Origin: Plumapathes pennacea | Taxonomy: Eukaryota > Cnidaria > Anthozoa > Antipatharia > Myriopathidae | Length of the DNA: 64,000 nucleotides | Assembly: GCA_964036295.1 (NCBI GenBank) | Contig: OZ038470.1 | Span: 16,436,436-16,500,435, forward strand | Reading direction: 5' to 3' | In this document: piece after piece, positions 1 through 64,000 of the stretch | Layout: the number at the start of each line of letters is the position of its first letter | Numbering within the stretch: the first letter of the stretch is position 1 | Notes under the pieces: model-generated | Told to the model about the DNA's origin: nothing | What the model saw: the letters and a program-made list of their open reading frames with translations, nothing else | The model's database searches: none | Position numbers and translations under genes: made by a program

Positions 1-122
1 CCAATCTCCCAATACTATACTTGTCATATACATCAATATAGTTCTCCAAATGGTTTGAGATATTTCTGGTAATGAGCTGAAAGAGAAAATAGAAGTTTAT
101 GAGCTTTTAAATCTCTTCACAG

Positions 123-3100
123 GAACACCTCAACTTTGTTTGTGACGATGAGAAACTGGGACCACTTGTGCTGTCCATAAAACAAGAAACTGAAAATGTA
201 GACAGCTACGATTCACAAGGATTCATACGGGTCATTCTGAGGTACAGTGTATTGATATATATGCCAAAGTTTTGCTGATGTGTACAGCATGTGTATTCTG
301 AAGAGCTTGAAAACAACTTTAATAGCTTAATGTCTATTTTCTCATTGATTTCATGAATTAGAACCAATGAAAAGACTTTGGCAGACCTCCTCCCAATAGA
401 AAACCTATCAGAGCATAGAGGACCAAGGGAAATTTGCAAGGTTTGGGATTCCCGTCTTTTTTTTTTTTTTTTTTTTTTTTTGCTACTAACTGTAAATGCA
501 CATCTAATAGATAAGACCTTTCAGTGATGCACATGCAAGCCCACATACAGGGCCTAATTCTGCCAACCAGCCATGAACAGAATGAAGTACAGTATGAGTA
601 TTGTCAGGAGAACTGACAGTCAAACTTGAACCCAAGCAAGACATCACCTGCAATTTTCTCCATAAGGAGAAGTTTACACACTTGGGGTTCATGAATTCAC
701 AGAAATGAACACACTTTTTGACATAATTATCTGGTGTTTTAGTATTTACTGGGTGACGATGCTGAACAAGTGGATCAGTTCCAGGTTGTCGCTCATCCCA
801 AGGTACGACGAGTCCTTTGACAGTCTGAAGATATACATGTACTTAGTGTAGTGCTGCATTTACTTCTTTTTTCTTTTGTTTACTCTAATATACCTTTTTA
901 ATTTGCTGTAACTTTTGATTTAAATTAATTTTGCAGTTACAATATTTTTAACTTTGCAAGATTTTACCAAGCTTTAATTAAACACGTGTTATTAAATAGT
1001 CTACATTTCTAAACACTTCTCAGTAGAAGGCACATTGAGCATGTTCAATTTAATCGTATTTTCAGGCTTCAGAATTGATCGTCAAGTACGACGAGCATAG
1101 TCTGGTGAACGCGTTCAAGTTTGGTGTTATTTATCAGAAAGTCGGACAGGTATGTAAAATAGACATATTCCTTTTTTTTCGTGTTTGATGCCGTCAGTAT
1201 TTCTTGCATTTTATAATTCTTGTGTTAGATGACGTCAGAAGTCACATGACCCCTGACGTCACTTGCAGGAGCTCAAGAAATAGAGAATTACTTCACTACT
1301 TCATGCAAGCATCGTTTTGTCTCGCAGACAACCGAAGAAGAATACTTTTGTAACAAATCACATAGCCCGGCAATGGACGAGTTTCTAGACCTTCTTGGAA
1401 CGCCAATTGACTTGCAAGACTTCAAAGGGTTAGTGGTGAAACAATAAGTAGCTAATCAGCAACTGGAAGGAAGACACGTACCCTCTGATTGGCCAATCGT
1501 GATTAGTTGTTTTCTTGCGCTTGATTGGCCGAGAGTACACATGCTCAGCTCTGATTGGTTGCAACATTGTGTAAAACTGTCCGTGAAAACTTGGTTTTGA
1601 TTTTTACCTTTATTTTTCTGCAGATTTAATGGAGGTCTGGATGTGAAATACGGACAAACGGGGGACACGTCAATTCACACCGTCTTCAGAGATAAGTGAG
1701 TGATCTCTCTGGCAAATCTCTCAAAAGTAATCTTCGAGTCAGAAAAGTTGTTCCTGACAATTGAGGTTTATTCTAGTCTGAATTGCTTCTTGTTTTTTAA
1801 CCCACAGGGAGATTATGTTTCACGTTTCTACGTTGTTGCCCTACAGTAATGGCGACATGCAACAGGTACCACAAGTTCCTCTGTTTATATTAAACTTTAG
1901 GCTTCATTTGACAGTTTAAAAGTTGAAGTTTTCTGATTGTTACTTGGGTTTAAAGCTGGATTCCTATTCCTTGTAGGTACAGAGGAAGAGACATATTGGA
2001 AATGACATTGTGGCAATCGTCTTTCAAGTAAGTCCCTGTTTGCACATGGGAGGCAAGCGGGCGGATGAATGGAAAGTGGGAGGGCTGAATAGGAAAAATA
2101 TGTAGGGATGGAAAAGAATGCGAAATGAGAGTTGGAACACGCAGCTGTACAGTGAAGAGGAAGAGAGATAGAAGAAATAAGATTTAAAAGGGAGTCTGCT
2201 TGTTTCATAATGTCCTTGTGTCTTTATTGCAGGAGGAGAACACGCCATTCTCGCCGATCTCCATCCGGTCTCATTTTCTTCACGCCTATATCGTGGTTCA
2301 AGTAGAAAATCCCAATACCAGCTACACAACTTACAAGGTTTGTCTGTCTGTCTGTCTGTCTGGTCTGTTTGTTTGTTTGTTTGTTTGTTTGTATCTCTGG
2401 CTGGCTTCCTAGATAGTTTTGCTGTTGTTTTCTGTGAGTCTGTTGTGGATGTGCGCACGATCTGGTTTTGAACTCAAATTAGCGAACCCCATTTCAACAC
2501 GGTCCTTTCACTGCCAGGTCTGTGTCACAGCCCGAGAAGATGTCCCTCAGTTTGGACCCAAACTGCCCAACCCGGCTATATTCAGAAAGGTATGGACCGA
2601 CGTGCTGACTAACTGATCACTTCCCGCGCCTTCAGATTTAGAATTGTCTCAGTAGTTCATATAGAAGGGTCCGTGGAATGCTGGTCCTTGTGGGAACTAG
2701 TTTTAATTTACGGCGGTGCAGCGTAAGGTTGATGTGGGTTTGATATAACGAAGGGCTAACGCTCGAGACTTTAGTCAACACTTACGTCATTTAACATATC
2801 CACAGCAAGCTAAAGTTGAAACACTACGTTAACGTTAAATGTAGATGAGATTGTTCAAGATTCTCCCTTTTATAAAGCTCGTGCACGAAAAATGTTTGCA
2901 TGGAACCTTCTTTCCTCACTGGTATTTCACCGGTCGAACATCTGAACACGAGCTTCTGATTTGAGAGAACGGGCAACTTCAACTCTAAATAAAGTTATTT
3001 ATTTTATTGATCTGTCTTCTCAGGGTCGTGAATTCCGAGAGTTTCTCTTGACAAAGCTGATCAATGCGGAACTAGCGGCCTACAGCAGCACAGAATTCGC

Positions 3101-5233
3101 CAAGCTGGCGGTAAGTGAAGTTCAGGGTATCACTTTGTGAAGTGAAGTATCGCGAAATCCAAATTAGTTAAAATCAATTTTTTTTTTTTTTCCTGCTGAT
3201 TGCTAACACAATATATTATTAAAGTAAAACAGTTTCGTTTGTTTGCAGGACCGTACTCGTTCTTCTTTACTGCGTGGTCTGACTGATGACTTGATTGAGA
3301 AAAACGCTCTTATACTCGACAGTGGTACAGAAGAGGTATCACACTGGTTTCTGTTCGTCTTCCTCTGTGTGCTGTGTGCTGTGTGCTGTGTCCTTGTTTC
3401 TGTTTTGTTTCTGGCTATGTCTCGTTTGGTCGATTTTTTTGTTTTTCGGTATTTTGTTGTTTCCGTCTGTAAGATTCGTTGCTGAGCTTCTTATCAACCT
3501 GTGCCTTCGTGTGATCATTTCTCAGACAGTTCCCCAGAAGAGAATCTTGTCATCCATCAGGAGAGCGATTAAGGGCCGGAGCCCGATCGGCAGGGCAATG
3601 TCCATGCGGGAGAATCGCGGCTCGGTTCCCCTTGACGCTGAAACGGACTCTGACGAGCTTTCCAAAGCTTGGGGCAAGAAGGTGAGAGGGTAGGGGTCAA
3701 AGAGCGACCACGTACATCGTGTATACACGCACATCAACTCGCACTCGCACACGCGCGCTTGAAGTTTTACTTTGCACACGCGCAATGCACACAGGTGCAG
3801 GCTAACAGTGTATTATCTTGTGTCAATGTGACGTTTGTTTCGTTTTGTAGCTGAAGGAGAGAAGACGCTCGGCCCAAGGGTTCTTCCCCATCAGGAAAAG
3901 CACGAAGATTCAGAAAAAGTAAGCACAACTATTACTCTTTGCAACTTATCACTCCCAAGGGTGATCAATTTTTGTCTCTTTTCAGTCTCTCACCAGATAT
4001 ATATAGTATGGAGAACTTGGCGTTTGATTGTTTATATGACAGCCGATTGAACTATCAATTCTCCCTACATCACTCATACATTTTCTTCTTAAAAGGTTAG
4101 GAGAGTTTTATTATGAGCTTGACAGTGAAAGGGAGAGTGCCACGCCTGACTCCTTTTGTATCTCGTATTACTTTACAGAGAACAAGGACGCAGTAAAAGT
4201 ATGGAATCCCTCGCCGACAGTGACGGTGAACAGGGCAAGAAGACCGCGGTGTTTTACGACAGCGCGCCCGCATCACCGAAGAAAAATATCCAACGTTCTC
4301 AGACTCCAGATTTGAGCAGAAACAGGAAAGGGCGCCTAGCTGAAAACACGTTAAAGCATTCTCCGTCCGCGCCTGATGGTTTTCGGCAGACCGCTGACTC
4401 ACCTTTATCTCGCTCGCCACTGTCTGGGCCTCGAGACAGCTCTCTGTCACGTGTTTCATATGAGGGTAGTTCCAAAACAGACCATCAAGTCCGTTATATG
4501 GGCGGCTATGGATCTATGAGAATGCCCAGCGGAGACCAACAACCCGAACCCGAGCCACGCGCTACCGAACTAAGTCCGGTACGGCTTCTTCCTCTCGAGC
4601 ACTCTCCGACGCTTCCCCGAAGGCGTGCCGAACCTCGTTCCCGACGACGAGACACAGCGCCAATGTATGCCGACTCGCCCGAGAGCGATATCGCACATTC
4701 GGGTTTCTTTGCCAACCAATCTACGCCCGCGTATTCTCCTAATTCGTCTCCAAGTTTGCGGAGGAAAGCAAATGAGCTTCTTAACGGCAATTCGTTGTTG
4801 TATTCACAACCAGGCGACTTGAAACCGGAGCTACAACCAAAACAACAAAAGAAAACTGCCGTCGTGTCGCCACTGTTGGATATTAGTGAGCCCAGGCCCA
4901 GCTCGGTCCCTCCTGACCTCTTGATGTTTGACCCGACAGACCCTGAGTCCCAGAGATTTGAGCAGGTGAAACAAAGTGTAAGATGTGAGGGGGTGGGTGG
5001 AAGTTTACATCAGAGGCGATTTGGAGTGGTGGGTGGGGTTGTGATTTGTACTTAGATCAGCTAAGGTCCTTTATGTTGTCGATTTCCGTGCCCTCCCAGG
5101 TATTCCAAGAGAGATCTCCATCAATTTCTATGAAGTCTGTATCTGAAGCGGGAAGCCTTCCCTCTTTGGACGACGGTCACGTGACAGGTAAGCCAGTCTT
5201 GTTATCGAAGAAGCAGAACTCGTTGTTTGTACT

Positions 5234-5270
<37 letters not shown>

Positions 5271-6324
5271 GTTGTTGCCAGTTTGGTTTTGTTTTATTGT
5301 GTTTTGTGTTTTTGTGTGTTTGTGGTTGTGGTTGTAGTTGTTTAGTTTTGTTGTCTTGGTAGTGTTTGATTTATTGTTTTCAGGTTCCTTGTTTCCTGTT
5401 GTGGTGGTTTTCTACAATATTAGAAGTATTCACTTGTTTCCTTCCACGAAGGAATGATCTATAGTACGCTTCTCGTCCAATCATTTGTTACTTTTGTTAA
5501 TGTTTCCTCAGAATCCCTCTACAGACAGCTCGAGGCGTTGAAGAATGAAGTTAGCAAAGTGAAATGCGAGAAGCTTGATCTGGCGCGACAGAATGTGGTG
5601 AGTAGAAACTCTCCATTGTTGTTGAAAATTGTTGTTCTGTATTGTTTCCGTGGCTGTGTGCTTGCATTTATTTCGTCCATATATTTCGTGTATTTATGTC
5701 CAGTGTTCCTTCCCAGTCTTCTCTGCCTTGTCCTGCCTGACCATTCCCATCTCGTCCCTCCCCTCCCTCTCATTGTCCCCTGCTTTCTTTTCACTCTCTT
5801 GGCCTTTCTTTCCCTCTCCTCCCGTCTCCTTTTCTGTCTTGTCCCCTCTCTTTTCTCCAAATACAACTAACCAAGTTGCCGGGTGATTTTAACTGACTAA
5901 TCACTTGTGTTTGTCACTGTAGCTTCTTCAGCGAGAAAACAGAAGCTTGAAGGACCGAGCTCATCAGCAAACCGCTGACCTTTACGAAGCCCGCTGTGAA
6001 ATCGCACGCCTCCGTTCCCTACTCCCCTGCGAAAACGTTACATTCCACGACATCCGGGACACTAGCCCTCCTGAAAGATCACGTGAACTACCGCGTGACC
6101 TGGCTTTAACCAGAGAAAAACAAAAGAGTACTTCTCCCCAGGAAATCCGTGAAAGCCACTTATCTAAAGAAAGACGTGGCAACATGTCCCCCCGGGGATC
6201 GCCTAGAATGTCTCCCCGGATGCCGCACCGCGATAAACACGACTCTTCCAATCTTAGAGACAGACGCAACACGCCACCCCCACCGGAGTCCTCTGGGGTC
6301 TTTAGTCGTCTCACAAGATTATAG
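123..6324 (+). CDS. RAP1GAP: Rap1 GTPase-activating protein, 3' part (18 exons, 5' end outside window)
   Basis: Exons read in one continuous phase: 123-241, 362-440, 743-802, 1066-1149, 1328-1428, 1624-1695, 1808-1865, 1977-2027, 2233-2337, 2518-2589, 3024-3110, 3249-3335, 3526-3681, 3851-3918, 4179-4965, 5100-5187, 5512-5597, 5923-6324. They give 853 residues ending in TAG. All introns are GT-AG. The first ~320 residues form a RapGAP domain. They include FKFGVIYQK, GGLDVKYGQTGD, EIMFHVSTLLPY and RKRHIGNDIVAIVF, the helix that in Rap1GAP carries the catalytic asparagine 'thumb', then FLHAYIVVQ. The protein should stimulate GTP hydrolysis on Rap1 in the cytosol. The middle (~residues 330-660) is Ser/Pro/Arg-rich and probably disordered. 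The last two exons encode a leucine-rich coiled coil (from SLYRQLEALKNEVSKVK to CEIARLRSLL) and a basic Pro/Ser tail. No PDZ domain lies between GAP domain and tail, which argues against SIPA1/SIPA1L. The N-terminus, where a GoLoco motif would be, is outside the window. Confidence 0.88.
2338..2394. repeat. (GTCT)n-(GTTT)n microsatellite in a RAP1GAP intron
   Basis: Directly after the exon ending at 2337 the intron begins with GTCT repeats that turn into GTTT repeats. It is a simple-sequence tract with no coding value. Confidence 0.9.
3940..4133 (+). mobile_element. MITE-like dispersed repeat, copy 1 (in RAP1GAP intron)
   Basis: An approximately 194-bp non-coding element starts near ATCACTCCCAAGGGTGATCAA and ends near GAGCTTGACAGTGAAAGGG. 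Its ends are imperfect inverted repeats. A second copy with the same order of blocks lies at 46666-46873 and a diverged one near 33480-33625. It sits wholly inside the intron between exons 3851-3918 and 4179-4965. Confidence 0.6.
5236..5272. repeat. (TTG)n microsatellite in a RAP1GAP intron
   Basis: About eleven TTG triplets in a row, followed by more GT-rich sequence to about 5345, all inside the intron after exon 5100-5187. Confidence 0.9.
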
Positions 6325-8650
6325 TGATTGTATCATCACGTCACGTTCCTGGTGGGGGTAGTGCGAGGTTTATTATTTTGTACCGAGGCTTTTTCACTTT
6401 TCCAGTTACCGTTTACAAAGAATATAATTTTAAAAGTAGTTAAGTAAAAATATGGCAGAACAAACCTGATCAGGTGGTTTGGGGAAAGTAAGCGTAAATA
6501 TTACAATAGTTTCAAGTCTCAATAGAAGCAGCTGCCAAATCACAAGGCCCAGAGGAGTTGGCTTGCTTGCCATTATTTAAAACCCTGTATATTGACTTAC
6601 ATGAAGGATACCGCAAGGATGTAAGTCAACATATAGGGTTTTACATAATGACAATAATAAAAACAAGCAAACTCCTCTGGGCCTGTGGCCAAACCTCTCC
6701 TTACCGCATTTCTAGTAGCTGCTTATAAAATGTTTGGAGATTAACTTTGATCATAATAAGAGGGTTTGCAGGACAAAGTGAGGCAGTGCCATTGTCATAC
6801 CTTAAGTAAAATAATTTCTATCGTTTTGCTAATATATGCTAACTTTGTCTATTATTTTAATGTAAATAGGCACAGAATCATAATGAAACAGAGGAAATAC
6901 TTTTTAATAAGACCTTATTTATTTCCCTGAGAGTTTAGAATCGTTTGTCCGAATTTGGTGACTGTTTTCATGTATGATTTTTTAAGTCCGAATTTTTACT
7001 TTTACAGATTCACCAAATTAAATCGATTAGGTCGTTATTTTTTTGCTATAATCTTATAATAATTATAAGATTATTTTGAAGAATATAATTGCTGGATATT
7101 TTTTAATAATATAATTGCTGGATACATTTTTTTTATTTCGTTAAGTAGCCTATCCTTTTTTACCTCAGCTTTCGTTTTGTCGTACGTTGTATTATTAGCC
7201 TGCAGCCAGTTTTGATGACTAGACAAAATAGTGCGACACATTAGACAGCTTGGGTTGTTCGAGTTCTCTGTAAAGACATTGATATGAATATATAAACGAA
7301 TAGACGTTATAGTTCAGATTTATGCCACTTGTCCCTCGTGTACGTTCGTTCATATGATCGAATCATGCAGAACAACAGAAAAGAAGCAGTTATGAAGCTG
7401 TTCAGTTATCGTACTGCACGATTTGATCTATAGTCCACACTTTCACCAGCTTTGATCGCGTTCAAATGAGCCTGTTGTTTTTTTCGGTGTCGCTGTGGGT
7501 TGTCGCAGGATTCGGTAAATTTAAACTACAATTTTTATCGAGGTATCGCGAGGATCAGTACTATTTTTACTTCTATTCGCTGTCATTCGACAAGACCAAG
7601 TTGAATTGCTCTATTTATACTTCGACCGTCACGCAGGCGCAATGATTGTCAGCGGAAGCGCCTCCCGCCTCCCGCACCCTGCATTTTCACGTGCGCACGT
7701 GAGTCGACCGAGCGGAGTATTGTTTACTCAAACTGGAGCTCGAAGCAAATCGCTTCTGCTGTTTTCTAATAACGGTTCTTCTCCGAGTAAGAGAGAAGTC
7801 TGATGGAAACAAAACAGTCTAGCCGGAAGCTGGTGGCTTTTAATAGTCGAGCATTGGTTGGGATTCTACTTCTTATATGGCGCCGTTCGCGAGACTCGAG
7901 AGAACCACGGGATCTCACGTGTGCAGATGAGTTTCACTGTTTACGATTTTAATTTCTAGAATAACATCACTGTTGAATGAGTTCACTCGACAGTTAGCCG
8001 AATAGTTGCTGCCAAGTTTAATTTTAAATTTAATTGCCTAGCCATCCAGGGTATCTTGGGTTCAGTGCACGAATCTTGATTCGTCTAGTAGCACGTCTCT
8101 AAAAGACGAGTGAGCAGATGGATAATTTGTCCGTAAATTTACATTATGTGGATGTGAAGTTCTGGGAGCAGATACCCAAGCGGAAGTAAAACGGAAGCCA
8201 CTCGGGGTCTGCTGTCAGAGGCGAAAACTGCGGAAATACGCTCTTGACGTCACTTCCGCTGCAGTGATTGACTTTCGTTTTCTGGTATCAAATTTGTCTT
8301 CTAACAAGCTTGGAGGGGCTTCTGCACTCATTATCGAGTCGGCTCCACAGTAACTATCATAATAATAATATAATGATAACAAATCATTATCGAGTTGGCT
8401 TCACAGTAACTATCCAATCAAAGTGATCAAGACTGACTTGCGTTTTTAAAATGTACAGCGGTCGGCAATTATGACGCGCGTGCGTGTCATTGCTTGCGCT
8501 TGATAGATGACATCACAAAGGTTTCCTTCAGCCTAGTCCTCATGATGCATGTTAAAACCAATCATTTACTAAATACGGCTTAACTTGTGAATTACTGGGT
8601 CAAATTGAGTCTTAACTTGGTGCACAGAAAGAGAAAAGGCACATTGGCTC
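6325..8650. other. 3' UTR of RAP1GAP and intergenic DNA up to the F-box gene
   Basis: No coding region that I can support. The stretch holds a long imperfect hairpin (6537-6695), a short AT palindrome (about 7052-7076), a doubled block containing ATAATTGCTGGATA (about 7085-7125) and a 30-bp imperfect direct repeat just upstream of the F-box gene (8329-8358 and 8385-8414, containing CATTATCGAGT and CACAGTAACTATC). Confidence 0.7.
6537..6695. repeat. Long imperfect inverted repeat (fold-back)
   Basis: Left arm begins CACAAGGCCCAGAGGAGTT and continues through GTATATTGACTTACAT. The right arm is its reverse complement with small gaps, from ATGTAAGTCAACATATAGGG to ACTCCTCTGGGCCTGTG. Arms are about 60-70 nt around a loop of about 15 nt. 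It lies 0.2 kb after the RAP1GAP stop codon, so it could be transcribed in the 3' UTR or be a solitary fold-back transposon. Confidence 0.75.
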
Positions 8651-10229
8651 ATGGCTGCTGATATTCTTCCGGACGATGTTCTCCTGGGAATCCTTAACAA
8701 CTTGGATATCAAGTCGAAAGTCGCAGCTTCAATGGTTTGCACTTCATGGCGGCGGGTGTCACGTGATAGCTCCCTTTGGACTTGCCTCGATTTGGCGCCA
8801 TACCACAAGTCACTGTACGAGCCCACACTCTTCCGAATTCTCTCCACTTTCTTTGTGCCGCTGGGCAGACGTTTGTCGTTGAATAAATGCATCGTAACGG
8901 CTGAAGTCCTGAGGCTGCTTGTGACGCAATGTCCTAAACTTCACACGCTTAGCCTGGTCAACTGTAAATTTCCGGTCGTCGGGACACCCGAGGCCTGGGA
9001 AGAGATGCGCAGTTTGAGAGTGCTTGACTTGCGACGTTCCTGTGGTTATTCGGCAGAACTACAGCACATCTTGACGAGTTCATCACAGTTGGAGTGTGTA
9101 GGTGGGTTTGAAACCTATTCATGGGGGGTGAGGTGGGGAGGATAATGCGCCACCAGCTCTTCTTATTTTCAAGTCTGCATGTGGCCCATAGTTGTTAGTT
9201 CAGCTCTGCCTTTTTACGTGTAGTTGTGTCAAGAACATTCTCGATCTTCAGTTGTTGCTATGGCTACTGACTGATTCCTTTTCGTTTCCAGCTCTCGACT
9301 CCCGTGTCGGTCCTCGTATCAGCTTGAACGTCCTCTACAACAAGTCGAGGCTGCGTGTTCTTGAGTGTCGTGACAGTGAGTGGATCGATGACAGCACGAT
9401 TCAGACCGTCGCCAAACTTTGTCCACTCCTGGAGTCGTTATCCGTGGCTAGCTGCAAGAAAGTGCAAGGAAATTCGTTGCAGACTTTGTTGATGTCTTGT
9501 TTGAACCTTAATACTTTAGTCCTAGCGAGTACTTCTTTAAAGGACCGCGCTGCGATTGACACTGATTGGCAGCTGTCAATCATAAACGAGTTGGACGTTA
9601 TGAACTGTCATGAACTCATGGCCAGCGGTCTCTCAGCCATGCTGCTGCATCTAACGCACCTGCGCTATTTGAAGTGTGCGCTGACCGACGACAATCTCAG
9701 AGTGTTGCATCCACGTGGGGAACAAAAGCTTGAAGTGCTTCAGCTAAACAGACAATATCCAATCACCTTGCAGTATGTGAGTCGTTGGCTTTCAATTTGC
9801 CCTAAATTGAGTTGTTTGGATGTTTCCTCGATTCCGCTCAACTCGGAACATTTTGAGACGTTTCTTCCCAGTATGCCTCGCCTCGGCACGCTGAATTTCG
9901 CGGGATATAAAGTCCTGGGCCTCGAAGACATAATTTACTTGCTTGCAAAGCATTGCTTGAACCTCCAATCCGTCTCCATAAATTTTTATCACTCTTCTAA
10001 CGACACAGATATCAAACAAGCCTTTGTAGTCCTCATTCAGCGATGTAGAAGACTTAGAAATATTGCCCTCAGTGGATTATATGTGACGGATCTTGTCGCC
10101 GAAGTTTGCTCTCTCGCGAGGTTTTCTTGCCGTCGGACGGATGTTGAAATTCGCGAAAATGATCACTTCGTCCTTCCTCGGCCACGCCTGAGCATAGAAA
10201 ACATGGTACAAATATCAGAGACTGCTTGA
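8651..10229 (+). CDS. F-box/leucine-rich-repeat protein
   Basis: Two exons, 8651-9101 and 9292-10229, joined at phase 1 (donor GTGGGT, acceptor TTTCCAG) give 462 residues. Residues ~4-45 form an F-box: ILPDDVLLGILNNLDIKSK, then VCTSWRRVSRDSSLW. The rest is a run of degenerate leucine-rich repeats, for example LRVLECRDSEWIDDSTIQTV, LLESLSVASCKKVQGNSLQ and LNTLVLAST. In this family the F-box binds SKP1 of an SCF ubiquitin ligase and the repeats recruit the substrate. The ATG at 8651 is chosen because the F-box begins three residues later. I cannot assign it to a named FBXL orthologue. Confidence 0.85.
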
Positions 10230-12279
10230 GTTGCTGATTCTGTGAGTCTGACTCTTGCCCGAAAAATTTCTGTTTTACGCGCTTTCTTAGAGTCTATACC
10301 ATAGTGTTTTATGATTAGGTCCTTACCAGTTTAATTCTTGCCAAGTGTGTTAATCTGTTATATTTTAATCGAGGAAAAGTTAAGTTGAGATGCTATGATA
10401 TGATATTGTAATACAAAAGTAAATTTATCTCGTTATTGTCACAGCCAGGTCATTTTGTATGCTACATTTTTATGCCCGGGAAGTGTCCACTTAGGAAAGT
10501 ATCCGCGAGAGAGCTTCGACTGCACTATAAATTGAGCTCCATAAATCCTATAGTTCAGAGAGTTCTTCATAGTGGAACCTTGTCAGTTTAGACAACTTGA
10601 TGCAACACATGTATAGAAACAGGGAGAGGGTGTGGGGGTGTTTGGGAAGAGAGAAATGGTCTTTGCCAAGGTGCCAAAAGTCCGTTACAAGGAAAAGAAT
10701 ACTTCTACTAAAATATTCATGATGACAACCTGCAAAACGAACAAGGCGTACCATCATAACAGGAACTAAGAGTTACCGATCCGCATCAAGTAACCGACAG
10801 ATTTTTACTGGAGAAGATCGTCTGAAAATTTTCGCTGATCTTACTTTGATCGAATCCTTGGCAAAGCAAGAAAAGGAGTCTTTTGACAAAGGTAAGAACC
10901 GGAATGTACTCCTATTGTAGGATAACTCTTGGTTTATACTGGGTAACTTTTACATTGCTATAACGGCCACTGACCTACCCGTAGGCGGTCTCAAAATAAG
11001 AAGAAACTCTTCGATAAGGGCAAGCATAACGCGAGTTCACTTAAGAGAAGTGAACCCGTTTTGAGTTGAACGGATCATTGTGTCAGGACTTACGAACTTT
11101 CAACTGGTAACAGCAAAACAAATTATCAACACTAAAAAAAAAAGATGTATTTGCTTTATGGGCATTTTATTTTTCTTCGTTAGAGCATCGGAGATGGTTC
11201 CGAGATAGCGTACTAATTAAAAGACGCAATATACGAAACGAAATCCACGGAGGACGAAAATCAAATAAATTAGAATCCAGTTTCCTGCGCAGTTTCCCCA
11301 GTCAAGAATGTCCGTTGTCAGAAATTAACGCGCTATTTACACGCGTAAAAATTAAGCATCACAAGGCATCCAAACTTTCAGAGCCGTGCGGACGAATTTT
11401 CGTCACGGCGCTAGTTCAATCTCTAATTTGTTTCGCGTACGCAGAGCAAAATGCATGCCGGAAACCGGTGGTCTTGCGAAAGGCACAATATTTATCAGTG
11501 TTGTTACAACATTTTCGTGCGGCTTTGCAGTTTTTTTCACCTCTAAACATTTTATCGACAGGTGACTCAGTATTGGTTTACACAAAGCACTTTTGAGATG
11601 CGCGAATCCTGAGCGCCATGTAGGCCTTTTATTGTCGCGTGTAAATTGGGTTGAATGACATAAGGGACATTGATTTCTCTATTACACTCGCTAGAGGTTG
11701 TAATATTATATTGTCAACCTGTGCTGAATTTCAACCGCTAATGCATTACGCAGTGAATCTTTGAAGCACCGTACCCGTTATGAAACGAACCCTTTACGAA
11801 AAGAGCTTTAGTACAAGCGGTAGCATTGGATAACAGGTGGCATCGCTAATTTGTTTATAAAAGCTTGGATTTTTGTTTAAAAATAACAAGCAATTCCTGA
11901 GAGTACCCGAGACTGCGTGTAGACGAATGTATTTTGAATTTACAACGCAAACAGATTATATGGACGGGTTTTGAAACAGGATCTATCGCCACATTTAATC
12001 GCTGTCATGTTATGGGAGGCTTGAAAACGTATCCTTGTAAACTTCGCTAGTAGTAGTGCTTTCCAAGTGAAGCTTATCTATCGCCGCATTCAATTGCTGT
12101 CATGCAAACGGGAGGCCAAACACATCCTTGTAAATAGAGCCTAAAGTTTTGTGCTTTTTATTTCAACTGATTGATTTTGTTTTACTAATACTGGTGTTAA
12201 TGCGTTCCAATTTACAGCAGCTCCTATCTAGCCGGATATTGTTGGTAACTCAAGCTCCTCCTTTGCTGTTCTCTTCTTT
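10230..12279. other. Intergenic region without a supported gene
   Basis: I see only short random open frames. Notable sequence: a short perfect stem GTTCACTT-AAGAG-AAGTGAAC near 11036-11056, and two diverged direct copies about 99 bp apart (11979-12045 and 12078-12140) sharing CTATCGCC, GCTGTCATG, GGGAGGC and ATCCTTGTAAA. Confidence 0.6.
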
Positions 12280-13802
12280 ATGTTGTTAAGAGGGAGACAT
12301 TGGTGTACCTCGCAGCCATTGCCTTTCACGTTTGCATGCTGTTTATTGTTATGGACTGTGTACAACTTCGTTTTGTATTTTTCCCCGAAGATTCCCAAAC
12401 AGCCAGCCAAGGTTAGTAAGACAAGCAAGTTATTCTCCATTGCTTCTTTCTAACCAAGTTTAGACCAAATGCTAGTCCCAAAACGTGTCTGTCTTAGGCC
12501 TTGTTTCCCTGGAAGGAGGGTGACTCTTCTTGGAGAGAATTCACTGTAATATCTTTCTGGTTAGAGACCAAAGTTGATCACTCTTGGAAGTGAAAAGGTT
12601 AAAAGATGAAATCTTTCTTATTTACTAATGCAAGGTTTGTTTCATTCTAGATTACTTCCTGGTCGGATTGTCAGCCCCTTATCGAAGCTGATGTAGCGCT
12701 AGAACATGCTCCAAAAATCACAAAATTCATCTACAAAGTGGATACTTTTACTCTTAGATCAAAGCAAAATATCTCGACTGACGAAACTATCACTGATAAG
12801 TTTCGCTACAAAAACTGCTCCACAGTGTTGAAGACGACGTTTGCTACACCGGAACCTCACCAAAAAGAGCTGGACTTTCCTATCGCATACACACTGCAGA
12901 TTTATCGAAGTTCCACTCTCGTGGAGAAACTGTTGCAGAGAATCTATATGCCTCATAACGTATACTGCATTCACATCGACAAAAAATCGCCCGACTCACT
13001 CCGGAGGGCAATAATTGAGATGATAAAATGTCTGCCAAATGTTTTTGTTACTACGAAAGACGTGGACGTAATTTATTTCCATATATCCATTCTTCAAGCT
13101 CAGCTGCACTGTATGAAAGATCTTCTTCAGAGTCCGATCAAGTGGAAATACTTGATCAATCTAGTTGGGCAGGATGTCCCGCTGTATAACAACCATCAGA
13201 TAGTTCAAGCTCTGGATGGCTTGAACGGTTTTAACAACATAGAGAGTGTGGATATGCCGTCGAAACATTTTCACCGCATTAAACATGTTTATGAGTTCCA
13301 GAAAGTCCCGCGAGGTCTCTGGCATTCAGCATACTCGTACAGACGCCTTCCGCGTCAACTATCGTCCCCACCGAACAACATCACTATCTATAAAGGTTCT
13401 ACTTTGGCTGCTTTAACAAGAGATTTCTGTGTCTACATCCAGCACAGCGAACTCGCCAAGAACTTGTTTAACTGGTTAAAACAGGTTTTGGCACCCGAGG
13501 AATGTTTCTATGCCTCGCTTCAGCGCCTTCCCGGCGTACCTGGTGGTTACCATGGGGACCAACGTGAGTGGATTATGCGCGCAATTCGCTGGTATTTCGG
13601 CCCTGGATACCCCGGATGTTATGGCGGCTGGTTGCGGGGTGTTTGTGTACTGGGGTTTGGGGACTTGAGTTGGATCCTGGGACCGGACATGCGCACAAAA
13701 CTGTTTGTACAGAAGGTGCCGTTTGACTTTGATGAACGTTTCTTTGATTGTGTCGATTTAGCGGTGAAGGGACGGGAGTACGGAAAGGCAGTGTTTGAAT
13801 AA
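12280..13802 (+). CDS. Core-2/I-branching type beta-1,6-N-acetylglucosaminyltransferase (GT14)
   Basis: Exons 12280-12411 and 12651-13802 join at phase 0 (donor GTTAGT, acceptor TTCTAG) to give 427 residues, close to the ~430 usual for GCNT enzymes. An in-frame stop lies directly before the second exon, so an upstream exon is required. Exon 1 supplies a short basic cytosolic N-terminus, one hydrophobic anchor (PLPFTFACCLLLWTVYNFVL) and a stem, as in a type II Golgi membrane protein. The catalytic domain shows FPIAYTLQIYRS, VYCIHIDKKSP, WKYLINLVGQDVPL, YKGSTLAALTRDF, APEECFYASLQ and CYGGWLRGVCVLGFGDL. Family members add branching GlcNAc to mucin-type O-glycans or poly-lactosamine. Acceptor specificity cannot be read here. 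An AATAAA at 14082-14087 lies 280 nt after the stop. Confidence 0.88.
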
Positions 13803-14081
13803 CCTCTGACGACAACAAAAAATAACAATCTCTATTTACACCATACATACCACTTTGGTTTCAAACACCAATGCTCAATGAATGAGTACACTCTAATAGC
13901 AGTGTTCACTTCCAACTCCTGAACTGCTCAAATGAAATATCTGAACGAGTACATTGTAACAACTTTTTAATGCCTTTTCTTTTTAATGCATTTTGGTGTT
14001 ACAAGCACATAATATTTAGCGTGGGAGTGAAACGCAAATCCTTAGTTTAATATCGATCAGTCGAACTGATTGAAAAAAAAA

Positions 14082-14087
14082 AATAAA
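14082..14087 (+). promoter_or_regulatory. Probable poly(A) signal of the GT14 gene
   Basis: A canonical AATAAA within an A-rich run, 280 nt after the stop codon at 13802 and before the convergent GPCR gene. Confidence 0.5.
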
Positions 14088-14272
14088 AACCCCATTGGTG
14101 CTGAATTCTTAGCATTTTTCCTTGTCCTTTTTCTGTCCCATTAACCCCGTAAATGTACAGCTGCTATGTCCTTAAAATTGTACTTCTAAAACGCTTTCTG
14201 TCAGTTAAGATATTCAATATAAATTCAGAATGAAATGCTCGTGATACAAACCGTAATAACAGTCGCATGTTG

Positions 14273-15241
14273 TTATCCAGAAGTACCAGTTGTACTTGTT
14301 GTGGACATTTCCTGCATATTTGAGTGCCTCTCTTGTCCGAAGAGCGAAATAGTGGAGGGCCTTGGATTGAGGGCCTCTACTCTGCTCCTTCTGCGAGCCC
14401 TTAGGTACCTTATTGAGCTCTTGAAGTCCGCGTTAAAGCACAAATAAATGATGGGATCAAAAACTGAATTGAGCAACGCAATGGCTAAAGTCACGTGATC
14501 CGCCAAAGTGTGCTCCAATGACATGCTTCGGACAAGCTCGTAGATATCGCAGCTTATTCTCGGTATCCAGAAAATGAAAAATGTCCCGACTATATAGAGG
14601 AAGAAGATTGTTGCTTTCGTCTTCCGGCGAGCTCTTCCATAACGTGGACAAGTATGGAAGCTGTTTCGTGTCGCTTGTATCGACCGCTGTTGTCGTTTTG
14701 CTGTGCGCAACATTGCAATGTTGATTACTGTTAACGCCATAGCAATGGCTACAAAAACAATGGACTGTAACCAGTGATAAACAGTATAACCGAGAGAGAA
14801 AGGTTTGATTACCTCCAAAGTCCGAAACAAGACATCAAAGGTAGTAAGAAATAATGGTAAGGTCCATGCCAAGGCGATAAATATCAGAACGTCTCTTTGC
14901 TGCATTTTTGTGTTGTATTGCAGTGGTCTCAGTATAGCCAGATACCGTTCGTACGTCACCAGGTACATGTTAAAAATACCAGCGCAAAGAACGTAGTAGA
15001 AAACAGACGTCGAAGCGATCAGAACTATTTGACAACGTTGAGCCAAAACGTACAGCGGTACTGCCAGTGTTCCGACGGCTAGGTGGGCCATTGATAGAGA
15101 CATCAAGAAGTAATTGGATGTTTGTCGAAGTCTTCTGCATCGCAGGAATAGAAGCCAAACAACTCCGTTTAGAAAGAAGATAGCAATCGCTTGCAATAAA
15201 AATAAAATCATTAAAGGATCTGATATTAATTGGATAGTCAT
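14273..15241 (-). CDS. Class A (rhodopsin-like) G-protein-coupled receptor, intronless
   Basis: 322 residues from the ATG at 15241 on the minus strand (frame start MTIQLISDPLMILFLLQ). The open frame continues ~35 codons upstream without another ATG. Seven hydrophobic helices are visible. TM3 ends in ERY (E/DRY motif), TM6 has FFIFWIPR, and TM7 has DPIIY in place of NPxxY. The TM2 motif reads SMAHLAVG where class A receptors normally have ADL, so the sodium-site Asp is replaced by His. A Cys precedes TM3, but the loop between TM4 and TM5 has no Cys partner. The N-terminus is very short and the tail is Ser/Thr-rich. The ligand is not predictable. It is transcribed convergently with the glycosyltransferase gene. 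Confidence 0.85.
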   Translation of the reverse strand: MTIQLISDPLMILFLLQAIAIFFLNGVVWLLFLRCRRLRQTSNYFLMSLSMAHLAVGTLAVPLYVLAQRCQIVLIASTSVFYYVLCAGIFNMYLVTYERYLAILRPLQYNTKMQQRDVLIFIALAWTLPLFLTTFDVLFRTLEVIKPFSLGYTVYHWLQSIVFVAIAMALTVINIAMLRTAKRQQRSIQATRNSFHTCPRYGRARRKTKATIFFLYIVGTFFIFWIPRISCDIYELVRSMSLEHTLADHVTLAIALLNSVFDPIIYLCFNADFKSSIRYLRARRRSRVEALNPRPSTISLFGQERHSNMQEMSTTSTTGTSG

Positions 15242-18200
15242 AGCGGAACTTTTACGGTTTCTTAACCGACAGCTGTGCGATCTCTTTTCACGTTTCGTTG
15301 CTCCTTTTTCTGAGATAAAGGTCAGCTTGCTGAACTGTTTAGTCAATCAAGACTGCTCTAGCAAGAAAGCTGTGTCTGGTCTTTTTCGGGAGACAATGTT
15401 CGGTGCCCTCGCGCTACTGATATCTTGTATAAGTGGCACAGTATCGATGCATTCAATTTTACGCCATCCAACATCAGCTTGATTAACAAAGAACACTGTT
15501 GCGATCAATCCAAGATTATGCCTGTGAAAGAAACCAAAATCAGTATTGATACCACAGGAAGCAAATATTCATTCAGATCGCACTAAAATTTATAACCAAC
15601 TAAGTTCATAGATTTTTTGCTGCTACAAAGGAGCTGTGAGTCATCATGACAATAGGAGTTGAAATGCGTTGGCGTTTTTCCGGAGCATTGTTCTGACCAA
15701 GCTTTTCACTGAAAGCCTGATTAAACCATTCCGGCCTGAAAGCCCAGATCATCTTCAAAACAGTGTTTTACAAATTCTACAAGCAAATGTTTTGAGATAC
15801 GATGCGGAATATAGTCTTGTCCGGTTCAGAATCAACCCTAACGTTGGCCAAATGTACACTGACGACAAAACCAACAGAAACGCCCCCAACTTCTGAAATG
15901 CCAAGTGCAGCCAACTGGGTTGTAACCACTCAAATAAAGGTTCTCGATGAATCATTGGTTAGTGATTATGAAAGAATCATTAACTCGATCAATTTTATAG
16001 TCTTTCGTGATTATGAAGCAACCTGTCAGAAACAGATAACCGTACATCAGAATAGGGCCTGACTTTGCCCGCAGTTTCGTTGCTGTGATTAGTTTTATCT
16101 CAATAACCACCTATGCTGTGTCATACTTCGTTTCTTCATGCAAGGTTGAAGTCAAACAATGTCGCTCTTGAGGGCTAATGAAACTCTCGAACATTTTAAC
16201 CTTAATTTAGAAATTATCTTGTTCTAGCTACTCAAGAGATCTTCTGTTCTTTGCAGCATTTTACTCACTTTTAAACTTAAAAGCCTTGGATTAACTCCTT
16301 ACCAAGGCACACTAAAGATTCTGCTTAAACTGATATATATTGATCTTCGGTCCTTTGTCTTATATCTGCGGCGGCTCAAAGCTGGGCCGCAAATCATGAC
16401 CATAACTGATGAACAGTCTGCGGCTCGCTTCACATCCTCTCATTTGTTGCATAGTTTTGTTTCCGCACAGTTTTCAATTTTCATGTCATTTTTCTTTTCT
16501 ACTTCAATCTTTACCATTTGTCATGCGTTATGTCCGATCCATACTTCCCAGTGGAATAAGTGTTATAAGTGTTTTTTATAAATAAGAATAATATGTTTTT
16601 TGAGTGCCAACGCTATGAATTGATCGTTAGCCATCATGACGTAACTTATTTTGGAAAAGTAGCAAGTAATTATTTTATGCTTCCGTCTTCATACATAACT
16701 AAGGCCCGTTATAAACGTCAATCTTCACATGAGTCGAATGCAATGCAAACTGAGCAAAAGCTATTGTTTCAGCTAATTTACATTGTATATTCGACTTCTT
16801 GTGAAGTTCGACGTTTGAAACAGACTAAAACATTGATTGACAAATAAATCATGCAGCTATCGAATAAATGCAGCGTTTTAGTCACTTTAGTTAGTTTATA
16901 ATTGCACTTTATGATAAAGTTTTGTTCGTACCAAAAGAAACCTAAATATAACTTTGTCCTAATTATAAACCGGGTCAGAAAAACAACAGCTTAGAAAGTC
17001 CCTTTTTATGGCCACAATTTTCTGGGAACAGTTCCGTCTGTCGCTTAATGAAAGATTGACTGTAATCCCGCTCTTATTTAGTCAGTGAAGGTAAAATTGC
17101 GCAGCCTGTCTGTTTGTTGTTATCGTGGTGGTGTTTCTTAGTTTCTGTAATTAAGGACAACATTGTTATGCCCCAGTGAATACCAACTTCCAACCCTTTT
17201 GACCGCCAAAAGGCGACTTAAACTCAGAACTCGACCGTGAAAACAAATGCGTCGAACTCCTGAACTTTCAAGCACCACAACCTGAATTTGGTAGCACTCA
17301 AATGAAAACGGAACAAATGAAAAAATACAGGGTCGATGTCTGTATTGTGTACGTGGTTTGTGAAAATTGTTCTTTGACTTAAATCTACTGAAGGTAGTGA
17401 AAAACAGACCTGAGCTGCTATCCTGAAGTAAGGTGGTTAATACCTTAATATCATTACACTGAAAGTTTTCATAAAGCACTAAACGAAGTGAGATTTGATG
17501 TATTATTTACTGTAGCGTTTGCTTTAAAGGAAGGACGACTCTTGTTTATACAAGTTACCTTCAACCGCCAACCAGCGAAGGGTTAAAAGGGAACACTGAA
17601 ACACCATCCTTGTGAGAGCAGCGATGTATCTTCAAATGTATATGCACTTTCAAGTATGGCATGTATAGAAAAGGCTACAGTCATGCACACAACTGATATT
17701 TAGCTGAGTATGTTTTGCATCGATAATGCATGCGTGCACGTGATTCTATGATACGGAACTTGACTTATTATATTGACCATACACGAGTGGGCGCTGTTAA
17801 CAGTGAAGCGAATATAGAAGAGAAGAAGAAAAAAAATTTCACTCATTTTTATTTTTATGACTTTAATTCTTTTGCTCTAAGTAAAGTACACTTTTAAAAC
17901 TATGTTTTGAGAAAACGGAAAATGGAATTAAGACAGCTCAAATTTGGATAGCATACATACAGTAGGATCGGGAAGCCTTAAATATCATATAGTTTGGTTT
18001 CTTGAACAATAAAGTTAGCGATTGAATGTATGACTTTACTTCGAAGGCGAATTTTGTTCAGTATCAGTGGATTCCCAATGCTTGGGAGTAGTGATATTTT
18101 ACAAAAGACATGTGCTCTAAATTTCTGCTTTTCAATGCATATCATCATACTAATATTGTTGGAGTATTCCATGGCGCGTCCAAGAGGTTATGTAAGCTAG

Positions 18201-19174
18201 CCCACACCCAGAAAATCGGCGCCGTAAGGTGCTTGAGAACTAAATAAGTTTTGTTGCATTTAGAGTTTCAAATTCAACCAAAATTCTTTAGTGTCTAAGT
18301 CCAACTAGAACTTCAGAAATAGGCACTTGAGCTGGTAAATGATAACAATCTGGACTTTGAATTTGAAAATTTGTTTTAGTCTTGGAGAAAACGCCAGTCA
18401 AAGTAGGAGACAGTTAGGGTTGGACCCAGGCTCCTAGGGTAGAGTTTCAAATGCATTCAAGCGAACTGGCACTTTGTTTTAACGTATTGTTATACTATGT
18501 TAATTGTGCGTGACTTTGGACAGCTTATTATTGTTAGAGTCCCTGCTATAAAACATGCAACGTCCTGTCACTGTGAGATTGTTATAGCAGTAAAACGAAT
18601 AACTCATGTTTAGCGTTCACAGCTCTTACAGACTGAAATGCTACTGAAACTTGTGGGTTAATCTTTCTTCGGCCATCAGTCTACAGATTTACATTATATC
18701 TTTAGCATTAGTTAAAAGTTAAAGGCGTTTCTGTTTTGTATACATGCCAATTTCGTTCATCTCGCCGACAGCACTTTTCCTCACGAAACATGTGACACAT
18801 TACTGAGAGCCAGATGGGACTATAATAGCGACACGCCATACTCTACTAGCCGCATCGCCTTCCTTTCTTCCTTTTCTCCAACAACTCGAACGTTTCTATC
18901 TTGAAAAATGTTATACAGTGAATGTTAGGTCTTCAAAAGTTATCCTGTTTATGTAAGGATCGATATAACTATATAATGGAAGCCATACTTGCGTCCGTGC
19001 GCGTTCGTGCGATCACATTATGCGTGCACGCGATTAAAATACAAAGAGGTTATTACATAGTCATTAATATTCACAGTGCCCTCAGGTGGCGGTTCGTGTG
19101 CGTGTAAAGTCACTCGCCGTATTCCTTCAACCAGAAAGCGCACTTACCTTCCGCTCTAATCAAAGTATTTTTTC
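15242..19174. other. Intergenic region without a supported gene
   Basis: 3.9 kb of AT-rich DNA holding only short open frames with no family motif or consistent splice sites. It contains the upstream regions of the GPCR (-) and the mitochondrial carrier (+). A dispersed motif AACTCCTGAACT...CAAATGAAA occurs near 17253-17310, as it does near 13911 and 24391. Confidence 0.55.
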
Positions 19175-20116
19175 ATGGAGTCATCCAAAGAATACAAGCC
19201 AGTGAAAGTAAACACTCATGGATACTCACCAATTCGAAATTTTTTAGCTGGCGGATTTGGCGGTTCGTGTGGAGTGCTAGTGACCTTCCCACTGGATACA
19301 CTGAAGGTTCGCCTTCAAGCAATGCCAAGCGGCTCCGCGAAAGTTGGTGGTCCTATTTATAAGGGAACGCTTGACTGTTTAATGAAGACTGTCAGAACCG
19401 AAGGCTTTCTAGCTCTCTATCGTGGCATGGGCACCCCTCTTGCATTTGCCATTCCCACGCATGCGATGAACTTCCTGATTTATTTGTTCGCAAAAAGAAT
19501 CCAAGCAACGAACCTCAAGGACGAGTTAACTTTGGGACAAACCTTGAAAGCTGGCATGTTTAATGGTTTTTGTATGGCGTTCATCTTTGCTCCTGTGGAA
19601 AGAATCAAGTGTACTCTTCAAGTTCAGAATTCGATTCATCTCGGCTCAGGCGTCCCAAGATTCCGAGGCCCTCTCGACTGTGCTGCTCAGACTTTTCGCC
19701 AACAGGGAATTTTCGGTATTTACCGAGGTTTGTGGGGAACTGTCCTCCGTGAGATTCCAGGTGGAGCGATGTGGTTTTTGACTTACGAGAGTGTAGTAAG
19801 AGCGGAGGCTAAATCGTCGTGCAAGTCACACGATGAAGCTGGTCCAATCACTGTCCTCACAGCAGGTGCATTGGCAGGCATGGCGTATTGGAGCGCCGTT
19901 TTGCCATTTGATGTGCTTAAGACCAGGTATCAAACTGCTCCCGGGGGCACCCGAGGGGTGATTGATGTGTTACGTCGCCTACTAAAGGAGGAAAGCCCCA
20001 GAGCACTGTACAGAGGCTTTGCACCCATATTACTTCTTGCTGGACCGCAGAGCGCCGCAGTGTTTGGTGGTTACGAGACAGCCATGAGATTCATGAAGTT
20101 TTTCGGTCAAGACTAA
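19175..20116 (+). CDS. Mitochondrial carrier (SLC25), carnitine/acylcarnitine-carrier type, intronless
   Basis: 313 residues in one exon, the usual SLC25 length. Three ~100-residue repeats each begin with a Px[D/E]xx[K/R] signature: PLDTLKVRLQAMP, PVERIKCTLQVQ and PFDVLKTRYQTAPGG. Each ends near an aromatic-Arg-Gly element (LYRGMG, IYRGLWG, LYRGFAP). The PxERIKC second signature and the PxDVLKxRxQTAP third signature are typical of the SLC25A20/A29 group, which exchanges carnitine esters or basic amino acids across the inner mitochondrial membrane. Exact substrate is uncertain. The lack of introns, against eleven exons in the oxoglutarate carrier nearby, suggests a retrogene, though the frame is fully intact. 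It ends 152 bp from the stop of the convergent VioB-like gene. Confidence 0.87.
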   Translation: MESSKEYKPVKVNTHGYSPIRNFLAGGFGGSCGVLVTFPLDTLKVRLQAMPSGSAKVGGPIYKGTLDCLMKTVRTEGFLALYRGMGTPLAFAIPTHAMNFLIYLFAKRIQATNLKDELTLGQTLKAGMFNGFCMAFIFAPVERIKCTLQVQNSIHLGSGVPRFRGPLDCAAQTFRQQGIFGIYRGLWGTVLREIPGGAMWFLTYESVVRAEAKSSCKSHDEAGPITVLTAGALAGMAYWSAVLPFDVLKTRYQTAPGGTRGVIDVLRRLLKEESPRALYRGFAPILLLAGPQSAAVFGGYETAMRFMKFFGQD

Positions 20117-20239
20117 CAAAAATCCTGTGTATATGCCTATACTGTATGGCAGAATAGAGTAATATGAAGTTGACACAACATATCAACTTCCAACTTCTAC
20201 ATACCAACTCACAGCTCCTTTGGAAATTTGATGTTGATT

Positions 20240-20266
20240 AATAATAATAATAATAATAAATTTTAT
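20240..20266. repeat. (TAA)n microsatellite with minus-strand AATAAA
   Basis: A short AAT-triplet run lies directly after the stop codon of the VioB-like gene. On the minus strand it supplies AATAAA immediately after the TGA, a possible poly(A) signal. Confidence 0.6.
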
Positions 20267-20268
20267 TA

Positions 20269-23200
20269 TCACAACTCGGGAGTAAAAGTAAATGTTGGAC
20301 CGGCATTGGGTCCAGCTTCCGGGTTTCCCTCGTCATCAACAGGTGTGCTCACTAGGTTCTTCACGTGAAGCTCCACCGAGTGCATCAGTCCAAGCGCGTT
20401 GCGCATGTCTTCTCGCTTGCCGTTAAGCGCTCCCTCCAGAGCTTTCAGCAGCCTGGTGTAAGCTTGGTTGAAGGTAAACGCCTTGTAGTCCGCATGAGTG
20501 CCTGGTTTATACATTGACATCTTTGGGTTCTTTATCATGGACCAAACACCATCTTCATCAAAAGGGATTTCCTGGCTTTTGAAGTCGAGAATGAATTGGC
20601 AAAGCTGCGGCGGTAATAAGTTGCAAAAGTCAGCGTTACGTTAAGTTACGTTACGTTACTCAAACGTATTGTTTAATAGTTCTCTCATATGACTATCTGG
20701 TGAACGTATAGGGAAGATGTCAGAGTTTCTTCAAAGATGGACACTATTTTGTAATAAGAGGAATCCTTCTGATGAGGTTCGAACCAAAACTAAAACTAAA
20801 CTTCGAATTAGTGTCCTTTAAGCAAAGGGATTTATTGCTTCTTACCTTTTCAATCCTCGCGCCGCTCTTGCCATTTTTGTTTGGGTTTTCGTCACTCCCG
20901 ACTCGTACTTTCTGCTTCTCAACAATACTCTTAAATAGATAATAGTTTGTCAGGTTACAGGGATATGCCCCTTCTCCTTCCTTTATCTCGTCTATTGCAG
21001 CCAAGGCTGTTTCCAAGTCAGTAACCTTGAATAGATTCCCAAATTCGTACTTGCCACCGAGGTGTTGCCATTCAACTTGTTTCTCAGCATCACCTGAAAT
21101 AGTATGCACTCTGTATTACTCAGAAATGTAGACTCTTTCACTACATGCATTGTTTCTCGATCTTTTCCAAACATTTGAGATTTAAGAGATTTATTTGCGT
21201 GGTCACATCATCGGGTTTCCGTCAAAGTTCAGAAGCTGGAAGCAGTACATTTAGTACAGTACATACAGTACATTGAGAGCTTTCATTAAAGTTGTTCACA
21301 CCTTTAGGTTCATAACAGTTCATGGTTTGGTTGTTATATAAGATGACTTCAATTTCTGTACTTTTTCTTTTTATTCCGGCATCACTAGATATCATGATGA
21401 ATACAGAAAACAAATAAACAAAGGGAAACGTATGTTAACGTATGTCGTACCTGTAAACAAGTCGTCATATTGTGCACTCAATGCTTTTAACTGCTCCTTG
21501 ATATTCTCGTAAAACTCTCCGATACTGCTACTTGGATACGTGAAGGAGGACAGACTTTCTTGGCTTTGAGAGTAATACCGTCTTCTCTTAGGAGCTTTGA
21601 TTCCACGTGTATTCATATACCTAAAGCATGAATATTGACCACTTTGGCAAGGAACAGATCCAAGTAGCATTTGTCCAAATTTTTGGACATTTTCTGTGCC
21701 ATAATCTTCTAGTGTATCAGTTTCCTTGTTGAAGTCAAACGGCTCTTCAATCTTCATAAAAACGTTCTTGATAAGTGAAACGGAGCATTTTTCGACGGGG
21801 ATGGTTAGCCGAGGATGAACCCCACCAGGGAGGTGTGAGGGGTAGTGTGGCACAAAGCCATCATAATACAACTTAGGCGCGATTCCCAGTGCATTCAGGA
21901 TGTTCGCCACGAGACTCATATGTAGCATCTTCTGAACAAGGACAGTTCTGAGAATTGCTTGCACCTCCATGTTACAGCCATTTTTGATTGTCGCCAGGGC
22001 GGTCAGATACGATGGAATAGAAGCGTGTTCAATTTGTAGCGCGATTTGCAAGTCCCTTCTCAAATTTTTTACTAAGTATTGGTCATTCCATTCCCCAATT
22101 GGAAGTTTTGGATCGTCCAACCATCGCAAAATAACCTTACGCTTTGCCTCTGAAAGATCGCGAGTAACGGGCATGTAGTTAGGATGAGAGATATCTAGCT
22201 GCATACTGTTTTTTATCGCTATCCGATACTCTGTAACCTCGTAATAGTTTCCAAGGTCCACAAAATTCTCGGTCATGACAGGATAAAGATGTGCGTACTG
22301 CTTGAATATGGGGAAAATGTGATCCAGCCATGTTGGGGACTGCACATCCGGGTAAGCATCGTAAACTTTGACCACTATGACGTCATCTGGGCTCATTTCG
22401 TTAGCAGGAGGCCCGTCCGTCAGACTGTAGCAAAAACTGTACAACTGACCATCGATGTAACTTCGATTATTACTCGGATTCCCCGTCTTGATTTTCACAG
22501 TGACAATTCCGTTTTTGTCGGTCTTGACTTGTTTTGGTACTGGTACAGGCAAGGGAGGGAGACCCACAGCCGGCGTTCCCTCCTCTACGAAGAGAGGCCC
22601 TAAACACTCCCGGAAGTCTATCTGTTTGTCACGGGTTTCCTGTCCAAAACGCGTCACCACAAATTGAAATTCAGCAGTGTCGCCTGCTTCGTATCGATTG
22701 GTCCATCTGTTGAACGGGTGCACGTGCAGTCCGCTCTGGTGTTCCGCCAGTACGACCCTGGAGCATGCTGGATCTGACCAGCTGCCTTCAACCTGTTGTA
22801 AGAACCTTCATTCAATTTACAAGTATCGGTACTCGATAAGAAGCACACAGGTGAAAGTGAAGACTGAGTTACTCATAACTAAAAGTAGTCATCTAACAAG
22901 TGTACAAGAAGAAAAAGAAAATTATCAGATTATTATAAATACGAACACGATAAAGGGAAGAAGAAGAAAAGGAACTTGGAGAAGTCAGACGACTGCAGAT
23001 TGAAGGAGTAATAAGGGATGTTGATATCTTCAGTTTTATGATGAAATTTAATTAACATACCTCTACAACCACCAGTGGGCGATCTCTAATAAGCTTCTGT
23101 TGTTCCTCTGTTAAAGATCCAAAGGGTGGGAAAGCCTGAATGCCGGCTGAAGTTTCGTACCAATCAGGAACAAATTTGTTGTTGACCACACCAATCCACA

Positions 23201-24780
23201 ACAGCTCGTCCGAACAGTCAAAGTTTGGTTTGTCCGACTTGTCAATTGCAACCGCGAGGGTTTTCAGTAGTGTTGTGTTCATACTTCCACTGAGTGTGAT
23301 AGGAAGACTATTTCCGAAGTCAACGATGACCCTGCAAGGTATAATATATGTTTTAAAATCCATCTTAATGATAGGCTTTTCAAACGTTTGTCATGTCGCT
23401 ACTTTAGGCCTGCAGCCTCTCTGCCATCTCCGCGTGTCCATTTTCCTCTGTTTCAAGCTGAAGAGGCTTGGCCTTTCTTTGTTAAATTGAGAGTTGATTT
23501 TTGTGGCAATGAACCCCGGTAAGTAACACTTTTTTTTTTAAGAATTCAAAGCTCTGCATTTGGCCTCGTGAAACAGAGACAACTTGATCGCGACACAACT
23601 TCACTCCTGAGTTTACAATGCAAATTCTCCCAATAATTTGAAAAGAAATTTTGTGAGAGATGTAGTAGGACCGGCCATAGTTTAATCAACTTTCATCCAA
23701 GCAAGTATTAAATTCCAAATTATTCAACTGCATAGTCACCCGCTGTCGAGAAGAGAAGAGAAAGGATGAACGAAACTAAACATACAGCAAACTCATTATG
23801 TATATTTTTCTTACATTTTGTTGAAGGTGTCCACCACGAAAGGCGCATTCTGCACCCTCCCCTCCCTGGGTCTGAGCATACGGCCATGACCAACAAAGAA
23901 CGGAGGAGCAAACTGACCAGCCACACCTATAACTCCCGTCACGTGACCCCAAGTGAAATTGGGTGACGCGGAGTCCTTCATGTAACGATCCATATTAAAG
24001 TGGATGGAGAGCTTCTTAGGTTTGTACTTGAGAATTTCTTTGACAAATTCGTTGTCCTTGTTAATCCAAGTAATGTTTGTTAAGACGGACGTGTATGCCG
24101 CTCCATACCCGTCGTCCTTGTTGTAGTCAGGGCCCATTTTCCACCAAGGGTATTGAAATGAGGTCGGTGTAAAGGCACCTTCGAACCAGTCTCCCACGCG
24201 GACTTTCCAGCCCCAGATCTCGGCAAAGGATTGGGCTTCAACGTCCAAGTCTACCATCTTTGCGAAAGATTTCGCTCCACCGTCTGCAAAGCAACAAGGG
24301 ATAGTCTTGTTGTATAGTGCCGCACAGGGGAAACCTTGGTCGGTTTCTCACGGCGAAGCAATGGCTAAATCTTTCGCGTTTGAATGAACGTCCAACTCCT
24401 GAACTGTCAAATGAAATGTGTTCTGGTTTTGCTTTGCGTTGTACTTAATTGACTGGATTGAGGCATAGATAAGGCCTCCTCAGTATAGGGGCCAGTTTGT
24501 AATTTTTAGAGGCGGTGAGGGAAGGGATAATTCACCACAGAAGTGACTTGGACAAACCTACGACAGGCACGTCTCTGACGCTCCTGCAATTTTGGTTGGC
24601 GTAGCACACTTTAGTGACTGAAGCGTTAATACTCCATTCTCCGCTTCCCATAGGGTTCCATGATGGCGGCGGTTTCCCAAAGTTCCCAGCATCGAAGTTT
24701 AACGGGTCGTTGTTGACGGACGCCGAGTCCGCACGATGTACTCCGCTAAAGTGAAGCCGAGGCCAGTTAAGGTAAGACAT
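20269..24780 (-). CDS. VioB-like protein (iminophenyl-pyruvate dimer synthase-like) with C-terminal ferritin-like domain
   Basis: Six minus-strand exons, 24780-24558, 24283-23815, 23331-23061, 22792-21451, 21093-20846 and 20604-20269, join in phase to 962 residues. Bacterial VioB has about 1000. The match runs the whole length. The N-terminus reads MSYLNWPRLHFSG, the position and pattern of the VioB start. DGGAKSF and ALWG-like IWGWKVRVGDW follow, then HVTGVIGVAGQF with GRMLRPREG. Mid-protein are FPIFKQYAHLYPVM and YMPVTRDLSEAKRKVILRWL. A ferritin-like segment (~570-720) has IEHASIPSYLTAL and VQKMLHMSLVANILNALG. In violacein synthesis VioB couples two indole-3-pyruvate imines, while RebD/StaD do the same for rebeccamycin and staurosporine. 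Here the ExxH glutamate is Lys (codon 21929-21931), so activity may differ. The product in this animal is unknown. An exon upstream of 24780 cannot be excluded. Confidence 0.83.
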
Positions 24781-25921
24781 GTAGTTCACATCTGTAACGC
24801 AATTCAGCACTTTTAGTTTGACAATAACATTCACTGGCGCCAAAGGAGTATTTGACTTCACTATTGAAAAACCCTCCAACTGATTTCTTAAAAATCACAA
24901 TATACTAGGGGTCTAGTATCAGCCATTTTACGCGTATTGTATACTATGCTTATGAGCCCCGGGTCAGTGGCGTGAATGATCAGGCGATTGATCAGGCGAA
25001 ACGCATGTATACACGGTGAGTTAAAATATGGTAGCGTCTCGAATCAGCCAAGTGCAAAAGAAAGTGCAGATAGTACTACAGTAGTGCGCGGACTAAACTT
25101 AAAATGGTGTCATGGTTTCATGGTTACCTTGTTCTGCGGCTTCGTGCTGAACTCTACTCTCTTCACCAAAAGAATACTTTACCTCTCCAAGTAAATCTAC
25201 CGCAGCTATCATGAGACAGACGATGATGCAGCAAGAACTCGAAAAAGGCAGTAAATAAACCATCATAGTTGGTTCAGTTCGTGCAAACTAAGTATCCCGC
25301 TTGCATTGTTTCCGAATAATTTATGTTTTTGTGGTATTAGTATTGCAAATGGATACGAATGACCTATGACCCGGTGTTCTGCTCGGATGGGTAGGAGCTT
25401 TATGTTATGTTTCATAGGTTGTCCCAGGGGATGACTTCCCTATGCTTTCCTTTACTTCCATATCCTTGCCTTGTGTCAAAGTCTTCGGCAGTGCAGCTGC
25501 GTCGTAAAACATCCCAATCTCGTTCCCAGGCTCTCTTATTGGGGGCGGGGGCCGGGAGATGAACCTGGGAACAAGGTTGAAATTAAATCCCAAGTTAAAA
25601 TAAGATAAAATAAATTGACTCTGTCGAGATCAGTAGTGCCATGGGATGTACTGGAGAAAGCATTTTATCCAGCTCAAGGAAAGGCCTTCCAATTACTGCA
25701 CAGTGCTCCCGCGCCGCTAAACACGCGGACCACCCCACCCCCTCCCCTCTCCTTCAACTCCTGCCCCTCGAGGAGGAGTCCTGGGCCCAAGAGCAACCGC
25801 GATCACTGCAGTCCAGCGCTCTTCACTTATTTCACATTTTGTCTGAAGTCTGGTGTTTTGCCATTTTGTATCGTCTTTCCTTCATCAACAGCTCATCAGA
25901 TACGCAATCAGAGATCCTAGG
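24781..25921. other. Divergent intergenic region between the VioB-like gene and SLC25A11
   Basis: Both genes point away from this 1.1 kb, so it should hold both promoters. A GC-rich stem-loop at about 25520-25577 pairs GTTCCCAGG with CCTGGGAAC around GGGGGCGGGGGCCGGG. CTCGTTCCCAGGCTCT recurs at about 36598. No gene is supported here. Confidence 0.5.
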
Positions 25922-28147
25922 ATGGCCGAGAAAAGTGCACGCGTTCCAAATTATGCGAGGTTTATCATGGGAGGTTTGTCAGGGTAAGTCAAGCCGACTT
26001 GAGCGATGCGCAGATCAAAGTCCGGTTGACCATTTTGGATAGCTCAATATTATGAAAATGTGTACACGGTTTATAAGATTAACTTGAATTCTAGTTCCCT
26101 AAAATCGTGACACGTATCACCAACAATACATCCCAGTCTATTGTTCATCACTGCCTTGTGTTCTGCGCGAATATCTATTAGAATCTATTACTGCGGTAGC
26201 ACGGTGGCTTTACTTTTATATATAGGAAAACAGTATTTGTGATGTGATTTTTACGTGCTAGACCTTTTCTGTTAGCGCTATGTTGAGGTAGAGACAGTTT
26301 CTCGAACTCGTATAAACTCGATCTTTGAGCGAAGGCAATCAACCGCAGCAGTGTACACGCGTACAGCTTAAGATATAATTAATGTTTGAACTATGCCCCT
26401 CTGACTTTTGATAACTGCGCCCTTGTCTAGTTGAAACATGGAGTTTCTCCTTTACAAAAAAAGAAATCTTCAAAATGATCACGCAATTTCTGCGAAGTTT
26501 TGCTCAATCAGACATTATTTTCAGCCAATGTATTTACCAATCGACTGTAGTTGTGAAATCTGTCTCAGTTTCTTCCCCCCCTCCCCCCCCCCCCCAACAG
26601 ATCTGTCCCCACCCCTGGCCCCCTAAGTATAGGTACTGTGTAGTCACTGTGTCAGTCCCAAGTATTCTTTTGGAATGACTTTTTGTTGTTTCTGTTTGAC
26701 TTTTAGCATGGGTGCAACTGTGTTTGTTCAGCCTCTTGATCTCGTTAAGAACAGAATGCAGATGAGCGGTATGTATTTTTTTCTCAAACAATAGTGAAAC
26801 CTCAATATAACAATACTTGAAATTGTCATTTTACTCTTGATGACTAACATTGTTTTGTAAAAGAAATATATATCACGTTGCCGTGTAATATATAGTCTCA
26901 TCTAAACATGCGGGAAGTTGGGAGAACACTCAAACACGTTATATGTTTCTTTTAAATATAGTAGATTGTAGTTGCTTGAGTGATCTTGAAAGATTCCTGT
27001 TTTTTTTTTTTATCTCTCACAGGTGTTGGAGGTGCATCTAAAGATCACAGAAGCAGTTTCCATGCCATCATGTCTATTATGAGAAAGGAGGGTTTCTTTG
27101 GTGTATACAATGGGTAAGGAATCTTTTAGTTTTCAGCAAGAAAAAGTTGGACACGAACATCATCCTGTGCTACTGTATGATTGTGAAAGTTTGCAGAATA
27201 TTTTAACCTGTTCACCTCTGAACTCATGGTGCAAATCATTTCATCCATGTGTCTGTCTGTCTGTCTGTCATTCCATTACAAAAGCTGCAATATGGTGAAC
27301 TCTCTCTAAGGTGGACACCCTCGGGACTAGCATGGTTTAGTGTCTGCTTTAGAAAGGTGTCTGCCTTAGAGACAGTCCAGTTACAGAGAAGCAAGTGAAA
27401 ATTGACAAGGAACAAATCTGCATGCTGTCTGCCTTTACCCTTAGAGAGGTGTCTGCTTAGAGAGGTGTTCGTTTAAAGAGAGTTGACTGGAGTGTATAAT
27501 TACTGACAGGTTAGCAAAGTTTTAACTTTATGCAATCTGGTCCGAATTGGTTTTAAAAATGTACATAATATTGTCCCTGGTGAATGTTGCAACATGGCAA
27601 GTGTCGACAAAATAAAAATTTCTTTCATGTGCGGTATACACCATATGGTATCATTTTTCATTTTGTTGGTCGTGCTATTAGAGTTTGTTCCTTTTTGTAT
27701 TGAGTTATTTCTTTGATTGAAACTTTGCCAGGCTGTCTGCGGGTCTTCTGCGACAAGCAACATACACGACTACACGACTAGGAGTTTACACTTCACTTAT
27801 GGAGCATTTTAAAAGGTATGGTACTGCATGAACTACGTTATTAAATGTATATATTATGTTTGTATATATCTGTATTTTTTTTCTTGGCTTTCATTGTTTA
27901 ATGTTACGATATGAGTATTTAATTAAGTTTCTATCTTTTCTTATTTTTTTACAGCCCTGATGGAACGCCTCCATCTTTTCTATTGAAGTGTGGCTTAGGT
28001 AAAAATGAATAACTCTACTAGCTACAGCCCAGATGGTTCAAACACATTTCTTCTAAGCAAGCTGTCTGAAAAAATATGCTTGCCCACTAGGAAAGTCTGG
28101 TATTGCCCAGGCTAGTAGATGTAGTTTTTATTGTACCCTGATTTGTG

Positions 28148-28178
<31 letters not shown>

Positions 28179-31100
28179 GAAAGCATACACTTTGAAGAAG
28201 TATTATGCATATACTGAATGTCGGACTCAAGGCTGCAAGAAACTACTTGAGCCTGCAGTATTTCAGACTTACATGTAATTTAACAGACATGTTTTATGCT
28301 TGCAAATATATCTATATGTTACATGAATAAGCAAAGTATATATTCTGCAAGTTGTTATTAAATATCCTTTAAATTGTGTTGCTTCTTCAGGCATGACTGC
28401 AGGGGCAATAGGATCATTTATTGGGACTCCTTCAGAAATTTCTCTGATTAGGATGACATCTGATGGAAGGTAGAATAAATAATTAATCTGTCTTAAACCT
28501 CCAAATATCTACAATCTTGGATAAAATAATTGTTGATACATTACTCCCTCTGCCATTCAGTGCTGATCAAAGTATTCCTAAAAATGCTGAAGAGACAGCA
28601 TTGGTGGGAATAGAGAATGACTTTCAGCATGGTGATATGTCAAATTTTATGATTCTAGATTGTAGGCCATTACTTATATTCTCCCAATCTGTCACAAACG
28701 AATGCTACGAATTCTGTTAGAAGAATATTGATCCATACATTCATGTACCTAGTTTGATTACAAGCAATGGGTCACCTGACTATACACTGTATGCTGTTTT
28801 ACAGATTGCCAATAGAGCAAAGACGAAACTACACTAGTGTGTTTAATGCGCTGTACAGAATTACCAAAGAGGAAGGCATACTGACGTTGTGGAGGGTTGG
28901 TATTTCGTAGTTTATTTTCTTTTATTATTCATGGTATTTACACAAGCAAAACTAGCATTTTTGTTTTGCTGACACAATATATGCTGTCTGCTAATACAGT
29001 AAGTCTCTTCTGGTGCGTCCAATATTTAGTATTGTTCCAAATTTCTGTGGTTTGTTTTGTTTTTTGAAAAAGGCAATTGACAAATTCTCTATCATTTTAG
29101 ACCAGGCTTGTGTTTACTGTACTGAAGCTTGGATACTTTTGCTCTTGTGCTTCTGATTGTTTGTACAACATGTGGATTCATGCCGACGCATTTTGTTTTG
29201 TCTCAGGGTTGTGGTCCAACTGTCACACGAGCTGTTGTAGTCAACGCTGCACAGTTGGCCACTTACTCTCAAGCCAAACAGTTCCTGTTAGGAACAGGTT
29301 TGTGTTAATCACAAAATACACATTCACACATGCTACAACAGGCAGACAATACAAATAAATTAAGTTGCTGACAGACAAAAACAAGTTTCTCATAGAGCAT
29401 ATGTGTGTACAATACAGCCAGGGCCTGGTGATTTTGGCAGCTTTTCCCTTAAGTTAAGCTGCCACCATGTCTCACCTCTCATAGGTCAGATAGTTCAAAC
29501 AGCTTTCTTCTAACCTGAGCAAGTTGTAGCCATGACTCACTATAAGTCTAGATAGTTCAAACAGCTTTCTTCTGAGCAAGTTATCAGGAAAAACAACCTC
29601 TCCGATGGTTAAGTCAGCTGGTTTTCCCGGTCTAGTGGACATGTTACATCCTGGTGTGTTGTGCCACGACCTTTTCTTTTTCGGATCTCTACTTTTGCTT
29701 AATCTACTTTTTGTCTTGAAGGCTATTTTGTTGATAACATCACCTGTCATTTTGGAGCAAGTATGATTAGTGGTTTGGCAACTACACTTGCCTCAATGCC
29801 TGTGGACATTGCAAAGACTCGGTAAGTGAACTACTGTACGTGTTAGAAAATAGTCACTCTAGTGGGGTGTTACTGTACTTCTGATAATAACATGCTTTTA
29901 TTACACGACTTCACATTTTCGAATGCAAATACGGGCCAAAACGAGTGCAAAGATGGGAGCGTATTGCACTCGTCAGGAACCAGATCAACTGGTTTATTAG
30001 TTTACGTGATCAGTTTTCGCAAGCAAAGTTTACGAACGCGTCATTTTTTTGTTCCATTTTGCGCGCGGCGAGAATGTTTGCCCTGCTTCGTTTGTCATGT
30101 AATAAACAATTTATTACACGAAAAGTCGTGCAATACGGCTGTATTTTTACTCGTCAGTTTTATTATTTCTTGCCTGAAGCAGGCTCGAAAAAATAAAACC
30201 GACTCGTAAAAATACTCCGCCGTATTGCACTCCTTCCCGTGTAATAACCTCTTTATATTCATTTGATGATGATGGTGGTGGTGGTGGTGGTGGTGGTGGT
30301 GGTACTAATGAATGCGTATTTTTAACATCCTCACAGAATCCAGAATATGAGATATATAGATGGAAAACCAGAATACCGTGGAGTTTTGGTAAGAATGTCC
30401 ATTTTTTACTCCAACCTCTTTCTTTTACTGTATACGTTAAATGCATGAACGCTAAATTACGATAATGAAGTAAAAATATATGCAGCATTATAATTAGAGT
30501 ACTGCAACAATTGAGGACCTCTTACCATTAACAATTCTTGTATTACTGTTACAGTATAATATTCTTCCGCAAACTGTGCGCAAACGTTGTAACTCTCTAA
30601 TGGCTGATCGCTTGAAACAGCCCTAATATGCACAAAGTGACAACTTTCTAACGGCTAATCTATCGATAAAACGTCTTAATATGACAATACAATCTGTCGT
30701 TGAAAATTTGTACAGTACAATCTGTCATCGAAACAGCCTTCATGTGCACAAAGTGACAGCTTTCCAACGGTAAGCACAAAGTCACAACGGTCACTCTCTC
30801 ATTGAAAGAGCCTTGGTAAGCAGAAAGCAACATCTTCCCAATGGCTAATTGGTCGCTGCACAGGTACAATAACATCCTAATGTGCGGTACCGCACAGTTC
30901 TCCGACGTTAATCTGTTAATGACTGTTTAACAGCGTCCGTGGACATCTCCCATGACCTAACAGGAGATATACTCGACAATCTTGCGGCACGAAAGAGTAT
31001 CAGCACTTCGGAAGGGCTTCACGCCTTGGTACTTTCGTACTGGACCTCACACCGTTTTAATGTTTCTTTTCTTGGAACAACTTCGGTTTATTGCGGAGAG

Positions 31101-33385
31101 CTTCTATGCAGGGAAACCCTGAGTACACTATTACACCTCCTTTCACATTTATTTACAGTAATTTTTCCCGTAATCACACTTTATTGATTTGTGTCTGAAA
31201 AATAATTAGGACAATCGCAATCGTAATTTGTCTGTTGTTCATGTGCTAACCCAGAATTCAACAAAAATGATGACGTTGATCGTTACAGCCTTATTTAATA
31301 CGGGGATAACACAACAGATTTTACTGACAAATTTGCAATCCTCACTCAGTACTTGATAAGTCGATATATAAATAATTGAATTATTTAATAGTTTTTTCTT
31401 TTAATTATATATTTTTTAAATGTTCCCTAAGAAGAACCTCGATAGTCTACCCTGGGTAGAGGTCCCTCTCCCTCCCGGTGTGTGTCGTGTGCCGATATTA
31501 GGGTGGTCTGGGATAGGTATTTATTGACAAGAATGTATGAGATCACAAATAGAAGCTAGGAAATTTAGGGACTGGTATGAAAAAGGGCATGGAAAAACCG
31601 ATAATTTTGGTCTGAAGTAGGCTAAGGGGTTTAAGAAACGTTCAGCACTCCCCTACCCTCCCCTCCTAAGAATCTCACTTCCATGTCTCCACCGTATACT
31701 TATAAAACCGGTTTGCGATTAGATTCACGTGACACACAATTCTGTTATTTTTCTGTTATTAAATGTTATTTTTTTAATACTAAACGAAAGGTCTCGGAAA
31801 TTTAAAGGATAAAGTAATGTTGTTTTGAGGTGTATGTGTACTCTGGTCGCCTTGCAGGAAGTCTACACAACAATCTTACGCCGTGAAGGAATTTTCGCCC
31901 TTTGGAAGGGTTTCGTTCCGTATTACTTTCGTCTTGGTCCAAATACCGTACTCACGTTTATATTCTTGGAACAGCTACAGAAGTTGTCTTGTCAATATTA
32001 CAGAGTCCAGACCTCATGTATTTAACACTCAAATATACCGCGCCTCCAAATATTTCGACCTGACAAGCACTGAGTACAATGACAATTCAGAGTTACTTTA
32101 GAAAACTTGAAGCAACTTCTCTGTACCATAGGCTCTGCGTACAAATGTCTGCTGAATTGTTTGAACGTTTGACTCGAGAAAGGGCATGTCAACATTAGGT
32201 GATACAGCTGGTTCGATAACTGTGGGCCCAGCACACGTAAAATGGCCGAAAAAGTGTAATACGTAATTTATGTCAAATTGTACCTACGATGCTAGGATGG
32301 GTTTAATTTCACTTGTGTTTGAGTTTTCTTAATTATCTGGCAAACTGCCTTCTTTGAACTGTAATGCACTGTCTTAACCTTGTAGGCTGAAAAATGGCCT
32401 AGCACCGCCATACATTTTGTAACTTTTTTGCTTAGGGGTTTGCTAGTTACAGAAATCGTACCAGTGGTACTTAAATGGGTGAATCAAATGTACTGTAGAG
32501 CAGTGCTTAGTAAAAGCTGTTTACCAGCGCAGTAACATGACTCTGGTTTGTTCTGAAGTTCAGCGTTCTTCTTATATAGCGTGAATCTTCTGCGAGCTGA
32601 CCCATCGTCAAGGGAGAATCTCGACTTTTGACCCCTGTGCAAAAACTGACTCAGCCACTCTTGCCTCGAGTTTGCATAACCGCGCGATATAAGTTCCTCA
32701 CCCAGGACTCTGCGCGTTCCTTCTTTCGTTTTTAAGCTCCGCGTCCCACTGTAAGTGGGAAGCACGATCTTGTTGTAGGCAATACTTCGTCAGTCAATCC
32801 GTCCGTACGTCAGTCAGTCAGTCCGTCAGTCCATCCCTCGGTACTGTTGTCTCAACAATTGACTTCCAATTTTTTTAAAAAGATAGATGTATTCTGGAGT
32901 TATTTTAATTGTTACCATGGTACTCATGAACTGTCAGTTTGAATGATGGTCGGTTTGCCATGTGTGATTGCCGGTTGCCGTAGGTGATTGCCGGTTACCG
33001 TTGGTGATTAACGGACACCCAAAACGGACAGTTAGTGGAGCTGGCTCCGAGGGTCTCCGCCTTACAGTGCGGTGACTGTATCTGGCCTTGGGGCAAGCTG
33101 CCAGATTTCTTTTCATTGCGCCCCGTTAACACGGGAACATTTTAGGGATTTTCTTTCAGAAAAACGAGACAATCGTCCCTTAACTTGTTCAAAGATTTTA
33201 AACAAGGTATTTTTTTTCCTCGACAGGAAATTTATACTACCATCATTCGCCATGAAGGACTGTTCGCCTTGTGGAAGGGATTCACCCCATATTACTTTCG
33301 CATTGGTCCACACACCGTCTTCACTTTCATTTTCCTCGAGCAGTTACAGAAACTTGCCCGGAATTTTTACGGCGTCAAATCCTAA
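25922..33385 (+). CDS. SLC25A11: Mitochondrial 2-oxoglutarate/malate carrier with two alternative terminal exons
   Basis: Exons: 25922-25983, 26707-26768, 27023-27113, 27732-27815, 27955-27998, 28391-28469, 28805-28895, 29207-29297, 29722-29821, 30337-30388, then either 31858-32025 (total 307 residues) or 33227-33385 (304 residues). The shared part is exactly 252 codons, so both terminal exons join at phase 0. The protein exchanges 2-oxoglutarate for malate across the inner mitochondrial membrane (malate-aspartate shuttle). Signatures: PLDLVKNRMQMSG, PSEISLIRMTSDG and PVDIAKTRIQNM. IDGKPEYRGVL and LWKGFTPYY...LGPxTV.TFIFLEQ are characteristic of the oxoglutarate carrier. Introns carry fold-backs and minisatellites listed separately. 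It is convergent with UBIAD1. Confidence 0.9.
27300..27487. repeat. Degenerate minisatellite in an SLC25A11 intron
   Basis: Several imperfect copies of a ~20-30 nt motif of the type TTAGAGAGGTGTCTGC lie between 27300 and 27487, in the intron after exon 27023-27113. A (GTCT)n run precedes it at 27250-27270. Confidence 0.6.
29880..30247. mobile_element. Fold-back (MITE-like) element in an SLC25A11 intron
   Basis: The stretch starts near TTATTACACGACTT and ends CCCGTGTAATAACC, giving inverted ends. Internally GTGCAATACGGCTGTATTTTT (first part of a ~40-nt arm from about 30128) is the inverse of a block ending CCGCCGTATTGCAC near 30230. There is no coding potential. A (GGT)n run follows at about 30265-30303, just before exon 30337. 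Confidence 0.6.
30265..30303. repeat. (GGT)n microsatellite
   Basis: About eleven GGT triplets after three GAT triplets, 34 nt upstream of the acceptor of exon 30337-30388. Confidence 0.9.
30560..30910. repeat. Degenerate minisatellite in the last SLC25A11 intron
   Basis: Imperfect copies of a ~45-60 nt unit contain GCTAATCxxTCG, GAAACAGCCTTxATGTGCACAAAGTGACA and CTTTCxAACGG. At least four diverged units can be followed. It lies between exon 30337-30388 and the first terminal exon. Confidence 0.6.
31858..32025 (+). CDS. SLC25A11: SLC25A11 terminal exon version A
   Basis: Acceptor CCTTGCAG, then 55 codons and TAA. It encodes the last half-repeat of the carrier with REGIFALWKGFVPYYFRLG, TFIFLEQLQKL and the tail SCQYYRVQTSCI. 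It is homologous along its full length to the exon at 33227 and has the same phase. Compared with version B the changes up to the tail are mostly conservative. Confidence 0.85.
   Translation, partial: EVYTTILRREGIFALWKGFVPYYFRLGPNTVLTFIFLEQLQKLSCQYYRVQTSCI
32780..33012. repeat. Short tandem repeats between the two SLC25A11 terminal exons
   Basis: GTCAGTC/GTCCGTC tetramer-type repeats at about 32787-32838, and three diverged copies of GGTGATTGCCGGTTACCGT-like sequence at about 32950-33012. Confidence 0.6.
33227..33385 (+). CDS. SLC25A11: SLC25A11 terminal exon version B
   Basis: Acceptor CTCGACAG, then 52 codons and TAA. It encodes HEGLFALWKGFTPYYFRIG, HTVFTFIFLEQLQKL and the tail ARNFYGVKS. 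GFTPYY and GPHTV agree with the residues I know from vertebrate oxoglutarate carriers, so this copy looks the more ancestral in sequence. It lies 1.2 kb downstream of version A. Confidence 0.85.
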   Translation, partial: EIYTTIIRHEGLFALWKGFTPYYFRIGPHTVFTFIFLEQLQKLARNFYGVKS

Positions 33386-34154
33386 AGACAGTCAAATTGG
33401 TAATTCAACTTGTAGAAAAACCCCGTAGCCTCCTACGCAGCCATTTTCACTTCTGAACAATCAACTTCATTTTCTCTTTCAATTTCTCACTAGAGATCAC
33501 ACAGTAAGCTAAGGAAACTTGGCTTTTCATAGCTTTCCGAGACAAAAGCTGATTGGACTATCAATTCTCGTTACACCGCTCGTACAGTTTCTTATAACTG
33601 GTTGGAAGAATTGTAATGTGGTATCAGAAGTTAAATTAGTAAGCATGTTCTTATAAGAGATATGTTTATTTTCAGCGCTGCTTATTTTTCATAGTACAAG
33701 GTACAAGTCAATCTGTGCCGCTCTGGCCGTGAAATTACTTCATTTTCTGAAAGAAATCACTTGAAGCTTTACACTGTCACATTTCTGTCTCCAAAAAAAA
33801 AAAAAAAAAAAAAAAATGGCCAAAGCCAACCAAAAAAATTGTTCTTCGCTTAAAACAGTAGAATGCATTCGTTGAGAGCTTTCGTTCGAATTCCATTCGA
33901 TTCGTAAGCTTCAGCAGTGAATTAGATCAAACCTAGAAATTTGGCAGGAAATGGCCTCAAGTGTGACTATGTTTTTTGATTTCAACTCGTTGGTTGATGG
34001 TCAGGGTGGCTAAAATAAAATCATCTTACAGTATACCAGTCGACTCTGCATGTGACATTTCATGGCTTAGGCCCCTCCCACTCGCTCTCAATTTGTTCCT
34101 ATACTCCTCGAGCTAGCGACAGGAGCCGGGACGGGGAATTCGCCGGACTACCCA
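33386..34154. other. Convergent 3' region between SLC25A11 and UBIAD1
   Basis: No gene. It contains a diverged copy of the MITE-like repeat (about 33480-33625) and a poly(A) run (33793-33816). Confidence 0.55.
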
Positions 34155-36373
34155 TTAAAATGCTAAACAGAAACTTACAACGTAAAGAGCTCCAAACAGT
34201 AAGCTGAAGCCGGCCGTCTTCTGTGGAAGATCGACATGTTGGTCGACTTCAGAGCACACTATTTGTAGTGTGAATACAACTGGAAGGGTTAAGACCGGTA
34301 TCAGCAAATAAAACGACTTAAGCGTCACTGCCATTGTTACTATAACAACCTGGGGGACCAGCAAGAAATAGCAGTAGAATGCGCATGCGTAATTGGGTCC
34401 CAGGATGACAGCCAATGTCGTCGCTCCGCTCTGTTTGTCTCTCTTCAGGTCACGTGTATTTTGGCTGCGTAATAACAAAGACAGTATATGTGCTTTATAT
34501 TAAGTATGTTTGGGGCTATTCGTAAGGTTGCAATCAATCCTCAAATGTCACACGACGCAGTTTTTCTCACAGTTTGCAGCGCAAAGAAAATTGACAGACA
34601 AGTTGCAGGAAACGTTCAACAGTCTTACTACTTTTTGGCAGTGCTGCGTGGTCTTATGGCAACGTTTGACATCACTTAGCAACTTGTCTCGCAATACTGT
34701 CAACGTTGCGGGGCAAATTGTACGGAAAATTGCCTCGTGGCATGGCTCACACTGGCGATCACAACATACAGAGAACATAAGAATAAGGACCGAAATGTCG
34801 TTATGTGAACCACGAAAACATAAGGACATAAACATATATCGTACGTTATAGTTGGACAAAAAAAGTCGAATATTTGAAGTCAGAAGAAGCATGTATTAAC
34901 GTCAATATTTGTTGATGTAAATAATTATGCTGAACACCGTAAAGAATGGAGTTTCGTGATTGGTCGCGGCTGAAATTTCAAGCGTAAAGACGCATTCTAC
35001 AGTTTCCCGCTGCGCCGTCGATCTCATATGTACTCACGCGTATTAGTTCGCTTTTCACAGAGACTGGCATTTTGTGGTGCTACACCGGTTTACGAAGTTT
35101 ACTAAAAGAAACGTGACTTTTATGCGTTCTAGAAAGCCGACCGGAAACACGTCACAGCGTTCCCGTTTTCTTTTCTTTCTTTCTTTTTTTTTTTTTTTTT
35201 TTTTTTTTGTAACAAAACCATCTTTGTGTGTGTGTGTATGTGTCCAAAATGAACAGAACACAATTTTTACTCGGCGCTGTCGAAAATGGACACGGACAAT
35301 TTTGTTATTACTGGTGTGTTTGTTTTCGCGTTGCGTGACCGGTATTAATATAAACCCTCGGCCATTCTGGCACCTGTTGTGTGTTCTTCCTCGTGTTCGT
35401 ACTTTTACAACATCGTTTAAATATCATTCTAGACTCCTGTGTCCGTCTTAAGTCACGAATAAAAGCCATGGCGTATTAATAGCTTTTAAAAAGCAAAGCG
35501 CTTGGGAAGGTGAACTAAAATATCAGTTTCATAAACGCAATATTCAACTCTGAAAATTGAATATTAAACACCTCGTACAAAGCGCCGTAGTGTTTAGCTC
35601 TAAAGTTTTCGGGTCTATGAGAACATAACGAGGAGAAAGAAACCAAATAAAGAACATTCGTGACACGATTCATTGAAAGGATTTACCTTTAAAGAGCTTG
35701 GTCGGCGAAGTGTTTAAATACGAATTAATTATTTCTAGATAATTAAGGTAGAAAAGGCAAAACAAAATGGGCTTAGTTACCTATGGAGCATCGCTTCAGT
35801 GTTGAAGACCAGAGGAAGGGAATAGACTACCAAGCGGAGCATGGGAATGCTGTGGTACCCAGCTGTGGCTTGTACGTGATATGTGTACATCACCGTGAGC
35901 GGGCCAAAGATCCCACCGGCAACAATTTCGCCTGCTACGCTGTTTTTCAGTCCAGTTCCGTAGAGTAAAGATCCCAGAAACCCAGCGATAAAGAACAACA
36001 CTTGCTGCTGCCAATATGCCTCGGAGACCAGCAGCAAAGCAAGAAACGAAGCTATAGCGAAGAAACACGACCACACCGCGAATCGAGCTGTTTCGAGCAA
36101 GCGTGGTCGCCTAGTCGAAGGTCGTGGAAAGAAAGCACGTTCCTTGAGCTCGTAATACGAATTCACGAAGTTCCCAGCAGCGTGCGTGAGAAGGATTGTC
36201 GCCGCTGTCAAAATAAAAATCGTCAGTTGAAAGTGTTGGTCGAACTTCCACGACAGAACCGTGCCCAAGATAAACGGCGCCAACGACGCGGGAAATGTCC
36301 AAGGTTGCAAAGCTCTCGCGAAGCTTGCTTCGGTGGTTTGGATTTCGTGATATCTGTTTCTTCTAACTGCCAT
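34155..36373 (-). CDS. UBIAD1: UbiA-family prenyltransferase, UBIAD1-like
   Basis: Two minus-strand exons, 36373-35781 and 34464-34155, join at phase 2 to 300 residues (human UBIAD1 is 338). Several hydrophobic helices are visible. The join recreates NTEAMLHSQNTRDLKRDKQS, matching the second aspartate-rich motif (NTRDxxxD) of UBIAD1, which binds the prenyl-diphosphate magnesium. FGPLTVMYTYHVQ and PLVFNTEAMLH also fit. UBIAD1 makes menaquinone-4 and takes part in CoQ10 synthesis on ER/Golgi membranes. Odd: after HAAGNFVNSYYE, where the first Asp-rich motif and a DDRTLVD-like block should be, the protein reads LKERAFFPRPSTRRP with no aspartates. The other two frames there do not restore the motif cleanly. 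It is a diverged paralogue or an altered enzyme. Confidence 0.78.
34465..35780 (-). other. UBIAD1: UBIAD1 intron
   Basis: A single GT-AG intron on the minus strand. It contains a polypyrimidine tract (about 35166-35208) and a short GT run (35225-35241). I see no other gene. Confidence 0.6.
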
Positions 36374-36699
36374 TTAAGCGTTGAAAGTGAAATTTCAAAG
36401 AAATGGCATCTAATGAGAGCGATACAACAAACTGCCTTCCAAAAGGTGTTCGTGACAAGAACCGTGTTTTCAATGTTTGTGGGCGTGATCGATATACGTT
36501 GCGTTATTTTAGTTATGCGAGGAATTGTGCTTCATTGTGCTGCACGTTTGACTTCCGCCGCAGCTTCGTTTCTCGGTTGTGCCGCGACTTTCTCATCCTC
36601 GTTCCCAGGCTCTTTTCCTTGTTGCATCTTTGCAGTTTAGTAAATTTTCACACTGTTTACATCACTTTTATTCCGTATTTACGTCAACATTACTGAGGG

Positions 36700-37076
36700 C
36701 CTATTCATATAAGCCCGGTCGTGTGTTCATATGGGAAATTTCAGCCCGAGTAACCGAGATAGAGTGTCTACAAAGCAAAAGTTTTTGCCTATTCTGCCAT
36801 TAAAGCCAAATTAAAAAGCAAGTACATTTCAGACTCTCATAGTTGAAACATTTTCATCCCGGTTAACCGGCCTGAAGTATTCATATGAGAAACGGGCCAG
36901 CCCGGTTAACCAAGATTCCGGTCGCAAAGACTGAGATCTCGGTAACCGGTCTACCCGCTCTCTCATATGAAAACATCAGAATTATAACAAAGGAAATAGT
37001 GGGAAGGCGACATCTCGGCAACCGGGCTGGTCCGGTCAGCCGCGCCCATATGAAGAGATATTATAGTATAGTCTAA
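36700..37076. repeat. Degenerate repeat with TTCATATGAGA and CCCGGTTAACC modules
   Basis: Three or four diverged copies combine TTCATATGAG-like and GCCCGGTTAACCG-like modules, for example around 36855-36915, 36940-36970 and 37010-37055. It abuts the left edge of the satellite A block. Confidence 0.55.
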
Positions 37077-39330
37077 GGAAGGTTTCCTGAAAGTTTCAAG
37101 ACTTTTCAATTTTTGACCAAAAACCCTGTGCTATAGCCTTAGTATTTTGTCAAAATTCCAAGATTTTTCAACCATCTCAGAATCGCATGAAACTTTCAGG
37201 AAACGTTCCCGGGACTATGCCGACGGAGTTTGCATAGTTTTTGTAAACTTTTAGCGCGCGCGTCGTGAGAAATTACAGCAAATTACAGCACTCATACACT
37301 AATTAATTCATAACACCTTTGGAGTTAAGCAGCTATATCTCGGCAACGGATGAAGATAGATAACGCAAATGTATAGCAAAAAGTCTTCTTATAGTCCAAG
37401 GAAGGTTACCTGAAAGTATCAAGAGGTTTCCTAAGTTTTCGATTTTTCACCAAAAACCCTGTGCTATAGCCTTAGTATTTTGTAAAAATTCCAAGATTTT
37501 TCAACCATCTCAAAATCGCATGAACTTTCAGGAAACGGCCAAAATCGGCAAAAAACCCTGTGCTATAGCCTAAGTATTTTGTCAAAATTCCAAGATTTTT
37601 CGACCATCTCAGAATCGCATGAAACTTTCAGGAAACGTTCCTGGGACTATGCCGAAGAGTTTCGAATAGTTTTTGTAAACTTTTAGGTCGCGCGTCGTCA
37701 GAAATTAGAGCAAATTACACCAAATCATGCGCTAATTAAAACATCACACCTTTCGAGCATTAAGGAGCCAAATTCAAGCTGCTATATCTCGCCAACGGAT
37801 GAAGATCGATAAAGCAAATGTATTGCAAAAAGTCTTGTAATAGTCCAAAGAAGGTTTTCCGAAAGTTTTAAGAGTTTTCAATTTTTGACCAAAATCGGCA
37901 AAAAACCCTGTGCTATAGCCTTAGTATTTTGTCAAAATTCCAAGATTTTTCGACCATCTCAGAATCGCATGAAACTTTCAGAAAACATTCCTGGGACTAT
38001 TCCGACGGGTTTCGAATAGTTTTTGTAAACTTTTAGGTCGCGCGTCGTCAGAAATTAGAGCAAATTACACAAAATCATGCGCTAATTAAAACATCACACC
38101 TTTCGAGCAAAGGAGCCAAATTCAAGCTACTATATCTCGCCAACGGATGAAGATCAATAAAGCAAATGTATTGCAAAAAGTCTTGTAATAGTCCAAAGAA
38201 GGTTTTCCGAAAGTTTTAAGAGTTTTCAATTTTTGACCAAAATCGGCAAAAAAACCCTGTGCTATATAACCTTAGTATTTTGTGAAAATTCCAAGATTTT
38301 TCGACCATCTCAGAATCGCATGAAACTTTCAAGAAACGTTCCTGGGACTATGCCGACGGGTTTGGCATAGTTTTTGTAAACTTTTAGGTCGCGCGTCGTC
38401 AGAAATTAGAGCAAATTACACCAAATCATGCGCTAATTAAAACATCACACCTTTCGAGCAAAGGAGCCAATTTCAAGCTGCTATATCTCGCCAACGGATG
38501 AAGATCGATAAAGCAAATGTATTGCAAAAAGTCTTGTAATAGTCCAAAGAAGGTTTCCTGAAAGTTTCAAGAGTTTTCAATTTTTGACCAAAATCGGCAA
38601 AAAACCCTGTGCTATAGCCTTAGTATTTTATCAAAATTCCAAGATTTTTCGACCATCTCAGAATCGCATGAAACTTTCAGAAAACGTTCCTGGGACTATG
38701 CCGACGGGTTTCGCATTGTTTTTGTAAACTTTTAGGTCGCGCGTCGTGAGAAATTAGAGCAAATTACACCAAATCATGCGCTAATTAAAACATCACACCT
38801 TTCGAGCAAAGGAGCCAAATTCAAGCTGCTATATCTCGCCAACGGATGAAGATCGATAAAGCAAATGCATTGCAAAAAGTCTTGTAATAGTCCAAAGAAG
38901 GTTTGTGGCAAAAAACTGAAAACTCTTGAAACTTTCAGGAAACCTTCTTTGGACTATTACAAGACTTTTTGCAATACATTTGCTTTATCGATCTTCATCC
39001 GTTGGCGAGATATAGCAGCTTGAAATTGGCTCCTTGGCTCGAAAGGTGTGATGTTTTAATTAGCGCATGATTTGGTGTAATTTGCTCTAATTTCTCACGA
39101 CGCGCGACCTAAAAGTTTACAAAAACTATGCTAGACCCGTCGGCATAGTCCCAGCAACGTTTCCTGAAAGTTTCATGCGATTCTGAGATGGTTGAAAAAT
39201 CTTGGAATTTTGACAAAATACTAAGGCTATAGCACAGGGTTTTTTTGCCGATTTTGGCCAAAAATTGGAAACACTTAAAACTTTCAGGAAACCTTCTTTG
39301 GACTATTACAAGACTTTTTGCAATACATTT
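37077..39330. repeat. Satellite A, left block (348-351 bp monomer, with inversion)
   Basis: The landmark GATGAAGATCxATAAAGCAA recurs at 37800, 38148, 38499 and 38847, spacings 348, 351 and 348. Conserved boxes in every monomer are CCTGTGCTATAGCCTTAGT, CAGAATCGCATGAAACTTTC, TCGCGCGTCGT and CATGCGCTAATTAA. The first monomer (37077-37440) is a diverged variant. At about 38904-38939 the array reverses orientation, and 38939-39330 is the reverse complement of about one monomer. No open frame is conserved. Confidence 0.93.
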
Positions 39331-42300
39331 CAGATATTCGTCTTTTTAATAACAGTGATACGTCTATGTGCTGTAAAATACATGTATATTTGTGTTAAAT
39401 TAAGGGTTGGAATAGATGCACCGGCAATGTTGTTTGTTCATCCGCAATGCGGATCCCATAATTGCGCCAAACAGAATCACTCTACAATTACTACTATATT
39501 TTCGCCTACGGCGGTTTTAAAAAATTGCGTTGAAACGTTATGCACGCAGGCAAAATGATAACTTAAAATTAAAAAAACTAACTGTAAATACTACTGCTCG
39601 CAGGTATACAGCGCATCAAGCAATTGAAAGTTTACTGAGCTGAAGAAATATGCTGCAATGGGATTCGAACTGAAGGAAGGTACGTTTCCTGTAGGTGGGC
39701 TATGGGATTCTTAGTATTTAAAAATCTTGGTGTAATAGTCCCTCAATTGGTCTCAGCCAAACAAGTGTTACCCTACCTTTTCGAGTTATCTGAACACTCG
39801 TACTTTGCTATCATCAATTTTTTTTATCTACGACCTCCATGTGTAACGTTTCAATGGATTTTTTTAAAACCGCCGTAGGCGAAAATCTTGTGGTAATTGT
39901 ATCGTGATTCTGTTTGGTGCAATTATGGGATCAGCATTGCTTCAGTGAGTGCGCGTGTTTACTGTATAACGTTCATTTCAGAAATTATTCGTCTTTTTAA
40001 TAACAGCGATGCGTCTATGTGCTGTAAAATACATGTACATTTGTTAAATTAATTGTTGGAATAGATGCACTGTCAATGTTGTTTGTTCATCCGCAATGCG
40101 GATCCCATAATTGCACCAAACAGAATAACGATACAATTACTACTAAATTTTCGCCTACGGCGGTTTTAAAAGATTGCATTGAAACGTTATGCATGCAGGC
40201 AAAATGATAACTTTAAATTAAAACAAAAAAGAAAAAAAAACTAACCGTGAATACTACTGCTCGCAGGTATACAGCGCATCAAGCAATTGAAAGTTTACTA
40301 AGCTGAAGAAATATGCTGCAATGGGATTCGAACTGAAGGAAGGTACGTTTCCTGTAGGTGGGCTATGGGATTCTTAGTATTTAAAAATCTTGGTGTAATA
40401 GTCCCTCAATTGGTCTCAGCCAAACAAGTGTTACCCTACCTTTTCGAGTTATCTGAACACTCGTACTTTGCTATCATCAATTTTTTTTATCTACGACCTC
40501 CATGTGTAACGTTTCAATGGATTTTTTTAAAACCGCCGTAGGCGAAAATCTTGTGGTAATTGTATCGTGATTCTGTTTGGTGCAATTATGGGATCAGCAT
40601 TGCTTCAGTGAGTGCGCGTGTTTACTGTATAACGTTCATTTCAGAAATTATTCGTCTTTTTAATAACAGCGATGCGTCTATGTGCTGTAAAATACATGTA
40701 CATTTGTTAAATTAATTGTTGGAATAGATGCACTGTCAATGTTGTTTGTTCATCCGCAATGCGGATCCCATAATTGCACCAAACAGAATAACGATACAAT
40801 TACTACTAAATTTTCGCCTACGGCGGTTTTAAAAGATTGCATTGAAACGTTATGCATGCAGGCAAAATGATAACTTTAAATTAAAACAAAAAAGAAAAAA
40901 AAACTAACCGTGAATACTACTGCTCGCAGGTATACAGCGCATCAAGCAATTGAAAGTTTACTGAGCTGAAGAAATATGCTGCAATGGGATTCGAACTGAA
41001 GGAAGGTACGTTTCCTGTAGGTGGGCTATGGGATTCTTAGTATTTAAAAATCTTGGTGTAATAGTCCCTCAGTTGGTCTCAGCCAAACAAGTGTTACCCT
41101 ACCTTTTCGAGTTATCTGAACACTCGTACTTTGCTATCATCAATTTTTTTATCTACGACCTCCATGTGTAACGTTTCAAAGGATTTTTTTAAAACCGCCG
41201 TAGGCGAAAATCTTGTGGTAATTGTATCGTGATTCTGTTTGGTGCAATTATGGGATCAGCATTGCTTCAGTGAGTGCGCGTGTTTACTGTATAACGTTCA
41301 TTTCAGAAATTATTCGTCTTTTTAATAACAGCGATGCGTCTATGTGCTGTAAAATACATGTACATTTGTTAAATTAATTGTTGGAATAGATGCACTGTCA
41401 ATGTTGTTTGTTCATCCGCAATGCGGATCCCATAATTGCACCAAACAGAATAACGATACAATTACTACTAAATTTTCGCCTACGGCGGTTTTAAAAGATT
41501 GCATTGAAACGTTATGCATGCAGGCAAAATGATAACTTTAAATTAAAACAAAAAAGAAAAAAAAACTAACCGTGAATACTACTGCTCGCAGGTATACAGC
41601 GCATCAAGCAATTGAAAGTTTACTGAGCTGAAGAAATATGCTGCAATGGGATTCGAACTGAAGGAAGGTACGTTTCCTGTAGGTGGGCTATGGGATTCTT
41701 AGTATTTAAAAATCTTGGTGTAATAGTCCCTCAGTTGGTCTCAGCCAAACAAGTGTTACCCTACCTTTTCGAGTTATCTGAACACTCGTACTTTGCTATC
41801 ATCAATTTTTTTATCTACGACCTCCATGTGTAACGTTTCAAAGGATTTTTTTAAAACCGCCGTAGGCGAAAATCTTGTGGTAATTGTATCGTGATTCTGT
41901 TGGTGCAATTATGGGATCAGCATTGCTTCAGTGAGTGCGCGTGTTTACTGTATAACGTTCATTTCAGAAATTATTCGTCTTTTTAATAACAGCGATGCGT
42001 CTATGTGCTGTAAAATACATGTACATTTGTTAAATTAATTGTTGGAATAGATGCACTGTCAATGTTGTTTGTTCATCCGCAATGCGGATCCCATAATTGC
42101 ACCAAACAGAATAACGATACAATTACTACTAAATTTTCGCCTACGGCGGTTTTAAAAGATTGCATTGAAACGTTATGCATGCAGGCAAAATGATAACTTT
42201 AAATTAAAACAAAAAAGAAAAAAAAAACTAACCGTGAATACTACTGCTCGCAGGTATACAGCGCATCAAGCAATTGAAAGTTTACTGAGCTGAAGAAATA

Positions 42301-44290
42301 TACTGCAATGGGATTCGAACTGAAGGAAGGTACGTTTCCTGTAGGTGGGCTATGGGATTCTTAGTATTTAAAAATCTTGGTGTAATAGTCCCTCAATTGG
42401 TCTCAGCCAAACAAGTGTTACCCTACCTTTTCGAGTTATCTGAACACTCGTACTTTGCTATCATCAATTTTTTTATCTACGACCTCCATGTGTAACGTTT
42501 CAATGGATTTTTTTAAAACCGCCGTAGGCGAAAATCTTGTGGTAATTGTATCGTGATTCTGTTTGGTGCAATTATGGGATCAGCATTGCTTCAGTGAGTG
42601 CGCGTGTTTACTGTATAACGTTCATTTCAGAAATTATTCGTCTTTTTAATAACAGCGATGCGTCTATGTGCTGTAAAATACATGTACATTTGTTAAATTA
42701 ATTGTTGGAATAGATGCACTGTCAATGTTGTTTGTTCATCCGCAATGCGGATCCCATAATTGCACCAAACAGAATAACGATACAATTACTACTAAATTTT
42801 CGCCTACGGCGGTTTTAAAAGATTGCATTGAAACGTTATGCATGCAGGCAAAATGATAACTTTAAATTAAAACAAAAAAGAAAAAAAAACTAACCGTGAA
42901 TACTACTGCTCGCAGGTATACAGCGCATCAAGCAATTGAAAGTTTACTAAGCTGAAGAAATATGCTGCAATGGGATTCGAACTGAAGGAAGGTACGTTTC
43001 CTGTAGGTGGGCTATGGGATTCTTAGTATTTAAAAATCTTGGTGTAATAGTCCCTCAATTGGTCTCAGCCAAACAAGTGTTACCCTACCTTTTCGAGTTA
43101 TCTGAACACTCATACTTTGCTATCATCATTTATTTTTATCTACGGCCTCCATGTGTAACGTTTCAATGGATTTTTTTAAAACCGCCGTAGGCGAAAATCT
43201 TGTGGTAATTGTATTGTGATTTTGTTTGGCGCAATTATGGGATCAGCATTGTTTTCGTACTTTGCGCATTTTTACTGTATAACGTTCATTTCCGCATTTT
43301 TCGTGTTTTAAGTTACAATGATGCGTCTATGTGCTGTAAAATACATATATTTGTTATACTCAGTATATATGTTAACGTTGGAATAGATGCACTGGCAATG
43401 TTGTTTGTTCATCCGCAATGCGGATCCCATAATTGAGCCAAACAGAATCACGATACAAATACTACTAGATTTTCGCCTACGGCGGTTTTGAAAATTTTCA
43501 TTAAAACCTTATGCATGCAGGCAAATTGATAGCTTAAAATTAAAAAAAAGAAAAGAAAAAACTTACTGTGATTACTACTGCTCGCAGGTAAACAGCGCAT
43601 CAAGCAATTGAAAGTTTACTGAGCTGAAGAAATATGCTGCAACGGCATTCGAACTGAAGGAAGTAACGTTTTCTATAGGTGGGCTGGGGGATTCTTTAGT
43701 ATTAAAAAATCATGGTGCAATAGTCCCTCAATTGGTCTCAGTAAAACAAGTGTTACCCTTCCTTTTGGAATTATCTGAACACTCGTACTTTGCTATCATC
43801 AATTTTTTGTTGTTATTATAACTGAGACCTCCATGTGTAACGTTTCATTGGATTTTTTTAAAACCGCCGTAGGCGAAAATCTGGTAGTAATTGTATCGTG
43901 ATTTTGTCTGGCTCAATTATGGGATCAGCAATTGCTTCCGTAAGTGCGCATGTTTACTGTTTAACGTTAATTTCCAAAATTATTCGTCTTTTAAATAACA
44001 GTGATGCATCTATGTGCTGCAAAATATCTGTTTATTTTTTAAATTGAGCGTTGGAATAGATGTACTAACAATGTTGTTTGTTTATCCGCAATACGGCTCC
44101 CATAATTGCGCCAAACAAAATCACTATACAAATACTACTAGATTTTCGCCTACGGCGGTTTTGAAAAATTGCATTGAAACGTTACACATGGAGGCCGTAG
44201 TAAAAATAAAAATGATGATAGCAAAGCACGAGTGTACAGATAACTCGAAAATAAAGGGTCACACTTGTTTTACTTATCAAAAAGCATTAC
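39331..44290. repeat. Satellite B (about 662 bp monomer, seven to eight copies)
   Basis: The landmark GTCTTTTTAATAACAG recurs at 39991, 40654, 41316, 41977 and 42640, spacings 663, 662, 661 and 663. Diverged copies flank these. Inner monomers are nearly identical and outer ones (39350-39960, 43260-44290) more diverged, the usual pattern for a homogenised array. Each monomer carries inverted arms of about 80 bp around TTTTCGCCTACGGCGGTTTT, about 350 bp apart, so each unit can fold back. There is no coding potential. Confidence 0.93.
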
Positions 44291-46665
44291 GGACAACTTT
44301 TTCGGCCACGGCGATTAGTGATGATCGTGAGTTCCTGGGAACGAGAGTTACCGCTGGCGTATTTGACCGGTCGATCGTAAACAGCCGGCCATGTTTTCAG
44401 CTGGTTTTGAGGGTTTTTACTTCACAGAGTCGATAAGCCTTTGATTCAGCCAGATTTCTCAAGCCAGAAGGATGGAAAATGCAGGTATGAAACCTATCTG
44501 TGCTGTATTACACATTATTTCCTTGCGTGTGCCCAAGTTCATTGACAGAAATGATTCGATCGATTCGAGATATTGTGCAAAAACTCTAATCAATGAAGTA
44601 TTTTGAATATCAGGATATAAGAATAATGCCACAGTCTATTAATGTGATTGGTGAAATTAAGCTTACTTTAAATATTGGTCTATCAAGACCCAAAAATTCT
44701 CATAAACTGAATTTGTTCACGATCCTCTAGACTTATTTTGTTCAATCTATATAGTGGTGTCCAGATAATAAGGGTCTGGGAGGGATGTCATTTGAAACAA
44801 TCACTCTGGGAAACACTCTGTCATCTCAAACAATCTCTCCGTGTTTTTAAGCAAATCTGGGTTATGGTCAAGGGTAAATATGTAGAGTCATAGGTTAAAA
44901 AGAATGAACAAAACTAAAGAAAATAAATACCGAGACAATTAAAAGATCAAAAAGAAGTAAATGAAGATAAATCAGAAGATGTCAATCTAGTGGTTTGTAT
45001 TTTTAAGATAATACTGGTTAAAAATATTTTCACAGTTGGGGAACCCAAAGAGTACATGGAATATGCTTGATCAAAAAATCACAATTTCAATAATTCGAAT
45101 CTGAATAATACTTCATCACACTGATCTTGTATGTATGTGTGTAATTTCGTGCTTCCTGTGGTGTTATAGGGTAAGTACCTGAGGAAATATTACTGACAGA
45201 ATGCACTTAAATTGCATGTTGCAGTTGTCTTTGTTTTTTCTTTGTTGTTGTTGTTTGTTAATTGTGTTAGTGAGCAAAGTTAAAATTATGAAGGTATAAA
45301 GTTTCAAGATGGGTTTGTGGGTTACTTCATTACACTATACTAAATTGCAGATTGTTGTTTTGATACCCATATGAAAATTTTGAGCCTGACAGAACCAAAA
45401 TCAGGCCCAAGTCCAGCCATAAACGTATTATCAGAGGCCAATTACACCCAAACATCAACCTAACATAAAATTTGTCAGGTTCATGTAGACGAGCCAGACA
45501 ATTGTACGGCCCATGCCATGGTAAAGTTTGGCTGTGAGAGATAAGAGGGACCATAACAGGCGGACTAACAAACAGCCTGACAAAGTTTGGCTTATGTTTT
45601 TTTCTTGCAATATATCGATTACAATGGATGTATGGCCCTTGTTAGCGTGAAATTTGGCTGGGAGGATTATAAAACAGTGTTGAGCATTGGACCTAAAAGT
45701 ATCACATATCCAAATAGAAATAATGGTGATAATATATAAAAATCAAGGAAACAGGGAGAGTTAGGTGTAAATGGAGCATTCAAAAGTAGCATAACTTGTT
45801 ACCAAAACAGGAATGTTCTTTGTCCTGTCAGTGACATATTTGATAACATATAAATAATCATTCCTACTTATTTTTAAATGAATGAATAATGGGTTAATTA
45901 ACAAATTTATCCTTGTTGGGATGAACCGGCTTGGCCAGACAAGGATTTTGTTCATTTTGTTCCTTGCCTTTTTAACTACCCCTTATGGAAACACCCAATC
46001 CTTTCAAAACATCACTCTGGAAAACACCTTGTCCTTTCAAACCATATATCTCGACAACACCATGTCCAAGTTTCAGATTGTCTCTCTCAGAAACACCCTG
46101 ATCATTCAAACCACAAAACCTAAAATACCACTCGTTTCGGACCACCCTTTCCAGGGAGCACTCTGTACTAACCTTTCAAATAGCTGGTTTGGGGAACACC
46201 CTCCCTTTTTAAATCATCCCTCTGGGAAAACACTGTGTCTTAACCCTGACATTTTAAATAAAAGGAATTATTCCTTTGAACCATCCCTATTCGGAAACAC
46301 CAATGTTCTAACAAATCATTGGTTTGTGGAACATTCACATTTTTCACCTGCTGATTTGACACTTTTAGAAGTCACTAACCGTACTTTGTACTCCATTCTA
46401 TGTATTGTAGGTCTACAAGAGGATAGATGGCCATGTCATTTAGGGCAGTGGGTAAGCCTCTTTTACCCTCAAGATCCAAGTGTAATGGTCCTGGTAACTT
46501 TTGGGTTGGACATGCGTTATACCTACTGAAGAAGGTAAGGTGAGAGCTGCTATTAGAATATTATTTGAAATCATTAATGCAGGGTATTTCAATCTGTAGT
46601 TTTCATTCAGATCATGATCAAAATGTTGATCAGCTGTTGAAAACAGAACTTGATTTTGTGGTAAT
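44291..46665. repeat. AT-rich spacer with a degenerate ~33-36 bp minisatellite
   Basis: Unique-looking AT-rich DNA encloses a minisatellite of the type TTTCAAACCATCxCTCTGG followed by GAAACACCxTGTCC, repeated with decay at 44795-44850 and about 45980-46345. Its phase happens to keep a 215-codon frame open at 45882-46529, but the peptide merely mirrors the repeat (NTLxFQT). I regard it as non-coding. Confidence 0.65.
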
Positions 46666-46873
46666 CCTTTCACTCCCAAGAGTGATCAACTTCAATTTTC
46701 TCTTTTCAGTCTTCCACCAGAAATGTATCATACACTATAGAGAATTTGGCATTTCATACCTTGCACAAATGACAGCTGATTTAAATGTCAATTCCTATTC
46801 ATCACTCATGCATTTTCTTATTTAATAGTTGGGAGAATTTGTTTTTTTTTTTTGAGCTTGAGTGGAAGGGTTA
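46666..46873 (+). mobile_element. MITE-like dispersed repeat, copy 2
   Basis: It begins CCTTTCACTCCCAAGAGTGA and ends GAGCTTGAGTGGAAGGGTTAA, with imperfect inverted ends. The internal order (CTTTTCAGTCT, TATAGAGAA.TTGGC, TGACAGC, CATCACTCATxCATTTTCTT) matches the copy at 3940-4133. Confidence 0.65.
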
Positions 46874-47279
46874 AACATTACTTTGTTTCCCTTAAAGTGA
46901 CATTTGTGATACACCTGTACTAATTAGAGTACAGCATAAAATGTATTTGATAAAATGAACTATAGGTTTTAAATGAAAACGTATCTGCAATCAAGCTAAA
47001 AGGACGAAAAGTTCTCTGTGAAAGCGATTTCATTTCCCGATTTTCAATCGGCACTCATGGATTGTTTGCTGACAGTTTAGTGTTGCTTTCAATGAGTAGG
47101 TCCTTACATCAAAATTCGACTTCAATTTTAAATGTTCTGGGGTAAATTAGCGTATCCTTTTTCCCACATAAGGAGAGGTGACGAAATTAAAAAGCTACGA
47201 CTGAATTGCTTGGCGAGTGCGTACGTTTTTATTTTGTGTACTACGGCGTACGCGGCTTGCTGTTCTTTCACTTCCCCGC

Positions 47280-48055
47280 CGGAGTTTGTTTGTCTCGTAC
47301 ACCATTTGGCTCTTTGTAATAGGTATTTACTTCTTTTGTTTCGAATAAAAGAAAATTTTGCTCCGAACAAAAGAAGTTTTTTTCCGGACAAAAGAAACTT
47401 TTTTTTCGAACAAAAGAAATACCCGACTTGCACGCCGAAAACTATTATTATTCGACCATTTGCTGATGAGGTTCCATTGTCTTTTCAGGGTTAGCACACG
47501 GGCCAGTTCGATATTGGTCTACCAGTTGGAAGTTTAGTCAGATTTGAGAGCGATGTTCCTTCTCTTGGACCTCTTGGAGCGATTGCCATCGATTGATATA
47601 CTCCTCTAAAGTGGTGTGTCGTGCAGTACGGATCTCTGGCCAGGATGAATGAGCAGAAAAACGACGTAGTTGTTTGTCTCGTACCATTTGGTTCTTTGTA
47701 ATAGGTATTTGCTTCTTTTGTTTCGAACAAAAGAAAATTTTGCTCCGAACAAAAGAAATTTTCTTTCCGGACAAAAGAAACTTTTTTTTCGAACAAAAGA
47801 AATACCCGACTTGCACGCCGAAAACTATTATTATTCGACCATTTGCTGTTGAGGTTCCATTGTCTTTTCAGGGATTAGCATACGGGCCAGTTCGATATTG
47901 GTCTACCAGTTGGAAGTTTAGTCAGATTTGAGAGCGATGTTCCTTCTTTTGGACCTCTAGGAGCGATTGCTATCGATTGATATACTCCTCTAAAGTGGTG
48001 TGTCGTGCACTACGGATCTCTAGCCAGGATGAGTGAGCAGAAAAACGACGTACTG
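47280..48055. repeat. 382-bp tandem duplication with internal CGAACAAAAGAAA repeats
   Basis: Copy 1 and copy 2 are offset by 382 bp (AATAGGTATTT at 47318 and 47700). Both contain four tandem CGAACAAAAGAAA-type blocks followed by ACCCGACTTGCACGCCG, GGGCCAGTTCGATATTGG and AGTGGTGTGTCGTGCA. Identity is high. I see no supported gene in either copy. Confidence 0.85.
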
Positions 48056-49572
48056 GAGTCTTATTCTAAGCAAGAAACGCATCTCTCTCCTACAGAACGT
48101 TTGGTACAGGACGAGTTTCCCTGCGAAGGAATCATTTCTTTCTGCTCTCTACTGAACGCTTTCTTTTACAGCTAATTTGAACCAGCTCATTGAAACCCGG
48201 ACGCAATTTACCGATTACATACTGTGCCCGTTGTGGACAACATGCCGTGGAACTAAAGGATTGTACGTCAGTTGACAACACGAAGAGGCTGCAGGATTTG
48301 ATGGAAGTGTTCGTGGCAGCAGTATGAACTTATGAGATAGGCTGCGTTGATTTTTCACTACAAAGGGACAACTGGGAGGCGTTTCGTGCTGATTTAAGGA
48401 TATTTGCTTGCGAGCGTACACTCGGACACTTCGACAAATCTGTTCTGTAGAACGAAGCGGCCTTGCTGCGTGAATATCTTGCTATTAAAAATTACAGAAG
48501 GTTGGTAAAGTCGTTGTTGTACTGGTCATTTTTGCTGTTAAAACTTTATTTTGAAGCAGGTAGCGCCGAATGCAATGTTACTTAAGGACTTGTACACTTA
48601 GAAGTTTTTCCAAGTTTGGCTTGTTGTCATTGGTGTAACTGGTCTGTAGCTAATAAATGATGTTACTTTATACATGCGTGTACCTCTTGTGTCGGATTTT
48701 GTGGTGCTGAGCCGATAATTATTGGGAAAAGACTTGTATTTTTTGAGCAGTTGTCGTGAAATTTTGGAAGACATTTTCGTTTGGTAAACAATAAGTTTGG
48801 TATGCTAATGTTATTCCAAAATATTAATGAAGCTCTCAGCCAATCAGAAGGCCGGAAATTAATTGGTTGCCATGGCAACGGGGGTTTTTAGCTAAAAACG
48901 GGCCAAAATTCGTTAATGAGATGCTAATGAGCTAGTTGCCACTACTGCGCATGCGCGGCGTACATAATACGCATGCGCAGTGTATATATTATTTTGATTT
49001 TTAATTTATTCATTTTTTATTAATATTCATTTTGATTTAATAGTTCCTTTTGTTCCAGCTTTCCATGTTGTCCAGGTTCCAGTGATGACTGATACCCTTC
49101 CTCTCGGGGGCTCCTTTGCCGGGAATCCTGACCAGTACTCTCTTGCAGAGCAATGACAGGTTCTTTCTAGGGTCCCCCTTCCGCAAGTCCTGACAATTAC
49201 TCTTTCAGAGCAACGACAGGACCCCCTTCCAGGATCCCCCTTCCAGAAGTCCTGACCAGTACCTCCCTATGAGAGTTTAGACAGGCCCCAGGTAAGGGTG
49301 TCCCCCCAAGAGAACTTCGACAAGAGTCCCCCACAGTGGAGTTCTTCCTATCGAGATGTCCTCGAGAGGTAAACCCCGGCACTTCAGCATCAGGCTTTCA
49401 GTATTCATCACTAAGCCTTCAGCGTCGGTGAACCGGCGGTTTAAAGTTTGGCGAAAGAGCGAACAAATTCTGGGCTTATTGCTAGCGTTTGCCTTCCACA
49501 TGTGGGACTATAGATGACGTCATAAGAAAGAGCACTGCGCATGCGTATGAGTGGTAAAAAGGAAAAAAGAAA
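48056..49572. other. Spacer with decayed ~60-bp minisatellite
   Basis: No gene is supported. At 48945-48983 there are two inverted ACTGCGCATGCGC-type motifs. At about 49090-49270 there are three decayed units with AGTCCTGACCAGTACTC, TCAGAGCAACGACAGG and CCCCCTTCC. Confidence 0.55.
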
Positions 49573-50097
49573 GAGCCAGGGATCGAACCTGCGACTTTCA
49601 CCTCGGGAGTCAGGCGTCTTGCCGACCGTGCTATCAAATTACTTGATATTGTATAGTTCAAATTATTAGTTTGATAGAAAAGTTGGTTTAAAAAATTACT
49701 TTGTATCATTTTCCCGCGGCCTCGGTTGTCTCAAATCTTGTAAAGATAAGTGCGAGACTTTCGATTTGATATAATGGGGAAAAAATGAGTGATTTAATGG
49801 GGGAAAAATTGAAAGAAAAAAAATTAAAAAAAAAAAGAGAAGAGAGAGAGAGAGAGAAAGATTGAAAAAAGAAGAAGGGGCCAGGGATCGAACCTGCGAC
49901 TTTCACCTCGGAAGTTAAGCGACTTGCCGACCGTGCTATCAAATTACTTGATGTTGTTTAGTTCAAATCATTAGTTTGATAGAAAAGTTGGTTTAAAAAA
50001 TTACTTTGTATCATTTTCCCGCGGCCTCGGTAGTCTCAAATATCGTAAAGATAAGTGCGAGACTTTCGATTTGATTTAATGGGGGGAAAATTGAAAG

Positions 50098-50130
<33 letters not shown>

Positions 50131-50260
50131 AGAGAGAGAGAAAGATTGAAAGAAAAAAAGGGGCCAGGGATCGAACCTGCGACTTTCACCTCGGGAGCTA
50201 AGCGACTTGCCGACCGTACTATCAAATCATTTGACGTTAATTTGTTAGTTCTAACTTTTA
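49573..50260 (-). repeat. Tandem repeat C (~280-305 bp unit) carrying a tRNA-like Pol III promoter
   Basis: Three copies of a tRNA-like segment, at 49573-49640, 49880-49943 and 50163-50228, read on the minus strand. Each has an A-box-like TAGCACGGTCGG (TAGTACGGTCGG in the third) and a perfect B box GGTTCGATCCC about 38 nt later. Flanking sequence (TTACTTTGTATCATTTTCCC, GAGACTTTCGATTTGAT, then an A/GA-rich stretch) is repeated with it. The anticodon arm does not fold properly, so these are not functional tRNA genes. A tRNA-derived SINE that became tandem is the simplest reading. Confidence 0.75.
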
Positions 50261-50317
50261 TTTATAGAATACTGACTCTTGGTTGATTAAGTCCTGTGAA
50301 AAAGTTGGCTTTAGCAA

Positions 50318-53300
50318 TAGTGATAAAGCAAATGTATTGCAAAAAGTCTTGTAATAGTCCAAAGAAGGTTTCCTGAAAGTTTCAAGAGTTTTCAGTTTTT
50401 GGCCAAAATCGGCAAAAAACCCTGTGCTATAGCCTTAGTATTTTGTGAAAATTCCAAGATTTTTCGACCATCTCAGAATCGCATGAAACTTTCAGGAAAC
50501 GTTCCTGGGACTATGCCGACGGGTTTCGCATAGTTTTTGTAAACTTTTAGGTCGCGCGTCGTCAGAAATTAGAGCAAATTACACCAAATCATGCGCTAAT
50601 TAAAACATCACACCTTTCGAGCCAAGGAGCCAAATTCAAGCTCCTATATCTCGCCAACGGATGAAGATAGATAAGGAAAATGTATTGCAAAAAGTCTTGT
50701 AATAGTCCAAAGAAGGTTTCCTGAAAGTTTTAAGAGTTTTCAATTTTTGGCCAAAATCGGCAAAAAACCCTGTGCTATAGCCTTAGTATTTTGTGAAAAT
50801 TCCAAGATTTTTCGACCATCTCAGAATCGCATGAAACTTTCAGGAAACGTTCCTGGGACTATGCCGACGGGTTTCGCATAATTTTTGTAAACTTTTAGCT
50901 CGCGCGTCGTGAGAAATTATAGCAAATTACACCAAATCATGCGCTAATTAAAACATCACACCTTTCGAGCAAAGGAGCCAAATTCAAGCTGCTATATCTC
51001 GCCAACGGATGAAGACAGATAAGGAAAATGTATTGCAAAAAGTCTTGTAATAGTCCAAAGAAGGTTTCCTGAAAGTTTCAAGAGTTTTCAATTTTTGGAC
51101 AAAATCGGCAAAAAACCCTGTGCTATAGCCTTAGTATTTTGTGAAAATTCCAAGATTTTTCGACCAGCTCAGAATCGCATGAAACTTTCAGGAAACGTTG
51201 CTGGGACTATGCCAACGGGTTTCGCATAGTTTTTGTAAACTTTTAACTCGCGCGTCGTGAGAAATTAGAGCAAATTACACCAAATCATGCGCTAATTGAA
51301 ACATCACACCTTTCGAGCAAAGGAGCCAAATTCAAGCTGCTATATCTCGCCAACGGATGAAGATAGATAAGGAAAATGTATTGCAAAAAGTCTTGTAATA
51401 GTCCAAAGAAGGTTTCCTGAAAGTTTCAAGAGTTTTCAGTTTTTGGCCAAAATCGGCAAAAAACCCTGTGCTATAGCCTTAGTATTTTGTGAAAATTCCA
51501 AGATTTTTCGACCATCTCAGAATCGCATGAAACTTTCAGGAAACGTTGCTGGGACTATGCAGACGGGTTTCGCATAGTTTTTGTAAACTTTTAGGTCGCG
51601 CGTCGTCAGAAATTAGAGCAAATTACACCAAATCATGCGCTAATTAAAACATCACACCTTTCGAGCAAAGGAGCCAATTTCAAGCTGCTATAACTCGCCA
51701 ACGGATGAAGATCGATAAAGCAAATGTATTGCAAAAAGTCTTGTAATAGTCCAAAGAAGGATTCCTGAAAGTTTTAAGAGTTTTCAATTTTTAGCCAAAA
51801 TCGGCAAAAAACCCTGTGCTATAGCCTTAGTATTTTGTCAAAATTCCAAGATTTTTCGACCATCTCAGAATCGCATGAAACTTTCAGGAAACGTTGCTGG
51901 GTCTATGCCGACGGTTTGGCATTGTTTTTGTAAACTTTTAGGTCCCGCATCGTGAGAAATTAGAGCAAATTACACCAAATCATGCGCTAATTAAAACATC
52001 ACACCTTTCGAGAAAGGAGCCAAATTAGAGCTGCTATATCTCGCCAACGGATGAAGATCGATAAAGCAAATGTATTGCAGAAAGTCTTGTAATAGTCCAA
52101 AGAAGGTTTCCTGAAAGTTTCAAGAGTTTTCAGTTTTTTACCAGAAACCTTCTTTGGTCTATTATAAGTCTATTACAAGACTTTTTGCAATACATTTGCT
52201 TTATCGATCTTCATCCGTTGGCGAGATATAGCAGCTTGAATTTTGCTCCTTGGCTCGAAAGGTGTGATGTTTTAATTAGCGCATGATTTGGTGTAATTTG
52301 CTATAATTTCTCACGACGCGCGACCTAAAAGTTTACAAAAACTATGCGAAACCCGTCGGCATAGTCCCAGCAACGTTTCCTGAAAGTTTCATGCGATTCT
52401 GAGATGGTCGAAAAATCTTGGAATTTTCACAAAATACTAAGGCTATAGCACAGGTTTTTTTGCCGATTTTGGCCAAAAACTGAAAACTCTTGAAACTTTC
52501 AGGAAACCTTCTTTGGACTATTACAAAACTTTTTGCAATACATTTGCTTTATCGATCTTCATCCGTTGGCGAGATATAGCAGCTTGAAATTGGCTCCTTG
52601 GCTCGAAAGGTGTGATGTTTTAATTAGCGCATGATTTGGTGTAATTTGCTCTAATTTCTCACGATGCGCGACCTAAAAGTTTACAAAAACTATGCCAAAC
52701 CCGTCGGCATAGTCCCAGCAACGTTTCCTGAAAGTTTCATGCGATTCTGAGATGGTCGAAAAATCTTGGAATTTTCACAAAATACTAAGGCTATAGCACA
52801 GGGTTTTTTTGCCGATTTTGGCCAAAAATTGAAAACTCTTGAAACTTTCAGGAAACCTTCTTTGGACTATTACAAGACTTTTTGCAATACATTTGCTTTA
52901 TCGATCTTCATCCGTTGGCGAGTTATAGCAGCTTGAAATTGGCTCCTTTGCTCGAAAGGTGTGATGTTTTAATTAGCGCATGATTTGGTGTAATTTGCTT
53001 TAATATCTCACGATGCGCGACATAAAAGTTTACAAAAACTATGCCAAACCCGTCGGCATAGTCCCAGCAACGTTTCCTGAAAGTTTCATGCGATTCTGAG
53101 ATGGTCGAAAAATCTTGGAATTTTCACAAAATACTAAGGCTATAGCACAGGGTTTTTTGCCGATTTTGGCCAAAAACTGAAAACTCTTGAAACTTTTAGG
53201 AAACCTTCTTTGGACTATTACAAGACTTTTTGCAATACATTTGCTTTATCGATCTTCATCCGTTGGCGAGTTATAGCAGCTTGAAATTGGCTCCTTTGCT

Positions 53301-54320
53301 CGAAAGGTGTGATGTTTTAATTAGCGCATGATTTGGTGTAATTCGCTCTAATTTCTGACGACGCGCGACCTAAAAGTTTACAAAAACTATGCCAAACCCG
53401 TCGGCATAGTCCCAGGAATGTTTCCTGAAAGTTTCATGCGATTCTGAGATGGTCGAAAAATCTTGGAATTTTCACAAAATACTAAGGCTATAGCACAGGG
53501 TTTTTTTGCCGATTTTGGCCAAAAACTGAAAACTCTTGAAACTTTCAGGAAACCTTCTTTGGACTATTACAAGACTTTTTGCAATACATTTGCTTTATCG
53601 ATCTTCATCCGTTGGCGAGATATAGCAGCTTGAAATTGGCTCCTTTGCTCGAAAGGTGTGATGTTTTAATTAGCGCATGATTTGGTGTAATTTGCTCTAA
53701 TTTCTGACGACGCGCGACCTAAAAGTTTACAAAAACTATGCGAAACCCGTCGGCATAGTCCCAGCAACGTTTCCTGAAAGTTTCATGCGATTCTGAGATG
53801 GTCGAAAAATCTTGGAATTTTCACAAAATACTAAGGCTATAGCACAGGGTTTTTTTGCCGATTTTGGCCAAAAACTGAAAACTCTTGAAACTTTCAGGAA
53901 ACCTTCTTTGGACTATTACAAGACTTTTTGCAATACATTTGCTTTATCGATCTTCATCCGTTGGCGAGTTATAGCAGCTTGAAATTGGCTCCTTTGGTCG
54001 AAGCCTTAGTATTTTGTCAAAATTCCAAGATTTTTCGACCATCTCAGAATCGCATGAAACTTTCAGGAAACGTTCCCGGGACTATGCCGACGGAGTTTGC
54101 ATAGTTTTTGTAAACTTTTAGCGCGCGCGTCGTGAGAAATTACAGCATATTACACCAAATCATGCACTAATTAATTCATAACACCTTTCGAGTTAAGCTG
54201 CTATATCTCGGCAACGGATGAAGATAGATAACGCAAATGTATAGCAGAAAGTCTTCTTATAGTCCAAGGAAGGTTTCCTGAAAGTTTCAAGAGGTTTCAA
54301 TTTTTGACAAAAAACCCTGT
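50318..54320. repeat. Satellite A, right block (348-349 bp monomer, ~11 copies, inverted halves)
   Basis: 50318-52140 holds about five forward monomers. 52143-54001 holds about five reverse monomers, with TATCGATCTTCATCCG at 52201, 52550, 52899, 53247, 53596 and 53945, spacings 349, 349, 348, 349 and 349. The two halves form a giant inverted repeat of about 1.8 kb per arm with almost no spacer. At 54002 the orientation flips back, and the final monomer (54002-54320) is the same diverged variant found at the left edge (37077-37440), for example GCGCGCGCGTCGTGAGAAAT and CTAATTAATTCATAACACC. Confidence 0.93.
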
Positions 54321-54417
54321 AAGAATCATTGGTGGTAAGTAAAGCTGTACACTTACATAGAGGTGTTTTTCTTATGTTGTTCTACGTTTTTTTTTTTTTG
54401 TTTTTTGTTTGTTTCTG

Positions 54418-55770
<1,353 letters not shown>

Positions 55771-56280
55771 TCAAGGGTCGCTAGTCTCTTCGCTCGGAAC
55801 TGTTAGTTGAGGAGCATTCCAGAATGCTTCCCACGTTTTCTTAATCCCTCCAGCTAAAGTGGGAACAGCCGCGCTCATCAATGCACCACCAATTACCTGA
55901 AGAATGCGAAGAACCCACATCGCCAGAGCACTCTCCGCTACAAAAGGCAAAGACCCGACCAGTGCAGTAAGCGCTCCAATGCCTAGCAGGAAAAGGCCAA
56001 ACTTCACCATCGGTGATTTTCCCATTTGCTGGACGACGTGGTAGATGATTTTTACTGCGTCGCTAAACGACTTCTCGTCGATCACCTTCTGCCCAAGCCT
56101 CTCCACACTATCCACAAGGTTTTTCCCAGCTTCCGATTGTAGAACAGCTTCAAAATCAACCTTGATTTGAGCGATGAGGGCTTTCGATTCTGGGTCTTCT
56201 TCAAAACGCGTGCCTTTCAAGACATTGTCGGTAATTTTGATTGAGCTTTCCAGCATTTTCTTGTGTTTCTCCTCTGCCAT
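55771..56280 (-). CDS. Small membrane protein of unknown family, paralogue 1
   Basis: 169 residues, single exon, ATG at 56280. I do not recognise the family. Residues 1-90 are a charged, probably helical region with FEEDPESKALIAQIKVDFEA. Residues ~91-148 contain a hydrophobic hairpin: MVKFGLFLLGIGALTALVG, PFVAESALAMWVLRILQVIG and GALMSAAVPTLAGG. The C-terminus is short and polar. About half the residues are identical to the gene at 57105-57608, including a 13-residue block VKFGLFLLGIGAL. The two start codons face each other 824 bp apart. No signal peptide is present. A tail- or hairpin-anchored protein of an internal membrane is plausible, but function is unknown. Confidence 0.8.
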   Translation of the reverse strand: MAEEKHKKMLESSIKITDNVLKGTRFEEDPESKALIAQIKVDFEAVLQSEAGKNLVDSVERLGQKVIDEKSFSDAVKIIYHVVQQMGKSPMVKFGLFLLGIGALTALVGSLPFVAESALAMWVLRILQVIGGALMSAAVPTLAGGIKKTWEAFWNAPQLTVPSEETSDP

Positions 56281-57020
56281 TTCGAAATTCGCACCAAATG
56301 TTACTTTGTCTCAAGCGAAAGCAAGAAGTACTTATCTTCACGAGTGACTGAATAGCAGGCACTTTGTTAATTATTATCCACACGAAAGCCGGGAACCAAT
56401 TACATTTTGTCTTTGAACAAAACACCGCTCACGTGACCACAACAAAACAAAGAGTCAACTGTACTTTCCCTTTCCGAGAAATTGGAGCCGATGACGTCTT
56501 GTGATTAAAAACGTCGACTCTCAATTACTGAAAATCCGTCAGTTTAATTTGTGCTTGTTTTGCGTTTTTTTTATCCTGTGAGTAGCTTTATGAAAAAGTG
56601 AGGTTTGCCGACAACCAATATTACTTTCGTTACGGGAAATGCACAATTAGTGATCAAATACTACGGTAAACTTGATAATTTTCTGTTCCTACAGTCAAGA
56701 TATTTCAACCTGCTTCGTAAACAGCCTCCCACTGATATATGAGAGACTGATATGGTTTTCCAGTCAAACAAAAGTTTCTCGATTCAGTACAGTGCAATTT
56801 GTTTTGTCTTCTTTTTGTTATAAATGTTTTATTCAAGCCGAAAAGATCACGTTACAAGGCGTTGCAGCTGTGATGTAGCTTTGTCTCAAGACTGAAAACC
56901 AAAACATGTGTTAGAGTGGCCAATCACATTCGAGACAATATCAAAAAATTCCCTGACGACAATTTTAAAATTAGCAACTCGTGTAAGAGCTGTCAATGAC
57001 TGTCAAAAACAACAAATGAA

Positions 57021-57055
<35 letters not shown>

Positions 57056-57104
57056 ATGAGCAAGCACAATGCAGTTTCAGTCTTGAAGTCTGGTTGCAGT
57101 GAAC
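56281..57104. promoter_or_regulatory. Divergent promoter region of the paralogous membrane-protein pair
   Basis: 824 bp between two start codons pointing outwards. It holds an (AAAT)n tract at about 57017-57057 close to the plus-strand gene. No other coding region is supported. The bidirectional-promoter role is inferred from geometry only. Confidence 0.5.
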
Positions 57105-57608
57105 ATGGAGTTAGCCAAACGCGAAGATATCGTAGAGAAGTCGACTGAAATCGTCGACAAACTTCTAGAAGGCACTCAATTCGAAAACGACCCAGAGAGC
57201 ACAGAAATCCTGTCTGACGTCAAGAGAGACTTCGAAGCTATCCTGGCTACAGACATTGGTGAAAGCTTGATGAACAACGTCGAAAAACTCGGCAAAAAAG
57301 TGACCACCGAAGTAAAGTTTTTCGACACGGCTAGAGTTATATTTCGTCTGGTCAAGCAACTCAGCAGCTCACCGATCGTAAAGTTTGGGCTTTTCCTTCT
57401 TGGCATCGGAGCACTGATTGCTGTTGTTGGCTCGTTTACCTTTGTAGCGGAGGCTGCTTTGGCCGTGTGGATTCTCCGTCTGTTGATATGGATTGGTGGA
57501 GCTTTAATGGGTCTTTCTTTGTCTGCAATCGTTGGAGGAGCGGTGAAGAGTCTGAAAAAGTTCGAAGCATTCTGGGCCACTCCTGCTCCCCCAGAACCGC
57601 CGAAGTAG
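57105..57608 (+). CDS. Small membrane protein of unknown family, paralogue 2
   Basis: 167 residues from the ATG at 57105. An in-frame GTG two codons upstream is not a likely start. Organisation is the same as paralogue 1: charged helical N-terminal half with FENDPESTEIL and VKRDFEAILA, then the hydrophobic hairpin IVKFGLFLLGIGALIAVVG, FVAEAALAVWILRLLIWIG and GALMGLSLSAIVGG, and a Pro-rich end (APPEPPK). No intron. AATAAA lies at 57939-57944. The 3' UTR holds a 114-bp tandem duplication. Conservation of sequence and length between the two copies indicates that both are real genes. Confidence 0.8.
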   Translation: MELAKREDIVEKSTEIVDKLLEGTQFENDPESTEILSDVKRDFEAILATDIGESLMNNVEKLGKKVTTEVKFFDTARVIFRLVKQLSSSPIVKFGLFLLGIGALIAVVGSFTFVAEAALAVWILRLLIWIGGALMGLSLSAIVGGAVKSLKKFEAFWATPAPPEPPK

Positions 57609-58669
57609 AACGAAGACTTCGTTCTTATTGATTTGGAAACGTCTGCAAACACCAAGTGACTCGAACACCCTGCGGGGTCACTATCGATATAGTAAAAGGA
57701 ACGACTTTGAATCTGTTCATTATAGCTGTTCATTATAGCCAGTAATTCATTATAGCCAGTAATGTTTTTTACAGCTCAACTAACCGCTTCTAGAGCTATT
57801 TATCTAGAAAAGGAACGACTTTGAATCTGTTCATTATAGACAGGAATGTTTTTTTTTTTACAGCTCAACTGATCGCTTCTAGAGCACAAAAGGACAACGT
57901 GAAGTACTGTAAAACTTCGAACGTGAACTGAAAGGGGCAATAAAACTGTATTAAAGCTGTTACCAAAATAACAATAATTTCTCGTAATCTATGCGTATTC
58001 TGGGAAATTTTGTTGCGGGCCGAATTCAAGGCTGGAACAAAAGCGCTGTATCCTATGTATTGTTCTCGCAACGTTTTTCAACATTTTTCCGGTAGCCTTT
58101 TAGCTGTGTTTTTTGTACATCATAGACGAGAGCCAGTCAATTTCTTCAAAAACAATTATTATTTCCAACCAGACAAAACAGACGTTAATTTACATTTCAT
58201 TCAATCATTGTCTATTTTTCAAGCGCTCGACTTATTTCCATAAAGTTTGGCATCTCCTTGACTGACGAACCATATCTCCAAACGTACAATCAAATGCAAA
58301 ATAGTTGAGACACTCGCAGAAAAAGACCCATTCTTCTCTTCTATTCCCTCATTCTCATCTCGATTTCATTTGACAGCATCTTTCCCCCATCCCCCGTTTC
58401 ATTGTTGAGTATCCTATATCGCACAACGAGATTTCAGGCCCGAGCAACATTGAGACGAGGGGAGGGGGGGGGGGGGGGGGGGGGGTGGGAAGAAATCAAC
58501 AAAACTTAAAAGCCGATAAATTGCTCAAAATATGCACCAACTACTTTTGCATTTGATTGTAGCTACAGAATAACACGAGCTAGTATTTCGACTGTATTTA
58601 ACGAACAGTGATGAACGTTTGCTTCTGGAAGAAACGCTTTACCAAATATTTTATGTCAAATAATATCTC
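57609..58669. other. 3' UTR of paralogue 2 and intergenic DNA
   Basis: AAAAGGAACGACTTTGAATC recurs at 57694 and 57808, marking a 114-bp duplication that ends with CGCTTCTAGAGC. A G-run of more than 20 lies at about 58463-58490 and could form quadruplex structure. No gene is supported. Confidence 0.7.
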
Positions 58670-61600
58670 TTAATTGACTACCTCATGCCTGTTGCTTAGC
58701 AACGAAACCACGTGACTACCAAGTTCTTCTTCCTCCAAAGTCCACGAGACGAGAGCGCTACATGTGTCTTGACCCCGCCCTTTGTCTTCTGGCGTGGAGA
58801 TCTGACGAGAAAACAGTTATCATTAAACTAGTTCCCAGCACGAGACGGGAATGAAGGGATGACAGAGAGCTTAGAAGATTAAAACGGATTTTGACTGACT
58901 TTCGTAAATCAAATCATAAAAGCCGTAAGAAAATAATTCCAACCAATCAGAAGACTGATTAACTTCAGCGCCAAACAGAGAAAGGGTTGTTAAAATAAAA
59001 GCAAAGCCAACCAACCAATTTAAAGCTGGTCGCACTTAGTGACAAAACGATATATGGAGATATCAGCAGTGCGAGCAAACGCAATTGCCACTTGCTCTCT
59101 TGTGTGACCAGCCGGTTAAACCAGATCAAAACTGGTTTTGTCTTCGCTTCTGATTGGCCGAGAAAGTTGTAATACTTCCTCCAACCAATCAAAGGGCGCA
59201 GAAACGAAGAAATAATTTTTCATCAAAACCAAAACCATTAGAACTGCTGATAAGATCCACAAGAGAAAGCATTGAGAAAATCGATCAGAATGCGTACCTT
59301 GATGAGCACCGAGTCGATTGATATGCATCCTTCTGCACTTTGCTGCACATTATAGTCGGGCAAAGACCTTGAAAAAGTAGACATTTAACGATCAGAGAAG
59401 AATCGACAAAGAAAGCTGCAAACTCTCCAAACAAAAGCAACAACAAAAAACAAAAAAACAAAAAAACAAAACAAAACAAAAAAAACTACATTGCAAAGAC
59501 AGGTTCCAAAAAAGGGCCACTAACAGTAAAAGCCTTTACCTTTCTAATCGAGACTGCAGCTTCTCCATAAACACATGCAATGGCACGTTAGTGTCCATGG
59601 TAACGGTGGATGTAAATCTCAACTTGTGTTCGGTCAGTCCCAGTTCCTTTATGGCCTGATCCGATTCCACGAGTTTCAAAGACTGTTTAAGAAATAACAG
59701 CAAAAGTGTGTGTAAAATTTGTGCATCGACAAACCAGATGTTGCTTAAACTTTTACGGCGTTAGGCTTACCCACCTCAACTCGATACATCAATTAAAGAA
59801 ATTATTTTCTCTCGATGTCTTGGTCAACAAAAGGTGCCAGTGCGGATGGGTAAAAAATTAGTTTCAAGTTTTCCCTTCTCTTGGGTGGGGGATTTGTACC
59901 CATGCCGAAAAGTCCCCAGGTTCAGTCCGCAGAAGGGGGACGACCGTAACAAGTGGTGCAACTATCTAATAATTTCAGAGTGTTCGGCGTGTTCGAGTTC
60001 CTGACACTATAAAACACTCACCGTGTCTTTCATGAGCAGAACTCCTTTGAGAGGAAGATGGTTGTTATGTGCTGTGAACTTCGCTCTCTTAGTGTCTGGA
60101 CAGAAAACAGGAAACAAGAAATGGTCAGTAAGCCACGTTCACATTCCTGCACAGTTCACGAGGTTGAGATATTTTGGCGGGTCACCAGATGATAAAACTC
60201 TCACCTGGTTTGGCAACAGACTCGATTCTTCTTTTCAGTAAATCTAACGATAGATCGACCGATATCGTGGGATTTGTTATAATAGACACCGTCTCTCCAT
60301 TAGCGGGCTTGTAACAATTTAATCCTGTCAAAAAAATAAGCACACAATCAACATATGAATTAACATCATATTTAGCACTTGCTACGTTGTAGTTCGAGTT
60401 CTCACGTTGTTTATCCAGGCTCGAAACTAAATGGTTCGTCTTCCTCTTTAACCATGGGCTATAGCACTAGCTAACACAATTCAATGTTGGTAGCTGTGTT
60501 TAATCAACTGCAGGACGTCCAGGGCGTCACTAGCTAGCGGATTTCTCGAGTCCTTCTTGTAGTTAGATGTATACATGCCTGTGTCCCTTACCAAACTCTT
60601 GTTCGATTTTTTGTTTCAAGAATTCCATCTTTCCTCCTTCTCCATGAACTAACACGACATTCTTTGGCTCCGCCTGTGGAGAAAATAATTAAGTAAGTTA
60701 CTTGGGTGTTCTGAATGTCTAGTGTTCCCTAACATTCAACCATTCGTCTGGGTGAGAGTAGCCTTAAGAAAGACTGTTGTTGGTGACTCATGTTTCAAAC
60801 CACCTGAGCGGTACACATCTTCATAATCAAGTGTAGAATAAGTTGGTGTCAGATACTGGTGCTCGTCTATTAGTACTGTCTTTGGTCGTAACGTGATTGG
60901 TTGTACGAAAGCAAGAGTTGCAGCGTTTGGTTGGTTGTTGTTCGATTGTCGTTTCGATTCGCCCTAAAAAACAACAACAACAACAACAACAAAAATAGTA
61001 CATACCTGACGAATGAGCTGCATAATTCCAGCAGCATCTGCGTGAGCGCTGAAGGACATGTACTGCACCGACAACTTGACGTCAATCTGAAACAAACAAA
61101 CAAATTAAATACGACCTGAATCATGCTTACAGTTTGCTCTAAGGCTGGCTGACAAATATATATTTTTTTATCGCGCCCTGTGCGTGTTTCTATTAAGTAG
61201 CTGGAGAAGACTATCATTCTATCTTTCAGTCGAAAATTAACGCCTTAAAATACAACATTCTTCAAAAGAAGTCGTTGGGTAATGTAGTAAGAACCGATAG
61301 TGAGTGACGTATCACACAGTGACGTATCATGTGAGTGACGTCACATCACACACCGTCTAGGAATAAAGGACAAGAACAAACGCCTAAGCCAGAAGTTTTT
61401 TTAACAACGTAGTTACCACTGTCTTCTTGTCCAGTTCGATCTTCTTCTGTCCGGCCAACACCTTGTGGCCGACAGTTCCGGCGACACAGTAGCCAGGTAT
61501 CACCACCTGAGAAAACGAGATCACCACACATCGCTTAAAATCATCCCGAGCCAAGAAACGCGAGCAGACGTCCAGGGAAAGCGCGTGGCGTTTAAGGTGC

Positions 61601-61784
61601 GCGTGAAGCATTCAACTAATGTGTTCACTGAACGCAGGTCTCGTTTGTTAATGTCGTAACGTTCATCCGGGAACTTAACAACGTCCATCCGGGAGCTTAC
61701 CACGTTGTTTTCATTTGGCGCCCATTTCTTGAAAATCTGAAGTGACAAACCAGCGTGGAGCATGCCGGGAGTAGCGAAGACAAC
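58670..61784 (-). CDS. INTS11: Integrator complex subunit 11, C-terminal half (9 exons)
   Basis: Minus-strand exons 61784-61701, 61506-61417, 61086-61006, 60673-60592, 60324-60205, 60095-60022, 59682-59540, 59367-59298 and 58801-58670 join in phase to 291 residues plus TAA. INTS11 has about 600 residues, so the metallo-beta-lactamase half lies beyond the window. INTS11 is the RNA endonuclease of Integrator, which cuts snRNA 3' ends and promoter-proximal transcripts in the nucleus. Visible landmarks: [56 protein letters not shown] and [19 protein letters not shown] (beta-CASP histidine motifs FSAHAD and VHGE), then the C-terminal region with [17 protein letters not shown] and [20 protein letters not shown]3 is excluded by these INTS11-type strings. 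Confidence 0.93.
60735..60890 (-). mobile_element. Remnant of a Penelope-like element 3' end in an INTS11 intron
   Basis: Shares AGAAAGACTGTTGTTGGTGA and CCTGAGCGG...CATCTTCA..ATCAAGTG-type blocks, in the same order and orientation, with the 3' region of the element at 61860-62034. It is diverged and carries no coding sequence. It sits between exons 61086-61006 and 60673-60592. Confidence 0.7.
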
Positions 61785-61859
61785 CTGTGTAACAAATGGA
61801 GAAGTTGAAGGAACATAGAGTGTGTGTACATAGAGTACATACAGTAGCTGACTCAAAGA

Positions 61860-63993
61860 TACATTAGGTTGGTTGTGATCGTCCGGGTTAGAGTAGTCTC
61901 CAGAAAGACTGTTGTTGGTGACTGACGTTTCGACTACCTGAGCGGAAGTCATCTTCAGAGTCAAGTGAAAAGTATTTGTCAGATGGCGGTATATATGTCT
62001 CTGGTTGTAGAAGTGATTGGTCCGTTATGTCGGTCTATGGTTGGTCGAGTCGGCTTGGTTGTGTTTCGTTATTGGTCAGTTGATGTTCTTTTGTCCTGTT
62101 GATTAGTCTATTGTTCGTTCGGTTGCGTTTGATGTCATCTATCAGTCGTTTGTAAGGTGCCGGTAGTTGTTGGCATCTGTTGAGTGGTTTCCGTTCTAAG
62201 TTTGTGTACCAGCTTTCCAGTGTAAGTCGTTGGTAGTAGTTGGTACTGTGGCTGATGCATTCAGCAGAGTCCCAGTTGATGTCGTGTTTAGTCTGTCGGT
62301 GGTGTTCAGAAATGTGATTTCTGATGTCGCCGTTTCTGGTAGCTCGTTTGTGTTCAGTAAGTCTCGTGTTCAGGTTTCTGCCAGTTTCACCGATGTAGGT
62401 GGCTTTGCAGTCAGTACAAGATATTCTGTATACTGTTCCCTGTCTGTTGATGGGTTCGTCTTTGTCCTTTACGTTGGTCAGTAAGTCGCGTAGAGTCGTG
62501 ATGGGTTTGTGGGCTACCCGGATGTTGTAGGGTCGTAGAATACGTGCTATCGTCTCAGAGGTGCCTCTGATATACGGTAGTGTGGCCAAGGTCAATGGAG
62601 TTGTGTCGTTAGCGGTTTCGTTGTCGGTAGTCTCGTTGGGTGCGGTGTTCTTGTGAGTGTTGCGTTTGACAAAGTTAGGGTCGTAGTCGTTCTTCTGGAA
62701 AACGCGTTCCAGGTGTCGGGTCTCGTTAAGTAAGTCGTCGGGAGAGTCACAAAGTAGTTGCGCTCGTTTCGTCAGCGTTCTGATCGTGGTAGCCTTGTGT
62801 GAAGTAGGGTTGTAAGAAGTCTGGTCAAGTAGTCTGTCAGTGTGCGTTGGTTTTCTGTAGACTGTAGTTCGTAGCCTGTCGTTGTCGTGGCTCACGAGGC
62901 AATCTAAGAACGGAAGTTTTCCGTTGTCTTCGATTTCCTTAGTGAACTGTATGTCAGGGTTTTGGTCGTTCAGGTGTTTGTGGAAGGAGTCAATGTCGTC
63001 TTTGTGTACAGCAGTAAACGTATCGTCAACGTATCGTAGCCAGAGAGGCAGCGTTTGTTCGTAGGTTGCAAGGGCGCGTTCTTCGATGTGTTGCATCACA
63101 ATTTCTGCTACAATAACAGAGACCGGTGAACCCATTGCTGTTCCGTGTAGTTGTCGGTAGTGTTTTCCGTTGTACTGGAAGTACGTGGAAGTCAAGCATA
63201 GAGTTAGTAACTCCATGACGTCTTTAGTCGGTAAGGGTAGTTTGGTAGTGTGGCGTTCGATAGCAGTTTCAGTACACTGTAGTGCCAACTGAAGTGGAAT
63301 ACTGGTGAACAGTGATTTCACATCAAAGGACACGAGTTTGTAGTCGTTAGGCATCTGTATAGTCTTGATCGCGTCGATGAAGTTCTCAGTAGACTGTAGT
63401 TTGTGTTTAGAATTGTTTGTCAGCGGTTTCAGTATGGTCGTTAAGTACTTCGAGAGTTCGTACGTCGGGGACCCACAGAACGAGACTATGGGTCGCATCG
63501 GTATGTTAGGTTTGTGCAGTTTGGGTAGTCCGTAGAGTTTCGGTGACTGTGGCACCGAAGATCTCAGTCGGTAGTAGCGTTGAATGTCAATAGCGTCAGT
63601 CTTTCTCAGTGAAAAGACTTTGGCGTTCAGTTTCCGTTGTAGAGCCGGTGAGGGGTCTCGAGTGAGTTCTTTGTACGTCTGCTTGTCGTTGACAAGTGCG
63701 TCCATTTTGTCGTGGTAGTCTGTTTTGTTCATGACAACAGTCACTCGTCCTTTGTCGGCTGGCAGTATGACAATGTCTTTGTCGTTTTGTAGTCGTTTCA
63801 GTGCTTGTTTTTCGTCTTTGGTCATGTTGTTGTCATGTATAGAGGCTGATTGTATCGTAGAAGCAATTCTGCTCCTGATGTTATCCTTGGCCGTGTCAGG
63901 TAAATCTCTATTACGAGACAAGGCGGCCTCAACGCTGGATACAATAGTCTCTGTCGGTATTCGTTTTGGCGTTATGGAGTGTTTCAGTCCGTT
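61860..63993 (-). mobile_element. Penelope-like retroelement (5' end outside window or lost)
   Basis: It comprises the reverse transcriptase/GIY-YIG frame at 62035-63993 and a ~175-bp 3' flank whose sequence recurs at 60735-60890. It is inserted upstream of INTS11 exon 61784-61701, in the same orientation, presumably within an intron. Confidence 0.85.
62035..63993 (-). CDS. Penelope-like reverse transcriptase with GIY-YIG endonuclease
   Basis: Open for 652 codons after an in-frame TAG at 63994-63996. No ATG precedes the conserved part, so the N-terminus is missing, mutated or outside the window. The first residues (GLKHSITPKRIPTETIVSSV) already belong to the conserved Penelope N-terminal region. 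RT motifs in order: LPADKGRVTVVMNK, MRPIVSFCGSPTYELSKYL, VSFDVKSLFTSIPL, GTAMGSPVSVIVAE, WLRYVDDTFTAV (catalytic YVDD) and KLPFLDCLV. The C-terminal endonuclease has GTVYRISCTDCKATYIGETG, an Arg and His that follow, and LESWY with the catalytic-type Glu. The frame downstream of the TAG has no further stops, so the copy is fairly young. Such elements retrotranspose through target-primed reverse transcription. Confidence 0.92.
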   Translation of the reverse strand, partial: NGLKHSITPKRIPTETIVSSVEAALSRNRDLPDTAKDNIRSRIASTIQSASIHDNNMTKDEKQALKRLQNDKDIVILPADKGRVTVVMNKTDYHDKMDALVNDKQTYKELTRDPSPALQRKLNAKVFSLRKTDAIDIQRYYRLRSSVPQSPKLYGLPKLHKPNIPMRPIVSFCGSPTYELSKYLTTILKPLTNNSKHKLQSTENFIDAIKTIQMPNDYKLVSFDVKSLFTSIPLQLALQCTETAIERHTTKLPLPTKDVMELLTLCLTSTYFQYNGKHYRQLHGTAMGSPVSVIVAEIVMQHIEERALATYEQTLPLWLRYVDDTFTAVHKDDIDSFHKHLNDQNPDIQFTKEIEDNGKLPFLDCLVSHDNDRLRTTVYRKPTHTDRLLDQTSYNPTSHKATTIRTLTKRAQLLCDSPDDLLNETRHLERVFQKNDYDPNFVKRNTHKNTAPNETTDNETANDTTPLTLATLPYIRGTSETIARILRPYNIRVAHKPITTLRDLLTNVKDKDEPINRQGTVYRISCTDCKATYIGETGRNLNTRLTEHKRATRNGDIRNHISEHHRQTKHDINWDSAECISHSTNYYQRLTLESWYTNLERKPLNRCQQLPAPYKRLIDDIKRNRTNNRLINRTKEHQLTNNETQPSRLDQP

Positions 63994-64000
63994 CTACAAC

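Follow-up and report, generated by a model that had tools for sequence, protein, structure and literature searches.

VioB, the iminophenyl-pyruvate dimer synthase defined by TIGR04492, is, together with the chromopyrrolic acid synthases RebD/StaD, among the closest described relatives of a gene that we analyzed in a 64,000-nucleotide stretch of the genome of the black coral Plumapathes pennacea, hereafter the window. The equivalents of E626, H662, E720 and E859 are common to VioB and the window protein; the two differ in that E659 and H868 are replaced in the window copy, and a long branch lies between them. Bacterial fused VioB-like/PF12902 proteins, such as those of Undibacterium (L043) and a Chloroflexi MAG (L037), have the same N- plus C-terminal architecture as the animal proteins, with a best-segment identity to the query paralogue C2a of 35% for L037 and 38% for the partial L068. 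These bacterial proteins have no introns and keep the equivalents of E659 and H868, whereas the animal copies have multiplied and are probably secreted. The Caulobacter ferritin-like protein CC_0557 (PDB 3hl1), unlike the window protein, lacks the N-terminal half. Stand-alone ferritin-like proteins adjoining GMC oxidoreductases in Rhizobium, Sinorhizobium, Agrobacterium and Pseudoalteromonas were recovered in the same search; they match the ferritin-like C half but have no N half, and their separate branch carries a long-branch warning.

In the open-licence literature searched, we found no description of the VioB-like/PF12902 family in an animal, nor of the link that this locus makes between a multiplied animal family with bacterial kin, VioB-like and ferritin-like proteins, and the ebo cluster. 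A Schistosoma vesicle study applies the PF12902 label to ferritin-like domains (PMC7563238); going by the discussion in that paper, we take the labeled proteins to be ordinary ferritins. For the coral gene, we consider it reasonably probable that the window holds a host-encoded, spliced member of an animal family with fused VioB-like kin, the paralogues being metal-dependent oxidases and the window copy non-catalytic. Were the paralogues active, an animal would be producing a metabolite by means of a type of enzyme familiar from the pigment and antibiotic pathways of bacteria. One genome holds both intact and altered copies of the family, which can be compared directly.

Relation of the window protein to VioB

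The initial annotation described a full-length VioB-like gene. When the joined protein was searched, PF12902 matched residues 619-876 with 150.9 bits (E = 6.2e-44; Pfam gathering score, 22.3 bits). The VioB equivalog TIGR04492 gave 20.7 bits against a curated cut-off of 1250, which rules out true VioB identity. Alignment by hhalign with four true VioB proteins was nearly full-length, with a probability of 99.8 (E = 2.8e-29 for profile A3, comprising 16 bacterial rows, and E = 7.1e-29 for profile A1, comprising two animal and four bacterial rows). The expected match to PF12902 and the full-length homology were confirmed, and the match to the VioB family itself was not: on these comparisons the window protein is a distant full-length homologue of VioB, yet belongs to a separate VioB-like/PF12902 family.

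True VioB scored over the TIGR04492 cut-off in four of ten genomes searched, and all four also carry a VioB-like locus (L091, L092, L105 and L116); in three of them, further TIGR04492 matches lay only far under the cut-off. This coexistence argues against VioB-type chemistry, that is, dimerization of indole-3-pyruvate imine for a pigment, as do the low equivalog score, the remote position of VioB in the tree (a branch of 1.69 on each side of the root) and the active-site losses in the window copy. With distant full-length homology speaking for it, such chemistry is in our judgment very improbable. The initial annotation also suggested that the gene could make a pigment or aromatic metabolite; because two invariant, presumed active-site residues are lost, pigment or indole-dimer making by the window copy is unlikely. 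As a sign of cnidarian origin, GFP-family genes were looked for in the host; none matched, but none did in 14 control genomes either, so this shows little.

Gene model, predicted secretion and host origin

The window gene lies on the minus strand, with the ATG of the six-exon model at 24780 and a stop codon ending at 20269 (Table 1). The six-exon model proposed for it holds: the segments from 24780 to 20269 join in phase across GT..AG introns to give exactly 962 codons. It was not complete, however, as an upstream exon had been overlooked; separated by an intron of 336 nt, this exon joins in phase and contributes another 50 residues. The full model thus has seven exons and encodes 1012 amino acids in a frame free of stops and frameshifts, with all splice sites kept. 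Intron positions were compared with eight paralogue models, which had been built with the window protein or a paralogue from C7 or C2 as guide; the common positions support the intron sites of the 962-residue model independently of RNA.

Table 1 Features of the window gene (window coordinates; common introns agree in place and phase).
Feature	Position	Strand	Remarks
Exon 0	25128..25266	-	Putative signal peptide, begins MMVYLLPFSSSCCIIVCLMIAAVDLLG; in-phase GT..AG join to exon 1
Exon 1	24558..24791	-	Includes MSYLNWPRLHFSG; 3' intron (residue 125) common to 7/8 paralogue models; alternative acceptor 24833 possible
Exon 2	23815..24283	-	3' intron (residue 281) common to 5/8 paralogue models
Exon 3	23061..23331	-	3' intron (residue 372) common to 8/8 paralogue models
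Exon 4	21451..22792	-	End of N-terminal half and first part of ferritin-like half; 3' intron (residue 819) common to 6/8 paralogue models
Lys659 codon (ExxH motif)	21929..21931	-	Glu in 62/62 other aligned members and 4/4 VioB
Exon 5	20846..21093	-	Ferritin-like half; 3' intron (residue 902) common to 4/8 paralogue models
Asn868 codon	20945..20947	-	His in 62/62 other aligned members and 4/4 VioB
Exon 6	20269..20604	-	Includes stop codon

Exon 0 probably encodes a signal peptide. Its leader is hydrophobic (11-residue mean of 3.29), and in a chance control an in-phase candidate reaching 2.8 or more was present within 600 nt for 3 of 200 random acceptors. The acceptor at 24833 scores slightly above the used one at 24791 and would put 14 more residues before MSYL. 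Signal-peptide candidates for the paralogues C7b, C7c and C2a did not exceed chance expectation, as 71 of 200 random sites had one scoring 2.0 or more within 3000 nt. The search yielded no candidate for C2c, C5, C7d, C7e and C7f, the last four having less than 2 kb of upstream DNA; C2b and C7g lay outside this search. Seven paralogues (C2a, C5 and C7b-f) have a different residue where the bacterial proteins start with the Met of MSYL, and their equivalent exon showed no in-frame ATG further upstream, so these copies need an upstream start. The ranges of Cys content overlap between animal and bacterial proteins (bacterial maximum, 1.29%). Judged from sequence, the animal VioB-like proteins are probably secreted and would enter the secretory pathway.

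The genes around the window gene, namely those for a mitochondrial carrier, a rhodopsin-type receptor, a Core-2/I-branching enzyme, an F-box protein and a UbiA-type protein, fit an animal. Contamination or misassembly, for which the bacterial type of the family could be cited, is scarcely credible in view of the introns, the animal-type genes on either side and the paralogues on five contigs with common introns, and the earlier view that the gene is no contaminant is borne out. Single-base errors at the two altered codons are possible. The UbiA-family gene (35780-36373, minus strand), presumably of the animal UBIAD1 type, was not counted as a member of an ebo-like cluster. Elsewhere in the window, a 652-aa open frame (62038-63993, minus strand) with reverse transcriptase and GIY-YIG domains resembles what we take to be a Penelope-type retroelement. 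Two alike short proteins with hydrophobic stretches and no Pfam match are encoded in opposite orientation (55774-56310, minus strand, and 57087-57605, plus strand), and a long TA-type repeat at 54339-54905 reads YIYIYI in several frames.

Bacterial relatives and their neighborhoods

A scan of genome contigs yielded 268 pattern matches, of which 166 were confirmed. Among the best 80 of these 166 loci, which were kept, 20 carry the two halves fused in a single frame; the other 60 do not, and most of these consist of two adjacent genes. The N half alone was seen at 4 of the 60. A tblastn search in plasmids returned 164 records, eight with one place covering at least 80% of the query, and these eight places are annotated as a hypothetical protein adjoining a ferritin-like protein.

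Two trees were inferred as quick searches, with support by SH-aLRT alone. The first had 67 rows (LG+G4), including 47 hand-chosen loci of the 80 and five plasmid pairs, and the second had 36 rows under a mixture model with VioB left out; both were made without C7a, C10b and C10c and without fungal or other animal sequences. The animal rows formed one clade in both trees (SH-aLRT 100) and grouped with the fused bacterial rows (99 with 67 rows, 99.3 with 36 rows), which by themselves received 95 and 90. The animal clade is thus placed as sister to the fused bacterial clade, and the window protein belongs to an animal plus bacterial fused VioB-like group, with both halves on one chain and in one tree group. 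A first origin of the fusion in an animal is ruled out, since fused forms occur at 20 of the best 80 loci in bacteria and make up the sister group.

The initial annotation had a bacterial gene being acquired and gaining introns, and called for a phylogeny with bacterial, fungal and cnidarian homologues. The bacterial-type relatives and the introns were found, and bacterial homologues and host paralogues could be placed; with the fungal relatives left unplaced, a bacterial donor for the animal gene is likely and the claim stands to that extent. We envisage one ancient acquisition; the related fused bacterial protein has a beta-rich N half and a ferritin-like C half (PF12902).

The neighborhoods of the bacterial loci, taken as a retrieved flank reaching up to 10 kb, were scanned with blastp, the queries being EboA-F and LodA/B from two annotated plasmids. 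At least three ebo-type genes were found at 25 of the best 80 of 166 loci (6 of 20 fused and 19 of 60 split), a count made without a random-locus control, and at 23 of the 51 loci at least 20 kb long; 55 of the 80 had no ebo match, some of these being on short contigs, and LodA was found at four of the 80. A domain scan of 81 of 136 listed neighboring frames, from 15 of the 20 fused loci, showed few domains of ebo type, namely phosphodiesterase (4), TatD (3), UbiA (2) and DHQ synthase (1) among the 81 frames. The ebo cluster has a reported role in the transport of scytonemin precursors in a cyanobacterium. A full ebo cluster also forms part of the EDB cluster of a Pseudomonas, and interrupting the latter reportedly lets nematodes feed on the cells (PMC6282210). 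LodA/GoxA-type quinoprotein oxidase genes lie near bacterial VioB-like genes at L004 (3498-6559), L051, L062, L090 and L108, echoing LodA/PF12902 neighborhoods reported in fungi (PMC4417212). In the host genome, LodA_C was not found, nor were EboA and EboE in a search run without a positive control.

The host family and the altered window copy

In the host genome (290,015,204 bases on 24 contigs), PF12902 scored over its cut-off at 28 places, including that of the window, on contigs C2, C5, C7, C9 and C10. These represent 15 or more loci, spread over five contigs, and the paralogues have introns in common. Eleven are two-half genes (C2a, C2b, C2c, C5, C7b-g and the window gene), to which four C-half places on C10 and the fragment C7a are added; the models of C7c and C7f require a frameshift, and the N-terminal exons of C2b, which were not joined, may lie ~14 kb upstream. 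Synonymous divergence is high (pS = 0.80 for C2a versus C5 and for the window gene versus C7d), and the acquisition is therefore taken as old.

The four C10 places with the ferritin-like half alone lie at C10:3382574-3400922 (L027-L030). C10c is missing ExxH; in an intron-blind listing, it has two stops in the matched stretch and C10d has one. A separate origin of the C-half-only C10 genes is ruled out, as the two that were placed, C10a and C10d, sit within the animal clade (support 98). N-half-only pieces, perhaps broken copies, were seen at C2:6872889-6873146, 6940129-6940396 and 6959679-6959963.

We took the joint presence of E626, E659, H662, E859 and H868 as the presumed catalytic site, a definition of our own and not a curated one. 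The 12 other animal models that cover this site keep all of its residues, C10c being without ExxH, and the window copy lacks two. Glu659 and His868 are presumed to be metal ligands in the relatives, and by analogy the intact paralogues would bind metal at the five positions. Their most likely role would be an oxidative reaction on a small molecule, perhaps derived from an amino acid, within the secretory route or outside the cell. The window copy retains E626, H662, E720 and E859, departs from the family at seven further columns with conservation of 95% or more, and is shorter than the paralogues in the stretch preceding residue 868.

Against C2c, the window copy gave dN = 0.306, dS = 1.38 and dN/dS = 0.22, the last being a pair average at a high dS. 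Where five other paralogues are invariant, window-only changes numbered 3 in the N half and 12 in the C half, versus 10 and 6 C2c-only changes (Fisher p = 0.029, from one uncorrected test chosen post hoc). This pattern is consistent with a copy in which constraint on the catalytic half is relaxed and the remainder is retained. Such a copy presumably cannot hold the metal site as its relatives do and would work without catalysis, for example by binding to its paralogues or acting as their partner; its N half would be under stronger constraint.

The window protein might still be an enzyme, either with a rebuilt metal site or using a cofactor, haem for instance, for which E659 and H868 are not needed. 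Its intact frame, its low pairwise dN/dS and the four retained residues are compatible with this, and a title cited in PMC10784701 terms the relative StaD a hemoprotein; the joint replacement of two residues invariant in all 66 others and the shortened stretch ahead of residue 868 count against it, and we think it unlikely, though worth weighing. A broader scheme has a VioB-kind secondary metabolism in the animal, in which a bacterial imine-coupling or aromatic-metabolite enzyme is secreted from at least 15 loci and the dead copy serves as a regulatory or carrier partner; this we regard as distinctly unlikely.

Besides the non-catalytic partner that we favor, the altered site could mark a copy that is turning into a pseudogene. 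The two replaced invariant residues and the excess of changes in the C half point that way, and other copies seem to be decaying too (C7c and C7f through frameshifts, and C10c, without ExxH, through stops in the intron-blind listing). We nevertheless give decay of the window copy only a slim chance, as its 1012 codons are free of stops and frameshifts, every splice site is kept, the dN/dS against C2c is low, and its branch length of 0.32 is comparable to the 0.30 plus 0.04-0.09 of its sister.
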